A program made the translations under genes and the position numbers. This document shows positions 1 through 64,000 of a stretch of 64,000 bases of DNA, one piece after another. Numbering within the stretch: the stretch's first letter is position 1; each line of letters starts with the position of its first letter. A model generated the notes under the pieces. The model did no database searches. It had not been told where the DNA came from and worked only from the letters and a program-made list of their open reading frames with translations. Location of the stretch: contig NZ_CP053590.1 of NCBI RefSeq assembly GCF_013365535.1, positions 5,074,501 through 5,138,500 of the forward strand, given 5' to 3'. Source of the DNA: Aquimarina sp. TRL1 (GTDB lineage: Bacteria > Bacteroidota > Bacteroidia > Flavobacteriales > Flavobacteriaceae).

Positions 1-2
1 GC

Positions 3-1103
3 AAACTTGCTGCAAAAGAAGCGGTTAAAGCTTATGACATTCCTATGGTTCCAGGAATTGATGAAGCTATTACTGATGTCGATAAAGCGATAAAAATTGC
101 GCAGGAAATCGGATTTCCTATTCTAATTAAAGCCTCTGCCGGAGGAGGAGGAAAAGGAATGCGGGTAGTAGAAAAAGAAGAAGACCTACCGGCACAAATG
201 GAACGAGCGATTAGTGAAGCTACTTCTGCTTTTGGAGATGGGGCTGTATTCATTGAAAAATACATTGCCTCTCCGAGACATATTGAAATACAGGTAATGG
301 CTGATACCCATGGCAATGTAATTCATTTATTCGAAAGAGAATGTAGTGTACAACGAAGACATCAGAAAGTTGTCGAAGAAGCCCCTTCTACAGTCCTTTC
401 TCCCGAATTGAGAGCTGCCATGGGAGAAGCGGCAATTAAAGTAGCAAAATCTTGTGATTATGTCGGTGCCGGAACGGTAGAATTCTTATTGGATGACCAG
501 CATAATTTTTACTTTTTGGAAATGAACACCCGATTACAGGTAGAGCATCCTGTAACAGAACTTATTACCGGATTGGATCTTGTCGCATTGCAAATCAGTG
601 TAGCAAAAGGAGAGCAACTCCCCATCAAGCAAGAAGACATACATATCAAGGGACATGCGCTGGAGCTGAGAATTTATGCAGAAGATCCTTTAAATGATTT
701 TTTACCCAGTGTTGGAAACCTAAGCACCTATATCCTTCCACAAGGAGAAGGGATCAGAGTTGACAATGGATTCGAACAAGGAATGGACATTCCTATATAT
801 TATGACCCTATGCTAGCCAAACTGATCACTTATGGGCAGACACGAGAAGAAGCATTATTACGTATGAAAGAAGCTATTAGTCAATACCAAATTGAAGGGG
901 TAAAAACAACGCTTCCATTTGGAGATTTTGTATTCGATCATGAAGCTTTTCAGTCCGGAAACTTCGATACTCATTTTGTAAAAAAATATTATTCGCCGGA
1001 AACCATACAAAATGAACTGGAAGAAGAAGCAAAAATCGCTGCTTACATTGCATTGAAAAAATATATGGAAGATCAAAAAATAGTACGGCTACCAATACAG
1101 TAA
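3..1103 (+). CDS. accC: Biotin carboxylase subunit of an acyl-CoA carboxylase (5' partial)
   Basis: The reading frame is open from the first bases of the window, so the N-terminus lies outside. Biotin carboxylase uses ATP and bicarbonate to carboxylate biotin on a carrier domain. Visible family signatures are the ATP-grasp glycine loop GGGGKGMR, the segment RECSVQRRHQKVVEEAPS, the catalytic stretch EMNTRLQVEHPVTE and LRIYAEDP, ending in a normal biotin carboxylase C-terminal domain. No biotin attachment motif (MKM) is present, so the carrier must be a separate protein, probably encoded upstream. The carboxyltransferase gene starts 3 bases after the stop, which suggests one complex. Whether acetyl-CoA or propionyl-CoA is the substrate cannot be told from this subunit. 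Confidence 0.95.
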   Translation, partial: KLAAKEAVKAYDIPMVPGIDEAITDVDKAIKIAQEIGFPILIKASAGGGGKGMRVVEKEEDLPAQMERAISEATSAFGDGAVFIEKYIASPRHIEIQVMADTHGNVIHLFERECSVQRRHQKVVEEAPSTVLSPELRAAMGEAAIKVAKSCDYVGAGTVEFLLDDQHNFYFLEMNTRLQVEHPVTELITGLDLVALQISVAKGEQLPIKQEDIHIKGHALELRIYAEDPLNDFLPSVGNLSTYILPQGEGIRVDNGFEQGMDIPIYYDPMLAKLITYGQTREEALLRMKEAISQYQIEGVKTTLPFGDFVFDHEAFQSGNFDTHFVKKYYSPETIQNELEEEAKIAAYIALKKYMEDQKIVRLPIQ

Positions 1104-1106
1104 AAC

Positions 1107-2648
1107 ATGGATTCAAAAATAAAAACACTACAAGATAAAATCGCATTAGCACATACTGGTGGAGGGGAACATCGTATCAAAAGACAGCACGAAAAAAAGA
1201 AACTCACTGCCAGAGAAAGAGTTGCTTATTTACTAGACGAAGGATCTTTTGAAGAAACCGGTATTCTGGTTACCCATAGAACTACCGATTTCGGTATGGA
1301 AAAAGAAATCTATTATGGGGATGGAGTAATTACTGGCTACGGAACCATCTCAGGGCGTTTGGTATACATATTCGCTCAGGATTTTACCGTTTTTGGGGGA
1401 GCTCTTTCTGAAACACATGCCGAAAAAATCTGTAAAATTATGGATTTAGCAATGAAAACAGGAGCTCCGCTTATCGGTTTGAATGATTCGGGGGGTGCCC
1501 GTATCCAGGAAGGAGTTCGCTCTTTAGGTGGTTATGCTGATATTTTTTATCGCAACGTACAGGCATCCGGAGTAATTCCTCAAATTTCTGCCATTATGGG
1601 ACCTTGTGCCGGAGGTGCTGTTTACTCTCCTGCCATGACTGATTTCACCCTTATGGTAGAAAATACAAGTTATATGTTTGTGACAGGTCCCAATGTTGTC
1701 AAAACGGTCACAAATGAAGAGGTTTCATCAGAAGAATTAGGAGGTGCCAGTACACATTCTACCAAATCAGGAGTAGCACATATTACCTCATCTAATGATG
1801 TCCAATGTTTAGAAGATATCAAGTCTTTATTAAGTTATCTCCCTCAAAACAATAAAGAAACTCCTCCTAAAAAAGAAGTAGTTCTTACGGATGAAATAAG
1901 GGATGCTCTCACTGATATTGTTCCTGATAATCCTAATAAGCCCTATGATATGCATGAGGTTATCACTGGGATTATCGATGAGGATTCTTTTTATGAAATC
2001 CATAAAGAATATGCAGAAAACATCATCGTCGGATTTGCTAGAATCGCAGGGAGAAGCGTTGGAATTATTGCCAACCAACCCATGTTTCTTGCCGGAGTAT
2101 TAGATGTAAACAGCTCTAAAAAGGCTGCTCGCTTTACTCGTTTCTGTGATAGTTTTAATATCCCTTTATTAGTACTGGTAGATGTCCCTGGTTTTCTTCC
2201 CGGTACGGATCAGGAATGGAATGGAATCATCGTCCATGGAGCTAAATTATTATATGCATTGAGTGAAGCTACTGTTCCCAGAGTTACCGTTATTACCAGA
2301 AAAGCATATGGAGGTGCATATGACGTAATGAATTCAAAGCATATTGGGGCGGATCTTAATTTTGCCTGGCCTTCTGCCGAAATTGCTGTTATGGGAGCCA
2401 AAGGAGCCAGTGAAATTATCTTTAAAAAAGAAATTAAAAATGCTACAGACCCTCTTGCTACGCTAGCCGAAAAAGAAGCTGAATATGCTGATAAGTTTGC
2501 TAATCCTTATAGAGCCGCACAACGGGGATTCATTGATGAAGTAATACTTCCCGAAAACACTCGAAAAAAACTTATCAAAGCTTTTAGTATGCTTGAGAAC
2601 AAGGAAGTTCATACTCCTCAAAAGAAGCATGGAAATATTCCTTTATAG
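1107..2648 (+). CDS. pccB: Acyl-CoA carboxylase carboxyltransferase (propionyl-CoA carboxylase beta type)
   Basis: This 513-residue protein is a full-length carboxyltransferase that moves CO2 from carboxybiotin to an acyl-CoA. It has the two crotonase-like halves of the family. The first half carries [19 protein letters not shown] and [13 protein letters not shown]; the second carries [16 protein letters not shown] and AYGGAYDVM. It ends with the usual KKHGNIPL tail of PccB. It begins 3 nt after the biotin carboxylase stop, so the two are co-transcribed, and a strong hairpin terminator follows. By family it most likely acts on propionyl-CoA, giving methylmalonyl-CoA, but the substrate is inferred. 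Confidence 0.95.
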
Positions 2649-2674
2649 AAAAAGAGCAAGCTACTCTCTAAAAT

Positions 2675-2704
2675 AAAAAAGCACCTATCTATAGGTGCTT
2701 TTTT
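2675..2704 (+). terminator. Intrinsic terminator after pccB
   Basis: Perfect 8-bp stem GCACCTAT / ATAGGTGC with a 2-nt loop, flanked by A6 upstream and T6 downstream, 27 nt after the pccB stop. The A and T runs make it usable on both strands, but only the plus-strand operon needs it here. Confidence 0.9.
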
Positions 2705-2850
2705 ATACAATTATAACAAGAAATCAACACTTTACTATAATTATACGTTCCTGTTTATATCAGGTATATATTGTACATATCTATATGCGATCATTTTCTT
2801 TTTTTCATCCATAAAAGATTTTGTTTTCTTTGTAAAAATTGTCCCAAATA

Positions 2851-3213
2851 ATGAATAACCGAATACTAACCAAATATGCTATCTATACCGTTGCGGTATT
2901 AAGTGCTACCTTAATTAATGAATACATTATTAAGTATGTAAAAAAACACATTGATCTACAAGGATATCTTTTGGTACTTATGGATATGCTGGTTGTTGTT
3001 TTGATATTTGCCCCTGCTTTTGCACTCGTATCAGAATACACTAAAAAAATCTCTAAAGCCTATATCAAAACCTCTAAAAAAGTATCCAGTAATAATAGAA
3101 GTGGAATTACATTAGGATTTTTGGCAGCTCTTATTATTTTATTCATTTTATTCGCATTACTACGACACAATATACATGTCATCAATGATCTGAAAAAAAT
3201 AATCTCTAAATAA
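2851..3213 (+). CDS. Small integral membrane protein, unknown function
   Basis: A protein of 120 residues from the ATG; an in-frame TTG 12 nt upstream is a less likely start. I do not recognise a family. Three hydrophobic stretches are visible: residues about 8-25 (YAIYTVAVLSATLINEYII), about 38-60 (YLLVLMDMLVVVLIFAPAFAL) and about 88-105 (LGFLAALIILFILFALL). A Lys/Ser-rich loop lies between the last two. It stands alone between the carboxylase operon and the convergent arginine operon. Length, codon use and terminator spacing fit a real gene, but nothing indicates its role. Confidence 0.65.
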   Translation: MNNRILTKYAIYTVAVLSATLINEYIIKYVKKHIDLQGYLLVLMDMLVVVLIFAPAFALVSEYTKKISKAYIKTSKKVSSNNRSGITLGFLAALIILFILFALLRHNIHVINDLKKIISK

Positions 3214-3232
3214 GAAAGTATTATAAAAAACA

Positions 3233-3262
3233 CCCCCCGGAATGTATCGTATTTCCGAGGGG
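3233..3262 (-). terminator. Terminator at the end of the arginine operon
   Basis: Imperfect hairpin CCCC-c-CGGAAT ... ATTTCCG-a-GGGG, 45 nt beyond the argH stop. On the minus strand it is followed by GTGTTTTTT, the U-run expected of an intrinsic terminator. It lies between convergent genes and may stop the plus-strand membrane protein transcript too. Confidence 0.75.
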
Positions 3263-3307
3263 CTATAGTTAAAGCTTTTTAAAAGTACACAAACTCAACT
3301 CTCACTT

Positions 3308-4585
3308 TTATGCCTGCTTTAACTTGTTCTCTATTTCTGGCAATGATAAATTATTAATACTTCCTATATGGGTATGGGTGATTCCTTTTACAGGTTGATA
3401 TTTTCCTTCTTCAATGTCACGACCAATTTTTTTATACGCATCTCTAAAAGACATTCCTCCGATTACCAGTTCATTTAGTGTATCTACACTAAACAGATAA
3501 TTGTATTTTTCGTCTTCGAGAATTTGGGTATTTACCACTATATTCTTTAATGAGTAGGATGCCATTTCCAGGCATGCTTTGAGCTCTTGAATAGCAGGTA
3601 CTATTCCTTCTTTTAGCAACTGAAAATCTCTATGATAACCGCTAGGCAAATTGTTGGTCAACAGGCTTAATTCATAAGGTAATCCTTGTATTTTATTGCA
3701 TTTCCCTCTTATTAATTCAAAAACATCAGGATTCTTTTTATGCGGCATAATACTGGAACCGGTTGTAAACTCTGATGGAATACTTAGGAAACCAAAATTC
3801 TGCCCCATATAAAGGCAAACATCCATCGCTAGTTTAGACAAAGTCGCAGCGATACTACTCAATGCAAAAGAGACTGATTTTTCTGATTTCCCTCTACTCA
3901 TCTGAGCAGCAACGACATTATATTTTAATGTTTCAAACCCCAATTCTTTTGTCGTATATTCTCTATCAATCGGGAAAGAGCTCCCGTAGCCTGCTGCACT
4001 TCCCAGGGGATTTTGATCAACTATTTTTAAAGCTGCATTCACCATATACAAATCATCGACAAAGCTCTCTGCATATGCTGAAAACCATAACCCAAAGGAA
4101 GAAGGCATTGCTATTTGCAAATGCGTATATCCGGGTAATAATACTTCTTTATACCTATCTGCTGTATCCAACAGTACTTTTACAAAACCAGAAACCTGTT
4201 CTTTTATGCTTATCAACTCATCTTTCAGATATAAATGCATTGCTACTAATACCTGATCGTTTCTCGATCTGGCTGTATGCACTTTTTTCCCTGCTTCTCC
4301 TATTCTACGGATTAATTCAAACTCAATTTTGGAATGTACATCTTCAAAATCTTCTCCTATAGAAAAAATGCCTTTTGCTACTTCCTCCTGAAGAGAAGCT
4401 AATCCTTTCTCAATAGCTTTTATTTCTTCTGACGATATCAAATCAATACGATGTAGCATTTTAGCATGTGCTAGTGTTGCAGCTATATCATATTTTGCAA
4501 TTACCAAATCCAATACTCTATCATTCCCTACAGTAAATGCATCTATTTTTTGATCTGTCGGTAGTCCTTTATCCCAAAGTTTCAT
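3308..4585 (-). CDS. argH: Argininosuccinate lyase
   Basis: 425 residues. It cleaves argininosuccinate to arginine and fumarate, the last step of arginine synthesis. The fumarase/aspartase superfamily signature GSSIMPHKKNPD is present, with the catalytic serine loop, as are HTARSRNDQV and PGYTHLQIAMPSSFGLWF. Length is slightly under the usual 450-460, which is normal for Bacteroidota ArgH. It is the last gene of the minus-strand arginine operon, 42 nt after the deacylase gene, and is followed by a terminator. Confidence 0.96.
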   Translation of the reverse strand: MKLWDKGLPTDQKIDAFTVGNDRVLDLVIAKYDIAATLAHAKMLHRIDLISSEEIKAIEKGLASLQEEVAKGIFSIGEDFEDVHSKIEFELIRRIGEAGKKVHTARSRNDQVLVAMHLYLKDELISIKEQVSGFVKVLLDTADRYKEVLLPGYTHLQIAMPSSFGLWFSAYAESFVDDLYMVNAALKIVDQNPLGSAAGYGSSFPIDREYTTKELGFETLKYNVVAAQMSRGKSEKSVSFALSSIAATLSKLAMDVCLYMGQNFGFLSIPSEFTTGSSIMPHKKNPDVFELIRGKCNKIQGLPYELSLLTNNLPSGYHRDFQLLKEGIVPAIQELKACLEMASYSLKNIVVNTQILEDEKYNYLFSVDTLNELVIGGMSFRDAYKKIGRDIEEGKYQPVKGITHTHIGSINNLSLPEIENKLKQA

Positions 4586-4627
4586 CTTTTTCTTTTATTA
4601 CCAATTATTGATTTTGTATTATTTCTT

Positions 4628-5743
4628 TTATTTGTTGTTTTCCAAAACAGCAGTATTCGGAATTTCTTCAGGTAGTATTACTTTTTTTAAAACATCAATA
4701 TAAAGACCAATTCCTTCGACCACCTCCTCAATAAAAATAAACTCATCTGCAGAATGTGATCTCACAGAATCCCCCGGTCCAAGTTTTAGAGAAGGGCAAC
4801 TCAATACGGATTGATCAGATAATGTCGGAGATCCATATGTGCTTCTTCCCAACGAAATCCCTGCCTGTACTATAGGATGTTCCATCGGAATTGATGAGGA
4901 TCCCAGATGTAGAGATCTCGGCTTTACTTTTACCGTTTGAGGCAAAGCCTCTTTTATTGTATTCAGTACCTCTCTATTTGTATAATGGTCATTGACCCGT
5001 ATGTCTACTACTAATCGACAATTAGCCGGCACTACATTATGTTGCTTTCCCGCATCAATTTGTGTAACTGTCATTTTTACTTTTCCCAATGTATCAGACA
5101 CCTTGGAAAACTCGTATTCCTGAAACCACCTGATAACTTCCAGCGTATTATAAATAGCATTGTCGTCATTAGGGTGTGCCGCATGACTAGCAGTTCCTTT
5201 CACTGTAACATCAAGTACCAGTAATCCTTTTTCTGCAATAGCCAGATCCAGCAATGTCGGTTCCCCTACAATAGCAAAATCAATCCCTCTCAAGTGTTTC
5301 AAAACACTATTTAACCCATTATCACCACTACTCTCTTCTTCGGCAGAGGCAACAATCACCAGATTATATGCCATGTTTTCGCAATGATAATAGTATGTAA
5401 AAGCTGCTATTAATGAAACCAAGCACCCTCCTGCATCATTGCTCCCTAAACCAAATAACTTTCCTTCCGACTCAAAAGCTTCAAAAGGATTATTGGTATA
5501 ATTTCCATTGGGTTTTACTGTATCGTGATGAGAGTTTAACAAAATTGTGGGTTTATCAGGATCGTATTGCTTGTTATAGGCCCAGATATTATTATTCTCC
5601 CTATGAAAAGGAATATCATTCTTAGAAAACCATCGTTCTATAAGAAGAGCTGTTTCTTGCTCTTCTGAAGAAAAGGAAGGAGTTTCTATTAACTGTTTTA
5701 ACAAAACAATTGCTTCCTGAGTTAGTTCTTCTTTTAGAGACAT
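4628..5743 (-). CDS. argE: M20-family N-acyl-citrulline/ornithine deacylase (ArgE-like)
   Basis: 371 residues of the M20 zinc peptidase family. Metal-ligand motifs are visible: LLNSHHDTVKPNG (HxD), GLGSNDAGG (Asp bridging two metals), ASAEEESSGDNG (catalytic Glu-Glu), VGEPT and the C-terminal DSVRSHSADEF. The operon contains an N-acylornithine carbamoyltransferase rather than ornithine carbamoyltransferase, so the likely job is to remove the acyl group from N-acylcitrulline just before argininosuccinate synthase. The residue pattern of ArgF' points to succinyl as the group. The start codon overlaps the argB stop by 10 nt, indicating translational coupling. Confidence 0.9.
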   Translation of the reverse strand: MSLKEELTQEAIVLLKQLIETPSFSSEEQETALLIERWFSKNDIPFHRENNNIWAYNKQYDPDKPTILLNSHHDTVKPNGNYTNNPFEAFESEGKLFGLGSNDAGGCLVSLIAAFTYYYHCENMAYNLVIVASAEEESSGDNGLNSVLKHLRGIDFAIVGEPTLLDLAIAEKGLLVLDVTVKGTASHAAHPNDDNAIYNTLEVIRWFQEYEFSKVSDTLGKVKMTVTQIDAGKQHNVVPANCRLVVDIRVNDHYTNREVLNTIKEALPQTVKVKPRSLHLGSSSIPMEHPIVQAGISLGRSTYGSPTLSDQSVLSCPSLKLGPGDSVRSHSADEFIFIEEVVEGIGLYIDVLKKVILPEEIPNTAVLENNK

Positions 5744-6510
5744 AAGGTTGTATGTTTTATAGAGTTATCTTTAACAAAATCTGCATTGGCTATATGAACT
5801 TCATTTACATTTTTTTTCAAGGCATCAAAGCAATTCTTCAGTTTGGGGAGCATTCCTGCTGAAATCACATTTTGATCCTGAAGTTCTTTGTACTTTAATT
5901 GATCTATATACTCTATGATTGAACTTTTATCTTCTATATCTTCCAGGACTCCTTGTAATTCGAAACAATAAAATAAAGACACTTCATAAAAAGGGCTCAT
6001 CGCTGCCGCTATTTCTGATGCAATGGTATCTGCATTTGTATTCAATAATTGCCCGCTTGTATCATGGGTTACTGCACAGAATACCGGTACAATATTTTGT
6101 TCGAGCCAATTTTTGATAATCACTCCATCTACTTTGACAATATCTCCTACATAGCCATAATCTACAAATTGAGGTGGTCGCTTTTGCGCCTGTATTACAT
6201 TCCCGTCTGCTCCGGTTAACCCCAATGCATTACAATTATTTTTTTGCAAAGCGGCTACAATCTTCTTATTCAACACTCCCGCATAGGTCATTAAGACAAT
6301 ATCCAGATTTTCTGAAGAAGTAATTCTTCTGCCATCGATCATTTCTGTTTTGACTCCTAATTTATCAGCTAATTTGGTTGCCATCTTCCCCCCTCCATGC
6401 ACTAATATTTTAGGTCCTTTTACTTTTGAGAAATCCTGTAAAAAGGAAGCCAATGCCTTCTCGTCTTCTATAACATTACCTCCTATTTTTGCTACTAGTA
6501 TTTTTTCCAT
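5734..6510 (-). CDS. argB: N-acylglutamate kinase
   Basis: 258 residues of the amino-acid kinase family. ArgB phosphorylates N-acetylglutamate (here possibly N-succinylglutamate). Signatures are AKIGGNVIE at the N-terminus (phosphate-binding Lys and Gly), VHGGGKMATKLADKLG, MTYAGVLNKKIVAALQ, and the substrate/ADP segment LLNTNADTIASEIA. There is no N-terminal helix of the arginine-inhibited hexameric type, so strong feedback inhibition by arginine is not expected. It lies between argF' and the deacylase gene and overlaps the latter. Confidence 0.95.
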   Translation of the reverse strand: MEKILVAKIGGNVIEDEKALASFLQDFSKVKGPKILVHGGGKMATKLADKLGVKTEMIDGRRITSSENLDIVLMTYAGVLNKKIVAALQKNNCNALGLTGADGNVIQAQKRPPQFVDYGYVGDIVKVDGVIIKNWLEQNIVPVFCAVTHDTSGQLLNTNADTIASEIAAAMSPFYEVSLFYCFELQGVLEDIEDKSSIIEYIDQLKYKELQDQNVISAGMLPKLKNCFDALKKNVNEVHIANADFVKDNSIKHTTLCL

Positions 6511-6529
6511 ATCATTTCTTTTTACACGA

Positions 6530-7495
6530 TTATTCCAACATCTTTTTTAAGACCAGTTGTGCTGCATATGTTCTATTATTAGCCTGTTCAATCACTAATG
6601 AATTAGCACCATCCAATACCTCATCATCTACGACTACATTTCTTCTTACCGGTAAGCAGTGCATAAATTTCGCATTGTTGGTCAGCTCCATCTTTTTTGC
6701 TGTCATTTTCCAGGACGTATCTGTAGAAAGAACTTTTCCGTAATCTGCATAAGAGCTCCAGTTCTTGACATATACAAAATCTGCATCTTTCAAAGCTGCT
6801 TCCTGATCATGTGTTGTTGTTACTCCTTCTGTTATATGCCTGGCTAATTCATAACCTTCTGGGTAGGTACAAACAAAATCTACATCCATTCGTTTGATCA
6901 TTTCTACAAAGGAATTTGCTACTGCCTGTGGTAATGGCTTTGGATGAGGTGCCCAGGAAAAAACTACCTTGGGTCTTTTTTTAGTCATGTGCTCCGTAAT
7001 GGTCATCGCATCTGTTAATGCCTGTAATGGGTGTGCAGTAGCACTTTCCATATTAATGATAGGTACAGAAGCGTATTTCACAAAACTCTTAATTACTTTC
7101 TCACTGTAATCATCCTCCTTAGATTCCAGAGAAGCAAAAGCCCGAATAGCCAATACATCGCAATACTGAGATACTACCTGAGCTGCCTCTTTTACATGTT
7201 CTGATGTTCCCTGATCCATGATCGTTCCATCATTATACTCCAGGGACCATCCCTCTCCATTAAAATTCATAACAATCACATTCATCCCTAAGTGTACCGC
7301 TGCTTTTTGGGTACTTAACCGGGTTCGCAAACTCGGATTAAAAAAGAGCATTGCTATGGTTTTATTTTGACCATATTCCTTGTATCCTAATGGATTCTTT
7401 TTGATCGTGATAGCTTCTTCTACCCAGTCAGCTACTGAATCTATATCATGTGTGGAAAAATATTTTTCTATTTTAATCATGTCTTTTGTCTCCAT
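6530..7495 (-). CDS. argF': N-succinylornithine carbamoyltransferase (ArgF')
   Basis: 321 residues of the aspartate/ornithine carbamoyltransferase family. The carbamoyl-phosphate loop is FFNPSLRTRLS (residues 51-61), and the C-terminal MHCLPVRRNVVVDDEV is present. The family variant using N-acylated ornithine is marked by the GEGWSLEYNDG segment with Trp83. Fifteen residues after that Trp, where acetyl-specific enzymes carry a Glu (Glu92 in Xanthomonas AOTCase), this protein has Ser98 in GTSEH. Replacing that Glu with Ser, Pro or Val is reported to convert the enzyme to N-succinylornithine use, so a succinyl pathway is inferred. It sits between argD and argB in the operon. Confidence 0.9.
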   Translation of the reverse strand: METKDMIKIEKYFSTHDIDSVADWVEEAITIKKNPLGYKEYGQNKTIAMLFFNPSLRTRLSTQKAAVHLGMNVIVMNFNGEGWSLEYNDGTIMDQGTSEHVKEAAQVVSQYCDVLAIRAFASLESKEDDYSEKVIKSFVKYASVPIINMESATAHPLQALTDAMTITEHMTKKRPKVVFSWAPHPKPLPQAVANSFVEMIKRMDVDFVCTYPEGYELARHITEGVTTTHDQEAALKDADFVYVKNWSSYADYGKVLSTDTSWKMTAKKMELTNNAKFMHCLPVRRNVVVDDEVLDGANSLVIEQANNRTYAAQLVLKKMLE

Positions 7496-7526
7496 CCTGC
7501 TTGCTTATTATGATTCTTAAAATTGT

Positions 7527-8666
7527 TTAGGGGATTACTACTGAGGTTACTTCCTGTACTCCTTTTATAAACCTATCTATTGCCGAGGTCGTAATAGTCA
7601 TTGGAGGCAATACCCTCAGTAATTTTTGATTCTTCGCTCCTCCCGTAAAAATTCGTTCTTCGTAGATCAATCTCTTCCGAAGTTCTCCTACTTCTGTTTC
7701 GAATTCGATTCCAAGCATCAACCCTCTTCCTTTAATCTTACTGACTCCCTGAATCTTTTGAGCTTTGTTGATTAAATACTGTCCCATCTTCATTGCCTGC
7801 TCAACAAGTTTTTCTTGTTTGATAACCTCCAATACTGCCAGACCTGCTACACAAGCCAGGTGATTTCCTCCAAAAGTAGTTCCCAGCAATCCATAACTAG
7901 ATTGAAATTCCGGACTAATTAATATCCCTCCAATAGGAAATCCATTTCCCATTCCTTTTGCTATGGATATAATATCTGGTTTAATTCCATGATGTTGATG
8001 CGCAAAAAACTTTCCGCTTCTTCCATAACCAGACTGTACTTCATCTGCAATCAAAACTACCTTGTACTTTTTGCACAAATGCTGTATTGCTTTAAAAAAT
8101 TCAGTTGTAGGTTCATCTAGTCCCCCTACTCCCTGAATGGGTTCTATAATCACAGAAGAAACATCTCCTTTCTCTATTTCTTTTTGGAAAGATTCAATAT
8201 CATTTAAGGGCAGTATACTTACTTGTTGCTGTTTATTAATAGGAGCTACAATTTTAGGGTTATCTGTCACGGCTACTGCTGCAGATGTCCTCCCATGAAA
8301 TCCGTTAGAAAAGGCAATCACTTTTGATTTACCTGTATGAAAAGAAGCAAGCTTTAATGCATTCTCATTGGCTTCTGCCCCAGAATTACACAAAAACAAA
8401 CGGTACTCATCATACCCGCATAGTTCTCCTAATTTATTAGCTAGTTCTTGTTGTAAACTATTATGAACTGCATTTGAATAAAAACCGATTTGATCTAATT
8501 GGTCTTTTATGCGCTTTACGTAGTGTGGATGAGAGTGTCCTATAGAAATTACAGCATGCCCTCCATACATATCGAGATACTCTTTTCCTTTTCTATCTAT
8601 AACAATACAATCATAAGCATTTACTGGCTCTACATCATATAATGGATATACATCAAATAGTTTCAT
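7527..8666 (-). CDS. argD: N-acylornithine aminotransferase
   Basis: 379 residues, class III PLP aminotransferase. It transfers an amino group from glutamate to N-acylglutamate semialdehyde. The PLP lysine is in SIAKGMGNGFPIGG. Other signatures are FCNSGAEANENALKLA, FHGRTSAAVAVTDN and LIADEVQSGYGRSGKFFA. It is shorter than many ArgD proteins (about 400) but complete at both ends. It lies 43 nt after proC and 31 nt before argF' in the same operon. Confidence 0.94.
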   Translation of the reverse strand: MKLFDVYPLYDVEPVNAYDCIVIDRKGKEYLDMYGGHAVISIGHSHPHYVKRIKDQLDQIGFYSNAVHNSLQQELANKLGELCGYDEYRLFLCNSGAEANENALKLASFHTGKSKVIAFSNGFHGRTSAAVAVTDNPKIVAPINKQQQVSILPLNDIESFQKEIEKGDVSSVIIEPIQGVGGLDEPTTEFFKAIQHLCKKYKVVLIADEVQSGYGRSGKFFAHQHHGIKPDIISIAKGMGNGFPIGGILISPEFQSSYGLLGTTFGGNHLACVAGLAVLEVIKQEKLVEQAMKMGQYLINKAQKIQGVSKIKGRGLMLGIEFETEVGELRKRLIYEERIFTGGAKNQKLLRVLPPMTITTSAIDRFIKGVQEVTSVVIP

Positions 8667-8709
8667 TTTTATTATTTTTTTACAGCAGTTACCCCAATGG
8701 TAATTCCTG

Positions 8710-9507
8710 TTATTTTATAGTATTAATTTTTTCATAAGAAGCCATTACTCCTTTTATTACGGAAGAGCTTAATCCCTGATGTTCCATCTCATTCAACCCT
8801 TCTATTGTACATCCTTGCGGGGTAGTTACTTTATCGATTTCCCGTTCTGGGTGGGTTCCGTTCTCTGCCACCAATGTAGCAGCTCCAATAGCTGTCTGTA
8901 CTGCGATAATCTGAGCTTCATGCGGATGAAATCCCATTTGGATTCCTCCTTGTATCATCGCTCTTAAAAATCGAAGAAAAAAAGCAATACCACTGGCTCC
9001 CAACACCGTAGCTGCCTGCATCAATCGCTCTTCAATCACCAAAGTTTCTCCAATTGTTTTGAATATTTTCTCTACGATCGCTAACTCTTCCTTTACATCT
9101 TTGCTTGCAGAGATACAGGTCATTGATAATTTTTTTGCTGCCCCCGTATTCGGCATCACCCTAATCACCTTATTGTCAGGTAATAGTTGATTAATTTCTT
9201 CTATAGAGGTTCCTGTAACCGTAGAAATAAATACCTGATCTTTAGTAACTTTATCTTTTATTTCATTAAGAACTCCTTCTAACTGCCTCGGCTGTACACA
9301 TAGAATAACCCATTTTACATTTTCTATAGCTGTAATAATGTCTTGAGAGATATTGACCCCCAGATTGTCTTTCACGTATGATAAGTTATAAAAGGACTTA
9401 TCAACTACAGTTATATCAGATGTATTAAATATATCACTGGATACCAAACCTGAAATTATTGACTTTCCAAGATTTCCTCCTCCTATTATTGTTAATTGTT
9501 CCTGCAT
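8710..9507 (-). CDS. proC: Pyrroline-5-carboxylate reductase
   Basis: 265 residues. It reduces pyrroline-5-carboxylate to proline with NAD(P)H. The N-terminal Rossmann motif IIGGGNLGKSI and the conserved VIRVMPNTGA are visible, as is the C-terminal family region VTTPQGCTIEGLNEME. Its presence inside the arginine operon links proline and arginine synthesis, an arrangement common in flavobacteria. A role in trapping P5C leaking from the semialdehyde step is conceivable but is only inference. Confidence 0.94.
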   Translation of the reverse strand: MQEQLTIIGGGNLGKSIISGLVSSDIFNTSDITVVDKSFYNLSYVKDNLGVNISQDIITAIENVKWVILCVQPRQLEGVLNEIKDKVTKDQVFISTVTGTSIEEINQLLPDNKVIRVMPNTGAAKKLSMTCISASKDVKEELAIVEKIFKTIGETLVIEERLMQAATVLGASGIAFFLRFLRAMIQGGIQMGFHPHEAQIIAVQTAIGAATLVAENGTHPEREIDKVTTPQGCTIEGLNEMEHQGLSSSVIKGVMASYEKINTIK

Positions 9508-9534
9508 CTTTTCTTTTTTTAACTGTTTTCTTTT

Positions 9535-10512
9535 TTAAAAAGCTGCTGCTTTTAATTCCAGACCTTTTTTTTCAGGGTATCCGAACATCAGGTTCATATT
9601 GTGTATTGCTTGACCTGAAGCTCCTTTTATAAGGTTATCTATAACTGACGTAATCAATAGCATCCCTTTCTTTTTGCATACATGTAATACACATTTATTG
9701 GTATTTACGACCTGTTTTAAATGGATCTCTTCTTCTGACACTACTGTAAACTCTTCATCCTTATAATAATCCATATACAATTGTTTTGCAGCTGCTTCTG
9801 TTCCTTCAAAACGGGTATACATCGTTGCATAAATTCCTTTGCTAAAATTTCCCCGATTCGGAATAAAGAACAAAGGAGCTGTAAAATCCTCTTGCAAAGC
9901 TTTCAGGCTTTGGTTTATTTCTCCTAAATGTTGGTGATTAAAGACCTTATAACTAGAAAAATTATTGTCTCTCCAGCTAAAATGAGTAGTCGCTCCCGGT
10001 ACAACTCCTGCCCCGGTGCTTCCTGTTGTGGCATTAATATGTACGACATCTTCCAGTTTTTTGGCAGAAGCTAATGGCAATAGTCCTAATTGAATTGCTG
10101 TAGCAAAACATCCTGGATTTGCGATATAAGATGCCTTATTAATTGCTTCTTTATATAGTTCTGGCAATCCATATATAAATTTTTTACCTTCAAAAACCTG
10201 ATCTTTTTCCAATCTGAAATCATTTCCCAAATCAATAATTTTTGTTGTTTCGGAAAATGTATGACTCTCTAGAAAAGAGCGCGACCTTCCATGCCCCAGG
10301 CATAGAAAAAGCACATCAACTTCTGGATTAACTGTATTCGTAAAATCCAGTGTAAGCTCTCCTAGCAGATCTTTATGTTGTTTATGAATTGGGTTTCCTG
10401 CATTGGTCGTACTGTATACAAAATCAATAGTTACTCCTGGGTGATGTACCAGTAATCGTATTAATTCCCCTGCTGTATATCCTGACCCTCCTATAATTCC
10501 TGCTGTAATCAT
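9535..10512 (-). CDS. argC: N-acyl-gamma-glutamyl-phosphate reductase
   Basis: 325 residues. It reduces acylglutamyl phosphate to the semialdehyde with NADPH. Signatures are GIIGGSGYTAGELIRLL (Rossmann fold), the active-site cysteine in ANPGCFATAIQLGLLPL and the conserved HQHLGEI. Its start ATG overlaps the argG stop region by 4 nt (ATGA arrangement), so translation is coupled to argG. Confidence 0.95.
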   Translation of the reverse strand: MITAGIIGGSGYTAGELIRLLVHHPGVTIDFVYSTTNAGNPIHKQHKDLLGELTLDFTNTVNPEVDVLFLCLGHGRSRSFLESHTFSETTKIIDLGNDFRLEKDQVFEGKKFIYGLPELYKEAINKASYIANPGCFATAIQLGLLPLASAKKLEDVVHINATTGSTGAGVVPGATTHFSWRDNNFSSYKVFNHQHLGEINQSLKALQEDFTAPLFFIPNRGNFSKGIYATMYTRFEGTEAAAKQLYMDYYKDEEFTVVSEEEIHLKQVVNTNKCVLHVCKKKGMLLITSVIDNLIKGASGQAIHNMNLMFGYPEKKGLELKAAAF

Positions 10513-11699
10513 ACTAATGAAGAATTTATCTGGTGATATATTTTATTCGCATTTCCATAGATTTTGATAAACCCTTTGGCATCCTCTGAGGTCCACTCAT
10601 TATTCATCTCTCCATATTGACCAAAATCAGATTTCATAAGGTCAAAATCAGAAGCGACTCCTTCTAATACAAAATGATACGGTTTTAATCGAACAATCAC
10701 ATCTCCTGTTACTGTCTTTTGGGAATCTTCTAAAAAGACCTCTATATTCCTCATTACCGGATCTAAGTAGTTTCCTTCGTGCAATAACATTCCATACCAA
10801 TTAGCCAATTGTTCTTTCCAATACTGTTGCCATTTAGTCAGTACATGTTTTTCTAACAAGTGATGTGCTTTGATAATTAATAGAGGAGCTGCTGCTTCAA
10901 ACCCCACTCTCCCTTTTATTCCAATAATAGTATCTCCAACATGAATATCTCTTCCTATCGCATAGGAACTCGCCAACTGTTCCAGTTTTTTGATATTACT
11001 GATAGGTGTATCCTTTACATTATCTAAACCTATCAATTCTCCTTGATCAAAATGTAGGGTAATAGTCGTCTCTTCTTTATTTTCTAGTTGACTCGGATAG
11101 GCAGACTCCGGTAATGACTGATGAGATGTCAATGTTTCTTTTCCTCCCACACTGGTTCCCCAAATCCCTTTATTAATAGAATATTGTGCTTTCTCCCAAC
11201 TGTAATTAACACCGTGTTTTTCGAGATATGAAACTTCCTCTTGCCTAGATAATTGTAAATCTCGTATAGGAGTGATAATATTTATTTCTGGAGCCAGGGT
11301 CTGAAAAATGACATCAAAACGGATCTGGTCATTTCCTGCTCCTGTACTTCCATGAGCTATATAATTAGCTCCGATTTCTTTGGCATATTTAATTACTTCT
11401 ATTGCCTGAAAAATTCGTTCTGCACTAACTGATAAGGGATAGGTATTATTTTTTAATACATTTCCAAAAATTAAATATTTAATAGCTTTATTATAGAAGG
11501 TATCCAATATGGTTTTATTACTATGAGAACTACTTCCCAGTTCATACGCTTTTTGTGCTGTTTCTTCTAACTCTTTTTCAGAAAAACCTCCGGTATTAAC
11601 CAATATGGTATGAACTTCCAATTGTTTTTCATGAATCAAATACTTGACACAGTAAGAAGTGTCTAATCCTCCGCTATATGCTAATACTACTTTTTCCAT
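10509..11699 (-). CDS. argG: Argininosuccinate synthase
   Basis: 396 residues. It condenses citrulline and aspartate with ATP. The PP-loop VLAYSGGLDTSYCVKYL is at the N-terminus; YIAHGSTGAGNDQIRFD and the EVSYLEKHGV region follow. The sequence is of the divergent Bacteroidota type, so overall similarity to proteobacterial ArgG is modest, but the ATP- and citrulline-binding motifs are intact. It overlaps the upstream GNAT gene by 13 nt and argC by 4 nt. Confidence 0.94.
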   Translation of the reverse strand: MEKVVLAYSGGLDTSYCVKYLIHEKQLEVHTILVNTGGFSEKELEETAQKAYELGSSSHSNKTILDTFYNKAIKYLIFGNVLKNNTYPLSVSAERIFQAIEVIKYAKEIGANYIAHGSTGAGNDQIRFDVIFQTLAPEINIITPIRDLQLSRQEEVSYLEKHGVNYSWEKAQYSINKGIWGTSVGGKETLTSHQSLPESAYPSQLENKEETTITLHFDQGELIGLDNVKDTPISNIKKLEQLASSYAIGRDIHVGDTIIGIKGRVGFEAAAPLLIIKAHHLLEKHVLTKWQQYWKEQLANWYGMLLHEGNYLDPVMRNIEVFLEDSQKTVTGDVIVRLKPYHFVLEGVASDFDLMKSDFGQYGEMNNEWTSEDAKGFIKIYGNANKIYHQINSSLV

Positions 11700-12325
11700 T
11701 GTAAAAAATGTTTATTACTTATCAGCATTTTTTGTTTAATGCTTCGTAATCGTTTTAATATCTTTTTATTGAATTGTTTCTTTTTATTTTCTTTTTGTGT
11801 CGGATCGTATAACATCCCAGTACACAGACACATTTTATGATCTTTTGATTTTAGAATATCATAATTGGTACATGTCCTGCACCCAGACCAAAACTTAGGA
11901 TCTTCTGTTAATTCAGAGAAAGGAACTGGTTTATACCCTAGCTCAGAATTAATCTTCATAACAGCCAATCCTGTAGTTATTCCAAACACTTTGGAATTAG
12001 GATATTTTTGTAATGAGTGTTCAAAGGTGAACTCCTTAATACGTTTTGCTAATCCTATTTTTCTATAATCAGGATGAACAATAAGTCCTGAATGGGCTAC
12101 ATATTTCTCATGTTCCCAAGCCTCTATGTAACAAAAACCGGCAAAGGCTTCTCCACACATAGCGATAATGGCGTGACCACTGAGCATTTTGCTTCGAATA
12201 TACTCTGGGGTCCGTTTAGCGATTCCTGTTCCGCGAACTCTGGCTGAATCAAGAATAACATCACATATCTCATCTGCGTAAGAAAAATGTGATTTTGTTG
12301 CTACTGTAATATGAACCTGTTTCAT
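11687..12325 (-). CDS. GNAT-family N-acyltransferase heading the arginine operon (candidate N-acylglutamate synthase)
   Basis: 212 residues with a GNAT core: the acyl-CoA loop region HPDYRKIGLAKRIKEF (about residues 85-105) and the preceding strand VAHSGLIVHP. As first gene of an arginine operon without argA or argJ, it is the best candidate for making the N-acylglutamate that starts the pathway. Acetyl versus succinyl cannot be read from the sequence; the ArgF' residue favours succinyl. The C-terminal part has four closely placed cysteines (GCRTCTNYD and MCLCTG), then a Lys-rich tail that is probably basic and helical. The CxxC...CxC set could bind a metal. Its end overlaps argG by 13 nt. 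Confidence 0.8.
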   Translation of the reverse strand: MKQVHITVATKSHFSYADEICDVILDSARVRGTGIAKRTPEYIRSKMLSGHAIIAMCGEAFAGFCYIEAWEHEKYVAHSGLIVHPDYRKIGLAKRIKEFTFEHSLQKYPNSKVFGITTGLAVMKINSELGYKPVPFSELTEDPKFWSGCRTCTNYDILKSKDHKMCLCTGMLYDPTQKENKKKQFNKKILKRLRSIKQKMLISNKHFLQWKK

Positions 12326-12430
12326 GCCTATACTACTGTTTTAGGTATTCTATAAAACTTGTCAAAAAATGTATTCTAATTGATTCTCAAAACTGTCATT
12401 ATGATATAATCGTACCTAAAACATTTACAG
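12326..12430 (-). promoter_or_regulatory. Arginine operon 5' region with an 11-bp inverted repeat
   Basis: TGTTTTAGGTA at 12337-12347 and its perfect complement TACCTAAAACA at 12413-12423 face each other across 65 nt, directly upstream of the first arginine gene. Between them, on the minus strand, lies an AT-rich stretch with a TTTTG and a TACATTTTTTG that loosely resemble the Bacteroidota -33 and -7 elements. The layout fits a repressor with two operator halves or a closing RNA stem. No arginine repressor gene is next to the operon in this window. Confidence 0.45.
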
Positions 12431-12480
12431 CAACATAGCCACTGTTCATGCTTTTATTAATTATATCAAAAAGCCTGACT

Positions 12481-12516
12481 ATCTTCTCTTACAGGTATAA
12501 CAAACCTGTAAAAGAT
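12481..12516. other. Hairpin ATCTTCTCTTACAGGT / ACCTGTAAAAGAT
   Basis: Eight perfectly paired bases TTACAGGT / ACCTGTAA with a 7-nt loop, extended by further partly paired bases (ATCTT / AAGAT). On the plus strand it is followed at a few bases by a T6 run; on the minus strand the T5 run is about 10 nt away. It may be a weak terminator for a short RNA from the neighbouring gap, or an operator. No gene overlaps it. Confidence 0.4.
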
Positions 12517-12650
12517 GTATTAATTTTTTAATTAAAGTATGGGGTATCCTCTTTGGAGAAATAAAGATCTACAGATATATAATACAAACGCAATAATTCA
12601 TATTAACATCTAGTAAAGTTTTAGTAAAATTAAAGAGGTTTTTATCTCAC

Positions 12651-12765
12651 GGGGAAGCAGGACGCACCCACTTCTTTTACATTTTTATATCCCAAAGGGA
12701 CGACGGAAACAGCGATTTGATTGTGGAGTAATCAAAGATAAAAGGATTGGTTTTCCTGCTGCTGG
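12651..12765. ncRNA. Candidate structured non-coding RNA, family and strand unknown
   Basis: A block distinctly richer in G and C than its AT-rich surroundings, without a convincing ORF. It can fold with a closing stem AGCAGGA (12656-12662) / TCCTGCT (12754-12760). Inside are a hairpin TCCC-aaa-GGGA (12690-12700) and a hairpin TTTGATT / AATCAAA (12716-12722 / 12730-12736, loop GTGGAGT). It lies between divergent genes, 325 nt upstream of the arginine operon and 325 nt upstream of the hydrolase. A roughly 110-nt stem-bubble-stem shape would suit a 6S-like (Flavo-1 type) RNA among other families, but I could not match a consensus. Confidence 0.35.
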
Positions 12766-13091
12766 TAGTATGTCTTGTAAATGTCTCATAATATAGTAAC
12801 TCTAAATCGTCGGCCGAAGCCCCTTTCGTTAACTAACTGTGCAATAATACGTAAAAAACATACACGCTACCTAATTATAGACTTAAAATTTCGAGTTTTT
12901 ATCAATATCATAAAAAATCCCCTGTAAAATCATCGATATCTCACTCCCTTTTTTGGATTTTATGTAAACAACTAAAAATTACACACTACTTCAATCATTT
13001 ATGTATTCTTTCCCTTTTTTACTATCTCCCGATAGGATTGTAACAAAAGTTTTTTTGGATCGTCATAAAAATATATCCAAAACCAATCAAT

Positions 13092-14042
13092 ATGATCCGT
13101 TTTATTTTACTTTTACTCTTCACTCTTATTTCTTTTTTCACGGGAAACAGCCAAGAAACTTCTCTCCTGCTAAAACAAGAAATAATCCCATTTTCTAAAA
13201 TTAAACACTATGAAAAATTCTTGTCTCGATTTCCTGAAATAGAAGCAGTGAACAGCTACAATATTACTTACCTCAGTGATGGTCTCAAAGTAAAAGGTGT
13301 TCTGGTTCTTCCTAAAAAAGAAGGACAATATCCTACAATCATCTATAATAGAGGAGGAAACAGAGATACTGGTGCCATATCGCCAAAAGCTATTCCGTTT
13401 TTAGGACTTGCTAAAATAGCCAGTAAAGGGTATGTCGTGATCGCGAGTCAATACAGAGGTAATATGGGAGGAGAAGGAAAAGAAGAGTTTGGAGGACAAG
13501 ATGTTAATGACGTATTGAATCTTCTAAATGTGATAAAAGAAATAAAACAAGCGGATACTACTAATGTAGGTATGTATGGATGGAGTCGTGGGGGAATGAT
13601 GACCTATATTGCATTAACCAAAACAAATCGCATAAAAGCCGCTGCTGTTGGAGGAGCTGTCTCGAATAATTTTGAAACCATTACCGACAGACCTATCATG
13701 GAAGAAAAAGTATTGGCAGAACTCATCCCTGAATATTCTAAACATAAAGAAACCGAATTAAAAAAGCGATCTGCAACCTTTTGGGCACATGCATTCCCAA
13801 AAGATACACCATTACTCATTATGCATGGCACCTCTGACTGGCGTGTAAAACCATCCCAGTCTTTACAACTGGCTATAGAATTAGACAAGCATCGAAAACC
13901 TTATCGACTTATCATGTTTGAAGGAGGTGATCACGGAATTAGAAACAACAGAAAAGAGGTTTCCGAGCAAGTGATTCAATGGTTTGATCGTTTTCTAAAA
14001 CAAGGAGAAAAGGTTCCCAATATGGAGTTTCATGGAAAATAA
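13092..14042 (+). CDS. Secreted alpha/beta hydrolase (prolyl oligopeptidase-like)
   Basis: 316 residues with a signal peptide (about residues 1-21, cleavage near FFTGNSQ). The peptidase S9 / dienelactone hydrolase type fold is indicated by the nucleophile elbow GWSRGG (Ser165), the acid in HGTSDWRVKP (Asp249) and the histidine in EGGDHGI (His281). Asn-Arg-Gly-Gly after IIYN (residues 85-89) is the likely oxyanion region. There is no beta-propeller domain, so this is a stand-alone catalytic domain; substrate unknown (peptide or ester). It is a single gene on the plus strand between the arginine and ilv operons. Confidence 0.85.
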   Translation: MIRFILLLLFTLISFFTGNSQETSLLLKQEIIPFSKIKHYEKFLSRFPEIEAVNSYNITYLSDGLKVKGVLVLPKKEGQYPTIIYNRGGNRDTGAISPKAIPFLGLAKIASKGYVVIASQYRGNMGGEGKEEFGGQDVNDVLNLLNVIKEIKQADTTNVGMYGWSRGGMMTYIALTKTNRIKAAAVGGAVSNNFETITDRPIMEEKVLAELIPEYSKHKETELKKRSATFWAHAFPKDTPLLIMHGTSDWRVKPSQSLQLAIELDKHRKPYRLIMFEGGDHGIRNNRKEVSEQVIQWFDRFLKQGEKVPNMEFHGK

Positions 14043-14083
14043 GCAGCACCTCTTGTGTATCTTCCCTGGATTATCGAATAAAA

Positions 14084-14113
14084 AACCTCTGCATGGCATT
14101 GCTGCAGAGGTTA
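14084..14113 (-). terminator. Terminator at the end of the ilv operon
   Basis: Perfect 10-bp stem AACCTCTGCA / TGCAGAGGTT with a 10-nt loop, 25 nt beyond the ilvA stop. On the minus strand it runs into TTTTTT. On the plus strand it is followed by A-runs, so it mainly serves the ilv operon, although it lies just after the hydrolase gene as well. Confidence 0.85.
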
Positions 14114-14138
14114 AAAAAAATAAAAGTTGCAACTATCT

Positions 14139-15404
14139 TTAAATCAAAAACTGAAATAAATCAGGTTTATCATTTAGATAATCGCCAAAAAAATTCTTTT
14201 CTTTCATTCTGGTAATCAAAGGAGCTAAATCTTTTGTATCTTTTAATTCAATTCCTACCACAGCAGGACCATTCTCTCTACTTGATTTTTTAGAATATTC
14301 AAAATGAGTGATATCATCATTAGGACCTAATACTTCGCCCACAAATTGCTTCAAAGCTCCTGCACGTTGTGGAAACCGTACAATAAAATAATGTTTTAGC
14401 CCAGAGTACAACAAGGCCCTTTCTTTGATCTCTGCTGTACGCGTAATATCATTGTTACTACCACTGACAATACACACTACATTTTTTCCTTTGATTTCTT
14501 CTTTATAGAAATCCAGCGCTGCTAAAGTTAGTGCTCCTGCTGGTTCTACAACAATAGCATCTCTATTATACAAGTCCAAAATAGTCTGACATACCAGTCC
14601 TTCCGGAACAGTTATCATTTCAGACAAATTAGAGTTACAAATCTCGAAATTGTGTTCACCAACCTTCTGGACCGCAGCACCATCTATAAACTTATCTATA
14701 TCGGCAATCTCTGTATTGATTCCTTTTTCTATAGAAGTGGACATCGAAGGAGCTCCTGCTGGTTCTACTCCAATAATTTTTGTTTTGGGAGACAAGGCTT
14801 TCATAGCTCCACATAAACCAGATGCCAATCCTCCTCCTCCTACAGCAACAAAAATATAATCTATAGGAGCATCTGCCTGCTTAAAAATCTCCAAACCGAT
14901 GGTTCCCTGTCCTTCTATGGTTTTGGGATCATCAAAAGGATGTACAAATGTTTTTCCCTGAGATTCGCAAATCTCTTTGGCTGCCCTGGATGAATCATCA
15001 AACGTATCTCCTTCTAATACTATTTTTACATGAGCTCCTCCAAACATCTGAGTTTGCTCTACTTTTTGCTTTGGCGTCACAGAAGGCATATAAATCGTCC
15101 CTTCTATTTGCAAATGGTTGCATGCAAAGGCAACTCCCTGGGCATGATTCCCCGCACTGGCACAAACCACTCCCCGTTGTAATTGTTCCGGAGTCAAAGA
15201 GCTTATCTTATTAAAAGCTCCTCTAATTTTGTAGGATCGAACCCGCTGAAGATCTTCTCTTTTTAATAAGACATTCGCTTCATACCTCCGAGAATACCTA
15301 ATACTATTCATTAAAGGAGTCACCATAGCCACTTCTTTTATAGTTGTAGCTGCTTTTTGTATATCCTCTAAATCCGGAAAATATGTGGTCTTCGTTGTAT
15401 TCAT
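14139..15404 (-). CDS. ilvA: Threonine deaminase (threonine ammonia-lyase, biosynthetic)
   Basis: 421 residues. It converts threonine to 2-oxobutanoate, the first committed isoleucine step. The PLP lysine is in RSYKIRGAFNK; VCASAGNHAQGVAFAC and the PLP-phosphate loop VAVGGGGLASGL are intact. A single C-terminal ACT-like regulatory domain (from about residue 338, HYFIVRFPQRAGALKQF) makes it the shorter biosynthetic form, so isoleucine feedback is likely. It is the last gene of the ilv operon, 105 nt after ilvC. Confidence 0.94.
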   Translation of the reverse strand: MNTTKTTYFPDLEDIQKAATTIKEVAMVTPLMNSIRYSRRYEANVLLKREDLQRVRSYKIRGAFNKISSLTPEQLQRGVVCASAGNHAQGVAFACNHLQIEGTIYMPSVTPKQKVEQTQMFGGAHVKIVLEGDTFDDSSRAAKEICESQGKTFVHPFDDPKTIEGQGTIGLEIFKQADAPIDYIFVAVGGGGLASGLCGAMKALSPKTKIIGVEPAGAPSMSTSIEKGINTEIADIDKFIDGAAVQKVGEHNFEICNSNLSEMITVPEGLVCQTILDLYNRDAIVVEPAGALTLAALDFYKEEIKGKNVVCIVSGSNNDITRTAEIKERALLYSGLKHYFIVRFPQRAGALKQFVGEVLGPNDDITHFEYSKKSSRENGPAVVGIELKDTKDLAPLITRMKEKNFFGDYLNDKPDLFQFLI

Positions 15405-15509
15405 AATGTATTGCTAATTCTACTCGTCATTGTATCTTTCTACTAATATCACCCTTTGGGAAGGTACAATCCGGCTTATACTTTTTTTGCACAAACCGGA
15501 TTTACTTTT

Positions 15510-16985
15510 TTATACAATTGGTTTCATTGCTGTCATAGAAGCTCTAAGCTTATTTCCTACAACTTCAATTGGGTGATTTCTTAAAATCTCATTAATAGAA
15601 ATTAGTTTTGCATTATCTACTCCGTTATCAACTCCTTCATCATATGCTTTCCCTATAACATTTACATCAATATCTTTCATAAAATCAGATAATAATGGCT
15701 TACATGCATGGTCGAATAAATAACAACCATACTCAGCGGTATCGGAGATTACTCTATTCATTTCGAATAGTTTTTTTCGTGCAATTGTATTCGCAATTAA
15801 AGGAGTTTCATGTAATGATTCATAATACGCTGACTCTTCAATGATTCCTGATTCAGTCATCGATTCAAAGGCTAATTCTACTCCTGCTCTTACATACGCA
15901 ACCATAAGTACTCCGTGATCATAAAACTCCTGTTCAGAAATTACTACATCTCCTGCCGGTGTTTTCTCAAAAGCAGTTTCTCCTGTTTCTGCTCTCCATC
16001 CTAATAAATTCTTATCGTCATTTGCCCAATCTTCCATCATAGTACTGGAAAAATGCCCTGACATAATATCGTCCATATGTTTTCTAAACAACGGTCTCAT
16101 AATTCCTTTTAATTCTTCTGATAATTCGAATGCCTTCACTTTGGACGGGTTAGACAAACGATCCATCATATGAGTAATACCCCCGTATTTTAATCCTTCG
16201 GTGATAACTTCCCATCCATACTGAATTAATTTTGAGGCATACCCTTTATCAATTCCTTTTTCGACCATTTTATCAAAACAAAGAATAGATCCTGTCTGTA
16301 ATAATCCGCATAAGATTGTCTGCTCTCCCATTAGATCTGACTTTACTTCTGCTACGAATGAAGATTCTAAAACTCCTGCCTTATGTCCTCCGGTAGCTAC
16401 TGCATACGCTTTGGCCTGCGCGAGACCTTCTCCTTTTGGATCATTTTCCGGGTGTACCGCAATAAGTGTAGGCACTCCGAATCCTCTTTTATATTCTTCT
16501 CGTACTTCCGATCCAGGACATTTTGGCGCAACCATAATAACCGTCAGATCTTCTCGTACTTTCATTCCTTCTTCTACGATATTAAATCCATGAGAATAGG
16601 ATAACGTAGCACCTTTTTTCATCAGCGGCATTACTGTACTTACCACTTGTGTATGCTGTTTATCTGGAGTTAAATTAATCACCATATCAGCTGTTGGAAT
16701 CAACTCCTCATAAGTTCCTGTTGTAAAGCTGTTTTCAGAAGCATTTTTATACGATTGTCTTTGTTCTTTAATTGCTGCTTCTCTCAAAGCATAGGATATA
16801 TCCAGCCCTGAATCTCTCATATTCAATCCCTGATTCAGCCCTTGTGCTCCACATCCTACTATAACAATCTTTTTTCCTTTTAATGCAGCTACTCCATCCG
16901 AAAACTCGGATAATTCCATAAATCTGCATTTTCCTAATTGAGTTAACTGATCTCTTAATGATAGTGTATTAAAATAATTTGCCAT
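15510..16985 (-). CDS. ilvC: Ketol-acid reductoisomerase, class II (long form)
   Basis: 491 residues, the long class II form with a duplicated C-terminal knotted domain, as in Escherichia coli rather than the roughly 330-residue class I. It isomerises and reduces acetolactate and acetohydroxybutyrate using NADPH and Mg2+. The Rossmann motif [19 protein letters not shown] and the Mg-binding regions [12 protein letters not shown] and the later Glu-rich helices are visible. The nucleotide loop after DISYALRE carries Arg and Lys residues, in keeping with NADPH. It lies between ilvN and ilvA. Confidence 0.96.
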
Positions 16986-17053
16986 TTTCTTATTGGTTAA
17001 TTTTTTTCCGTTGCCCGGAACAGTTTTTTAGTTTATTAATTTTAGTATATGAT

Positions 17054-17590
17054 TTAATTCACTTCTTCTATAGTGAATGTTTCCAGAATCTTAGAGATAT
17101 GCATTTTCTCTTTAGTTACTGCAATTCTTCCTGACCTGACAAACTGCATTAGTCCATAGGGCTCCAGCTTATCGTACAATGCTTCTACCTCATAGCGTCT
17201 CCCTGTTTTTTCTAAAACAAAGAACTCCGGAGTTACTGTTACAATCTGCGCATTGCTCTCTTTAATCACATTTTGAATCTGACGTTCCTCGAATAACAAT
17301 TTTGAAGAGATTTTAAACAAAGCTGTTTCTTGATAGATGGTTTCATCATCTCTGTGATAAAACGCTTTGATAACTTCAATTTGTTTTTCTATTTGTGTTA
17401 TAATTTTCCGAACCTGTTCTTCCGTAACAGAAACTACAATCGTAAATCGAAAAACATCTTTTATTTCAGAAACGGAAGCTGTGAAACTATCCAAATTAAT
17501 TCTCCTTTTCAGGAAGATAGCCGAAATCCGGTTCAACAACCCTATATTGTTTTCGGTATATACCGAAATTGTATAATTTTCTTTTTCCAT
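17054..17590 (-). CDS. ilvN: Acetolactate synthase regulatory (small) subunit
   Basis: 178 residues. The N-terminal ACT domain (about residues 5-75) carries YTENNIGLLNRISAIFLKRRINLDSF, the valine-binding surface of small subunits. A second C-terminal ACT-like domain follows (ETALFKISSK...). It is 2 nt downstream of ilvB on the same strand, so the two form the holoenzyme and are translationally coupled. Confidence 0.94.
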   Translation of the reverse strand: MEKENYTISVYTENNIGLLNRISAIFLKRRINLDSFTASVSEIKDVFRFTIVVSVTEEQVRKIITQIEKQIEVIKAFYHRDDETIYQETALFKISSKLLFEERQIQNVIKESNAQIVTVTPEFFVLEKTGRRYEVEALYDKLEPYGLMQFVRSGRIAVTKEKMHISKILETFTIEEVN

Positions 17591-17592
17591 AA

Positions 17593-19326
17593 TTAACTTA
17601 GTCTTACATCTGATACTGAGGCTCCTGTTGGAATCATCGGGAATACATTATTTTCTTTTTCTACACATACTTCTAAGAAATAAGCACCTTCTGTGGTCAT
17701 CATTTCTTTGATTGCCTCTTTTAGTTCTTCTCGCTTGGTTACCCTTTTTGCTGGGATATGATATCCTCTAGCAATCGTAATAAAATCCGGATTGGTCATT
17801 TCTGTAGAGGCATATCTCTTCTCAAAAAATAATTGTTGCCACTGTCTAACCATTCCTAAAAACTCATTGTTCAGTACAACGATCTTAACGGCTGTATTGT
17901 TCTGAAAAATCGTTCCTAATTCCTGAATTGTCATTTGGTACCCTCCATCTCCTATAATAGCGATTACATCTCGTTCGGGGGCTCCCATTTTTGCTCCAAT
18001 AGCTGCCGGCAAAGCAAATCCCATAGTTCCTAAACCACCTGAGGTAACATTGCTTTTTGATTTGGAAAATGCTGCATAACGACATGCGATCATTTGATGT
18101 TGACCTACATCAGATACAATAACCGCATCTCCTTTGGTCTCTTCATTGATTCCTCTGAGAACTTCTCCCATAGACAGGCCTTCTTTCTCAGGATACAATT
18201 CATTTTTAATGACTTTATCGTACTCTATCTCCATCAGATCATTAAACTGCTGTAACCAAGCCTGGTGATCATTTTTGTTTATCAGAGGTAATATTTTTGC
18301 CAATGTATGCTTCACATTTCCCATAACTGCCACATCACTCATCACATTCTTATCTACTTCTGCAGGATCTATTTCAAAATGTATTACTTTGGCTTGTTTC
18401 GCATAAGTATCCAGATTTCCTGTTACCCGGTCATCGAATCGCATTCCTACAGCAATCAAAAGATCACATTCATTGGTTAATTTATTAGGTGCGTAGTTTC
18501 CGTGCATTCCTACCATTCCTACATTAAGTGGATGAGAAGTTGGCAGGGCTGATAATCCTAATATAGTCCATGCCGCCGGAATTCCCGCTTTTTCTATCAG
18601 AGCTGTAAACTCTTCTTCTGCTTCTCCCAAAATCACTCCTTGACCAAAAACAATTAATGGTTTTTTCGCGGCATTGATTAAGTCTGCAGCATCTTCCAGG
18701 CTTTTCGGCTCCGTTGGAGGAGTTGCTTTATAGCTACGAATACCTTTACAGGGCTCGTATGAAAAATCAAACTCTTCAAACTGTGCATCTTTTGTGATAT
18801 CGATAAGTACCGGTCCGGGTCTCCCTGATCTGGCAATATAAAATGCTTTAGCAAATACTTCGGGAATATCGGCAGCTTTTGTTACCTGATGGTTCCACTT
18901 TGTCACCGGTGTAGAAATCCCCACAATATCGGTCTCCTGAAAGGCATCGGATCCCAGTAAGTGAGAAGCGACCTGTCCTGTAATACACACCATCGGAGTT
19001 GAATCAATCTGTGCATCTGCTATTCCCGTGACCAGATTTGTAGCTCCTGGTCCAGAAGTAGCCATTGCGACGCCAACTTTTCCACTGGTTCTGGCATATC
19101 CTTGTGCAGCATGTGTTGCGCCCTGTTCATGTCTTGTCAGAATATGTGTTAGTTGATCTTCATATTTAAACAATTCATCGTATACAGGCATAATTGCTCC
19201 TCCGGGATACCCATAAATTAAATCTACTCCTTCGGCTAACAGGCATCTAATGACTGCTTCTGCCCCTGTCATTCGTTCCGTCTTCATTGTAGTTTCTTTC
19301 GTTACTGTTTGCGTTGCTGTTTCCAT
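17593..19326 (-). CDS. ilvB: Acetolactate synthase catalytic (large) subunit
   Basis: 577 residues from the ATG at 19326. An in-frame TTG 39 nt upstream and an ATG 39 nt downstream are alternatives; the conserved part starts at RMTGAEAVIRCLLAEGVD. It is a thiamine-diphosphate enzyme making acetolactate and acetohydroxybutyrate. Visible motifs are the activating Glu in YPGGAIMPVYDEL, GPGATNLVTGIADA, the FAD-binding middle domain and the ThDP motif GDGGYQMTIQELGTI...NN. It is second in the operon after ilvD, with ilvN directly downstream. Confidence 0.95.
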   Translation of the reverse strand: METATQTVTKETTMKTERMTGAEAVIRCLLAEGVDLIYGYPGGAIMPVYDELFKYEDQLTHILTRHEQGATHAAQGYARTSGKVGVAMATSGPGATNLVTGIADAQIDSTPMVCITGQVASHLLGSDAFQETDIVGISTPVTKWNHQVTKAADIPEVFAKAFYIARSGRPGPVLIDITKDAQFEEFDFSYEPCKGIRSYKATPPTEPKSLEDAADLINAAKKPLIVFGQGVILGEAEEEFTALIEKAGIPAAWTILGLSALPTSHPLNVGMVGMHGNYAPNKLTNECDLLIAVGMRFDDRVTGNLDTYAKQAKVIHFEIDPAEVDKNVMSDVAVMGNVKHTLAKILPLINKNDHQAWLQQFNDLMEIEYDKVIKNELYPEKEGLSMGEVLRGINEETKGDAVIVSDVGQHQMIACRYAAFSKSKSNVTSGGLGTMGFALPAAIGAKMGAPERDVIAIIGDGGYQMTIQELGTIFQNNTAVKIVVLNNEFLGMVRQWQQLFFEKRYASTEMTNPDFITIARGYHIPAKRVTKREELKEAIKEMMTTEGAYFLEVCVEKENNVFPMIPTGASVSDVRLS

Positions 19327-19401
19327 ACGCTCTGTCCTTTTTGAGTCGTTAGTATTCGATTTCAAAATTTGTCAATTGTAATAATTTGATTTGTGTATTT
19401 T

Positions 19402-21078
19402 TTAGAATTCATCTGTTACACATCCTTGGGATGCTGATGATACCGTATGCGCATATTTATACAGTACTCCTCTTTTAAATTTTAAAGGAGGTTGTACCCA
19501 TGCTGCTTTTCTTTTTGCAAGTTCTTCACTGTCTATATCAACTGTTATCGAGTTTTTTTCTGCATCAATTGTGATCACATCACCATCTTCAACCAAACCT
19601 ATTAATCCTCCTTCTTGTGCTTCCGGGGTAATATGCCCTACGACAAAACCATGCGTTCCTCCTGAGAATCGTCCATCTGTAATCAGAGCGACATCTTTTC
19701 CTAAGCCTGCTCCCATAATCGCTGCTGTAGGTTTTAGCATTTCTGGCATTCCAGGTCCTCCTTTAGGGCCTTCATATCGTATAACAACTACATCTCCTTT
19801 TTGCACTTTTCCATCTCGTATTCCATCATTAGCATCGTATTCGCTATCAAAAACTTTGGCGTTTCCTTTAAAAAGGAGCCCTTCTTTTCCTGTTATCTTT
19901 GCCACACATCCGTCTTCTGCCAGATTTCCATACATAATTCTCAGATGCCCAGTTTCCTTTATAGGGGACTCCAATGGTTTTATAACATGTTGCCCTTCTA
20001 ATAAATCGGGAACATCCAATAGGTTTTCTGCCAATGTTTTTCCTGTTACAGTCAGACAATCTCCGTGTAGTAATCCCTTCTTTAATAAATATTTCAACAC
20101 TGCAGGAATTCCTCCTACCCTATGCACATCTTCCATCAAATACTTCCCGCTAGGTTTCAGGTCTGCCAAAAATGGAGTTTCGTCACTTATACGCTGAAAA
20201 TCTTCTAAAGTAAAAGACACATCTGCTGCTCTTGCTATAGCTAGAAAATGCAATACTGCATTTGTAGATCCTCCCATTATCGTTACCAATCGAATTGCAT
20301 TTTCCAATGATTTTTTGGTAACAATATCTTTGGGTTTAATATCTTTTTCTAATAAAACTCGCATTGCTTGCCCAGCCATGACGCTTTCATTCTCTTTATT
20401 TTCACTTATTGCCGGATTCGAGGAGTTATAAGGAAGTGACATCCCTAATGCTTCAATAGCCGATGCCATGGTATTTGCTGTATACATTCCTCCACAAGCT
20501 CCTGCCCCCGGGCATGCTTTTTCGATAACACTCTCATATGTCTGTTGCGTCATAGTACCAGCTACTTTTTCTCCCCAGGCTTCAAAAGCAGACACAACAT
20601 CCAGCTTTTTTCCTTCATGACATCCAGAGGCAATAGTCCCTCCATATACCAAAATAGCCGGACGGTTTAATCGCAGCATCGCCATAAGTGCTCCAGGCAT
20701 ATTCTTATCACACCCAACAACTGTCACCATTCCGTCATAGGACATCGCCTGTACTACTGTCTCCATAGAATCAGCAATTACATCTCTCGATGGTAATGAG
20801 AAACGCATTCCTGGTGTCCCCATAGAAATACCATCACTAACGCCAATAGTATTAAAGATCAAACCGACTAAATCTTCATTTTCGGTTCCCTTTTTTACAA
20901 GTTTTGCCAAATCATTGAGATGCATATTACATGGGTTTCCTTCATACCCTGTACTAGCAATCCCTACAAATGGTTTTTTTAAATCTTCTCTTGTTAACCC
21001 AATTGCATGCAGCATCGCCTGTGCTGCCGGTTGAGTGTCATCCTGAGTAACTTGCCTACTAAATTTGTTGATATCCAT
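19402..21078 (-). CDS. ilvD: Dihydroxy-acid dehydratase
   Basis: 558 residues. It dehydrates dihydroxyisovalerate and dihydroxymethylvalerate to the 2-oxoacids. The iron-sulfur cysteines lie in [21 protein letters not shown] and [16 protein letters not shown]. The catalytic-region signature [19 protein letters not shown] is near the C-terminus. It is the first enzyme gene after the double attenuator region, with a 240-nt leader between the second terminator and its ATG. Confidence 0.96.
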
Positions 21079-21322
21079 TTTTTTGAATATTATTTATATT
21101 ATCTTTATTTTTTTAACAGTTTTTTTGATAATAACAAAAAGCATCTTTTATAACGCAGTATAAAATTATTTTGTTACTGCTAAACAATTATCATTTCCTC
21201 AATTTCCTTACAACATCCAACCTAAGCCTATTTATTCACAAACTCCTAAAAAACAACTAATTACACTTGTTTTTTTTACAATCACTACACAGATAATTAT
21301 TATTTTTTGTTCCTTATACACC
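21079..21322 (-). promoter_or_regulatory. ilvD 5' leader between attenuator 2 and the start codon
   Basis: About 244 nt of AT-rich sequence without a credible gene. It would be transcribed as the distal part of the ilv leader RNA when both attenuators are read through. I see no third leader peptide, no further terminator hairpin and no recognised riboswitch here; only tiny ORFs of 4-18 codons occur. Confidence 0.4.
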
Positions 21323-21360
21323 AAAAAAAATCCCTTCAACATAATTGAAGGGATTTTTTT
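21323..21360 (-). terminator. ilv attenuator 2: terminator hairpin
   Basis: Perfect stem ATCCCTTCAA / TTGAAGGGAT with a 5-nt loop; on the minus strand it is followed by T8. The strand arm first transcribed (RNA CCCUUCA, 21346-21352) can instead pair with RNA UGAAGGG (21378-21384), which lies directly after the stop codon of leader peptide 2. That alternative pairing would be the antiterminator. Confidence 0.9.
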
Positions 21361-21384
21361 GTTCGCTACACAATATGCCCTTCA

Positions 21385-21447
21385 TCACGGTGAAATAATC
21401 ACCACGACGATAATGACAATACGAATGATAGCTTTTACAGTTTGCAT
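21385..21447 (-). CDS. ilv leader peptide 2 (Ile/Val-rich, 20 aa)
   Basis: A 20-codon ORF, MQTVKAIIRIVIIVVVIISP, with 7 Ile and 5 Val and no Leu. It stands between attenuator terminator 1 and terminator 2. Its stop codon touches a 7-nt segment able to pair with the 5' arm of terminator 2. A ribosome stalled at the Ile/Val run for lack of charged tRNA would leave that segment free and prevent termination; a ribosome at the stop would cover it and allow termination. The absence of Leu fits an operon that holds ilv but no leu genes. It resembles leader peptide 1 (shared MxTVxxII...VIISP), indicating duplication. Confidence 0.85.
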   Translation of the reverse strand: MQTVKAIIRIVIIVVVIISP

Positions 21448-21470
21448 TTCTATTTTATTTTTTATGCTCA

Positions 21471-21505
21471 AAAAAAAATCCCTTTACAAATTGTAAAGGG
21501 ATTTT
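21471..21505 (-). terminator. ilv attenuator 1: terminator hairpin
   Basis: Perfect stem ATCCCTTTACA / TGTAAAGGGAT with a 3-nt loop; on the minus strand it is followed by at least eight T. The first-transcribed arm (RNA UCCCUUUAC, 21493-21501) can alternatively pair with RNA GUAAAGGGA (21529-21537), which includes the stop codon of leader peptide 1, giving a mutually exclusive antiterminator. Confidence 0.9.
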
Positions 21506-21533
21506 AAGTTTATATTGTTTATACAACGTCCCT

Positions 21534-21596
21534 TTACTGGGGTGAAATAATCACCTCAATAATAATGACGTTAATAATTGTATTTACTGTTTTCAT
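21534..21596 (-). CDS. ilv leader peptide 1 (Ile/Val-rich, 20 aa)
   Basis: A 20-codon ORF, MKTVNTIINVIIIEVIISPQ, with 7 Ile and 3 Val and no Leu. It is the first gene of the ilv transcript, ending inside a segment (GTAAAGGGA) complementary to the 5' arm of terminator 1. The predicted start of transcription is only about 5 nt upstream of its ATG, so it may be translated as a near-leaderless message. Together with leader peptide 2 it forms two serial copies of the same attenuator design. Confidence 0.87.
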   Translation of the reverse strand: MKTVNTIINVIIIEVIISPQ

Positions 21597-21606
21597 AATC
21601 TGTTGC

Positions 21607-21636
21607 CAAATATACTAATTCTTTATTAAATTCAAA
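21607..21636 (-). promoter_or_regulatory. Promoter of the ilv operon (Bacteroidota type)
   Basis: On the minus strand TTTG (21636-21633), an 18-nt spacer and TATATTTG (21614-21607) match the Bacteroidota -33 TTTG and -7 TAnnTTTG elements exactly. Transcription should begin close to 21601, just before leader peptide 1. The region also separates the ilv operon from the response regulator gene at 21725. Confidence 0.8.
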
Positions 21637-21724
21637 GTATAAATAAAAAAAGGCATTATTTTTTTCATTTCCATCTCCTTTCTATGAGGTTTTATAAAAA
21701 ACAACTATGGTTCAGTGAGTCGGA

Positions 21725-22381
21725 TTAAAATTTAAACAAATTGTTTTTCATACAATAGATGACCAGCCCAACTCTGGTTTTAACTTCCAGCTTTTTAAAA
21801 ACCATCTCTCTGTAGTTTTCTACTGTTTTAGGACTAAGACTCATCTCATCAGCAATCTGTTTATAGGTCAATTCTGAACAAGCATGCTTGAGAAAAGTCC
21901 ATTCTCTCTTAGTCAGATGGTCTTCTAAGTTTGTATGCTGATCTAGTTGATCTGAGTGCTTCAGAGCTTTTTCTATTTTGGAAGAATAATAAAATCCTTG
22001 CTCAATAACCATCTTCATCGCAAATTCAAAGTTTTCGGGATGAATATCTTTTAGGAGATATCCTCTGGCTCCTGATCTCAGCATTTTTATAATGGTTTCT
22101 TCATCATCCTCCATAGTAAGTGCCAATACTTTTTGCTGTGGTTGATTCTCTTTTAACCATTCCATGGTCTGCACCCCGTCCATCACTGGCATTTTTACAT
22201 CCAATAGTACCAAATCAGGTTTTCTTCGCTTGTGTAAATAATACTGCGTTAATTCTTTTCCGTTCTTTAGAATTGCTAACACCTGGTACTCTTCCAATTT
22301 AGAGATCAAGCTCTCTAATGATTGTGCAAAGAGCAGATGGTCGTCAACTATTACAATTGTTTTTTTCTTTTTAGTAATCAT
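21725..22381 (-). CDS. Response regulator, NarL/LuxR family
   Basis: 218 residues. The N-terminal receiver domain (about 8-125) has the acidic pair Asp13-Asp14, phosphoacceptor Asp61 in LVLLDVKMPVMDG, and the conserved Lys in YLLKDIHPE. The C-terminal LuxR-type helix-turn-helix (about 150-215) reads LTYKQIADEMSLSPKTVENY. It is a DNA-binding regulator partnered with the histidine kinase whose gene overlaps its start by 11 nt. Operator-like palindromes occur upstream of this operon and elsewhere in the window. Confidence 0.92.
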   Translation of the reverse strand: MITKKKKTIVIVDDHLLFAQSLESLISKLEEYQVLAILKNGKELTQYYLHKRRKPDLVLLDVKMPVMDGVQTMEWLKENQPQQKVLALTMEDDEETIIKMLRSGARGYLLKDIHPENFEFAMKMVIEQGFYYSSKIEKALKHSDQLDQHTNLEDHLTKREWTFLKHACSELTYKQIADEMSLSPKTVENYREMVFKKLEVKTRVGLVIYCMKNNLFKF

Positions 22382-23168
22382 TTTGTATTTTCTTTTTCTT
22401 AAACGGATATTGTAGTACCAATGTCACTCCATTACCTGGAGAGGAAGTATATTTTATTTTTGCATCAACTACTTCTGCTCTGCTTTTCATATTTAGCAAA
22501 CCTGAATTAGCCTGTACCGAAGTCTGATCAAAGCCAACCCCATCATCTTTTACCGTAATCTCAACGCCCTCCTGCTGATAATCCAAATGTACAAAAAGGT
22601 GCGCTGCTTCTGCATGTTTTATCGTATTGGAAAAAAATTCCTGAACAATCCTGTATAAGATAATCTCGTCATTAGGCTCAATCGTCACAGGAGTACCACT
22701 CACTTTTAGTTCTGTTTCTAAAAAGTTTAGTTTATTAAATCGGGTGAGTTCTACCTGTATAGACTTCTCTATCCCCACATGCTGAATTACCTCTTTGTTT
22801 AGTGTTCTGGATAATAGTCGTATTTCTTGCAGACTATCACCTACTAACCCTCTTACATCCCGTAAGGAATCTGCATTTTCTTCTGAGATAGCTGTGCCTA
22901 ATATATTAATCTGCATAACAGCTGTAGATAACAACTGTCCTATATTATCATGTAATTCCCAACTAACATTTTTTAATGTCTGTTCTTGTATTTCTATTTT
23001 AGAGCGAGACAGCTCTTCTTTAAAACGTTGTGTCGCTTTAAAATTTTCCAGCAATAGTTTATTTTTCCTTTTAAGAAATGTCACAATAAACACCACTCCA
23101 AAAACTACAAAAAATAGAATTACTGCAGTAAAGTAAATAATTAATAAGATTTGTTCTTTCGGAAGCAT
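22371..23168 (-). CDS. Sensor histidine kinase, HisKA_3 type
   Basis: 265 residues from the ATG at 23168; an in-frame TTG start 48 nt upstream is less likely. One transmembrane segment (about residues 8-32) is followed by a coiled stretch and the dimerisation domain with phosphoacceptor His73 in WELHDNIGQLL. The HATPase domain shows the N box EFFSNTIKHAEA and G box VKDDGVGFD plus GLLNMKSRAEVV. There is almost no extracytoplasmic domain, so it probably receives its signal through the membrane or from the adjacent membrane protein, whose 3' end it overlaps by 28 nt. Confidence 0.9.
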   Translation of the reverse strand: MLPKEQILLIIYFTAVILFFVVFGVVFIVTFLKRKNKLLLENFKATQRFKEELSRSKIEIQEQTLKNVSWELHDNIGQLLSTAVMQINILGTAISEENADSLRDVRGLVGDSLQEIRLLSRTLNKEVIQHVGIEKSIQVELTRFNKLNFLETELKVSGTPVTIEPNDEIILYRIVQEFFSNTIKHAEAAHLFVHLDYQQEGVEITVKDDGVGFDQTSVQANSGLLNMKSRAEVVDAKIKYTSSPGNGVTLVLQYPFKKKKIQNDY

Positions 23169-23869
23169 ATATAAAAACCTAATATATATATTGAATTTAA
23201 AAAAATGATCGAACAATAAAGTAAAAACATCCTTAAGGTATTGAAATCAGGGTTCTCACTAGAATAATACTCTTTATATATAAACAAAGGAGTAACCACT
23301 AAGTTAAAAATCATACTTCCTATAGCTATATAAAAAGGTAATTCTTTATGAAAATATAAAATTTTATTACTTTTTAAAATTTCAAAAAAGTACAACATTA
23401 CGCTTATAAAAATAAAAATAGGACCTAGAATATAAGGTACTGAATAAATATTTTCTAAAAAAGAATTTTTAAACACAATACAACAAATTGTAAATACAAA
23501 ATAAAAAAGCATCAAGCCTTTTACAATTTTACTTACCTCCTCTGATTTTATATTCTTTTTAAAATAGTACATCAAAAATAAATCAGAAAAAACCGTATAA
23601 ACCCTAAACCCCCAAAAATTTATCTTATAAGACACTTCTACATCCCAAGAAATTAAATCTTTTAAAAAAATCGATGAATTCCATTCTCTCGCACATGTTG
23701 GCATCCAGCCGAAAAACACTTCAACAAAAACAGTAAACCATAAAAACCAGACAAAAAACCGAGTTAAATTATTAACTCGGTTTTTATTCTTTATTAGAAC
23801 AACTGTACCTACTATTGCAGCTAACAATTCAAAAAGATTAACAACTGAAAAAAATACCACTGCACTCAT
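23141..23869 (-). CDS. Polytopic membrane protein linked to a two-component system
   Basis: 242 residues with about seven hydrophobic segments (for example LFELLAAIVGTVVLI, VWFLWFTVFVEVFFGW, GLMLFYFVFTICCIVF, ILGPIFIFISVMLYFF, FLLYCSIIFLNSIYILGFYI). I do not recognise a named family; the topology resembles 7TM sensor parts encoded next to flavobacterial kinases. Its gene overlaps the kinase gene, which itself has little sensory domain, so this protein may be the signal-receiving part. That role is inferred from context only. Confidence 0.75.
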   Translation of the reverse strand: MSAVVFFSVVNLFELLAAIVGTVVLIKNKNRVNNLTRFFVWFLWFTVFVEVFFGWMPTCAREWNSSIFLKDLISWDVEVSYKINFWGFRVYTVFSDLFLMYYFKKNIKSEEVSKIVKGLMLFYFVFTICCIVFKNSFLENIYSVPYILGPIFIFISVMLYFFEILKSNKILYFHKELPFYIAIGSMIFNLVVTPLFIYKEYYSSENPDFNTLRMFLLYCSIIFLNSIYILGFYICFRKNKSY

Positions 23870-23893
23870 AGGCGTATAGAGAATAACATGTAA

Positions 23894-24364
23894 TTAATAA
23901 CTATTTGGAGGAATTCCACCATCACCTCCTCTATTAAAAGGGTCTATATCGTAATTATTCTGTCTATAGTCTACAGCTCCATCTTTCCCTGCACTTCCGG
24001 CTGGCACTCCTGTCGGTGCAAAAAACAAAGTAGACCTTCCTATTCCATGGCTACACTTATTTTTAGGATATGCTCCAAAATATGCTCTAATTCCAGGATT
24101 CTCTATTCCCATTTTCTTAGATTTCCTTTTTACATATTTGATATATTGTTCTAATTCTTCCAACGGCCACCAAAACTCTCTGGCATCTTCATGCCCTAAA
24201 CACTTCTGTAAGTGCTCTGCCCGATCACAACACCAATGATGTTGTAATTCTTTAGCTTCTTCTACAGAAATACATTTCTTAGGTTTTGTTATCTTCTTTT
24301 TCTTTTTGGTTGCTTTTTTATCTTTGGGAAACTTCCCGCCGTTATTAGGTATTTCTGAATTCAT
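23894..24364 (-). CDS. Small Lys-rich soluble protein, unknown function
   Basis: 156 residues, not recognised. The N-terminus is very basic (KKATKKKKKITKPKK, residues about 16-31). Next comes a segment with several Cys, His and Trp residues (HHWCCDRAEHLQKCLGHED). The C-terminal third is Gly/Pro/Asn-rich and ends in GGDGGIPPNSY. No signal peptide or membrane segment is seen. It heads the operon leading to the membrane protein, kinase and response regulator, 24 nt before the next gene. Confidence 0.7.
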   Translation of the reverse strand: MNSEIPNNGGKFPKDKKATKKKKKITKPKKCISVEEAKELQHHWCCDRAEHLQKCLGHEDAREFWWPLEELEQYIKYVKRKSKKMGIENPGIRAYFGAYPKNKCSHGIGRSTLFFAPTGVPAGSAGKDGAVDYRQNNYDIDPFNRGGDGGIPPNSY

Positions 24365-24797
24365 AATGGTTATTTATTTTCTGATTAACACTTGCTAATG
24401 TACCGAAAATAACCACTCTTGAACAAGTAACAGCACCCTTTTTAACATAATCATTTAATTCAAAAAACAAACTAAAAAACTGATTTACAGATAATTAAAC
24501 AACACACTGTCAATAAACTTTTTTTTAGCAAAAGGGATTTACCCCATACCAAAACAGGGGATTTTCCCCCAAAAAAGAGAATTGTGTTTTTTAATATCCT
24601 ACTAACAAACTCTTTATCACCAACGCCATTCAACCATTACACTGTATCAAAGACTTTAGTATACATCAAACTCCTGACAGGAATACAGACCTACAGATAC
24701 AAGGCAATAGCGTTGTAACAAAGAAGCCTTTTGATCGAGAGCAACCTGCAAAATATATAAATTAGTAGATAGTAACTATCCACAATAAAAGACGATT
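24365..24797 (-). promoter_or_regulatory. Regulatory gap upstream of the two-component operon
   Basis: A 433-nt gap without a gene. A candidate minus-strand promoter is TTG (24426-24424), 21-nt spacer, TACATTAG (24402-24395, one mismatch to TAnnTTTG), about 30 nt before the ATG. Further upstream are two palindromic elements, GGGATTTACCCC (24534-24545) and AAAACAGGGGATTTTCCCCC (24551-24570), related to sites near the eCIS, CHAP and MORN genes. The distal part (24600-24797) shows nothing firm apart from a short GATAGT-aa-CTATC hairpin near 24769-24781 downstream of pxpC. Confidence 0.5.
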
Positions 24798-25655
24798 TTA
24801 ATAGTTTTTTAAAACAAATCTAAAAGTAGATTGCGGGTGTTTTTGTGCCAATACATCAATACTCATTTCTGTTAATTGCAAAATTCTCGGGTACCCTCCG
24901 GTAGTCTGACAATCTCTCATCAATACAATTAATTTTCCTGCCGGAGTTAATTGAATTGTTCCTGGTAAGACGGGAGATGTTAACATTGATTTTAAATTAT
25001 TATGTACTGTTTCTATTAATTGTATCGCCATCCTGTTTATAACATTCGAAATAGTAAAAGTGGTCTCCAATAAAAATTGTTTTTGTTCCTTAGTAAGTTG
25101 TTCCCACTCCGGTCCGGGGAATACTTCTATCACAGAAAAATTCCGCTTATAAAAAGGAGCACTTACCTTTGTGTTTTTAGTAGACAAACCAAGGTGTTTT
25201 TCACAACCAATTTCATCTCCTTTTTTTAGAACAGAAGTTGCTGTTATATTCATAAAAAAAGAACGACTATTTAAGATAGATTCCGTTTTAAAACCTCCTT
25301 TAATTCCTACAAAAAAATACAGTCCTTTTTTGCTATTTTTAAATGAAAGTTTACTCCCCTCAAAAACCTCAAAAGGAACATTCATCGGCATCTTTTTCGC
25401 ATCCAGTAACACCTCACATTCTCCCCCTGTAACACATATAACAGTACGTACTTCAAAAAGTAAAACCGGAGGAATTCCAACCCATTCCAACACAGCATCA
25501 TTTTCTTTATTATTCAACAGTAAATTCGCCAATAAAAAAGAAGTTTGATCCATTGCTCCGGCTTTAGGAATTCCAAACTCAGCATAACCAATTCTTCCTT
25601 TATCTTGAATTGTTGTTCGCAATCCTTCTTTTATAATTTTTACACCTACACTCAT
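24798..25655 (-). CDS. pxpC: 5-oxoprolinase subunit C
   Basis: 285 residues, biotin-dependent carboxyltransferase-like / KipA family. Together with PxpA and PxpB it performs ATP-dependent hydrolysis of 5-oxoproline (pyroglutamate) to glutamate. Family motifs seen are GRIGYAEFGIPKAGAMDQ near the N-terminus, VFPGPEWEQL, and the C-terminal MRDCQTTGGYPRI. Its start overlaps the pxpB stop by 4 nt. Length is slightly below E. coli PxpC (310). Confidence 0.92.
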   Translation of the reverse strand: MSVGVKIIKEGLRTTIQDKGRIGYAEFGIPKAGAMDQTSFLLANLLLNNKENDAVLEWVGIPPVLLFEVRTVICVTGGECEVLLDAKKMPMNVPFEVFEGSKLSFKNSKKGLYFFVGIKGGFKTESILNSRSFFMNITATSVLKKGDEIGCEKHLGLSTKNTKVSAPFYKRNFSVIEVFPGPEWEQLTKEQKQFLLETTFTISNVINRMAIQLIETVHNNLKSMLTSPVLPGTIQLTPAGKLIVLMRDCQTTGGYPRILQLTEMSIDVLAQKHPQSTFRFVLKNY

Positions 25656-26377
25656 ACAACAGAAAATTTAAGCTGGTATTCACCTTCCAAAACCAATGAA
25701 CTTATAGCGTTATATTCTAAAACATCCACTGCAACAAACTTTAACTTATCTCCAGGTGACACAAATGACAAGGTTTCATTTTTTACGTCAAAAAAGCGTA
25801 TTGGCGTTTTACCAATCACATACCAACCTCCAGGACTATTCACCGGATAAATTCCTGTCTGACTTCCTCCAATTGCAACTGAACCACTTTGAACTTCTCT
25901 GCTGGGAATTGCTTTTCTCGGGAGTACTAATTTTTCATCCAATCCTCCGAGATATAAAAATCCCGGCAAAAAACCTCTGAAGAAAACAGTATATAAAGAG
26001 GAGGAGTGTAAACGAATTAATTCTTCTTTTTTTATCTTTTTCAACTCCAAAAACTGTAGTAGATCTTCTGCCATTTGCGCTTCATAGCAAACTGGGATCT
26101 CCCACAACTTCTTTTTTCTTCCTTCAATAGTTTTTACTGTTTTAAAAAGCTTTTTCAGCTCAAAAACAGCGCTATAGAAATCCTCTATACCAGACTTATA
26201 AGAAATTAATAACGAGTTATATGATATAATTACCTCAATAATTACTTTAAAATAATTTTCCTGAATCAATTTTTGACAAAAAATCAGCTCTTCGAGTATA
26301 TTTTCATCTATTTTTTCTGGCCATTCGATTAAAATAGCACATTCTCCATATTGTTTGAATTGTAATTCCGTTGTCAT
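25652..26377 (-). CDS. pxpB: 5-oxoprolinase subunit B
   Basis: 241 residues, KipI / allophanate hydrolase subunit 1 family. Signatures are FRGFLPGFLYLGGLDEKL (compare the family GFxPGFxYLxGL), VQSGSVAIGGSQTGIYP and SPGGWYVIGKTP. It works with PxpA and PxpC. It lies 18 nt after pxpA and overlaps pxpC by 4 nt. Bacillus KipI is a kinase inhibitor, but the complete pxpABC set here favours the oxoprolinase role. Confidence 0.92.
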   Translation of the reverse strand: MTTELQFKQYGECAILIEWPEKIDENILEELIFCQKLIQENYFKVIIEVIISYNSLLISYKSGIEDFYSAVFELKKLFKTVKTIEGRKKKLWEIPVCYEAQMAEDLLQFLELKKIKKEELIRLHSSSLYTVFFRGFLPGFLYLGGLDEKLVLPRKAIPSREVQSGSVAIGGSQTGIYPVNSPGGWYVIGKTPIRFFDVKNETLSFVSPGDKLKFVAVDVLEYNAISSLVLEGEYQLKFSVV

Positions 26378-26395
26378 ATTCTCATTTCTCTCTTC

Positions 26396-27115
26396 TTATA
26401 AATTTCTATTTATTTTCTCTGTAACATATTTTAATATCGCTACAGATTTTGGATTATCTCCATGTACACATATCGTATCAAAAAAAATATTTTTCCTCAC
26501 TCCTTCGATCGTTAATACTCTATTATGATACACCATTTCTTTTACGTGTGCATATACTTTTTCTGGTTCGGTGATCACCGCTTCCTTATATTTTCTTGAT
26601 ACCAATTGTAAATCTGAAGTGTAATTCCGATCTGCAAAAACCTCCTTTTTAATTCTGTCTTTCTCTTCCATAAAAGTTTCTATCATCGAATTACCTGATG
26701 TCAAAACAAATAATCTTCTATCGACATTTTTCACAACATCAACAATTACCTCTGCAATTTCAGGTCGAATAACCGCATCATTATACAATGCTCCATGAGG
26801 TTTTACATGATGCATTTTTTTCCCTCTTTCTTCTACATACTTTTTTACCTTCAATACCTGATTTGTTAGTATCTCTTCCAATTCAGACATTGAAATATCC
26901 ATCGACAATCTTCCAAAATTCTTCCGATCCGGATATGATGGATGTGCTCCAATAGCTACATCATTTGCTATTGCCAAATCAATTGTTTTTTTGATTTCAT
27001 CATCATTCCCTGCATGCACTCCACAAGAGATATTACACCAAGAGATATACGGCATGATTTGATGATCAAAACCAGCCTCTTCTCCTACATCGGCATTCCA
27101 AATATTTTTTTTCAT
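26396..27115 (-). CDS. pxpA: 5-oxoprolinase subunit A
   Basis: 239 residues from the ATG at 27115; a TTG 18 nt upstream would overlap the transporter gene and is less likely. LamB/YcsF family: NADVGEE at the start, NISCGVHAGND, AIGAHPSYPDRKNFGR, HVKPHGALYNDA and ICVHGDNPKSV are all typical. It supplies the catalytic part of ATP-dependent 5-oxoprolinase. The NRAMP transporter stop lies 4 nt upstream, so the two are co-transcribed. Confidence 0.93.
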   Translation of the reverse strand: MKKNIWNADVGEEAGFDHQIMPYISWCNISCGVHAGNDDEIKKTIDLAIANDVAIGAHPSYPDRKNFGRLSMDISMSELEEILTNQVLKVKKYVEERGKKMHHVKPHGALYNDAVIRPEIAEVIVDVVKNVDRRLFVLTSGNSMIETFMEEKDRIKKEVFADRNYTSDLQLVSRKYKEAVITEPEKVYAHVKEMVYHNRVLTIEGVRKNIFFDTICVHGDNPKSVAILKYVTEKINRNL

Positions 27116-27119
27116 TTTC

Positions 27120-28340
27120 CTACAAACTTTCAATTACTTTCCAAATGCTTTTTGCTCCTAAAAAAACAGTTATCATCAGGATTAAAAAACCGAGTATATT
27201 TTGTTGGGTAGTATTGGTATATTTTCCTAATATTTTTTTACTGTTTACTACCCATAAAAGGAAGGCTGCGATAATCGGTAGCAATAGTCCATTTGTCACC
27301 TGAGCAAAGCGAATAATCTCAATGGATTTTATTCCCAATGAAGAAAACAACACACCTAATCCAAGAATAAACATCCAAACGAATCTAAAGCGTTTAGTCT
27401 TTAATCCTCCCTCCCATCCCAGGCATCCTTTTACCACATATGCCGCTGCCAAAGGAGCAGTTATTGCCGAGGTAATCCCTGCTGCAAATAGTCCCAATGA
27501 CAATACATATTTTGCCATTTTACCAAAAACTGGTTCTAAGCTTTTCGCTAAATCCGCCGCGTTATGAATCTCTGTTTGCTGTATGGAAGCTCCAGCTACA
27601 ATAATTGCCATCGATACGAGTCCTCCCAAAATAACTGCAATCATTGTATCTTTTCTGGCACTTGATAAATCACTGGCACTCTGCCATTTTTCTTTAACTA
27701 AAGAAGCATGTAAAAACAAATTATAGGGTACCACCGTGGTTCCTACCAAACCAATAACGGTTACAATTTTATCTGCGGATAAACTTGGAACAAACCCTTT
27801 TACCAAAAGAGAAAGATCTGGTTTCGTGGCTATTGCAGTAAGAATAAATGCCAAACTCATAAAAAGCACTAAACCTATCAAACTTCTTTCCAGTACTTTA
27901 TAATTTCCTATATAAAGTAAAGCAAACGCCAATACTCCTATTAACAGACTCTGGTAATTTAGTTGCAAACCTGCAACGTCTATCACAGGATTGCCCAATA
28001 TTGTAGATAAACCTAGTACTCCTCCACTAATATTCCCTGCTTCATATGCTGCATTCCCAATAAAGATCGCAGATAGGATAATTCCTATAAGTCCCCACCT
28101 TATAACCTTATTCGGAAATTGAGATTGGATTACTTCACTCAGTCCTTTTTGGGTAATAATTCCCAATCGTGCTGCCATTTCCTGTAGTACAATACAAGCT
28201 ACAATAGACAGTACCAATGCCCATAATAAGGAATACCCAAAGGTTACCCCTGCTAAGGTACATACTGTTACGGTACCTGGTCCTATAAAGGCTGCTGTTA
28301 CCAATGTTCCCGGTCCTATATTCGAAAGCCATTTTTTCAT
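27120..28340 (-). CDS. NRAMP-family divalent metal transporter
   Basis: 406 residues with about 11 hydrophobic segments. The N-terminus GPGTLVTAAFIGPGTVTVCTLAG is of the NRAMP type, but the canonical first-helix metal motif DPGN appears here as GPGT, and the helix-6 region reads TTVVPYNLFLHASLV in place of the usual MPHNLYLHS. These departures in the metal-binding motifs mean that transport of Mn2+ or Fe2+ should not be assumed. It leads the 5-oxoprolinase genes by 4 nt, so a substrate connected to that pathway or a required metal is possible. Confidence 0.85.
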   Translation of the reverse strand: MKKWLSNIGPGTLVTAAFIGPGTVTVCTLAGVTFGYSLLWALVLSIVACIVLQEMAARLGIITQKGLSEVIQSQFPNKVIRWGLIGIILSAIFIGNAAYEAGNISGGVLGLSTILGNPVIDVAGLQLNYQSLLIGVLAFALLYIGNYKVLERSLIGLVLFMSLAFILTAIATKPDLSLLVKGFVPSLSADKIVTVIGLVGTTVVPYNLFLHASLVKEKWQSASDLSSARKDTMIAVILGGLVSMAIIVAGASIQQTEIHNAADLAKSLEPVFGKMAKYVLSLGLFAAGITSAITAPLAAAYVVKGCLGWEGGLKTKRFRFVWMFILGLGVLFSSLGIKSIEIIRFAQVTNGLLLPIIAAFLLWVVNSKKILGKYTNTTQQNILGFLILMITVFLGAKSIWKVIESL

Positions 28341-28470
28341 CTGTTTGTTTTTATTGTTTTACCCCTCAACCAGAGCCTGTTTATACACTTTTCAGTTCGT
28401 ATTCTCTACATTGCAATGGAATGGGGTCAGCTGTTAATGCTATAGTTCTATATGATTACACATATATTTT

Positions 28471-28491
28471 ACTACTATCCATGATAGTAGT
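28471..28491. promoter_or_regulatory. Palindrome ACTACTATC-cat-GATAGTAGT
   Basis: Nine perfectly complementary bases per arm with a 3-nt centre, 131 nt upstream of the NRAMP start codon, in a 244-nt gap (28341-28584). Size and symmetry suit an operator for a dimeric repressor, for example a metal-responsive one, or an RNA hairpin. No poly-T follows, so a terminator is unlikely. Confidence 0.4.
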
Positions 28492-28584
28492 ATCCATACT
28501 GTCATAGATTGGTATCAAGTGTTTTTATCTCCCTGAGCAGAAGTAATACTTCCTCTTTTGCTAAAACCTTCTGTTGATTAATCC

Positions 28585-29748
28585 TTATTCTGTAGCTTTA
28601 GCGGTATTTGAAGCCCCCAATGCATAGATAGCAAATGAGCCTAACCAATGCCCTCCTTCATAACTATCCCCTACCAGATTCGGCAAGGAATACGAGACAT
28701 GTTGATTAGCGATTTTTATAAGGTGCGTATAATCTTCCGGATATTGGTCTGCCAACCCATATAGTACCCAGGCTCTGCTAAAATTAAGCCCATCCAGATG
28801 TACTAGTTTCCCATCGTTTCTATCTGATACTTCTCCGGTTTCTAATCGAAAGCTTTTTGCTTGCAAATCGGGAATAAATGAACCAATCCATTTTTCGAAT
28901 TCCTCTTTATTCAACACCCTGCGCATGATATCAATTTCTTCCAGACAGGGGGATAAAAAGTCGTACCCTCCTGGTTCCCAACTCAAGGGACATCCCTGAT
29001 CGTTTTTATAAAACTCAATGGCTTTTGTCCGGATACTATTTATAAGTGCTTTATGATTTACGGCTATTGCATAATCCCAGGCAAAAGAAAGCCCAAAAGC
29101 TGTATTTGGGTGCTCTCCTACTCGGATTGCATATCTGAGCTTAGGCAAAAAATCAATATAGCGCTGCGCGATTAAGTCTGTCAGTGGCTGGAGATTCTCT
29201 TCCAGTGTTCTGGCCAAAGGATCCTCCCAGGTATGAAGTTCCTCTGCTAATTTAAGCAACCATGCCCACCCATATGTTCTTTCGTAAGAAGTATTGTGTT
29301 TTCCGTGAAAATACGCAACCTCTGCGGCTATATGTTCTCTTGTAATAGTTGTCGCCAATAGCTTTCTGGCTTCTTCGCTTTTGGCTATCTGTGGAAATTC
29401 TTTCAAGATTTTTATCAGAGACCAATGGCCATGAACAGAAGAATGCCAATCAAAACATCCGTAAAAAGCAGGATGTAATACAGAAGGTTCCTGAATGTCC
29501 TTCTTACCTCCTATAACTTGATTTAATTTATTCGGATATTCTGTCTGGATACATGCCAGTGGTAGTGCTATAAGTTTACTTGCCTGTTCCTGTGTTAGTT
29601 TTAATGCTTCTGCTGGGGGTTCCGGTTTTTTTTGATCTTTTAGCGGATCTTTGGAAACTTCTGTTGTATCAGTCGTAGTTGTAGTTTCACTTTTCTGGTT
29701 ACACCCTATAATAAAAAGGGAACAGAGTAAAAAAAGAAAGTGTTTCAT
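28585..29748 (-). CDS. DUF2891 family lipoprotein
   Basis: 387 residues. A lipoprotein signal (LFLLCSLFIIGC, Cys16) directs it to an envelope membrane. After a Thr/Lys/Pro-rich linker (to about residue 48) comes the DUF2891 domain, marked by LHPAFYGCFDWHSSVHGHWSL, YGWAWLLKLAEELHTWED and the C-terminal GDSYEGGHWLGSFAIYAL. The many His, Trp and Asp residues and helical pattern suggest an alpha/alpha toroid-like enzyme, but no activity is established. It stands alone between the oxoprolinase operon and the eCIS locus. Confidence 0.85.
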   Translation of the reverse strand: MKHFLFLLCSLFIIGCNQKSETTTTTDTTEVSKDPLKDQKKPEPPAEALKLTQEQASKLIALPLACIQTEYPNKLNQVIGGKKDIQEPSVLHPAFYGCFDWHSSVHGHWSLIKILKEFPQIAKSEEARKLLATTITREHIAAEVAYFHGKHNTSYERTYGWAWLLKLAEELHTWEDPLARTLEENLQPLTDLIAQRYIDFLPKLRYAIRVGEHPNTAFGLSFAWDYAIAVNHKALINSIRTKAIEFYKNDQGCPLSWEPGGYDFLSPCLEEIDIMRRVLNKEEFEKWIGSFIPDLQAKSFRLETGEVSDRNDGKLVHLDGLNFSRAWVLYGLADQYPEDYTHLIKIANQHVSYSLPNLVGDSYEGGHWLGSFAIYALGASNTAKATE

Positions 29749-29757
29749 TATCAGGTA

Positions 29758-29790
29758 TTTTAAAAATATGTGTATTCAATATTTTTAAAA
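29758..29790. repeat. AT-only 12-bp inverted repeat
   Basis: TTTTAAAAATAT and ATATTTTTAAAA are perfect complements separated by 9 nt, between the end of the eCIS ATPase gene and the start of the DUF2891 gene. It may help end eCIS transcription or belong to the lipoprotein promoter. The lack of G and C makes it weak as a terminator. Confidence 0.35.
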
Positions 29791-29854
29791 GTATTGATTT
29801 GTATGAAGTAACTTCCGATTTTGTTAATAACATAAAAGAATAGTTCATAAACTC

Positions 29855-31219
29855 TTAAATACTTATCATTTTTCCTTCTTTCAAATATTCTTTTTTGATT
29901 CCTTCCAGCATAGTTTTTAATGAAATTTCCCGCTTATCCATCGCAATTGTTTTGAGACATACATACTGTATAATATTGACAATATTGGCTCCTGTAACTT
30001 CGTATTTTTTTGCAATCTCCTGGAGGGAGCAGTCCGATTCAAAAGTAACCTGTACCGGAATGTTTTTCTTCCATAGTGTATAACGTTCTTTATATCCTGG
30101 ATTTTCAAACTCTACAATAGATTGAAACCGGCGGGTAAAAGCGGTGTCTATATTATTTTTGAAATTAGAAGCCAGAATAACGAGTCCCGGATGGGCTTCG
30201 ATACGTTGTAACAGATAGGAAACTTCTTGATTTGCATACTTGTCATGTGCATCTCTTACATTAGTTCTTTTTCCAAAAATAGCATCTGCCTCATCAAAAA
30301 ATAAAATCCAGGATTTGTTTTTAGCTTTGTCAAAAAGTCTGGACAAGTTCTTTTCGGTTTCTCCTATATATTTAGACACAACCATAGACAGGTCAATTCG
30401 GTATACTGGTTTTTTTGTGTACTTCCCTAATAAAGTAGCAGTTAATGTCTTCCCTGTACCCGGAGGACCAGAAAACAAAATTCGATACCCTGGTTTTATG
30501 GATCGCTTCATTCCCCATTCATTCAATAATGTATGATGATATCGCAACCATATTTCGATCTCTTTTACCTGTGTCAATGTTTTTGGGCTCAATACCAGGT
30601 CTTCCCATTCTAGTGTAGTATCAATCTTCTCTGCCGGGAATTCTTTTCCTGTTTTGGGTTGATAGCTTCTGTTAGTCGTCAATAATACGAGGAACTCTTC
30701 TTCTATAATGATTTTTCCACTCATTACGGGTTCTCCTGCCGGTACAGTCTCCAGATACAGTACCCCTTCCTGAGCAAAAAAATGATCTGGAGAGAAGTAT
30801 GCACTCACCAGAATTCGCCCCTCAATTTCTTTACCTGCCAGTAGAAACTGTACCGTTTCTCCCGTAGGAAGAATTCCCCGATGATTTTTCCCTTTTACCC
30901 CTCCTAAATCCGGTAATTCTCCTCCTGAGGGAAAAAAGTCACTGATAATATTGTGTATAAACCCTGGAGAGACATGAGGAACCAATCCTATTAATAAAAC
31001 AATAATTTCTGCTGTTGGGAGTTCTTTGTCGGCAATCCAGGAAAGTAACGGATCCCTGGTATGTTCCCCCGGATTCCATATAGGATACCCTGCTACTGAG
31101 CCTGAAAATTCTTTTTGCAATCGATAATTAATTATTTCTTTCAGAAAGGAAAGTGCATATTCCCAGCCGCTATGGGTTGTTACCCTGGTTTGTATAGATT
31201 TTGATTTATGAGTGCTCAT
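29855..31219 (-). CDS. eCIS-associated AAA+ ATPase (Afp15-like)
   Basis: 454 residues. The C-terminal half is an AAA+ module: Walker A GPPGTGKT (251-258), Walker B WILFFDEADAIFG (about 304-315), sensor-1 Asn352 in LASNFKN and the arginine pair in AFTRRFQ (363-364). The N-terminal half (1-230) is not homologous to anything I recognise but is usual for the ATPase found in every complete eCIS cluster. It probably acts in particle assembly or cargo loading in the cytoplasm; unlike ClpV it is not thought to recycle sheaths. It is the last gene of the locus. Confidence 0.9.
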   Translation of the reverse strand: MSTHKSKSIQTRVTTHSGWEYALSFLKEIINYRLQKEFSGSVAGYPIWNPGEHTRDPLLSWIADKELPTAEIIVLLIGLVPHVSPGFIHNIISDFFPSGGELPDLGGVKGKNHRGILPTGETVQFLLAGKEIEGRILVSAYFSPDHFFAQEGVLYLETVPAGEPVMSGKIIIEEEFLVLLTTNRSYQPKTGKEFPAEKIDTTLEWEDLVLSPKTLTQVKEIEIWLRYHHTLLNEWGMKRSIKPGYRILFSGPPGTGKTLTATLLGKYTKKPVYRIDLSMVVSKYIGETEKNLSRLFDKAKNKSWILFFDEADAIFGKRTNVRDAHDKYANQEVSYLLQRIEAHPGLVILASNFKNNIDTAFTRRFQSIVEFENPGYKERYTLWKKNIPVQVTFESDCSLQEIAKKYEVTGANIVNIIQYVCLKTIAMDKREISLKTMLEGIKKEYLKEGKMISI

Positions 31220-31269
31220 GAAATGAGGTATTAACGCTTCGGGAATACCCCTAAAGCCAAAAGTTTATT

Positions 31270-32088
31270 TTAAATAAAAGTATCCAATGAAAACACATCT
31301 AATCTCGACTTTTGCAGATTTCTTGTTCTCTTCATCACTGCAATTCCATTTCTGGAGCCTTGATAGTTTGTATTTCCTTCAATTGTTTCCAGTACTGCTC
31401 CTTTGCAACTCACAATAATACCTGTATGTATCCAGTCATATTTTGATCGCTGTAAGAGAAAGAGATCTCCTGGTTTCACTAAATCCGGATCCTTCCGGAG
31501 GGTTTGATAGCGATAAAGAACCCCTTTTTGCAAACCTGTATTACCAACCGTATCACAACTATACGTCAACGGCATCATCGTTCTAAAATCTTTCCCTAGA
31601 TGACTCCATACCTGATCTATTATAGTCTGCACAAATCCCATACACCAATACCAGAGATTACCTTCATTACCATCCATATAACTTCGTACCCATGGTCCGC
31701 TATTGGACTCTTTGCGAATCTCTAATTCGAATGGGTAATTCATCAGATGATTATTTGCTGCTTCAATAAGTAGTCCTCTAACGGTATCTTCAAATAACGG
31801 TTTTTCGAAAGCTTCCTTGAGATTTAATGTCAATACATTAAACGTATGCTGATCGACATACCCGTTTTCTTCCATTTGATGTACCTGCTGAAAATTTTTA
31901 ACTGCTTTTTCTGTTGCAGGACCAAAATCCCCATCAATAGCTGTGGCTGTTCCACTATTGGGGTTCCAAATAGAAAATAACGTCAGCCAGGATTGGATTT
32001 TCATCACTTCTTTATAATAATTATCCGATCCATTCCTTCGTTGTACGGATCGTAGTAATAATTCTTTTTTATACGCTTCTTTTTTCAT
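31270..32088 (-). CDS. Peptidoglycan-binding domain and CHAP-like amidase/peptidase
   Basis: 272 residues from the ATG at 32088 (a TTG lies 9 nt upstream; residue numbers below count from that TTG, for 275). An N-terminal PGB_1-type domain (about 30-92) shows DGDFGPATEKAVKNFQ. The second half looks like a CHAP/NlpC-P60 cysteine hydrolase: Cys152 in YWCMGF, His224 in DWIHTGII, then LETIEGNTN with Glu240 and Asn242 as further active-site candidates. No signal peptide is present, so it is either cargo of the injection particle or a cytoplasmically stored lysin used to release particles. It lies between the LRR gene and the ATPase gene. Confidence 0.82.
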   Translation of the reverse strand: MKKEAYKKELLLRSVQRRNGSDNYYKEVMKIQSWLTLFSIWNPNSGTATAIDGDFGPATEKAVKNFQQVHQMEENGYVDQHTFNVLTLNLKEAFEKPLFEDTVRGLLIEAANNHLMNYPFELEIRKESNSGPWVRSYMDGNEGNLWYWCMGFVQTIIDQVWSHLGKDFRTMMPLTYSCDTVGNTGLQKGVLYRYQTLRKDPDLVKPGDLFLLQRSKYDWIHTGIIVSCKGAVLETIEGNTNYQGSRNGIAVMKRTRNLQKSRLDVFSLDTFI

Positions 32089-32385
32089 GCTGACCAAGCT
32101 ATTCTTTTTTAAAATTAATTGTAATTCTCGAGATTATCCGGAGGTAAAAAACGGTTAAAAAAGGGGTAAATACCTGTTTTTTGAAAAAACAGTAAACCAC
32201 CTCGGAATACGCCTCAACGAATATACTTATGGATGATCAAGTACATTCTCTATACCTGTTCGGAACAAATTACCCCGCCCTGAACATCCTATACCGCGTT
32301 CGGAACAACCTGATATACCTCTTCAACGGCTACTAGCTTGTGCGAACCCCTCTTATATAAATCTTCAATAATACATAGGCTAATT
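32089..32385 (-). promoter_or_regulatory. Gap upstream of the CHAP gene with an AAAACAGG-type site
   Basis: A 297-nt non-coding gap inside the eCIS locus. At 32163-32180 the plus strand reads GGGGTAAATACCTGTTTT, i.e. AAAACAGGTATTTACCCC toward the CHAP gene, 75 nt upstream of its ATG. The same kind of element precedes the two-component operon, the eCIS operon and the MORN genes. The gap suggests that the CHAP and ATPase genes have their own promoter; I could not identify a clear -7 element. Confidence 0.4.
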
Positions 32386-33261
32386 TCAATACAAAATAGT
32401 TCCTCTTAGTACTTCGGTATCTTTGCTCTTAAAATCCTGAGGAATGCTATTTTTAGAAACATCTACTAACTGAAATGAGGTGTTTTTTAGATATCCTAAC
32501 ATATGATTCATCCCAGCTTCTTTGATAAAGTTCCGTTTTAGAATTATTGTTTCCGGCAGGGATGTCATCGTATCAAATAAGGTGGTTATAAAACCATCTG
32601 CTAGGATATTTGATGATAAATTCAGGGATTGAACCCCTTCAAAAATTGACGCTTGTTCTAAGAGGGAATAATCTGAATCTGATATTCCGAGTTTTATTAG
32701 TTCTAAGTGTTTTAAATTAGGAAAAGAACAGGAATACAATAATGCTCTTAGCGCTGGATTCAGTACCACATTTTGAATACGCAATGAATGAATATTTTTT
32801 AAAACCGATGAGTTTTTAAGTGCCAGTATTCCGCTTTTATTAAGAGTACTATCGTGAATTGTCAGCATATTGAGGTTTTCCAGATTCTCATTATGGGCAA
32901 TTTTAATCAAATGTTCATTCCCTTTACTTTCTCTTTTATAAATAGAAACATGTTTGATCAACCGGGAAAACATTCCTTCACATTTCTGATCCAACACATA
33001 TTTTGAATTAGAGTGCATTGATAAAACTGCTTCGTCCCAATGATCGATCTCTTTGCAGGTAATCTCAAAAAATATCTTTTCCTGTTCTGAATCTTTTAAA
33101 GAATCAAAAAATTCGAATATATAACGCCAACGCCTTGTTATAGGTTGTGCTGAAATCCGTAATAATTCATGGAGCAATGCGAATCGATCCTTAAAATTCA
33201 TATTTGTTAAAAAATCAGCAGTCCGTAGATCCAGCAGATAATTATATCTATATATTTCCAT
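32386..33261 (-). CDS. Leucine-rich-repeat protein paired with the 1369-aa effector
   Basis: 291 residues, no signal peptide. The N-terminal 110 residues are helical. From about residue 110 onward there are irregular leucine-rich repeats of the ribonuclease-inhibitor kind (LENLNMLTIHDS, LKNIHSLRIQN, FPNLKHLELIKLGI, FEGVQSLNLSSNIL, LPETIILKRNFI, FQLVDVSKNSI). The gene starts 1 nt after the stop of the DUF4157 effector, so the two are translated together. LRR proteins often bind another protein tightly, so an immunity or chaperone role for that effector is a reasonable inference, not shown. Confidence 0.8.
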   Translation of the reverse strand: MEIYRYNYLLDLRTADFLTNMNFKDRFALLHELLRISAQPITRRWRYIFEFFDSLKDSEQEKIFFEITCKEIDHWDEAVLSMHSNSKYVLDQKCEGMFSRLIKHVSIYKRESKGNEHLIKIAHNENLENLNMLTIHDSTLNKSGILALKNSSVLKNIHSLRIQNVVLNPALRALLYSCSFPNLKHLELIKLGISDSDYSLLEQASIFEGVQSLNLSSNILADGFITTLFDTMTSLPETIILKRNFIKEAGMNHMLGYLKNTSFQLVDVSKNSIPQDFKSKDTEVLRGTILY

Positions 33262-33262
33262 T

Positions 33263-36200
33263 CTATTGTTCGTATCGTTCTATAATCTGTACAAAGGTGT
33301 TAAATTCTTCTTCGTTTAGGTCTTCCCGTAATAATAACCGCCCCTCTTCATCAGTCATCATCAAACCTGCTTGCTGTAATTCCTGTAATAGTTCACTGTA
33401 TCGTTCCGGACTAAGCTGTTCTCTCACTTCATACAATCTATCTGACCCTGTTCTATTCCGATCTTGTTCTGGGGTTGGTGGAGTTCTCAGTACCACATCA
33501 AATATTTCTTCCTGATCATATCCTTCAATAGTACTAAATTCCGTATGTGCCAGGTCAGCAAATGAAATAAGACGATCGATTCCCGAGGATCTTCCCCAGA
33601 TTCTCCCTTTATCAATAAAATCAGGTTCATCTTTCTCCGGAGCAAAATTAATTGCCCATTTTGATAACGGTGGAGCTACTAAAAATGCATCTACATCAAA
33701 ATTATCAGGATTAAACCGCACAAATTGTTTTGATGGACTTTTAAATCCTCTGGCTAAACTCCCGATATAATCAATATCACTAATGCTTCCGCTCAGGTCT
33801 ACATTCGGGTGTCTTCCTTGTTCCTGTCCTATCCAGGATTCTAATGCTGCTTTGGCAGGAGGCCAGATTCTGGACAACACTCTGTTTACTGCCAAAATAG
33901 TAGCTCTCCAGGCTGCTCTCCATAGAACAGTTCCTTCCTGATGAACTCTTTCTATGATTTCTTCAATACTTTCCTGACTTCCGCTTCTGGTTTTATACCA
34001 TTGTGCTATCTCCTGAACCATTTGATCAATTCTCTCTTCATAGTCTTGCAAAATCCCTTCTTCGAACCGCCTGCGTTCTCCTTCAGGATCTCTGTTATCA
34101 ATATCTCTAAATCTCTTTTTAAACTCTTTTGTTTCTTCTTTGATCGCAGACATCCATTCGGTTCTTCTTTCTTCTACCTGGAATGTTTGTGTAAACTCTC
34201 CAAACCAATCCTGATGATAGGTAGCAATATAGGTATTCCAGCTATCTAATCGGTTATAGGATTGCCTGAAGCGTTCCATAATAGGAGCATCATCGGGAAA
34301 ACGATGTCCTTCCAGAGGACCATCGGGATCAAATTCTAAATCCCGGTCTCTATTTCCAAAACGTTCTATTACCCTATTATAAAGATCATCGCAAAACTCT
34401 GGGGGTAATTCGTGCCTGTCACATCGCTCCAGGTCTTGTTGTTCATCGCCACTTGGGGTAGCTCCTCCTCCACTCAACGAGCAATCTGGAGTAAAAATTG
34501 TCAACCTAAAAGTCGTATAACAGCTTTCAGGAATTGCAGTATGGTTATTATAATGACGATACGGATAATTCACGCCATAAATCACTGAGGTGGTATGTCT
34601 CTCATTGAACTGACCTGTATCAATAAAAAGTGCTGCATCACTCCCACTGACAATAGTTACGTATTGAATCGCTGGTTCCGGAACTCCTGTAGCTGCATGT
34701 GCTTCTGCACTACAATTAGTCAGGTAATCTGTCCATCGGTCATATCCCGGAACAACGGTAAACTCTCCACTAACTGGTGCTGCACTATAGTGATAAAAGT
34801 CTCCCCCAGGAATTCCAATCACCTCATCACTACCAAATGGTGGTCCTCCTGTATATCCTTCACAATCCGGAGTATTTCCAGGTTGGGTTCCGCCATGTCC
34901 TGGACCTGTTCCTCCTCCTGATATCTTTCTTGCTGTATCTGCAAAATACATTTTCCCATCATATGGAGGTAAGCCTGCTACCCAGGCAAAACAATTTCCT
35001 GCCGGATAATCACAGGTACACTCAATATTCGCTGCCATATGCCAAGGCATAATGATCGCCCATTTACCAATCTCTCCTTTTTTATCAGCAGCCCAGTCAA
35101 AGGCAGCATCATGTTCTCTACAACCTTCATGGGTATCACAATCCTGAAAATTAGTGTATTCCCAGGTTTCTCCGCTTACCGGGTCCGTATACCTATATGT
35201 GCTATGTGAGGTACAAGTTTCACAATCAGGACCACATGCCCCTCTACATTCTGCTCCACTGGCTCTTCCTGGCGGCGCCTTTTCATAGACTTCCAACGGT
35301 CCTGTCAATCTACTTCCCGGTCCATAACTTCCGGTATCACTCCATACACCTCCATTCTGTGACGGCAATAGATGTAAGGCTTCTAACAACTTGCATAACT
35401 TATCTTTTATCGGACAATCATCTGAAAATCCTTTTCTACTCAAAATAAGATCAAATTGATCAAAAGGAAAGCGCCCCAAACTTGCTGATGCATATGCATA
35501 AGCACTTGAACTAGGACCAATTACTATTCCTGCTGCAATATTAAAGAATGCTCCGATATCTCCATGCCATGCAAGAGGTTCCCAATACAATCTACAGAAA
35601 TTCTCTCCTAAAATATTCATCTGCCCATAGGCACCTAAAAACAAATCTCCTGCTAATCCCAAATTGAGCTGCTCAAAGGCTCCTGCGATAAAGGAACCTC
35701 CGCTATAACCTATGTTACCCCCGATTTCTATTTCTCCAATGCCTATAGCTCTTCCTAATCCTGCAATTCCCCCTTCTAATCCTATAAGAGGGATCTCTAT
35801 AGGAACGGGGACTCCTCCTACTACAATAACTCCTATATAAGACAACTCTCCTAATAGACCAGCTCTTGCTTCTGCCCCTACCGATACTGCGGCTGTGGCA
35901 CTTACACTTCCCCTGGCAGTATAATTTCCACTAAGCGGATTAATCACTAATTGTGCTCCTTCTAGGCAGAAAGGTCCTAATTGTAAGTTCATTGCCGGAT
36001 CAAACACCCCTTTTACCCCTATTTCCCCTGTCAGTACTCCCGGACCAATTGGAATTCCAAAAATCGGAACTTTTGCTTCTCCTTCCTGTGCGTCAATATC
36101 TATATCAAAATCTTCTGCTTCAATCGGGCAAATCTTGGGAAAAGTGATGATCAAGCCTCCAGATGTAATCATAATAACTCCTCCCAGAGATTCTACTAAT

Positions 36201-37372
36201 CGACGCGCTACTTCTCCAGCTGATGAATATAACCAATCCAATCCGGCATATAAATAGTCCATTCCGGTATAAGCATACTCTGTAACAGTCTCATACGCCT
36301 CCAACACATCATCATTGATCCCCAGTGTTTCTCCTACTTCATATATTCCATCTGCAACTGCATCTACTGTATCATCATACAAACCGGATACTGTATCCAA
36401 ACCATCCTCTACGAAATCAGGCACCCCAAATTCCGGTAATTCGAATCGCTGAATAGTATCAGCACTACTTGCTCCCTGCTGTATTGTATGCGTTAATTCA
36501 TGCGCTAGTAAATGTTTTCCACTGGTCGTATCTGGATTATATTTCCCTTCATTAAAATAGATGTCATTACCATTGGTAAAAGCCTGTGCTCCTAATTCCT
36601 TATTCATTTCTATAGCAGTACTATCTGTATGAATATTAACATTACTGAAATCAGCTCCAAAGCCTGACTCCATCTCCTCTTGTGTTTTTTTATCCAGTTT
36701 ACCTCCCTTCCCCTTTGTATTATTCAGGCGGGATTCCAGACTATTTTCGGATTGAAGTGCTCCCAATGCATTGCTAACAATAACATTCGGGTCCGTGGTG
36801 ACCAACTCCTGCCGCTGGACAGGTGCTTTTTCCTCACAATCACATTTCTTCTGAATAGGTATTAGTTTCTGACTTTCTATCTCATAAGATTTATTTGTCT
36901 CAACAATATTCGTTTCTTCTTGTTTCTGAACAGTTTCTTCTTTCTCACAGGCTTCACATTTTTTTTGAATAAGTGCTTCTTCCTCTTCTCCTTTATTTTG
37001 AACCACAGGAGGAGGGATGATTTCCTTTTTCTGTACTTGCTCCTGTTCACAAGCTTCACATTTTTCTTGTATGATTTCTTCTTCTGTTTCTTTTAGCTGA
37101 ATTCCTGTGGTTATAGAAGCAGCCAGGGGTTTTTCCTGTATCTGTTCTTCTCTTGATTGTATCGTTGGTACAGGGCTAAAAAAAGGGGGGCTTTGCTGAT
37201 TGCTTTTTGCTACTATCTGATCTGCCATGTGATCTGCTTCTACCTCATACTTGTCTCCTGATTTACCTACACTCAATTTGGGTTGGATAAACGGTGTTTC
37301 TTTTTCTCCCAGTACGTGAGTTGGACGCTGGTGTCCTGCTGTTGTGGATGTATGTGAAGTAGCTTTAAACAT
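33263..37372 (-). CDS. DUF4157 eCIS effector with PLA2-like and nucleotidyltransferase-like domains
   Basis: 1369 residues. Layout: N-terminal tag FIQPKLSVGKSGDKYEVEAD (28-47); repeats with CEACE (105-109, 139-143) and KKCDCEE (176-182); DUF4157 (about 215-300) with HELTH at 291-295, the usual marker of eCIS cargo; a Gly/Ile/Val-rich beta region (about 425-640); a Cys-rich domain whose CREHDAAFD (751-759) resembles the phospholipase A2 His-Asp active site (His754, Asp755); a helical region; and a C-terminal domain with GSLARG (1204-1209), DVD (1226-1228) and FDVVLR (Asp1292), the three-acid pattern of minimal nucleotidyltransferases. No signal peptide. The LRR gene follows at once. Toxic activity is inferred. 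Confidence 0.85.
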   Translation of the reverse strand: MFKATSHTSTTAGHQRPTHVLGEKETPFIQPKLSVGKSGDKYEVEADHMADQIVAKSNQQSPPFFSPVPTIQSREEQIQEKPLAASITTGIQLKETEEEIIQEKCEACEQEQVQKKEIIPPPVVQNKGEEEEALIQKKCEACEKEETVQKQEETNIVETNKSYEIESQKLIPIQKKCDCEEKAPVQRQELVTTDPNVIVSNALGALQSENSLESRLNNTKGKGGKLDKKTQEEMESGFGADFSNVNIHTDSTAIEMNKELGAQAFTNGNDIYFNEGKYNPDTTSGKHLLAHELTHTIQQGASSADTIQRFELPEFGVPDFVEDGLDTVSGLYDDTVDAVADGIYEVGETLGINDDVLEAYETVTEYAYTGMDYLYAGLDWLYSSAGEVARRLVESLGGVIMITSGGLIITFPKICPIEAEDFDIDIDAQEGEAKVPIFGIPIGPGVLTGEIGVKGVFDPAMNLQLGPFCLEGAQLVINPLSGNYTARGSVSATAAVSVGAEARAGLLGELSYIGVIVVGGVPVPIEIPLIGLEGGIAGLGRAIGIGEIEIGGNIGYSGGSFIAGAFEQLNLGLAGDLFLGAYGQMNILGENFCRLYWEPLAWHGDIGAFFNIAAGIVIGPSSSAYAYASASLGRFPFDQFDLILSRKGFSDDCPIKDKLCKLLEALHLLPSQNGGVWSDTGSYGPGSRLTGPLEVYEKAPPGRASGAECRGACGPDCETCTSHSTYRYTDPVSGETWEYTNFQDCDTHEGCREHDAAFDWAADKKGEIGKWAIIMPWHMAANIECTCDYPAGNCFAWVAGLPPYDGKMYFADTARKISGGGTGPGHGGTQPGNTPDCEGYTGGPPFGSDEVIGIPGGDFYHYSAAPVSGEFTVVPGYDRWTDYLTNCSAEAHAATGVPEPAIQYVTIVSGSDAALFIDTGQFNERHTTSVIYGVNYPYRHYNNHTAIPESCYTTFRLTIFTPDCSLSGGGATPSGDEQQDLERCDRHELPPEFCDDLYNRVIERFGNRDRDLEFDPDGPLEGHRFPDDAPIMERFRQSYNRLDSWNTYIATYHQDWFGEFTQTFQVEERRTEWMSAIKEETKEFKKRFRDIDNRDPEGERRRFEEGILQDYEERIDQMVQEIAQWYKTRSGSQESIEEIIERVHQEGTVLWRAAWRATILAVNRVLSRIWPPAKAALESWIGQEQGRHPNVDLSGSISDIDYIGSLARGFKSPSKQFVRFNPDNFDVDAFLVAPPLSKWAINFAPEKDEPDFIDKGRIWGRSSGIDRLISFADLAHTEFSTIEGYDQEEIFDVVLRTPPTPEQDRNRTGSDRLYEVREQLSPERYSELLQELQQAGLMMTDEEGRLLLREDLNEEEFNTFVQIIERYEQ

Positions 37373-37516
37373 ATATTAAATGTATTAGGCTCACAGGATG
37401 AGCATATTATTATGGCATACTGAAGACTAAACCATTCCCTCTATAATTGGGGTTTTCATCCTTCGAGACTTGTTGTGTTCATTTTCTCTATAACGCTTCA
37501 TATATTCATAGTTTAG

Positions 37517-37969
37517 TCATTTATTTACTGCTTTCTGTTTCCAATAACTGGTATAAAAATCAACTGCTTTGACAAGGGGGACTACGATCCCTTTCTTAGC
37601 TATTTCCTGCTGATATGCATGACTATCAGTAAAATACTCTATCTTTTTTTCGGGGTAATCTATCACATACCATGCTTTTGTCATTTTACTATCCAGGTAT
37701 ACACTCGATACATATCCTACCAGTATAGAATCTGTTATTCCAACTGCTTCTACATGCATTCTTTTCACTCCTTTTTTAAAAGAGTTGACAGCCAGAAACC
37801 AACTGTCTTCATCCGCAGATATTAACTCTATAGGTTCTAATAAAGGAACCCTGTAGAGATCGTTTATCTTTCTGGTATCATAAAAATGATTGGTATTGGT
37901 TTGCTTATTCATACAACTACTTAGTATTAGGGTTGTTAGTATTATTCGTTTGAAAATGTTTCTGTCCAT
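37517..37969 (-). CDS. Small lipoprotein downstream of the second DUF4157 protein
   Basis: 150 residues with a lipobox (LTTLILSSC, Cys19) and otherwise soluble. I recognise no family. Its start overlaps the 3' end of the 497-aa DUF4157 gene by 28 nt, so it is translationally coupled. A membrane-anchored partner placed after a suspected effector fits an immunity protein against a toxin acting in the periplasm, but this is context-based. 144 nt of non-coding DNA separates it from the large effector gene. Confidence 0.72.
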   Translation of the reverse strand: MDRNIFKRIILTTLILSSCMNKQTNTNHFYDTRKINDLYRVPLLEPIELISADEDSWFLAVNSFKKGVKRMHVEAVGITDSILVGYVSSVYLDSKMTKAWYVIDYPEKKIEYFTDSHAYQQEIAKKGIVVPLVKAVDFYTSYWKQKAVNK

Positions 37970-39435
37970 TCTGCACGTGTTTGTAGGTTAAGGTTTCCTC
38001 CTGCTAATGTATGATAGAGGAATCCTGTAACTTCTGAAATATTATTATAGGCTTCTGAGCGACCTTCTGAAGGACTGAGGTCTAATCTATCATTGAGGTG
38101 ATAGGTTATTCGTACAGCTCCATCCGGACTTACTTCTGCCCAGTAACGAACTGTCGCATTCCTAAGTGCCCAGGTGAGTTCATTTCCTGCAACTTGCCAG
38201 GTTTCGCGATGTAGTAACGGATTATCATCTCCCGTACTGGACCAACTCTCATTACTGGAAGTCCAACGGTTTCCTCCAAACCCTACAAGTTCTCTACCTG
38301 TGATATAAAATGCTGTTTCTCCATATCGTTCATCTTGTCGCACTGCCTGTAAAATTTCCTGTTGCGTAGCTAACATATCAGGGTCTGTTCTTATTTTTTC
38401 CAAAATCTGTCCCCGCAGGTTTACAACATTGTAGTTTAGTAGTGACATTGCTCCCAATTCAGGTAAACTGTTAGCTGTTGCCATAGAGAGCTCCTGCTCT
38501 GGAATGACTCCTTGAGTTTCATCTCCAAAAGTCCATCCGGTGGCTCCTCTTACTTCGGGATAGCTATTAAAGGAATCGAAATCACTGATTCTTTGATTTG
38601 CATCATTGGCAACCTGATCAAAATCGACTAATTCCTGACTGACATATCCCGTCTTTCGTTCCCCATTGAACATAAAACTTACATACAGCCAATTTCCCAC
38701 ATTTGATTTCACCTCTACTTTTGTTCCTCTTGGAATGTTCATTATAAAGTCTGTATGTCTTGGTTGTCCCCGCAAAGAAGCGCTCCATGTATTAGCAATA
38801 ATCCCAGACCAGGGATACGTATCCTGCATATGTCGCTGAACCTTCTGTTGTACCATTCCTTTTTGTTGGAGGGTATGGGTTAGTTCGTGTGCCAGCAGAT
38901 GCTTTCCTTTTTTAGTTTCTGGATTGTAGTTCCCCGTATTAAAATAGATATCATTGCCATGTGTAAATGCTTGCGCCCCGATCTCCTGATTCATTTGAGC
39001 AGCTTTGTTATCTGTATGAATTTGTACCTGACTAAAATCTGCTCCAAAACCAGCTTCCATTTCTGATCGTGTCTTATTCTCTAATTTTTGTCCTCCCATT
39101 CCCTTATTTAAACGGCTTTCCAAACCGGGAGTCCCTTGTGATGGCTGATCTGATTTTGCCTGGATCTCCTGTTCTTCTTCTTTCCGTTGTATCGCTGCTT
39201 CCTCCTCACAGTCGGTACATTTTGCCTGAACTGTTTCCTCCTCTACCGGCATTTCTTTTTTCTGTACCACGGCTGGCTCCGAAGATTTATTGACAATGGT
39301 ATCTGCCATTTGATCAGCTTCTACTTCATAAGCATCTCCAGGAGTTCCTATAGTCAACTTAGGTTGTATTTTAGGTCCTATAAAAGGAGTATTGCTTCCT
39401 TTTTTGTTTTTTTTATGTTGTTTTAGAAATCTCAT
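37942..39435 (-). CDS. DUF4157 eCIS effector with SH3-like domain and unassigned C-terminus
   Basis: 497 residues. The N-terminal tag IQPKLTIGTPGDAYEVEAD (23-41) matches that of the 1369-aa effector; one CTDCEEE repeat (73-79) follows. DUF4157 spans about 105-195 with HELTH at 183-187. An SH3b-like domain (about 206-272) shows SLRGQPRHTDFIMNIPRGTK and GWLYVS-type strands ending in KTGYVSQE, suggesting cell-wall or protein binding. The last 200 residues are unassigned and contain WAEVSPDGAVRITYHLNDR and GFLYHTLAGGN. It sits directly after the tape measure gene. Cargo status is inferred from DUF4157 and position. Confidence 0.85.
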   Translation of the reverse strand: MRFLKQHKKNKKGSNTPFIGPKIQPKLTIGTPGDAYEVEADQMADTIVNKSSEPAVVQKKEMPVEEETVQAKCTDCEEEAAIQRKEEEQEIQAKSDQPSQGTPGLESRLNKGMGGQKLENKTRSEMEAGFGADFSQVQIHTDNKAAQMNQEIGAQAFTHGNDIYFNTGNYNPETKKGKHLLAHELTHTLQQKGMVQQKVQRHMQDTYPWSGIIANTWSASLRGQPRHTDFIMNIPRGTKVEVKSNVGNWLYVSFMFNGERKTGYVSQELVDFDQVANDANQRISDFDSFNSYPEVRGATGWTFGDETQGVIPEQELSMATANSLPELGAMSLLNYNVVNLRGQILEKIRTDPDMLATQQEILQAVRQDERYGETAFYITGRELVGFGGNRWTSSNESWSSTGDDNPLLHRETWQVAGNELTWALRNATVRYWAEVSPDGAVRITYHLNDRLDLSPSEGRSEAYNNISEVTGFLYHTLAGGNLNLQTRAEWTETFSNE

Positions 39436-39542
39436 CGCTTATTATTTTACTCACTAAGTGAGATGTAAATGCTCCGATACTTGTTTCGAAATATTTTTCA
39501 GTAGTTTCCTTAGAATGCCTAGTGAACCTGTCCCTAATTTGT

Positions 39543-41369
39543 TTACCATTCCACAAAAATTAACTTATCAATCCACGGAAGCCTGATGATTGAACGGTTC
39601 CACGGTAACTTGTCTAATAAAATATCCTGCGCTTTTCTCTCTACTATCAGTCTGTATTTATCACTGGTATCTAGTATCAATTTTCCATTTCGTTGAATAA
39701 ATCCTTCTCTTAATCCATCTACAGAAGTGCTTTTCAATACCCCCCAATGCGAAATCACACTTTTGATTAGCGCATCGGCTTCTCTTTTCATTTCCTCCGG
39801 AATCACTAATTCCCTTTTGATAGGAGTGTTCACACAGAAACCACATAAAAACTTAGCCAGTAGCATCTCACTTTCCAAAACCTGTTCTTTTCCGGTGGCT
39901 AGGTAATGTAACAGATGTACTGCCAGACTTTTTTCTTTATCAGCTATCACAGGGGCTTTCTCATGAATGATGCCCGTAGCTCTGAAAAGAGATTCTATAA
40001 ATGGGTGTACTAATACCAACCCTGCTGTAGCTGTATACCATACCACATCCGTAACTGTATTATCCGGTTGAGAAGGAAATTCACTCCTAATTTCCGACCT
40101 GTTTTTCTCCTGCAACATATTCCTCTTCTTCGTTTGTCTTACTACAACCTCTGGAACATGAGAAACTGTTATCTTCCTGATAGAAGTAGTTTCTAACTCA
40201 AATTGTTTTTGCAGCTTGTTTTGGTAGCTGCTTTCTATAGCCGTTATTTCTTCTTCTATTCTTTTAACAACATTGTGTTCTCTAAATAATGTTGTTACAA
40301 TTTCCTTGATTTCTGATAGGGTACATGGTTCGTTTCTACTTGACAAAAAGTGATGTATTTGTGAGATATCCTTAAGAGGGAAACAAGACAATATTACTTC
40401 TTCCGCTACAGCTGATGTAGCTGTATTATATTTCCTTATTCCGATAAATACTTTCGTTACCTTTTGTTTATACTCCTTTATGATATTACTGGCAATATCC
40501 TTTCTTATAGAAGTAGTTACAGAGGAACCTTCTAATTGTTTTTTTATTTTGGTGAAGAGTTCGCTCTTAGTTAAATGTATTACTTTCCCCTCTCCCAAAG
40601 CATTCACAACTTCCTGAAGTAATGCTTCTTTACCTGCTTTCTTCTTGTGCCAAAACACCTGATAGCGTTCCCAAAAGCGTTTTAAAGGAGATCCTGATGC
40701 TGTCTCATAAAGATGTTCTGCCAATAATGCCTCTATAAAATCTTTTTGCCATTGAGTTGTTACAAAGGTGTTTTTTATCGCTGAATAAAACGTGGTTGTC
40801 AACTGAGGAGAAAGTTGTAACACTCCGGATAGCAGCTTCCATTTTTCCTGTATTGAAAGTTGATAATCCAGTCGTTTTCTCACAATATCGTCTTTCATCA
40901 TTTGCTTTAGAATGTGCGCATCTTTTACTGAGAATCGCATAGCTGTCCAATATTTCTGATTCAGGAATTCCCCTTTTTCAGAATGGTCCCACCAGGGAGT
41001 CCTTCCTGTTTTTAAAAAGAAAAACAAAGCATCTTTTTTTGTGTCTTTTATAGAAATCTCAAGCTTTCTTTTTTCTTGTATGCCTTCATTTTTCATTGTT
41101 TGTAATCGTTGTCCTAATGCTTTTACAAGCTGCAACTGGCACTGCATAGTATCCCGAATTGCTACCTTTTCGAGTACTAGTTGTACTGTATCAAATCTCA
41201 TAACTCCCTTGACAGTGCTCCCCATACTATCCAAATAAGTCTGTACTGCCGGAATTAGCTGCTCTTTGACCAATACATCGACTTCCTTCTGAAGCACATA
41301 TGCTCTGGATGCCTCTGATGTGGTTACCTCTACAACTAATTTCTGTATGATATGAGTCGATGGATTCAT
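39543..41369 (-). CDS. eCIS tape measure protein (Afp14-like)
   Basis: 608 residues. The N-terminus HIIQKLVVEVTTSEASRAYVLQKEV, with VKEQLIPAVQTYLDSM following, is typical of the contractile injection system tape measure family, as is the C-terminal block TAGLVLVHPFIESLFRATGI ... AVHLLHYLATGKEQVLE ... LLAKFLCGF. Such proteins set tube length inside the lumen. The middle (about 100-400) is mostly helical with many Lys and Glu. It overlaps the 1590-aa gene upstream by 4 nt and precedes the first effector gene. Confidence 0.88.
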   Translation of the reverse strand: MNPSTHIIQKLVVEVTTSEASRAYVLQKEVDVLVKEQLIPAVQTYLDSMGSTVKGVMRFDTVQLVLEKVAIRDTMQCQLQLVKALGQRLQTMKNEGIQEKRKLEISIKDTKKDALFFFLKTGRTPWWDHSEKGEFLNQKYWTAMRFSVKDAHILKQMMKDDIVRKRLDYQLSIQEKWKLLSGVLQLSPQLTTTFYSAIKNTFVTTQWQKDFIEALLAEHLYETASGSPLKRFWERYQVFWHKKKAGKEALLQEVVNALGEGKVIHLTKSELFTKIKKQLEGSSVTTSIRKDIASNIIKEYKQKVTKVFIGIRKYNTATSAVAEEVILSCFPLKDISQIHHFLSSRNEPCTLSEIKEIVTTLFREHNVVKRIEEEITAIESSYQNKLQKQFELETTSIRKITVSHVPEVVVRQTKKRNMLQEKNRSEIRSEFPSQPDNTVTDVVWYTATAGLVLVHPFIESLFRATGIIHEKAPVIADKEKSLAVHLLHYLATGKEQVLESEMLLAKFLCGFCVNTPIKRELVIPEEMKREADALIKSVISHWGVLKSTSVDGLREGFIQRNGKLILDTSDKYRLIVERKAQDILLDKLPWNRSIIRLPWIDKLIFVEW

Positions 41370-44300
41370 TCTTTTCCTTTTAGTATATCCAGTACTTTCT
41401 TCATTGTCACACGACTTGTAATTGCCTTGGAAAAGGTGTCCATTTTAATGGTTCCCGATGGTCTGAATACAGGATTCGCTCTCAACGCAGTCATAGGTGT
41501 ATTGGTAGAAATAATGTCTAATTTTCGCAATAATGCAGCTATCGTATTTTCGACCTCTTTAAGGTCTACATCTGCACATTGAGTAACCATAGTAGCTAAT
41601 CTGTACAGCAGCTCCATAGCGGATTTAAAAAAGTTTTTATCCTGTGTTGTTTTTATCGTATCGGTTGTCCAGTCTCCATCTGCCGCCAAAAAGGTATTAA
41701 ATCGATCTATAGCTGTAGTACTATTGACTGGTTCATAGAGGTTCTGATTTTCTTCTCTGGAAAAAAATGCATACTCTTCTACAATGCGATTCACCAATTG
41801 TTTCAATATCGGATTGGTACTGGTCAACTGTCCGTCTTTTACCATTTTTTGAAGAAGCTGATGCATTAGCCGCACCATCCCGAATTGGTTTTCTTCACAA
41901 CTTATTTTATGTATATCGATCACTTCTGTAATTACCTGATCACACTCTACATTTGTTCCTGCACTACTTCCTACAGTTAGAGTGAGTTCTACAAAAGCTG
42001 CAGGAATTTCTTCTCTACTCCAGCTAACCACATGATTCCTAATCACTAAACCACTAGCGTCCAACACATTGTTGTTTCCATCTCTTAAAACGATATCCCA
42101 GTGATATGTCCAGTTTGCCTCTGGAGGTGTAGTTGCAGCGATGACAAAACTGGCTGCATTAGCCGTATAAAAAACAGTTGCATCTGGTATCGAATGCACT
42201 GTCACGAATACTCCTGAGGGATTTCCATCTACTGTAAAATTAACAGTTCCAGTACTGGCTGTTGAAGGTACAAAGCCTTGTTGACCGTTTCGGGTTACAA
42301 CGCCTTCCCCATCAATAGTGACCGTACTCCCATCTGGAGTGATGGTAAACGGATAGAACCGCTTATCGTCCTCACAGAAATCTTCTTCTGATAATGAGAT
42401 TACTACTGAATCTTCTCTAAGTACCTGCACAGGAATTTTGACATTGAGAAGAGGGGCTATTATACAAGGGACTCCTGTTACCTCCAGATCGACAGCCAGA
42501 CTTATCTGACTGGCAGTTTGGGTTTCTAATCCTGTAAATGTATGAGTAATCTGTTTCCCTTTTTTCGGATTAGCGGTTCCTACATTCCAGGAATATTCAA
42601 ATAAATCCTCATTAAAATCATTATTATTACTGATACCGAGATCTACTGTTACTTCTGTATCTCCTTGTTGTACTACCAGTGGGTTGGGTGAAAACTTTAT
42701 ACCAACTTCTGGTTTCTTCCGTACGGTTAATTTTGCACTTACAGTTTCTCCTGCTACTGTAAAACCGATTTCCTGATCAAAGGCTATAAAATTAGATGGA
42801 TGAATTAAGATATCCGTCCCATCTATAGTGATCTCTGTGATCGGATCTGCTATAGCAATGGTTGCTTCTGCCGGACTAGGGATTGTTCCTATTACACGAG
42901 GTTCAGAGGTGCTTGTGTCTAAACATATTTCGGTTTCCAAAAGTGTTAAATCTACTGCTATAGGCCCCTCAAAATTGATCTGAGTACTTGCTTCCATCGT
43001 ACAGATCCCATTCGTCATTTCCAGATGAGTGGTCATGCTATTCGATTCATTAACCGGAAGCGAAAACTCTTTGGTTAATACTCCATCTGAATTAGGTGAT
43101 TCAGTACTACTCTCTTCATTTCCAAAGGTCCATCTATAGGCAATCGTCTCTCCTAACTGATCTCCGGAAAGAGTATAGATAACTCTTGCCCGGCTTCTTA
43201 TTTCATCTAAATATTGTACGGTATGTGATAATCCTATGGCTGGTTTCTTATATACTTTTATCACACAATCAGTTACCTGATCATTCACGGTAAACGTAAT
43301 TTCTTTTCCATATAAACCAGGGCTTACCAAAGTCGGATCAAAAACAAACTTAGCATCATCATTTCTTCGTACACCTCCATTCTCCCCCAAAGATACTACT
43401 GCTTTGACAATACCTTCAGTAGGTTGTACTTCGAATAAAAGAGGTTGAGTATCTTCATCAAGGCATACATGTGCTGCCGGTAATCTCAGGGATACAGGAG
43501 GAGCCGGAACAATAAAGTTAACAGGGCTGCAGTCACTACAGCACAGATAAGGCAATGAAAAATCTGCCACGACTGTATTTGCTGCAATATCATAATAAGG
43601 AGCTATGGTAACATCCTCTATACGTCCTACTATATTGTGTAGTGTTCTTGCTACCTCTTCTTTTGTCAATGCATTATTAGACAAGGTATTGATACGAGTC
43701 ACCATTTCTTCTACTTCTCTAGCTACACTGGCTTTTGTTCGGGTTTCTTCTGCCCGCAATAATGGTCTCGGATATTTTTTTCTCTTTTCTTTTCCTTTAT
43801 ACACTAATACAAATGTTCCTCCTGGCACTACACCTCCGGTATGTTCTAAACCGGGATGTCTTTCGATAAACTTAGCGAGTGACTTGCTTTCTAATATTTT
43901 AAGTTTTCGTTTTTCTATTTCTTTTCTTAGCACATTAATCTTTTCTGCAGCACAACAGTTAAGCGTCAACTGATCCAGCAATAATGTTACTCTTGATTCA
44001 TACCCTTTTCGTTTGTAAACAGTATTCTTTTTGTGTAATGCTGTATGTAATCTTTTTTGGTAGTTTTCTACCAAATCACATAATTCTTTGGTCGCTTTTG
44101 CAAACTGACGGAGCCTGCTTTCACTGATTTCCGAAACATCGGTAGGAATGGCTTTTTCTACTGCATCAACATATACAATTAGTCGATATGGGTATACAAT
44201 GGATACTGCCTTTGTATCCTCATCTAATTGCTGAATCTCTGCCATATTTTTTACTTTGTCATCAATTGCTTTGACAATAGTTTCTGCTTCTCTGTCAGGA

Positions 44301-46138
44301 TGCTTCTTTATCGCTTCTTTAATCATACTTCCTAATACTGTTTCTGAAGTATTCAAAGCATTTTCTACAATACGCAAAGGAGTATAGACCTTTCTTTTAT
44401 ACACATTCCCAAGGGTCTTTTTTTCTAATTGATTTCCCAGGTGACTGTTTCGGGATATGGTTTCCGATGCTTCTATAACCGGAGATACTGTTTCTGCTGC
44501 TACCGTCTCAGAGGCAATTCCTGCTGCCATATAATGTGTATTTTTCCAGGGAGGTCTGTTCTGAAAACTCGAAAAGAAAAGGGCAATATCTTTATACAAA
44601 CACTCTTGCTCCTTTAACCAGGCTTGAAGGATCACATTTAGGTCTTCAAAATGGCATTTAAAATCTGTTATATCCATCCCCTCCAGAGTTTCATCAATAC
44701 TCAATACCTTAATATCAAATGCCAAACCTTTTTGAACTTTCAGGTCGGTTATTTCTCGTAGTGCTGATGCATAATCTTTTCCCAAATGACCTTCGATTCT
44801 ATAAAAGTTATGTTTCTCCAGAGTATAATCCAGAGGGTTGCGTATCTTATCCAAAGAGGATAAAAATTGAGGGTAATAGGCTAGATTATATCCTTCTTTG
44901 AACTGACGGGTTTTGTTATAATCCCAATATTTGATCAGTTCTTTCGTCGTTTGGTAGTAATAAGGAATGGCACGTTCTCCCAAAGCACTATTGCCGATGC
45001 TGGATGGCGTAATTTTTATCTGCTCTACACTATGCATCATATAGGCTTTCATCATTTGATGAATTCTATTAAGTAAGCTTTTTAGTTGTTGTAATCGATG
45101 TACCCCATCTGGTATTATCGCTGCCGGATAGAACGAATGCCGATACAGGGAGTAGGCTTTTTCCTGTACGAGTTCACCTAAGACGATATGCTTAGGAAAT
45201 GCCGTTTCGGCTGTACAGCATCCTAGTCTCAAATCGAATAATTGCTGCTTAATTTCTTCATAGGTCATCTCCAAATCTCTAAGTAAATCATAACGATATT
45301 GAATATCGAGTGGTAATTGCTTATACGAGAAGGTATACAGATGGGTAAACGCTGTCTCTATTTCATTTTTTTTGGTTACGACATCTTCTATTTGCAGCAG
45401 TGCATCAAAATCTGTGAACAGGCTTTTTATTCCATTTCTCAATGCGGATAAAGTTGCTGGTGCTTCATTCATTACCCGGGCATATGCTGCAACCAGCTGA
45501 CTGTATTTTTTCGTGTTTAATTGACTGAGAATAACTCTTTTTACAGCTGCTTCCGGGAGGTTTAGAAATTGCTCCATCGTATGGTGTTTCGAAAAAACAG
45601 TATCTGCTGCGTGCAAGGCATTCACTTCTTCCGGATTGAGTAGCAGTATCCGAATATTGGCAATATGTTCTTCTCCCTGTGTATCACAATTTGTGGAAGT
45701 ACAAGGCGTTTCTTCTTTTTTGTAATTTTCCAGGTATAACACCACTACTTTCCGTTCCAAATCTTCTAATGTACTAAGTGGCTGCAACTCTTCGGAAGAA
45801 GGTACTATTTCAATCAGGTTATCGATTCCCGAAAAACGTTCGTATGCCGCGTCTCTATCCTCAAAAGATTTAATGTGTGTATAGGTATTACCCATATATC
45901 GTATCAAATCCCCATCGGTAGTAACAGCACACCCTGGTGAAATTGTAATAGTTCCGCCCCCCTGATAAGCTACCTTCATTCCACATACAATTCCAACTCC
46001 ACTTAAACAGACCCTGGTGAGTCTATGTTGATCCTCAAAATAGTCTATGATTGTATTTAACTGTGCTGCTGTTAACACCTGATCATCTACAAATGATCTG
46101 TAGGTGGTTGTGATTTCTTCTAATTTTAGTGTTGCCAT
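41366..46138 (-). CDS. Giant eCIS structural protein with three Ig/PKD-like repeat pairs
   Basis: 1590 residues, no signal peptide. Residues 1-100 (DDQVLTAAQLNTIIDYFEDQ, TISPGCAVTTDGDLI) resemble baseplate-associated regions seen in Bacteroidota eCIS. About 100-860 is largely helical. From about 865 to 1410 three modules alternate with three PKD-like ones: each module starts with a C-[LE]-D motif (HVCLDED, EICLDTS, DFCEDD) and PKD-like parts include YRWTFGNEESS, YSWNVGTANPKKG and YHWDIVLRDG. The last 180 residues are helical. It may form the outer baseplate cage or host-binding fibre; no Afp13-type fibre gene is otherwise present. The exact role is unknown. Confidence 0.8.
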   Translation of the reverse strand: MATLKLEEITTTYRSFVDDQVLTAAQLNTIIDYFEDQHRLTRVCLSGVGIVCGMKVAYQGGGTITISPGCAVTTDGDLIRYMGNTYTHIKSFEDRDAAYERFSGIDNLIEIVPSSEELQPLSTLEDLERKVVVLYLENYKKEETPCTSTNCDTQGEEHIANIRILLLNPEEVNALHAADTVFSKHHTMEQFLNLPEAAVKRVILSQLNTKKYSQLVAAYARVMNEAPATLSALRNGIKSLFTDFDALLQIEDVVTKKNEIETAFTHLYTFSYKQLPLDIQYRYDLLRDLEMTYEEIKQQLFDLRLGCCTAETAFPKHIVLGELVQEKAYSLYRHSFYPAAIIPDGVHRLQQLKSLLNRIHQMMKAYMMHSVEQIKITPSSIGNSALGERAIPYYYQTTKELIKYWDYNKTRQFKEGYNLAYYPQFLSSLDKIRNPLDYTLEKHNFYRIEGHLGKDYASALREITDLKVQKGLAFDIKVLSIDETLEGMDITDFKCHFEDLNVILQAWLKEQECLYKDIALFFSSFQNRPPWKNTHYMAAGIASETVAAETVSPVIEASETISRNSHLGNQLEKKTLGNVYKRKVYTPLRIVENALNTSETVLGSMIKEAIKKHPDREAETIVKAIDDKVKNMAEIQQLDEDTKAVSIVYPYRLIVYVDAVEKAIPTDVSEISESRLRQFAKATKELCDLVENYQKRLHTALHKKNTVYKRKGYESRVTLLLDQLTLNCCAAEKINVLRKEIEKRKLKILESKSLAKFIERHPGLEHTGGVVPGGTFVLVYKGKEKRKKYPRPLLRAEETRTKASVAREVEEMVTRINTLSNNALTKEEVARTLHNIVGRIEDVTIAPYYDIAANTVVADFSLPYLCCSDCSPVNFIVPAPPVSLRLPAAHVCLDEDTQPLLFEVQPTEGIVKAVVSLGENGGVRRNDDAKFVFDPTLVSPGLYGKEITFTVNDQVTDCVIKVYKKPAIGLSHTVQYLDEIRSRARVIYTLSGDQLGETIAYRWTFGNEESSTESPNSDGVLTKEFSLPVNESNSMTTHLEMTNGICTMEASTQINFEGPIAVDLTLLETEICLDTSTSEPRVIGTIPSPAEATIAIADPITEITIDGTDILIHPSNFIAFDQEIGFTVAGETVSAKLTVRKKPEVGIKFSPNPLVVQQGDTEVTVDLGISNNNDFNEDLFEYSWNVGTANPKKGKQITHTFTGLETQTASQISLAVDLEVTGVPCIIAPLLNVKIPVQVLREDSVVISLSEEDFCEDDKRFYPFTITPDGSTVTIDGEGVVTRNGQQGFVPSTASTGTVNFTVDGNPSGVFVTVHSIPDATVFYTANAASFVIAATTPPEANWTYHWDIVLRDGNNNVLDASGLVIRNHVVSWSREEIPAAFVELTLTVGSSAGTNVECDQVITEVIDIHKISCEENQFGMVRLMHQLLQKMVKDGQLTSTNPILKQLVNRIVEEYAFFSREENQNLYEPVNSTTAIDRFNTFLAADGDWTTDTIKTTQDKNFFKSAMELLYRLATMVTQCADVDLKEVENTIAALLRKLDIISTNTPMTALRANPVFRPSGTIKMDTFSKAITSRVTMKKVLDILKGKE

Positions 46139-46152
46139 GACTTCTGCTACTA

Positions 46153-48951
46153 TTAAAGGTTGCCTATATTCGTTCTTCCTAATATGATCTTATTCCCTTT
46201 GGTTTCTGTCTCTTCATTATCACAATCGTGTAATCGCCCCGATTGATAAATGGTATGAACGGTATTGATTTGTGTTATCAAATCGTTGAGAGTCGATCGG
46301 TAATTTTCTATATCTTTTTTTGCTGTTATTGTATTCGTACAGGAAATTGCTTCTAAAAAAGCCTTATATCGTTCCTGAATATTCAACATATCATTTGCTT
46401 CATCAGCGACTAGTTTTGCCGGCTGTCCTATCCAACATATTTTCGCCATGACATGTGCGGGTAGTTCTTCTCTTATAAGCTGTTCTGCAAACTGCCTGAA
46501 ATCTTTATTCCTAAATCTTCTGGTCCATCCGGGAAACAGAATTGTCACTCTGTATGAGTACGGATCGATCGGACTACAGGCAGTACAGTCAGCATCGATA
46601 CAAACCGGCATAAAAAGTGTTGCCGGTGCATCAGGAGCTAACGGTTCTTCTGTTTCGAACTGATCAAGATGATAACGATCCGGTCTCAACAGTATGTGTT
46701 CTATCATATACATCCCCTCATCTACACTTATTTCTTTTATTAACTCGATCAATGCATCTCTGGCTTCAATAGAAGCTTCTTCTGTTTCTGTAAATGCAAT
46801 TCTCCTAGCTACAATTCTGTCTTCATCCGTACTATCTGTAACCTCGGGGTTTATCAGATTGAAATAGGTTTTATCCCCTCCTGCTGTTTTTTTAAACTCG
46901 AAGTTTTCTTGTTGCTGTGCCAAGTAATATGCCAGAAACAGCTCTTCATATGCCTGATTCAGATGATGATAGTGTTTACTGGATGACAGTAAAACCCCTG
47001 TATCATTTTTAATCCGCCACCTATATTCTTTTAGATTATCGGTATCTTTCTCCTCGTATACTTCCAAAAATGCTGTTGTCAGATCTCTTCTTCTATAGTT
47101 TTTTATTCCCAATAAACGAGCGATTCGTTTTTGAACTCCAGAGACATTGACCGTATCCCAAATCCCTGTATCCGTAGTAGAAACTTCGGGACAACAATAA
47201 TTACTTCCCACTCCTCTTTCTCTGCTCAACACCTCATAATCTTGTAGAAAATGAAGCTTGGCACTGAGTATTTCATCATTGGATACCGTATTGTCCCCAT
47301 ACAGCATTTTCATTAGAAATGTATATTCACTAAAACGCTCTGCAAAACGGCTCAGTAAATGATCTAGTAATTCATTTCGCTTTTTATAAAACACCTCTTC
47401 GCCTGTTCCTACTCCTTTTACATCTCCCATGATAGCGATCAGTTCTTGTTCATAGGTAGCTGGCGTCTGTAATATGGAATCTCTATCAGCCAAATCCGTT
47501 ACCGGCTGTGAAAAATACATCTGCTTGGCTGCTACTTTTTCTTCTTCCGAAAATATGGCAGCATCCAGGTACATCGCTTTTAATGTATCATCGATAGAGA
47601 GTAATGCTTTTGCTTTGGACAAATGTTTAAAATAATTCGCCAGTACCTGATCAAAAAATAACAGATAGGCCTTTAGCTGATTTGCTTTTGCTTCTCTGGT
47701 AACTGTTGCTTTTCCCGGTAATCCGATGGTTGAAATTCCGTAAGTATCTGGAAAGTCATTTTGAAAAGTTGTATAACTATCAGGGGCACTATAGGTTCCT
47801 TTGGGAAACGGAATATCTTCTATACTATGTTCTTGTTTTTTTGCTCGTTCTTCTTCCTGAAGCTGTTCTTGATAGTGAGCTACTTTTTCTTCATTAACTC
47901 CAATAGGTAATATTCCTTTTGTAAAATTAAACGTGCTTTTATCACAGCGGATCGGTTTATGCCAGGGGGTTATACAAATATTCCATTGATTTTCTCCTGT
48001 ACTTCCATCGCAATTACTAATAGAGATATCTTTGATAATATGAACCCCTTCTATCTTCATAATCAATTGTACAATATCTGATAGACGTACTTCCCTTCTC
48101 AGATCTGCTGCGGCTAATTCCTTACTGTCAATAAATCCTCCTTTGACAGGAGTATTTTCCTTTTCCGGAAGCGGAGTCGGTCCTTCAAAAATTTGATCGG
48201 TAGTATACCCTTTATCCAACATTTGCTTCAGGGAATAAAAATCAACTGTTGGGGAAAAATAAGCGTCAATTGCCTGATATATCAATGCTAATACATATTC
48301 TTCATCTGCTGTCGGATGAAGATCGATATACGCACAAATAGCTATCGGGTGTGTTTCGATGACAGAGACCTCCACCAAATCTTCGCATAGATTTCTGTTT
48401 TGGTGATATATTTTCTTTACGGTATTTATTACCTGATCAGGCTCCTCTACCTCATCTTCCAAATCCAACAGAATGGTATTCAGTCCTTTTAGAATAAACG
48501 GATCATGTGTTATTTCAGTTTCTTCAAAAGGAGTGTATGATAAGGAGGCAGGATGTTCATCACAATTTACAAACACCTGTGTTTCACGGGCTGCGATCCA
48601 AGCATTTTTAACTCCCGGAATGTATAAAAACAACTTCCGATAATCTAAGGCAGTGATGGGTTTGGAAGGAAGAATATGAATCGCTGATAAAAACTGCTCA
48701 TGCATGTTTTTCAGGTTATTTTCTTCTGTTGCAACCAAATCCTGTATAGGCATATTTATACGCTGTGACAGGTCTGTTATTGCATAGGCTAACATTTCTA
48801 AAATGGTAACCCCAGGATCATGGGCGTTATAATCTGTCCATAGGTCACTCCCCAGTTTCTCGATATACTCTATTCCTGTTTTTTTTAAAAATTCAAAATC
48901 CAGGTCATCTCCCGTATGTATCTGTTTTGCTATGGTTGTTGTCGTTTGCAT
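46153..48951 (-). CDS. eCIS baseplate protein (Afp12-like)
   Basis: 932 residues. The N-terminal part shows DYNAHDPGVTILEMLAYAIT, the hallmark of Afp12/J-like wedge proteins, and ALDYRKLFLYIPGVKNAWI. The C-terminal part has CIDADCTACSPIDPYSYRVT and EELPAHVMAKICWIG, recurrent in Bacteroidota homologues. With the preceding gene product it should form the baseplate wedge dimer, comparable to T4 gp6. It lies 14 nt upstream of the giant repeat protein gene. Confidence 0.88.
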   Translation of the reverse strand: MQTTTTIAKQIHTGDDLDFEFLKKTGIEYIEKLGSDLWTDYNAHDPGVTILEMLAYAITDLSQRINMPIQDLVATEENNLKNMHEQFLSAIHILPSKPITALDYRKLFLYIPGVKNAWIAARETQVFVNCDEHPASLSYTPFEETEITHDPFILKGLNTILLDLEDEVEEPDQVINTVKKIYHQNRNLCEDLVEVSVIETHPIAICAYIDLHPTADEEYVLALIYQAIDAYFSPTVDFYSLKQMLDKGYTTDQIFEGPTPLPEKENTPVKGGFIDSKELAAADLRREVRLSDIVQLIMKIEGVHIIKDISISNCDGSTGENQWNICITPWHKPIRCDKSTFNFTKGILPIGVNEEKVAHYQEQLQEEERAKKQEHSIEDIPFPKGTYSAPDSYTTFQNDFPDTYGISTIGLPGKATVTREAKANQLKAYLLFFDQVLANYFKHLSKAKALLSIDDTLKAMYLDAAIFSEEEKVAAKQMYFSQPVTDLADRDSILQTPATYEQELIAIMGDVKGVGTGEEVFYKKRNELLDHLLSRFAERFSEYTFLMKMLYGDNTVSNDEILSAKLHFLQDYEVLSRERGVGSNYCCPEVSTTDTGIWDTVNVSGVQKRIARLLGIKNYRRRDLTTAFLEVYEEKDTDNLKEYRWRIKNDTGVLLSSSKHYHHLNQAYEELFLAYYLAQQQENFEFKKTAGGDKTYFNLINPEVTDSTDEDRIVARRIAFTETEEASIEARDALIELIKEISVDEGMYMIEHILLRPDRYHLDQFETEEPLAPDAPATLFMPVCIDADCTACSPIDPYSYRVTILFPGWTRRFRNKDFRQFAEQLIREELPAHVMAKICWIGQPAKLVADEANDMLNIQERYKAFLEAISCTNTITAKKDIENYRSTLNDLITQINTVHTIYQSGRLHDCDNEETETKGNKIILGRTNIGNL

Positions 48952-48966
48952 CTTTTTTATTCTTGA

Positions 48967-51900
48967 TTATACCGGGCATTCATGCTCCACTATACGTACC
49001 TGATGTTCTTGATATTTTACAGAGGTTAAAATCCCTTTGGGTGTTGTTGGGCTTACTTTTTTTACCGTTTCAAAAAGAAGGCTTCCATCTGCTGCTACCC
49101 CAACTTGTTTCTGTAACTGAAAATCTGTTATGTAATCCAGGTAGGGTAGTTTTTCTATATAATTAATGACGCTGCTTTCATGTAATGTCACTCCAAAATC
49201 AATAGCAGCTGTTTCTTCAAAAGCCCATGGAGCAAAGAGCTTAGCAATATCTTTTTGTAATTGTATTGTATAATAAAATTCATCTTTTCCTTTATAGAAT
49301 TTTGCCTTTAGGATCACTCTTACTTCTTCATATACCGGATTGATGACCGCTGCGGTCACATGCAATGTATTCAGCGTATTGATAAACTGCTGTATTTCAT
49401 TTCGTTTCGCCTTACTAATTCTGGGTTTATAGGGATCGTATACATTTTTCTGAATACTATTAGGAATAACGACCAATGTAACTTCTCCCGGGGCTTTAAA
49501 CGATTCCTGAGAGGTATGCCGTAAGCAGTTTACTCTATAGATATCCGGAAATGCTTCCAATATCAGATGTTCATAATCCCATTGACTAATTGCTCGGTTT
49601 TTATGCCGTAAACGTTCACTGATTCTTCGGTAAAAAGCGCGATCAGTTTCTTCTGGTTTCCCGTCAAATGAGTTAAAAGGTTGTGTTATTCCTTTGATCG
49701 TCACCAGACGCTCTGTTAATTTGCTAATTGTTTCTGCCGGTAATCCGTATGTCAAATGCTCCAGGCTATTTCCTTCTGGTGAAAAGACCGCCGTTGCTAC
49801 TTGTGCCTGTATATCGATGAGTTGACTTATCGTATCATAATCTTTGGGGTTATCTACCCGAATCCAAAAATACCCTTCCGGGAATTTGGTATTTTCTTTT
49901 GTAGCCTCTTTCGGAATCGTAAGTGTAACAACGCCTGTTTTCAAAAAATTATCTGTGGTATTACTCAAAACATACGAAGGATGTAGTGACAACCACTCAT
50001 TATCACATAGTACAGACCATTCTAACTTTTCTTCTTCTTCGAATTCATTAGTGGTTTCCGGGTTTTCACTACCTTCCAATACCTGTACCAATAATGACAA
50101 CTGTTGTAGGTTTGTCCCGTTTTCTATGGCTATAAATAAACTCCCCTTTTTATAGGCAGGAACAAGCCGAATCACCTGGTTACTCAATGAAGCTACAGAA
50201 TTTTCTTTTACCTCCTGAGTTTCTTCCGATATCCCAAAGGGATGTTCATGAAATAAGGTAACTTCCTGATCACTGCTACTCGCTGTAGCGCTATACCCTA
50301 ATCGAAGCTGTTCGATCATAGGTGTATACGGAGCATTAGGAATAAGTACTTCCTGGCTAGATTCTTTGGACAGTGCTACTGAAAATATTCTTGGGTACAT
50401 CTCATGTAGGAATGACTCATTAGAAGTAATCCGAATAAATCCTTTCTTGACACTGGCGGAGAACTGTTGTGGCGTACTTTTTCTTCGTAGTCTGCTCTTT
50501 TGAAACTTATTTTTTTTAGGTTCTTTCTGTACTTGTCCAAACTTGTTTAGCGGATATACCCCCCACATCATATTTTCCATAAATAAAAGAGGCAAAGGTT
50601 CCTCAAACTGTATCGATGAATTGATGGTCCATTCGTCGGCAAATAGCTGCTGCCCCGCTGCTTCTTTCCATACCCCATTGTGTAATACCTTGATGTCTGT
50701 GGTAAAATGTTCTTTATTATCAACGATCCTGGTCAATTCTCCTTCTTGTAAATTTCCATTATCATCCAGTGTAAGAGTATAAAATGCTTTGCTAATCCGT
50801 TCTTCAAATTCGGTTCTATAAGCGGTATACAACTCTGAGAAATCATCCGGTAAGTCTTTCCACTGCGCTTTTATGCTAATCGATTCCCAGTTTTTATCCA
50901 ATATCTCTGAGGCTCCAATAAAGAACCCGGCGTCTTTTTTGGGTTGTGGACCAAAAGGATAAAAAGGTTTGGATGCATCTAGCATTCCTAAATCATTTTC
51001 CAGAACTACGTCCTGAATTTCACTTACTGATACACTAATTGTAATTTGAGTAACCTTTGTTTTGGCAAACAACTGTTGGAAAACATAGCCTGCATTGGCT
51101 GTTGCCTGAGCGTTCACCAAAAACCGTACTACCGGATCTGTGGTTGTATACGGTTCTTCCAATATTGCTTTGTCATATCCTACAATGGCTTCTTTTCCTT
51201 CATCCAGTTCTATAACCAGCGTTAATACTCCTGCCTCGAAACTTGAATCCGCTACAATAATAGTTCCCGGAATCCATTCTTTTTCTCCACTAAAAAATAC
51301 TGCGACGGCATCTCCTATTGTAGTGATTGAAAAGGAATGTCCTGTGGGAATTTCTGAAAGGGTAATGACGATGGTAATTCTCCGCTTACCTTCTTTGAGT
51401 TGTAACACCGGAGAGGCTATCCCAAATCCCAATTTCGCAAACGGAAGGTCTGGATATACTGTCATCTGCTGGGTAGCTCCCCGGGTATCGGACGGGTATC
51501 CAAAGGGCCACCACCGGATATCATCATCCGGAAAGTCTCCCCCTATTCCATCATACGAGTTTGCTATACCTGCTTGCCGAATTCCACTTCCTTCATCATG
51601 GTATACCGTTCGAACCTCTGCAACCTTCATATCATTGATCACCCGCTCTTCCTCCGTTATATAAATTCGCTTTTCTCCTGTACTATCTTTTCCTCCATCT
51701 GCTGGAGTAGCTTTCGGTATTTGGGCAGTAGTTATCTTTTTTGCCAACTCGAATAACAGGTGTACTTTATCGGGTTTTGCTTCTTTGTTACGAAGTTGTA
51801 ATACCTCTTTGTAATAAAAATCCAAATGGCGTTTGGTAATCCCGTTTAAACGCTGTTGACTATACGAAGTCAGCTTCAGAAAGGCTGCAAATAAAGTAAG

Positions 51901-52200
51901 ATGTGGAGTAATGTCGGCTGAATCAGCAGTTCCTTCCTCTATTTCCTGTATTTTTGACACAAAGGTTTTTATTTCTTCTTCATTAAGAAAAAAAGCTTCC
52001 CAATCTCCAACGACTTCATTGGTGGCTGTATCATAATATTTTAACTGTTTGGAAAAGGAGAATGCAAAACGCATCCAGTCTTCTACAGTGAGTTCATGCA
52101 ATGTTACCTGATCCGGATCCAACATCGTTATAAAACGTTGTTCCTGAGCCGTTCCATTTCGCATCGACAAAAAAGAAGTATGTTCGCAATTCCTGTTCAT
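48967..52200 (-). CDS. eCIS baseplate J-like protein (Afp11-like)
   Basis: 1077 residues. The baseplate J core is near the C-terminus: AFYRRISERLRHKNRAISQW followed by DYEHLILEAFPDIYRVNCLRH. Its start MNRNCEHTSFLSMRNGTAQ and the long beta-rich middle match Bacteroidota Afp11 proteins. It joins the Afp12-like protein in the wedge around the spike. A 121-nt gap separates it from the gp25-like gene upstream; the Afp12-like gene follows 15 nt downstream. Confidence 0.88.
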   Translation of the reverse strand: MNRNCEHTSFLSMRNGTAQEQRFITMLDPDQVTLHELTVEDWMRFAFSFSKQLKYYDTATNEVVGDWEAFFLNEEEIKTFVSKIQEIEEGTADSADITPHLTLFAAFLKLTSYSQQRLNGITKRHLDFYYKEVLQLRNKEAKPDKVHLLFELAKKITTAQIPKATPADGGKDSTGEKRIYITEEERVINDMKVAEVRTVYHDEGSGIRQAGIANSYDGIGGDFPDDDIRWWPFGYPSDTRGATQQMTVYPDLPFAKLGFGIASPVLQLKEGKRRITIVITLSEIPTGHSFSITTIGDAVAVFFSGEKEWIPGTIIVADSSFEAGVLTLVIELDEGKEAIVGYDKAILEEPYTTTDPVVRFLVNAQATANAGYVFQQLFAKTKVTQITISVSVSEIQDVVLENDLGMLDASKPFYPFGPQPKKDAGFFIGASEILDKNWESISIKAQWKDLPDDFSELYTAYRTEFEERISKAFYTLTLDDNGNLQEGELTRIVDNKEHFTTDIKVLHNGVWKEAAGQQLFADEWTINSSIQFEEPLPLLFMENMMWGVYPLNKFGQVQKEPKKNKFQKSRLRRKSTPQQFSASVKKGFIRITSNESFLHEMYPRIFSVALSKESSQEVLIPNAPYTPMIEQLRLGYSATASSSDQEVTLFHEHPFGISEETQEVKENSVASLSNQVIRLVPAYKKGSLFIAIENGTNLQQLSLLVQVLEGSENPETTNEFEEEEKLEWSVLCDNEWLSLHPSYVLSNTTDNFLKTGVVTLTIPKEATKENTKFPEGYFWIRVDNPKDYDTISQLIDIQAQVATAVFSPEGNSLEHLTYGLPAETISKLTERLVTIKGITQPFNSFDGKPEETDRAFYRRISERLRHKNRAISQWDYEHLILEAFPDIYRVNCLRHTSQESFKAPGEVTLVVIPNSIQKNVYDPYKPRISKAKRNEIQQFINTLNTLHVTAAVINPVYEEVRVILKAKFYKGKDEFYYTIQLQKDIAKLFAPWAFEETAAIDFGVTLHESSVINYIEKLPYLDYITDFQLQKQVGVAADGSLLFETVKKVSPTTPKGILTSVKYQEHQVRIVEHECPV

Positions 52201-52321
52201 CCGTTTTAATTTTATGTACCCGATAATCGAGCTATAACTACATCTTTTATAAGATGCGATGGGTATTCCCCTTTTTGATTACCGCTTTGGTATTTCGTTT
52301 GATTCGTGTGAAAAGCTGTGG

Positions 52322-52735
52322 TTACACATTGGTTCCTTCTTCCTTATAAAAAGGAAATACCAGATTGCTTCTCGAATTTGTTACTCTAATTTTATAGGAA
52401 ATGACAATTAGTAATTTGCCTTCCCATTCTTCTGTTTGATCTATTTCTATTTTTTCTACATCAATCCTTGGTTCGAAATAGAGAATTGAATTTTTAATCA
52501 ATTCTTTTACATACGTTTTCAGTGTCAGATTCAGGGGCTTAAAAAGTAACTCTTCCAGGTTACACCCATATTCCGGTACCATTATTCGCTCTCCTAACCT
52601 TGTTGATAGTAAGACCTTCAGGCTTGCTTTAATGTCTTCTTCATCTGCCGTCAGTTTGACACTGGCGTTTCCTTTTTTAGTAAACTCGGGTGGAAAGCTC
52701 CATCCACTCCCCAGAAATGATGTTTTTGTTTCCAT
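52322..52735 (-). CDS. gp25-like baseplate protein (Afp9-like)
   Basis: 137 residues, GPW/gp25 family. GSGWSFPPEF at the start, the helix DEEDIKASLKVLLSTRLGER and the EYGCNLEELLF segment are characteristic. In contractile systems gp25 nucleates the sheath at the baseplate. It starts 3 nt after the PAAR gene. Confidence 0.93.
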   Translation of the reverse strand: METKTSFLGSGWSFPPEFTKKGNASVKLTADEEDIKASLKVLLSTRLGERIMVPEYGCNLEELLFKPLNLTLKTYVKELIKNSILYFEPRIDVEKIEIDQTEEWEGKLLIVISYKIRVTNSRSNLVFPFYKEEGTNV

Positions 52736-52738
52736 AAT

Positions 52739-53029
52739 TTATCCTCCTATTAATACGGTGGGATCCCCTAATACTATTGTTCCTCCATGTGCTGTACTAT
52801 CTCCCATTCTGGCGGCTGGCATTCCCCCGATCATTACTGTTCCTGAACCAGAAATAATCGTATCAGGTGGTCCTGTACAGGTTGCCATATCTCCTACCCG
52901 GGCAGCTGGCATTCCTCCTATTAATACGGTCGGTTCTCCCGCTGGTAGTATAGGACCTCCCACATGAGGCACGGTTCCTGTTACCATTGGGCATACATGC
53001 ATATCTCCTACTCTGGCGGCTGCTCCCAT
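52739..53029 (-). CDS. PAAR spike-tip protein (Afp10-like)
   Basis: 96 residues made of glycine-rich short strands with repeated VGDMHVCP, GGMPAARVGDM and VLIGG units, typical of a PAAR cone. Conserved His11, Cys13 and later Cys and His residues (ATC, TAHGG) can hold a tip metal. It caps the VgrG-like spike, whose gene is 14 nt upstream. No effector is fused to it. Confidence 0.94.
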   Translation of the reverse strand: MGAAARVGDMHVCPMVTGTVPHVGGPILPAGEPTVLIGGMPAARVGDMATCTGPPDTIISGSGTVMIGGMPAARMGDSTAHGGTIVLGDPTVLIGG

Positions 53030-53043
53030 TTTATTGGTTTGTT

Positions 53044-54789
53044 TTAATTAATTTGTACTAATGATCCTTTGAGAACTGCTGTCGCACTGGACGACATTTC
53101 TACTCCTGAAGTTCCTTCGCCTTTTAAACTGGCATTGGCTTTCAGGTTGATATTGGTTCCTTCTATAATAACATCTCCAGTGGCAGAAACATTGATATCT
53201 CCTGCACTCTCCATGGTTACTCCACTATCATCCATTGTGATAACATTGGCGTGATCATCCTCTATAACAATCGTTCCTGCATCTTCATCCAGAATTACTT
53301 TTTTTCCTGTCGGGGTTTCGATGGTGATGGATTTTTTATCATCATCGAAGAGTAGTTTCATCTCACTTCGGGTAATGAACCCTTTTTCGTGATTATCATC
53401 GGTCGCACTTATTGGAGCTGGTTTGGCACTACTGTGCAACATTCCTAAGACAATCGCATCATTGGGATCATCATTGATAAACCCTACAATAACCTCATCC
53501 GAAATTTCTGGTCTAAAAAATGATCCTCTGTTTTCTCCAGCATCTAAGGTGGCTACCCGGCACCAAATTCCTTGTTCCTCCGTATTGATAATAGGGATTT
53601 GTACCAAAATCCGGTCTTCTCCATCAGGGTCTTCTTCTAACTGACTTACAATCCCAACCTGTAAACCACATACCCCAGTTATTAACCCTGAAGCTGGTAG
53701 CGGATTTATATCATAGGTCTCAGAGAACCATGTAGGGTTCATCCCAAACTGTACATCAACTGTCCAGTTTCCCTCTGCAAGGTGATGTTGTACTCCTGTC
53801 ACGTATACTTTTCCATTAAACCGGTCTCCTACTCCGGAAAGGGTGATTATTTCTCCTGGTTTTACTGCCGGAATCCCCTGAAACTTCACTCGGCCTCTTA
53901 CTTTTGCTAATTGGTGAAATAGCCATCGGGCATCTCCCCAGTCTTGTAGCTCTGTTACAGTACGAGCCCCTCCATGTCTCAATTCATAATTTTCCAAAGA
54001 CATAATATCCGATAGGTCGCCAGGAGTCAGATTCCCATTCAGTGATATAGAAGGGTCTTTTGCCTCCACTTCTACAATTTCCTGATCTGCATAATTCCAA
54101 CCATAGGAAGTGATCTTAGTCAATTGATGTCTCGCATCAATCTCAGCATCCAAATCCAGCATCGTCGCTCCAAAAGTGACCGTTTCTATGGATTCTTTGG
54201 TAATATCTGGTTTTGCGACAGTGATCATCCCATCATCGATAAAACACAGTTTGCCATTAGCTTGTGCTCTACTAACCATAAAGTCCCAATCTGAACAATT
54301 GTATTGCACCAGTTCTTTATGCTCATGATTGGTTGATTCTACTTCTTTTTGTAATCCATAAGTATCGATGATTTCCTCGATAATACTGCTGTCTTTAGCT
54401 TCGTAATAATAGGTGCTTTTTTTTCCTATCGTCATTTTTACCGCTTCATCTTTACACTCCACCATCAAATAAGAACCATTATTCCTTATCTTGATTGTGT
54501 GTTTAATCACCAAACCTTTAAAAACAGTTTCTTCATCTGAGTGATAACCCGCAGTAATTTCTATCTCTGATCCAGGGGTAAAAAAGGCTTCGTTACTCAA
54601 TTGAAAATCCTGTTTAGATGGTTCTCCATCAAGCAATACCAAAGAGGCTGTGGGTATCTTATTCACTTCTTTGCTCACCTGAATGGTTTTGACCTGATAT
54701 TGTTTGGATAACTCTTCTCCATTAACCAGAATCTTATGAGTGACCAGATCTGCACTTTTTGAGGTTTGTATTACACTTCCTTCTGCCAT
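53044..54789 (-). CDS. VgrG-like spike protein (Afp8-like)
   Basis: 581 residues. The N-terminal gp27-like part runs to about residue 370 (YNCSDWDFMVSRAQANGKL), then an OB-fold (GIVSQLEEDPDGEDRILVQI) and a C-terminal beta-prism (VITMDDSGVTMESAGDINV onward). No enzyme domain is fused at the C-terminus. It is the central spike between the tube and the PAAR tip, and begins 2 nt after the LysM gene. Confidence 0.93.
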   Translation of the reverse strand: MAEGSVIQTSKSADLVTHKILVNGEELSKQYQVKTIQVSKEVNKIPTASLVLLDGEPSKQDFQLSNEAFFTPGSEIEITAGYHSDEETVFKGLVIKHTIKIRNNGSYLMVECKDEAVKMTIGKKSTYYYEAKDSSIIEEIIDTYGLQKEVESTNHEHKELVQYNCSDWDFMVSRAQANGKLCFIDDGMITVAKPDITKESIETVTFGATMLDLDAEIDARHQLTKITSYGWNYADQEIVEVEAKDPSISLNGNLTPGDLSDIMSLENYELRHGGARTVTELQDWGDARWLFHQLAKVRGRVKFQGIPAVKPGEIITLSGVGDRFNGKVYVTGVQHHLAEGNWTVDVQFGMNPTWFSETYDINPLPASGLITGVCGLQVGIVSQLEEDPDGEDRILVQIPIINTEEQGIWCRVATLDAGENRGSFFRPEISDEVIVGFINDDPNDAIVLGMLHSSAKPAPISATDDNHEKGFITRSEMKLLFDDDKKSITIETPTGKKVILDEDAGTIVIEDDHANVITMDDSGVTMESAGDINVSATGDVIIEGTNINLKANASLKGEGTSGVEMSSSATAVLKGSLVQIN

Positions 54790-54791
54790 GA

Positions 54792-55517
54792 TTAGGGTGT
54801 TTTTTCTATTGGTGGAAAATATATTTCTTGTCCTGGTATCAATTTTCTGAAATGGTGTAACTGATTTGCTCTAGCTACTTCCAGGTAGTAGCGGGAATCT
54901 CCGTAAATCTGATAACTCATCAGCGGTAATGTATCTCCTTCTTTTACTATACGTATATGCGTTAAATCAGGGGATTGATTGTTCTCTTTTTTTACCCGGA
55001 GTTCATCTTCTACAAACCCCTGAAACTTTGCTTTGGCTACTGCCCGAATCGGTGTTCCATCGGGTTTAAATAATTTAAACTCGATATCCATCTCTGTCAA
55101 ACTGCCTTTGAATAAAAGAGTTCCCCAGGAGATCATAACATAATTTGGTTTGTGCTCTTCTCCATTATAATCGAGCATCACCTTTTTGAACTGTTCAATA
55201 TCTCCTACAATCCCCTCGCCTTCATCTTTATATACCTTATCATCTTTGCTACTATTAGGGTCTGTTCCATAATGAATAATAACACCCGATCTATCGAATA
55301 AAAATTCCAAATCCAGATCTTCCGGTAGTTTTTTATTAAACCGGGGAGATAAATCACTAGTTCCGGAAGCCTGATCGTTATTCTGATCGATCCTATACTT
55401 AAAGATGTATTTTTCCGGATTTACCAATGTGGTAAACTCTCCTTCTGCCACTGCAGTTCTGAATTTAGGATCTTTATAGGCTTTTACTACCAGTTTTGTC
55501 AACTCTCCGGTGCTCAT
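54792..55517 (-). CDS. LysM-domain eCIS hub protein (Afp7-like)
   Basis: 241 residues. The first 180 residues (VNPEKYIFKYRIDQNNDQASG, LDLEFLFDRSGVI) match the Afp7/gp53-like tube-initiator family; the C-terminal LysM (HIRIVKEGDTLPLMSYQIYG ... LIPGQEIYFPP) is usual for it. It links tube and baseplate hub. The start follows the DUF5908 stop by 2 nt. Confidence 0.9.
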   Translation of the reverse strand: MSTGELTKLVVKAYKDPKFRTAVAEGEFTTLVNPEKYIFKYRIDQNNDQASGTSDLSPRFNKKLPEDLDLEFLFDRSGVIIHYGTDPNSSKDDKVYKDEGEGIVGDIEQFKKVMLDYNGEEHKPNYVMISWGTLLFKGSLTEMDIEFKLFKPDGTPIRAVAKAKFQGFVEDELRVKKENNQSPDLTHIRIVKEGDTLPLMSYQIYGDSRYYLEVARANQLHHFRKLIPGQEIYFPPIEKTP

Positions 55518-55519
55518 AA

Positions 55520-55681
55520 TTATCGTTCTTTTTGGTTGTCAATAATATCCATAACCTGTTCGACACACTCCGCAATCAACTGTTGTCTGTCTATTCCTGT
55601 TTTCATAGTACCCGCAGTAGGTTTGGTTTCATTATCCACATTAATTTTGATATGTAACTCTTTGATTTCAATTGCTCCCAT
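55520..55681 (-). CDS. Small eCIS protein, DUF5908 family (Afp6 position)
   Basis: 53 residues, below the length usually kept by gene finders. It begins MGAIEIKELHIKINV, which matches the DUF5908 pattern of an Ile-Glu-Ile-Arg/Lys-Glu-Leu start, and ends in a helix (RQQLIAECVEQVMDII). It overlaps the upstream tube gene by 14 nt and precedes the LysM gene by 2 nt, the same slot that holds small proteins in other eCIS loci. Its function is unknown; the tight coupling suggests a stoichiometric assembly factor. Confidence 0.85.
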   Translation of the reverse strand: MGAIEIKELHIKINVDNETKPTAGTMKTGIDRQQLIAECVEQVMDIIDNQKER

Positions 55682-56126
55682 TAGGTACGATAGTGTTATA
55701 ATAGTTATACGTTAACTCGATGGTTTCTATGACGAGCTTGCTTTCTTCTGCATTAAAATCCGAAATAGCCCATTTTACCGGATATGCATGTACTACATTC
55801 CAGCTCAGTAATGGTTGGTGTTGCTCATTTAATAAGTTCACAATGAGATTAATGGGTTGGAAATCGAAATTTTCAACCGCTTTTTTACACCATTCGGCTA
55901 CTTTGGAGTCAATGAGCATCCCTCTTTTTAGTATAAGATTGGGATATTTGGTTCGTACCGGAATTTTATGTTTGAATCGATTTTCTCCTCCCTCGGTTAT
56001 CTCTTCTGTGTCCACATCCACTGACAATCCGGAAACGGATTGAAAGTGGTGGTCTTTTTTAGCAGTCGATAACCCGGTAAACTCGACGCTAAAGTGAAAA
56101 CCTACTGGTGGATAAAATGCTTCCAT
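55668..56126 (-). CDS. eCIS tube protein (Afp5-like)
   Basis: 152 residues, phage tail tube gp19 family. The N-terminus FYPPVGFHFSVEFTGL and VSGLSVDVDTEEITEGGEN are typical of the tube subunit that contacts the baseplate hub. The end carries VIETIELTYNYYN. It follows the first tube gene with a 1-nt overlap and overlaps DUF5908 by 14 nt. Confidence 0.93.
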   Translation of the reverse strand: MEAFYPPVGFHFSVEFTGLSTAKKDHHFQSVSGLSVDVDTEEITEGGENRFKHKIPVRTKYPNLILKRGMLIDSKVAEWCKKAVENFDFQPINLIVNLLNEQHQPLLSWNVVHAYPVKWAISDFNAEESKLVIETIELTYNYYNTIVPNGSN

Positions 56127-56572
56127 TATGAGGCAAGCGTAAGGCTGTTAATTGCAAATTCTGCGGATTCAATCGCTATTTCATTCCCATCTGCTTTGAG
56201 ATCGGTTGATTGTATTTTCATCAACCAAGCATCAGCTGCTTCCCAGGTTACAATCGGATCGTGGTTTTCGTTCAGCAGGCTAATGGTAAGTGTGCTTCTG
56301 TACTTTTCTGCTTCTTCCTGAAAGAAGACATTCTTTTTCCACATCTCATAAAACTGTCCTTTGCTGGATGCAAATGTTCCCCGTTTGATCGAGATATTAG
56401 CAAATTTGGTCATTCCCGGTTGTTTCTTTTTGAAATAGTCATTATCTGCCCCTCCTCTGTATTCTATTACTTCTGTTTCAAAGTCAAGTCCTGAAACTTC
56501 AGTACAATTCAATTCGGTATCACCTCCTATCGTTACTTTGAAATGAAATTTTGGTAATGGATATTCTGCCAT
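56126..56572 (-). CDS. eCIS tube protein, main subunit (Afp1-like)
   Basis: 148 residues, gp19/Hcp-like fold. Signatures are YPLPKFHFKVTIGGDTELNC, VSGLDFETEVIEYRGGADN and IAIESAEFAINSL. It should stack as hexamers to form the inner tube that carries cargo. It lies 43 nt after the sheath gene. Confidence 0.93.
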   Translation of the reverse strand: MAEYPLPKFHFKVTIGGDTELNCTEVSGLDFETEVIEYRGGADNDYFKKKQPGMTKFANISIKRGTFASSKGQFYEMWKKNVFFQEEAEKYRSTLTISLLNENHDPIVTWEAADAWLMKIQSTDLKADGNEIAIESAEFAINSLTLAS

Positions 56573-56615
56573 GATTTCTAGTATTTTTTTGTGTTAATGG
56601 AATTTGTTTAATCAA

Positions 56616-58751
56616 TTATGCTTCCTGCATTTTATGAGAGAACTTAAGGATGATAAATTCTGCTGGTCTTACGACAGCCATTCCGATTTCGATAATCATC
56701 TTCCCGTCTAATACATCATCAGCTGTCATTGTTTCTCCCAGACCTACATTGACATAAAATGCTTTATCCGGGGTGGGACCTGCCAGAGCTCCTGCTCTCC
56801 ATTGCAATGTCAGAAAGTTATTGATCATCGCTTTTACCCGAACCCAGGTGTTCATATCATTAGGTTCAAACACAAATTGTTCTGTGGCTTTTTTGATGGA
56901 TTCTTCTGCCATATTAAAAAAGCGTCTCACCGGGATATAACGCCATTCTTTATCATTTCCTGCCAATGTTCTTGCTCCCCATACCAATACGCCTTTTCCG
57001 GTGAAGGTTCTGATTGCATTTATTGATTTTCCCGACTGTACATCTACATTCAGCAGATCTTGTTCTTTATTTGTTAGTTTTACAGAAGGCTTGGTTACAT
57101 AATTCAGACTCACATTCGCAGGTGCTTTCCATACGCCTCTATCATTATCTACTTTGGCATAGATCCCTGCCATCGTACTACTAGGAGGTAGTTCCATTGG
57201 AAGTTTTCCTATTTCTACCAAAATTTTATTATAGGTCACATTATCCAATTGTTCTATAGATGCCAGACTTCTTCCATGCAGAGCTCCATTATTGGTATCT
57301 TGAGAGATATCTTCCGGAGTACCATCATCCGGGTTATTATCTATAATCGCATCTTTTAATGTTTCCCAATTAGCTGCTACGCTATCGAATAATGTGGTAT
57401 CTGTATCTGCCGGGTTATCGATATCGGCTACGGTAATCAGGGTTTCGATTTCTTTTAATACATTGGAGGTATTGGAATCTATCAAGTTATTCACTTTGGT
57501 TTCATTACCCTCGTCTATATTCTTTTTGAGATTGGCTGTTAATTTTTTTAATGCTTTATAGAGTACTTCTATTTTTCCATCTCCTTCAAAAAGATCATTG
57601 AAATTTGTCAATGCAGTTTCTATTGGACTGACATCAATCACCGGGATTTCATCAGATAAAGCAGAAATTGCCGCATTGGCTTCTACATTCGTATTTTCTT
57701 TTAATTGAATAAGATGTTCCAGATCAGCTTGCAACGTCTCTAATAAGCTATGCAGGGTTAACGGTCTTGGAGCTGCATAATTTTTGACATCAGTTCCTGC
57801 TCCTGAAGCACCCATATTAAACCCATTAGTCGCATCGTATAAAAACTGCAATACGGCTATCAGACTCCCTTCAAAAGTAGTATCAAAATCTCCTATTTCA
57901 TTGGCAATAGCAGTTACTGCCGCAGCTACATCCATTGTATTCAGATTCGATGTAATGACCTCTTGTGCTTCTGGTTCCTCTTCGTTTTTATGATGAATGA
58001 CAATGCGATTTTCGTCAATCTTATAATCCAATATTGTGTCCAGGTAAGGATAGTATACCCCTCCGTACTTAATTTCATCCTTATTGGCACTTATATTTCC
58101 TCTAAGATCCGAAACATAAGTATCTGTCGGGATCTCATCATATCCCAAAGTATCAATAATGGTAAACCGATCCTGTAATTCCTTACATTGTTCTAATGCC
58201 TTGTTATACAAACCATAAAAAGTAGCTGCATCAATACCACTTACCCTGGTTGCGTCTGGAAAGAGAATTAACGTAGGTTCATCTACTTTTTTTAGTGCTG
58301 TTAATCCCGTGAGAAGTGCTGTGGTATTGGTAATCATTGTTACCTCTGTATCTTCTTCATCCAACTTATCTCCATATCGTCCTACGGAAACAATATAACA
58401 GGGACCTCCTCCATTAGCAAAATACATCTGCATGGAATAATACATCAAAAATGGTTGTTTTTCTGAGGGTTGATCCACTACAATTGTTCGTTGTATATCT
58501 CCATCAATCTTTTCATCAGTGATGGCTACTTTTATTGTGGTCTCTGCTTTGGCTCCGCCAAAATATGTTTCGTATTCCAACATCGAAGTGATACGGGTAG
58601 GGAGCCCTTTTAAATCTCCATTAATTTTAGCGGTTGCTTTCTCTGTATATCCGATAAAGGCTGGAATTGCTGTTTCTACTTGTGCTACCGAAGGGGGAAA
58701 TTTTACGATTTCCTCTATATAAACCCCTGGTGTATTGTATGTACTTGCCAT
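56616..58751 (-). CDS. eCIS contractile sheath protein, enlarged
   Basis: 711 residues, the only sheath gene in the locus. The N-terminus STYNTPGVYIEEIVKFPPSV and the AIPAFIGYTEKA segment are classic sheath motifs; the C-terminal core carries GKGVLVWGARTLAGND and ends AEFIILKFSHKMQEA. About residues 220-520 form an Asp/Asn/Glu-rich insertion with helical stretches not present in short (350-480 aa) sheaths, so a large surface domain is expected. AFP uses three sheath paralogues; this particle would use one. Confidence 0.93.
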   Translation of the reverse strand: MASTYNTPGVYIEEIVKFPPSVAQVETAIPAFIGYTEKATAKINGDLKGLPTRITSMLEYETYFGGAKAETTIKVAITDEKIDGDIQRTIVVDQPSEKQPFLMYYSMQMYFANGGGPCYIVSVGRYGDKLDEEDTEVTMITNTTALLTGLTALKKVDEPTLILFPDATRVSGIDAATFYGLYNKALEQCKELQDRFTIIDTLGYDEIPTDTYVSDLRGNISANKDEIKYGGVYYPYLDTILDYKIDENRIVIHHKNEEEPEAQEVITSNLNTMDVAAAVTAIANEIGDFDTTFEGSLIAVLQFLYDATNGFNMGASGAGTDVKNYAAPRPLTLHSLLETLQADLEHLIQLKENTNVEANAAISALSDEIPVIDVSPIETALTNFNDLFEGDGKIEVLYKALKKLTANLKKNIDEGNETKVNNLIDSNTSNVLKEIETLITVADIDNPADTDTTLFDSVAANWETLKDAIIDNNPDDGTPEDISQDTNNGALHGRSLASIEQLDNVTYNKILVEIGKLPMELPPSSTMAGIYAKVDNDRGVWKAPANVSLNYVTKPSVKLTNKEQDLLNVDVQSGKSINAIRTFTGKGVLVWGARTLAGNDKEWRYIPVRRFFNMAEESIKKATEQFVFEPNDMNTWVRVKAMINNFLTLQWRAGALAGPTPDKAFYVNVGLGETMTADDVLDGKMIIEIGMAVVRPAEFIILKFSHKMQEA

Positions 58752-58769
58752 GATTTTTTGTGTTTTTTT

Positions 58770-59780
58770 TTAAATGTATATTTCAGAATATGTAGTTGTA
58801 GTATTCGTGTCCTGATCTGTCACTGTCCGGATGGTATCTGCTCTTGGATTAGGAAACAGGTATGTATTGATATCTACGGGTAAAGGAGCTGCAAAATCAA
58901 CATCCGGATCTATCTCGATAAACCCATTTTTAGTCAGAGGTTTTACTGATTGTGTTTCCAGGAAGTTATTCTCTGCTCGTTTTATATATCTCCAGATTGT
59001 TTTTCTGTTGTCAAAATGAATTCGGAATACAGGAATGGGGTCCAGGTGCAGGCTTACTGGATTTTCAGGATCTGAGGTATCTATAGCTACAGTATCTCTT
59101 CCCCCATCTCCTTTCATACGAAGTTGGATAATTCCTATGAGTCCTCTGCTTTGTTCTTTGATCACCGCCTGATTCAGAATTAACTGTCCTTCGGTACTTT
59201 CTAGTTCGTCTCCCTCTACATCAAATATTTTATCCAATCTGATCTGTGGGTCTTGTCGTTTGTTTTCTTGCTCTATTGCATACCATACCCCTCGTGTTGC
59301 TGCTTCTGATAAACGGCTGGCAGTAGTAATTAATCCAGCGGAAGCAGCAGTTTCCATATAGGTATAGCTCCCTGACACAGCTGCTGGTTTGGTATTCGAA
59401 AAATGATACAAACGTCCGTATTCTTTGGGAATGGAAGAGTAATTATAGAACCGATAATCCTTGTGATAGATATAAAAGCTCAAGGTCAGCTCTTCTGCTA
59501 AAAAGATATCGGATATCACATCATTTCCGGATTCGGTCACCTTATTGAGTATACTAAAATGGTCCGTTCCTTTTCTAAAAACCAGTTTGTGGTTTATCAT
59601 TTCTTTTGCCGTAGCAAAAGTGGGAACGATATCCAGGTACTCTGATACATCATAAGTGAGCAATTGCAGTTCCTTGGTCGCTGCATTCATCGATGTAAAC
59701 GATTGTGCTCCATCGTCTAAGAAGTACGAGTGGTATACTTCTATCTTAGCCAATGATTTATAAACAGTTTTAAAAGCCAT
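58770..59780 (-). CDS. Uncharacterised eCIS structural protein (336 aa)
   Basis: 336 residues, no signal peptide or membrane segment. I do not recognise a named family. It begins MAFKTVYKSLAKIEVYHSYFLD, is mostly beta in the second half (PIPVFRIHFDN, RTVTDQDTNTTTTYSEI), and lies between the DUF4255 cap gene (1-nt overlap) and the sheath gene (18 nt). That position suggests a distal-end component such as a cap adaptor or a decoration protein. Function unproven. Confidence 0.75.
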   Translation of the reverse strand: MAFKTVYKSLAKIEVYHSYFLDDGAQSFTSMNAATKELQLLTYDVSEYLDIVPTFATAKEMINHKLVFRKGTDHFSILNKVTESGNDVISDIFLAEELTLSFYIYHKDYRFYNYSSIPKEYGRLYHFSNTKPAAVSGSYTYMETAASAGLITTASRLSEAATRGVWYAIEQENKRQDPQIRLDKIFDVEGDELESTEGQLILNQAVIKEQSRGLIGIIQLRMKGDGGRDTVAIDTSDPENPVSLHLDPIPVFRIHFDNRKTIWRYIKRAENNFLETQSVKPLTKNGFIEIDPDVDFAAPLPVDINTYLFPNPRADTIRTVTDQDTNTTTTYSEIYI

Positions 59781-60367
59781 TATAATTGATTTAAACTCCC
59801 ATTGATTTCTGTGATGACACTTCCTTCTGCTTGTAGTATATCCCGTTCTATCTCTAATACGCTTACTTTATAAATAACAGATGGATATTGTTTTCCTCCC
59901 AACGTACCCCAGATGAAATTCATCTCTTCGAATGAGGGGGTATATAGTTCGATTAAAAATTTGAAATTTTTAATTTTATCCATTCCTTCCAGTGCTCTGT
60001 CAAAGCTTGTGTTCGCCTGTGTAAATACCCGTTTGGACTGGAAAAATGCTACAATTTTTGAAATGCTTTTTAAGGACTCTTTATACCCTGTTCGATTTGC
60101 CGCAAAGAGGATATACAAGTTCAGGTATACTTTATTATTTTTATAAGCTACTTTTGTTCCTTCTATACGGTAATTTCGAACGTTTTTTAAAGTTGCCTCT
60201 TCTTCTAAATGCAGTAGTGTTAATACGATATTATTGGTTTCCGAAGATTCGGAAACATCTGTATCTATAAAAGCTATATTATCCAGAAATACCGGCTCTT
60301 CTTCTATCGTCGCATTAAAAAAGTTATTGACCTCTTCTCTGATGATTTGTAGTACCTCAAAAATCAT
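59780..60367 (-). CDS. DUF4255 tail terminator/cap protein (Afp16-like)
   Basis: 195 residues. The DUF4255 pattern is clear: IREEVNNFF near the start, VLTLLHLEEEATLKN, LYILFAANRTGYKESLKSISKIVAFFQ and a C-terminal IYKVSVLEIERD. Afp16-type proteins close the end of tube and sheath distal to the baseplate. It is the first gene of the eCIS operon; the stop overlaps the next start by 1 nt. Confidence 0.92.
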   Translation of the reverse strand: MIFEVLQIIREEVNNFFNATIEEEPVFLDNIAFIDTDVSESSETNNIVLTLLHLEEEATLKNVRNYRIEGTKVAYKNNKVYLNLYILFAANRTGYKESLKSISKIVAFFQSKRVFTQANTSFDRALEGMDKIKNFKFLIELYTPSFEEMNFIWGTLGGKQYPSVIYKVSVLEIERDILQAEGSVITEINGSLNQL

Positions 60368-60569
60368 AGCTGATTGTTTCGTTTATTAGTATATCTTCTT
60401 TCCTGAGCTGTATGTATGCTCAGTAGTGGTAATCAGAATGGAACGGGAATCGTACTTCCTTATCGGGTTTTTATGTGTAGGCATTATACCATGGGGTCGT
60501 ATATCGCATCCTACTAAAAAGAAATCCCCCAATTCCTTTATTAACCCCCTGATGTTATATCTGGGTTTA

Positions 60570-60731
60570 TATATCAGTTTCTCCCTGAGTTTGTTTTCTG
60601 TGATAACCTGTTTTTTGTGTCTCAGTTTCCGAATTAAAACAAACTGTACCCCTACCTATGTTTGACTTTCCCCCGTCTCTGAAAATAAAAATGTTATTTT
60701 TCTTAATCCCCTCAGAGAGACTACTGATATA
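60570..60731. repeat. Imperfect long-range inverted repeat upstream of the eCIS operon
   Basis: TATATCAGTTTCTCCCTGAG at 60570-60589 is nearly complementary to CTCAGAGAGACTACTGATATA at 60711-60731, with three differences including a 1-nt insertion. The arms enclose 121 nt. It could be a pair of operator sites or the closing stem of an eCIS leader RNA. Confidence 0.45.
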
Positions 60732-60925
60732 ACTGATGTAAAATTACAGTGCTTCCTAATAAAAAACACAAGTCAAATCACTAAGAAATCATAGGAAAAC
60801 GGCTTTGTATATTCGGGGTAAATCCCCCTTTTAATTTCTTCTGTTATTTCTCATTTTATATGCATTCCTTTTTATTTTTCAAGAGAAATCACTGTATTTT
60901 TTTCTATATACTCCCACATCACATA

Positions 60926-60993
60926 CCTGAAAACAGGGTATTGATTTTCCCTATTTGAGGTATTTCATACCCTTGATAAGCACAGCATCTTTG
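60926..60993 (+). promoter_or_regulatory. Promoter and upstream element of MORN gene 1
   Basis: CCTGAAAACAGGGTATTGAT followed by TTTCCC (60926-60951) stands 64 nt before TTTG (60990-60993) of CATCTTTG, a near match to the -7 TAnnTTTG element. No -33 TTTG lies at the usual spacing, as expected for a promoter that needs an activator. The same arrangement and spacing occurs before MORN gene 2. Confidence 0.55.
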
Positions 60994-61022
60994 CCTTGTA
61001 CAATTATGATATTCATAACACT

Positions 61023-61595
61023 ATGAAAAAGCTCATCAAAAGCGTTATTATCCTTATGCATTTATTTCTTGTCATTCAAGCTAATGCGCAAGAAGTACAG
61101 AAAAACAGTTCGCAAAGTACTAGAACACATATTTCCCTCAATAATGAGGAGCAAAAGCGGGTTCTCAAAAAATTCTATTATAAAAACGGTACCCTAAAAG
61201 AAGAAAGAGAAGTTCTTCATGGAAAATTAGATGGTTCCTGGAAGTTCTACTATAGTTCCGGGAAGCTAAAGAAGGAAGGGAGATTTAAAAACAATAAAGC
61301 AAATGGCATCTGGAAACGCTATAAAGAAGATGGTTCACTCGCCTATATCGAACGATATATAAACGGAGTGGAAGAAGGTGAATGGAAAGCTTTTTATCCA
61401 AATGGAACGTTGCGGGTTATCGGTTCTTTTTCTCAAGGAAAACGGCAGGGAGAATGGGCTGTTTATACGAAAGAAGGGTATCTGGACAGGAAAATAACGT
61501 TTAAAGACGACCGGATCAAAAATGAAATTCGCATTGCCCGTCAGCAAAAAACAACTTCCAGCAGTAGTTATAATATGATCAGTACACTTGATTAA
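61023..61595 (+). CDS. Secreted MORN-repeat protein 1
   Basis: 190 residues from the ATG at 61023; a TTG 27 nt upstream is unlikely because the signal peptide begins at MKKLIKSVIILMHLFLVIQANAQ without the extra residues. Five to six MORN-like units of about 20-23 residues follow (FYYKNGTLKEE, GSWKFYYSSGKLKKEG, GIWKRYKEDGSLAYIE, GEWKAFYPNGTLRVIG, GEWAVYTKEGYLDRKI). This is the toxin-antitoxin-like YwqK/MORN_2 type often found near polymorphic toxins. Role unknown. It starts a plus-strand gene set divergent from the eCIS operon. Confidence 0.85.
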   Translation: MKKLIKSVIILMHLFLVIQANAQEVQKNSSQSTRTHISLNNEEQKRVLKKFYYKNGTLKEEREVLHGKLDGSWKFYYSSGKLKKEGRFKNNKANGIWKRYKEDGSLAYIERYINGVEEGEWKAFYPNGTLRVIGSFSQGKRQGEWAVYTKEGYLDRKITFKDDRIKNEIRIARQQKTTSSSSYNMISTLD

Positions 61596-61613
61596 CTTTT
61601 TAAACAATATTCA

Positions 61614-62189
61614 ATGCAACTTACAGAACTCGCTCCTTTTCTACAGGAGTATACCGCTACACATACTCAAAAAGCCAGTCCGGAAATTCTAAAAAAATAC
61701 GAGCAAAAAGTCCCGGCTGCTCTACTCGCATTATGGGAACACTACGGATTTGGAAAATACAATCACGGAATTCTGGAGATTGTCAATCCCGATGACTTTA
61801 ATGATACACTATGGACCTGGTTAGGAAAAGAAGTCGCTACTTATACGCCTATTGCCATCAATGGTTTTGGCGATTTATTCTATTACCGACAACTAGGGAA
61901 TGAGGAAGAAGATGTCTGCATGATTACTCCTCACTATCGCGACATTACCAATTGTTGCTGGAGCTTGACAGGCTTCTTTAATCATATCGTCTGTGATAAA
62001 GAGTTTATCGATTCAGTACTTCGGAAAGAGTTGTTTACTGCTGCAATAAAACGGTATGGAGAACTCTCCGGCAATGAGAGTTTTCATTTCGTTCCTGCAC
62101 TCGCTATTGGAGGTACCGAAAGTCTTGATACCCTCCAAAAAGGAAATACACAAATACACTTAGATATTCTTTTTCAAATAGGAAGTTAA
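61614..62189 (+). CDS. Tdi1/DUF1851-type immunity-like protein
   Basis: 191 residues, no signal peptide. The GAD-like and DUF1851 pattern is visible: LLALWEHYGFGKYNHGILEI near the N-terminus, INGFGDLFYYRQ in the middle, FHFVPALAIGGTESLDTLQK and HLDILFQIG at the end. The family includes Tdi1, the immunity protein of a type VI secretion DNase. No matching toxin lies beside it, so it may be an orphan immunity gene. It follows MORN gene 1 by 18 nt. Confidence 0.82.
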   Translation: MQLTELAPFLQEYTATHTQKASPEILKKYEQKVPAALLALWEHYGFGKYNHGILEIVNPDDFNDTLWTWLGKEVATYTPIAINGFGDLFYYRQLGNEEEDVCMITPHYRDITNCCWSLTGFFNHIVCDKEFIDSVLRKELFTAAIKRYGELSGNESFHFVPALAIGGTESLDTLQKGNTQIHLDILFQIGS

Positions 62190-62211
62190 TTCCTGCTAAA
62201 CCCTCTTAGAT

Positions 62212-62547
62212 ATGGCACAAATAAAAAACATCGAAGGATTAACAACAGATCAAATCAATCAAGAGCTCGTCAACGGCGCCCGTTTTATCGTATTTCAATA
62301 TTGTATTTCTATTATTCTAATGACTTTTCGAAAAAATACTGCCATCTATTTTATCAAGAAAGGAGAATCTACTATAAAGTATAGTATTGGGTGGACTCTT
62401 CTTAGCTTTTTTATCGGATGGTGGGGAATTCCATGGGGACCTATTTATACCATCAGCTCCCTGTATACAAATATACGTGGAGGAAAAGATGTGACCGAAG
62501 AGGTACTTTCTTCTATGCAGGCAGCTTCTCAATCTCCAGCTCCATAA
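62212..62547 (+). CDS. Small membrane protein, unknown function
   Basis: 111 residues with two membrane segments (about 25-40, FIVFQYCISIILMTF, and about 58-85, YSIGWTLLSFFIGWWGIPWGP). The tail is Ser/Ala/Pro-rich and soluble. The GWWGIPWGPIYT motif recurs in small Bacteroidota membrane proteins, but I know no function. It follows the immunity-like gene by 22 nt and is followed by a terminator. Confidence 0.75.
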   Translation: MAQIKNIEGLTTDQINQELVNGARFIVFQYCISIILMTFRKNTAIYFIKKGESTIKYSIGWTLLSFFIGWWGIPWGPIYTISSLYTNIRGGKDVTEEVLSSMQAASQSPAP

Positions 62548-62628
62548 CATATACTTTGCTGATACGATACTGCTATAAGCGTTTTTAGCTATACCTAATC
62601 AGGAAGCTATTAACGTACTATCCACGAA

Positions 62629-62667
62629 ATTAAAAAGCAAGGCAAAACGTCTTGCTTTTAATTTTTT
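62629..62667 (+). terminator. Intrinsic terminator after the small membrane protein gene
   Basis: Stem ATTAAAAAGCAAG / CTTGCTTTTAAT (12 bp with one bulged A) and a 9-nt loop, followed by T6, 82 nt after the stop. Confidence 0.8.
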
Positions 62668-62954
62668 ATACCAAGAAGTGATTTAAACTTTTTTCAATTT
62701 GTTAAAAAAATATCTTTTTGCGCTCATATTTCGCAATTTTTGACTTCCGTAGCTCTGCTATGCAACTAAAAAATTACTTTATCTGAACACAAAACCACTA
62801 TTTTTCACTTAAATCAAAAAAGTCTAAATCACTTCCAAGTCATATTTTTTTCCTGACCCATCTATATTGTTTAAAAGAAGAAAACATTTCGAATCGTTAT
62901 TTTCTCCACACCTTTTCACAAAAACACTAAAAAACAACAACTTACAAAAACACA

Positions 62955-63023
62955 CCCTGAAAACAGGGTATGCATTTTCACTTATAACGGTATAGTACAC
63001 ACCTTAAAAAAGTAGAATCTTTG
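62955..63023 (+). promoter_or_regulatory. Promoter and upstream element of MORN gene 2
   Basis: CCCTGAAAACAGGGTATGCA followed by TTTTCAC (62955-62981). From CCTG at 62956 to TTTG at 63020 is 64 nt, exactly as in front of MORN gene 1. The -7-like element is AATCTTTG; a -33 TTTG is missing. The perfect palindrome CCCTG-aaaa-CAGGG suits a dimeric regulator. Confidence 0.55.
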
Positions 63024-63052
63024 CAGTGTCAACAATTAATAACAGTACAACC

Positions 63053-63577
63053 ATGAAACATATTATCACCATTATCATCGTCTTAGTTCAAACGGCAGGA
63101 AGTGCTATACTAGCACAACAATCACAAGCTTCTATAAAATTCGATAAAAAGATGGATCAAATAGCTGTTGATACTCCTAATACCAGATACTATAACAATG
63201 GAACCGTTAAAGAAATAAGACAAACGGTTAATGGGAAGTTAGAAGGGAACTGGAAATTATATCACGATAACGGACAATTAAAAAAAGAAGGGGCTTTTAT
63301 AAATAATAAAGAAGAAGGAAACTGGTATGTATACAATAAAGCGGGAATACTGATACGCATAGAGTCTTATAAAAACGGGCTGGAAGATGGGAGATGGAAA
63401 GCTTTTTATGATAATGGAAAAGTAAAGATAGAAGGAGATTTTATCGCGGGAAAACGTGAGGGAACATGGAAAACATACCAGGAAAACGGAACCGTAGCAG
63501 CAATCATTTCTTTTGAAAATGATAAAAGAGTCAACACCATTACTAATATAACCACTACTGCTACGGTTTCTTTATAA
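63053..63577 (+). CDS. Secreted MORN-repeat protein 2
   Basis: 174 residues from the ATG at 63053 (an upstream GTG is unlikely). Signal peptide KHIITIIIVLVQTAGSAILAQ, then MORN-like units (RYYNNGTVKEIR, GNWKLYHDNGQLKKEG, GNWYVYNKAGILIRIE, GRWKAFYDNGKVKIEG, GTWKTYQENGTVAAI). It is a paralogue of MORN protein 1, with the same promoter element, suggesting a local duplication and common control. Confidence 0.85.
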   Translation: MKHIITIIIVLVQTAGSAILAQQSQASIKFDKKMDQIAVDTPNTRYYNNGTVKEIRQTVNGKLEGNWKLYHDNGQLKKEGAFINNKEEGNWYVYNKAGILIRIESYKNGLEDGRWKAFYDNGKVKIEGDFIAGKREGTWKTYQENGTVAAIISFENDKRVNTITNITTTATVSL

Positions 63578-63625
63578 GAAACATACCTTAAGAAATAGTT
63601 GATTAGTTTTTTTAAAACGGAAGAG

Positions 63626-63657
63626 GGGGCTTGTAGATAAGGCAAGTCCCTTTTTTT
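63626..63657 (+). terminator. Intrinsic terminator after MORN gene 2
   Basis: Stem GGGGCTTG / CAAGTCCC (one G-T pair) with a 9-nt loop, followed by T7, 49 nt after the stop. Confidence 0.85.
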
Positions 63658-63801
63658 ACGGAATAATCTGATCATTCTTTTTAGAACTACTGATTGTTTA
63701 TCAATCATTTATACAAAACAGAGGATAGAAAAACAAATACCATTTTGTAACATTTTTCTTTGCGAAGACACCAACTCTATATAGTTTCTAAAAAACAACA
63801 A

Positions 63802-64000
63802 ATGACCAAGGTAGTTCCCGTATTAATACTTGCATTCCTAATGGCTAATTGCCAATCTAAGCATTCTTCTTCAAAAAAAATTGTGACGACCGATATCACT
63901 CATTTTTGGGAAGCCTATGACCAAATTATAACCACAAAAGATACTGTCATGCAGTATCAGTATCTGGACAGTCTATATCTACAAAAAGGAAGTCCCGGGT
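63802..64000 (+). CDS. Lipoprotein, DUF2268-like N-terminus (3' partial)
   Basis: 66 residues before the window ends. A lipobox (LILAFLMANC, Cys17) is followed by a Ser/Lys spacer and ITHFWEAYDQIITTKDTVMQ, YQYLDSLYLQKGS. This start resembles Bacteroidota lipoproteins with a DUF2268-type zinc peptidase domain, but the catalytic part lies outside the window. It begins 145 nt after the MORN gene 2 terminator and has its own promoter region. Confidence 0.7.
   Translation, partial: MTKVVPVLILAFLMANCQSKHSSSKKIVTTDITHFWEAYDQIITTKDTVMQYQYLDSLYLQKGSPG

Follow-up and report, generated by a model that had tools for sequence, protein, structure and literature searches.

The window analysed here, a 64-kb stretch of DNA (64,000 nucleotides) from Aquimarina sp. 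TRL1, carries on its minus strand the genes ilvD, ilvB, ilvN, ilvC and ilvA. They serve the synthesis of isoleucine and valine and are taken together as ilvDBNCA, an operon whose co-transcription is putative. The host genome comprises 5.4 Mb, and its nearest named relatives by IlvD belong to Aquimarina. The minus strand 5' of ilvD was read directly, and two serial leader/hairpin modules were found there (Table 1), with the length and the Ile, Val and Leu content of both leader ORFs exactly as the original prediction had given them. Ile and Val codons, the control codons, account for 10 of the 20 codons in leader 1 and for 12 of the 20 in leader 2, and an in-frame TTG upstream of leader 2 is an alternative start that would add 8 codons. 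A response-regulator gene on the same strand ends about 130 nt 5' of leader 1.

Table 1. Features of the ilv locus, with positions in the 64-kb window
Feature	Position	Strand	Details
ilvC	15510-16985	-	Putative operon member
ilvA	14139-15404	-	Putative operon member
ilvN	17054-17590	-	Putative operon member
ilvB	17593-19365	-	Putative operon member after ilvD
ilvD	19402-21078	-	First structural gene; dihydroxy-acid dehydratase; TIGR00110, 756.5 bits, above cut-off
Terminator hairpin 2 (segments 3:4)	~21326-21358	-	T run to 21323; -18.3 kcal/mol
Protector (1:2) hairpin, module 2	21365-21432	-	-24.7 kcal/mol
Segment S2, core of segment 2	21378-21384	-	TGAAGGG; directly 3' of the leader 2 TGA stop
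Leader ORF 2	21385-21447	-	MQTVKAIIRIVIIVVVIISP and stop; 20 codons: 7 Ile, 5 Val, 0 Leu
Terminator hairpin 1 (segments 3:4)	~21475-21505	-	T run to ~21470; -16.4 kcal/mol
Protector (1:2) hairpin, module 1	21519-21577	-	Inner GGTGA-loop-TCACC stem; -21.1 kcal/mol
Segment S1, core of segment 2	21529-21537	-	GTAAAGGGA; spans the leader 1 TAA stop
Leader ORF 1	21534-21596	-	MKTVNTIINVIIIEVIISPQ and stop; 20 codons: 7 Ile, 3 Val, 0 Leu
Candidate Bacteroidota promoter	21607-21636	-	TTTG 21636-21633, 18-nt spacer, TATATTTG 21614-21607

Sequence and folding place an intrinsic terminator between leader ORF and ilvD, and a mutually exclusive antiterminator pairing was found near the leader stop: S1 could pair over 9 bp with the 5' arm of terminator 1 (21501-21493), and S2 over 7 bp with that of terminator 2 (21352-21346). 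An antiterminator segment overlapping the stop codon itself had been predicted; this is so in module 1 and is not so in module 2, where S2 begins after the stop. The element in front of leader 1 (TTTG, 18 nt, TATATTTG), which we take to be a promoter on the strength of the Bacteroidota consensus, ends 10 nt 5' of the leader 1 ATG, and the 5' UTR of leader 1 would thus consist of only a few nucleotides.

To survey relatives, we collected 242 regions 5' of ilvD, each at most 900 nt long and 217 of them distinct, from 80 named genomes, 50 genomes of the genus group (host included), 89 further family genomes (out of 109 that gave a match), 22 of the loci of a class search (two of them from the same family) and the window. 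The detector called a module where an ORF of 10-36 codons rich in Ile, Val and Leu was followed, 12-60 nt beyond its stop, by a hairpin with a T tail whose 5' arm pairs with a segment close to the stop. At least one module was reported in 113 of the 217 distinct regions, with two in 46 and none in the other 104; the same detector reported modules in 3 of 217 reverse complements and in 0 of 651 dinucleotide shuffles. Two loci (L245 and L167) are likely chance matches and were dropped, leaving 111 loci and 157 modules for later counts. By source, and with regions not made distinct, two, one and no modules were reported in 16, 27 and 37 of the named genomes (n=80), in 37, 4 and 9 of the genus group (n=50) and in 6, 39 and 44 of the family set (n=89), and the class set (n=22) gave 0, 1 (the likely chance match) and 21. 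These counts err on the low side, as L050 and L055 were scored as having none, and L022, L053 and L079 as having one, and further modules are present there. When the detector was run over both strands of the window without the amino-acid filter, at a pairing score of at least 14, it gave 5 matches, two of which are the modules described here. Another of these unfiltered matches, near 63006 on the minus strand, is a hydrophobic 24-codon ORF with a pairing hairpin and is probably due to chance.

A covariance model was built from an alignment of 29 first modules (A1), including that of the window and containing no second module, and was run with Infernal under stricter filters on 52 genomes of the genus group, 50 of which have ilvD. 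In the host genome it gave two matches at E <=0.01, both at this locus (E 1.6e-15 and 2.5e-11). Among the matches listed, an adjacent pair was found at ilvD in 38 of the 50 ilvD-bearing genomes, a single module in 3 (G038, G040 and G041) and none in 9. Altogether 11 of the 52 genomes had no match at ilvD, and two of these 11 have no ilvD match (55%-complete assembly). The doubling is common in the genus group, recurs in other Flavobacteriaceae, and is not private to Aquimarina sp. TRL1.

To avoid circularity, the pairing between S and the terminator arm was evaluated on 173 ORF-hairpin pairs that had been chosen without any pairing criterion. A stretch of 14 nt scored against the arm of its own hairpin reached a mean of 7-8 within the leader and of 15.5 at the stop codon (n=173). 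Over the 173 modules, own arms scored 15.90 and permuted arms 12.25, and none of 2000 permutations was as high, in a kind of test that shared descent inflates. Within classes of modules sharing an arm word, permutations as high as the observed value numbered 0 (80 modules), 0 (52), 14 (33) and 9 (8), each out of 2000. That the own arm wins even within classes is hard to explain without pairing, despite shared descent. The original prediction had staked itself on conserved leaders and compensatory changes in the paired arms of relatives, and both were found, the former in the regions and genus-group pairs counted above and the latter in these arm scores.

The position of S relative to the codons is also constrained. 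The last Ile or Val codon lies 11-16 nt before S in 129 of the 157 modules, and the start of S falls within -5 to +8 of the stop in 148. Seven leaders (L025, L035, L050, L054, L055, L059 and L070) have a later stop, with S at -9 to -13, and their Ile/Val-to-S distance is still 13-17 nt; in two of them the pairing of S is weak (score 10). A ribosome covers about 12-13 nt beyond its A site. With the last Ile codon in the A site, a ribosome would just leave S free, and at the stop codon it would cover S. The segments can also pair across modules: in Aquimarina-type tandems S1 scored on average 18.0 with its own arm and 15.0 with arm 2, and S2 scored 17.0 with its own arm and 16.1 with arm 1, since both Aquimarina-type words are alike (CCCTT). 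In the eight tandems of other types the words are well separated, with own scores of 15.0 and 19.8 against cross scores of 10.4 and 9.8.

The leader codons and the stop region also fold into a hairpin that takes up much of S. Folding from the leader start to 24 nt past the stop gave, for module 1 of the window, a stability that 0 of 200 shuffles reached (-21.1 kcal/mol, z -3.66), and, for module 2, one reached by 3 of 200 (-24.7 kcal/mol, z -2.65). Over the 157 modules, the two of the window included, the mean z was -2.4 when the control was random synonymous recoding that followed leader codon usage, and -2.9 when codon order was randomised; z lay below -2 in 95 modules and above +1 in 2. At the centre of the hairpin is a GTGA-loop-TCAC stem, in which some relatives show compensating changes (pairs 44-60, 47-57 and 48-56). 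RNAalifold applied to A1 gave no more than the inner part of 1:2; with the second-module alignment (A2) it did not yield the inner 1:2 stem, and as A2 is poorly registered that result was set aside. S was paired upstream at 72% of positions, compared with 60% after recoding; in second modules of tandems the figure was 64%, hardly above its recoded control (62%). The evidence for this protector hairpin is thus stronger for its stability than for its hiding of S. A compact two-segment design had been proposed for the locus; the folding of the 157 modules rejects it. Because the protector hairpin takes up S, the layout is the classical one of four segments (1:2, 2:3 and 3:4), present in duplicate.

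The promoter predicted before leader 1 found support in the relatives. An exact TAnnTTTG box occurs 4-22 nt before the first leader at 34 of 111 loci (the gaps found were 4-14 nt), compared with 57 of 2220 random positions, and TAnnTT[TC]G lies within 16 nt of the first leader in 23 of the 38 Aquimarina-type tandems. A second promoter before leader 2 was considered and rejected, as the exact box precedes only 1 of 46 second leaders. Since the box is found before leader 1 and rarely before leader 2, one promoter probably serves both terminators.

Known RNA families do not account for these modules. No Rfam family reached its gathering score in the 64-kb window; the best leader family near the modules was Thr_leader, at 29.1 bits against a cut-off of 55, and the 27 Rfam matches up to E 1 in 21060-21740 included no T-box. 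With only weak matches under cut-off, a T-box, a riboswitch or another known RNA family was rejected as a candidate. The classical leader-peptide attenuators are those of trp, thr, his and ilv in E. coli, and T-boxes sense tRNA directly. The modules share with the classical attenuators a leader ORF of control codons, the 1:2, 2:3 and 3:4 pairings and amino acids that match the product of the operon; unlike them, they come as two full units, arranged in series and alike in codon content, and they place the core of segment 2 directly at the stop codon of the leader. Vitreschak et al. 2004 reportedly made a comparative study of attenuators that included Bacteroidetes.

Several published systems are doubled in some other way. 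As described in PMC3641672, the tandem attenuators of Salmonella mgtCBR are a 'singular example' that responds additively to different signals (ATP and proline), a single attenuator being normal for nutrient biosynthesis genes. Like the present locus, mgtCBR as that account gives it has one operon preceded by a leader with a pair of short leader ORFs; unlike mgtCBR, each ORF here comes with a terminator hairpin of its own, and both ORFs are rich in Ile and Val. The same source contrasts the mgtCBR leader with the metE leader, which has two putative intrinsic terminator sites, and cites tandem riboswitches at metE of B. clausii. Tandem T-boxes are described in PMC12452182. In both, the sensing units are likewise serial, but a metabolite or tRNA is sensed directly, with no translated leader. 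Naville and Gautheret report a rimP-leader with a second, tandem terminator in several Gammaproteobacteria (PMC2965389). It resembles the present locus in its two serial terminators, the upstream one having a possible antiterminator, and neither a leader peptide nor amino-acid codons figure in the description given there; the main text of that paper contains neither 'bacteroid' nor 'ilv' as a string. At ermB, two leader peptides also precede one gene, where according to PMC8274638 they mediate translational attenuation induced by erythromycin; unlike here, that account involves no termination controlled by amino-acid supply. Closer to the host, leader-peptide attenuation has been proposed 5' of amino-acid operons in Flavobacterium psychrophilum, as it is here, with structured 5' elements at pheA and hisG (PMC9723704); in the main text of that paper 'ilv' occurs 0 times and the two uses of 'tandem' concern other genes. 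Corynebacterium ilvBNC is also controlled by leader-peptide attenuation, and the accounts in PMC11857589 and PMC10272879 describe one uORF and three hairpins, not a doubled unit. Among the titles and abstract openings that our searches of open PMC listed, we found no description of tandem leader-peptide attenuators for the same signal.

Together, the product-matched control codons and the pairing of S with the arm argue for the core of the original prediction, namely two serial ribosome-mediated attenuators with alternative antiterminator and terminator. We consider it very probable that these are two complete four-segment attenuators in series, leading from one promoter to ilvDBNCA and multiplying repression. 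A ribosome stalled for Ile-tRNA or Val-tRNA would mask or open segment 1 and leave S free; S, once free, would base-pair with the terminator's 5' arm, letting RNA polymerase read on. A ribosome at the stop codon would cover S, so that the terminator could form and transcription would end; without translation, hairpin 1:2 would hide S and the terminator would also form. As RNA polymerase must pass both terminators, the readthrough fractions should multiply, so that repression would be tighter and the same signal would draw a steeper response. Anatomy, conservation, covariation, codon content, geometry and a promoter-like box before the first leader, and not before the second, are what the analysis shows; that the modules switch, sense and multiply, possibly with an AND-type response, is inferred from these. 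Several observations weigh against this reading: no module was detected in 104 of the 217 regions or in 9 of the 50 ilvD-bearing genus-group genomes, the S segments of Aquimarina-type tandems also pair with the arm of the other module, the uptake of S in second modules is close to its recoded control, and RNAalifold on A1 gave just the inner part of 1:2.

Other explanations must be weighed against this one. It seems rather unlikely that the two modules sense different things (Ile against Val, or degrees of starvation) and integrate two signals as in mgtCBR. Such a division could draw on the S/arm words, which differ, on the window, where S1 lies over the stop and S2 after it, and on the means of 46 tandems, in which the second leader holds slightly more Val (2.8 vs 2.3) and Ile (7.1 vs 6.1) than the first. 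However, both leaders are dominated by Ile, with ATT occupying position -12 in 37 of the 38 first leaders of the Aquimarina type and in 33 of the 38 second ones, and their composition differs so little that one shared signal is favoured; differing specificity is thus unsupported by composition. That only one attenuator works, the other being a decaying or recently duplicated copy, we regard as very unlikely. The genomes that hold a single module would suit it, as would the weaker second modules, in which z for 1:2 is -1.97 against -3.07 in the first modules (46 tandems), and in which 25 of 2000 arm permutations were as high against 1 of 2000 in the first, both among modules pre-selected for pairing. 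Nevertheless, of the 41 genus-group genomes matched at ilvD, 38 retain both modules, and the terminators of the 38 Aquimarina-type tandems are equally strong (means of -15.0 and -15.3 kcal/mol).

It is hardly credible that the hairpins serve only to shield ilvD from transcription arriving from upstream and that the ORFs are coincidental. The same-strand response-regulator gene that ends shortly before leader 1 speaks for it, but a promoter box stands before leader 1, the Ile/Val-rich ORFs keep a fixed spacing with S matched to the arm, and amino-acid-matched leaders also occur 5' of his genes and of a pheA-like gene. An additional action in trans of the leader peptides or of the two short terminated RNAs, comparable to that claimed for peTrpL of Sinorhizobium (PMC7298713), appears highly improbable; two short RNAs are indeed expected, but the first half of the peptide, compared by eye, varies widely among relatives.

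The codon choice of the leaders is unusual. In the leaders of the 38 Aquimarina-type tandems, GTC makes up 45% of Val codons (10% in the window genes) and GTA 11% (50%), and ATT makes up 72% of Ile codons (46%); Val GTC and GTG and Ile ATT are preferred over the common codons of the window genes. This may reflect selective tRNA sensing, or may be partly forced by the pairing of hairpin 1:2.

Outside the Aquimarina type, each arm carries one of two words, resembling CCTTCC in class 1 and CTGTATC in class 2, and single modules of either class are common. In all eight tandems of other types (L021, L057, L140, L163, L169, L174, L186 and L202), a class 2 second module follows a first module of another word, and L053 and L079 are alike by eye. 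On an IlvD tree (FastTree, 106 rows), 11 changes are required to explain the tandem label, of which 7 or more fall on well-supported branches; such counts cannot separate gain from loss. L079 and L053 were set by hand to 'tandem' and L022 to two modules, because the detector had reported one module there, and the tree leaves out 60 upstream-only family loci (L165-L224) and further genus-group loci. This distribution suggests an ancestral ordered pair with losses, and repeated gain would be compatible with it as well. On balance, we lean towards an old, selectively maintained two-stage attenuator: an ordered pair for one signal in Flavobacteriaceae, kept or partly lost by lineage, that would provide multiplicative and possibly ultrasensitive control of Ile and Val synthesis from RNA alone. 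The type of sensor is classical and its conserved doubling is unusual. The usual picture of leader-peptide attenuation has a single unit for each operon, and most ilvD-bearing genomes of the genus group keep two; the relatives with one unit are natural controls for whether attenuation in series multiplies repression and sharpens the response.

Leaders for other amino acids follow a similar plan. The his genes of the host are preceded by one single module with the leader MTALFLHHHHFTSSLE (L256, ~232-357), hisD having been named by family search and the ORF adjoining the leader taken as hisG by eye. Eight of the weak covariance-model matches listed in relatives were inspected. Four of them (L265, L267, L269 and L270) carry His leaders before a hisG-like ORF, named by eye, and L271, on the reverse strand of relative G008, carries a Phe/Tyr leader, MNNVFTWNRFYFFFFYYIEKVGIAM, with a matching segment and terminator 5' of an ORF that is pheA-like by eye; L266, L268 and L272 have hairpins without a convincing leader and were rejected. 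In the His and Phe/Tyr modules the segment that pairs is located within the ORF, at -7, -12 and -14 relative to the stop, and not at the stop. No leader attenuator was detected 5' of leuA in the separate leuACDB operon of the host (L254, 12889-17355), whose genes were named leuA-leuC-leuD-leuB by inspection of translations, leuA also by a PF00682 match. Among the loci examined, doubling was found at ilv only, which raises the question of why it is kept there while the his leaders examined are single. The ilv modules also point to attenuators unmatched by Rfam in a little-studied phylum.

The stretch of about 250 nt between terminator 2 and ilvD (21079-21325, minus strand) folds no better than shuffles (z -0.41). 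Its length is mostly 244-257 nt in 30 loci, and three motifs within it, TAGTGATTGTAAA, TTGGATGTTGTAAGG and AACAAAATAATTTTATACTG, are kept in 28 aligned relatives.
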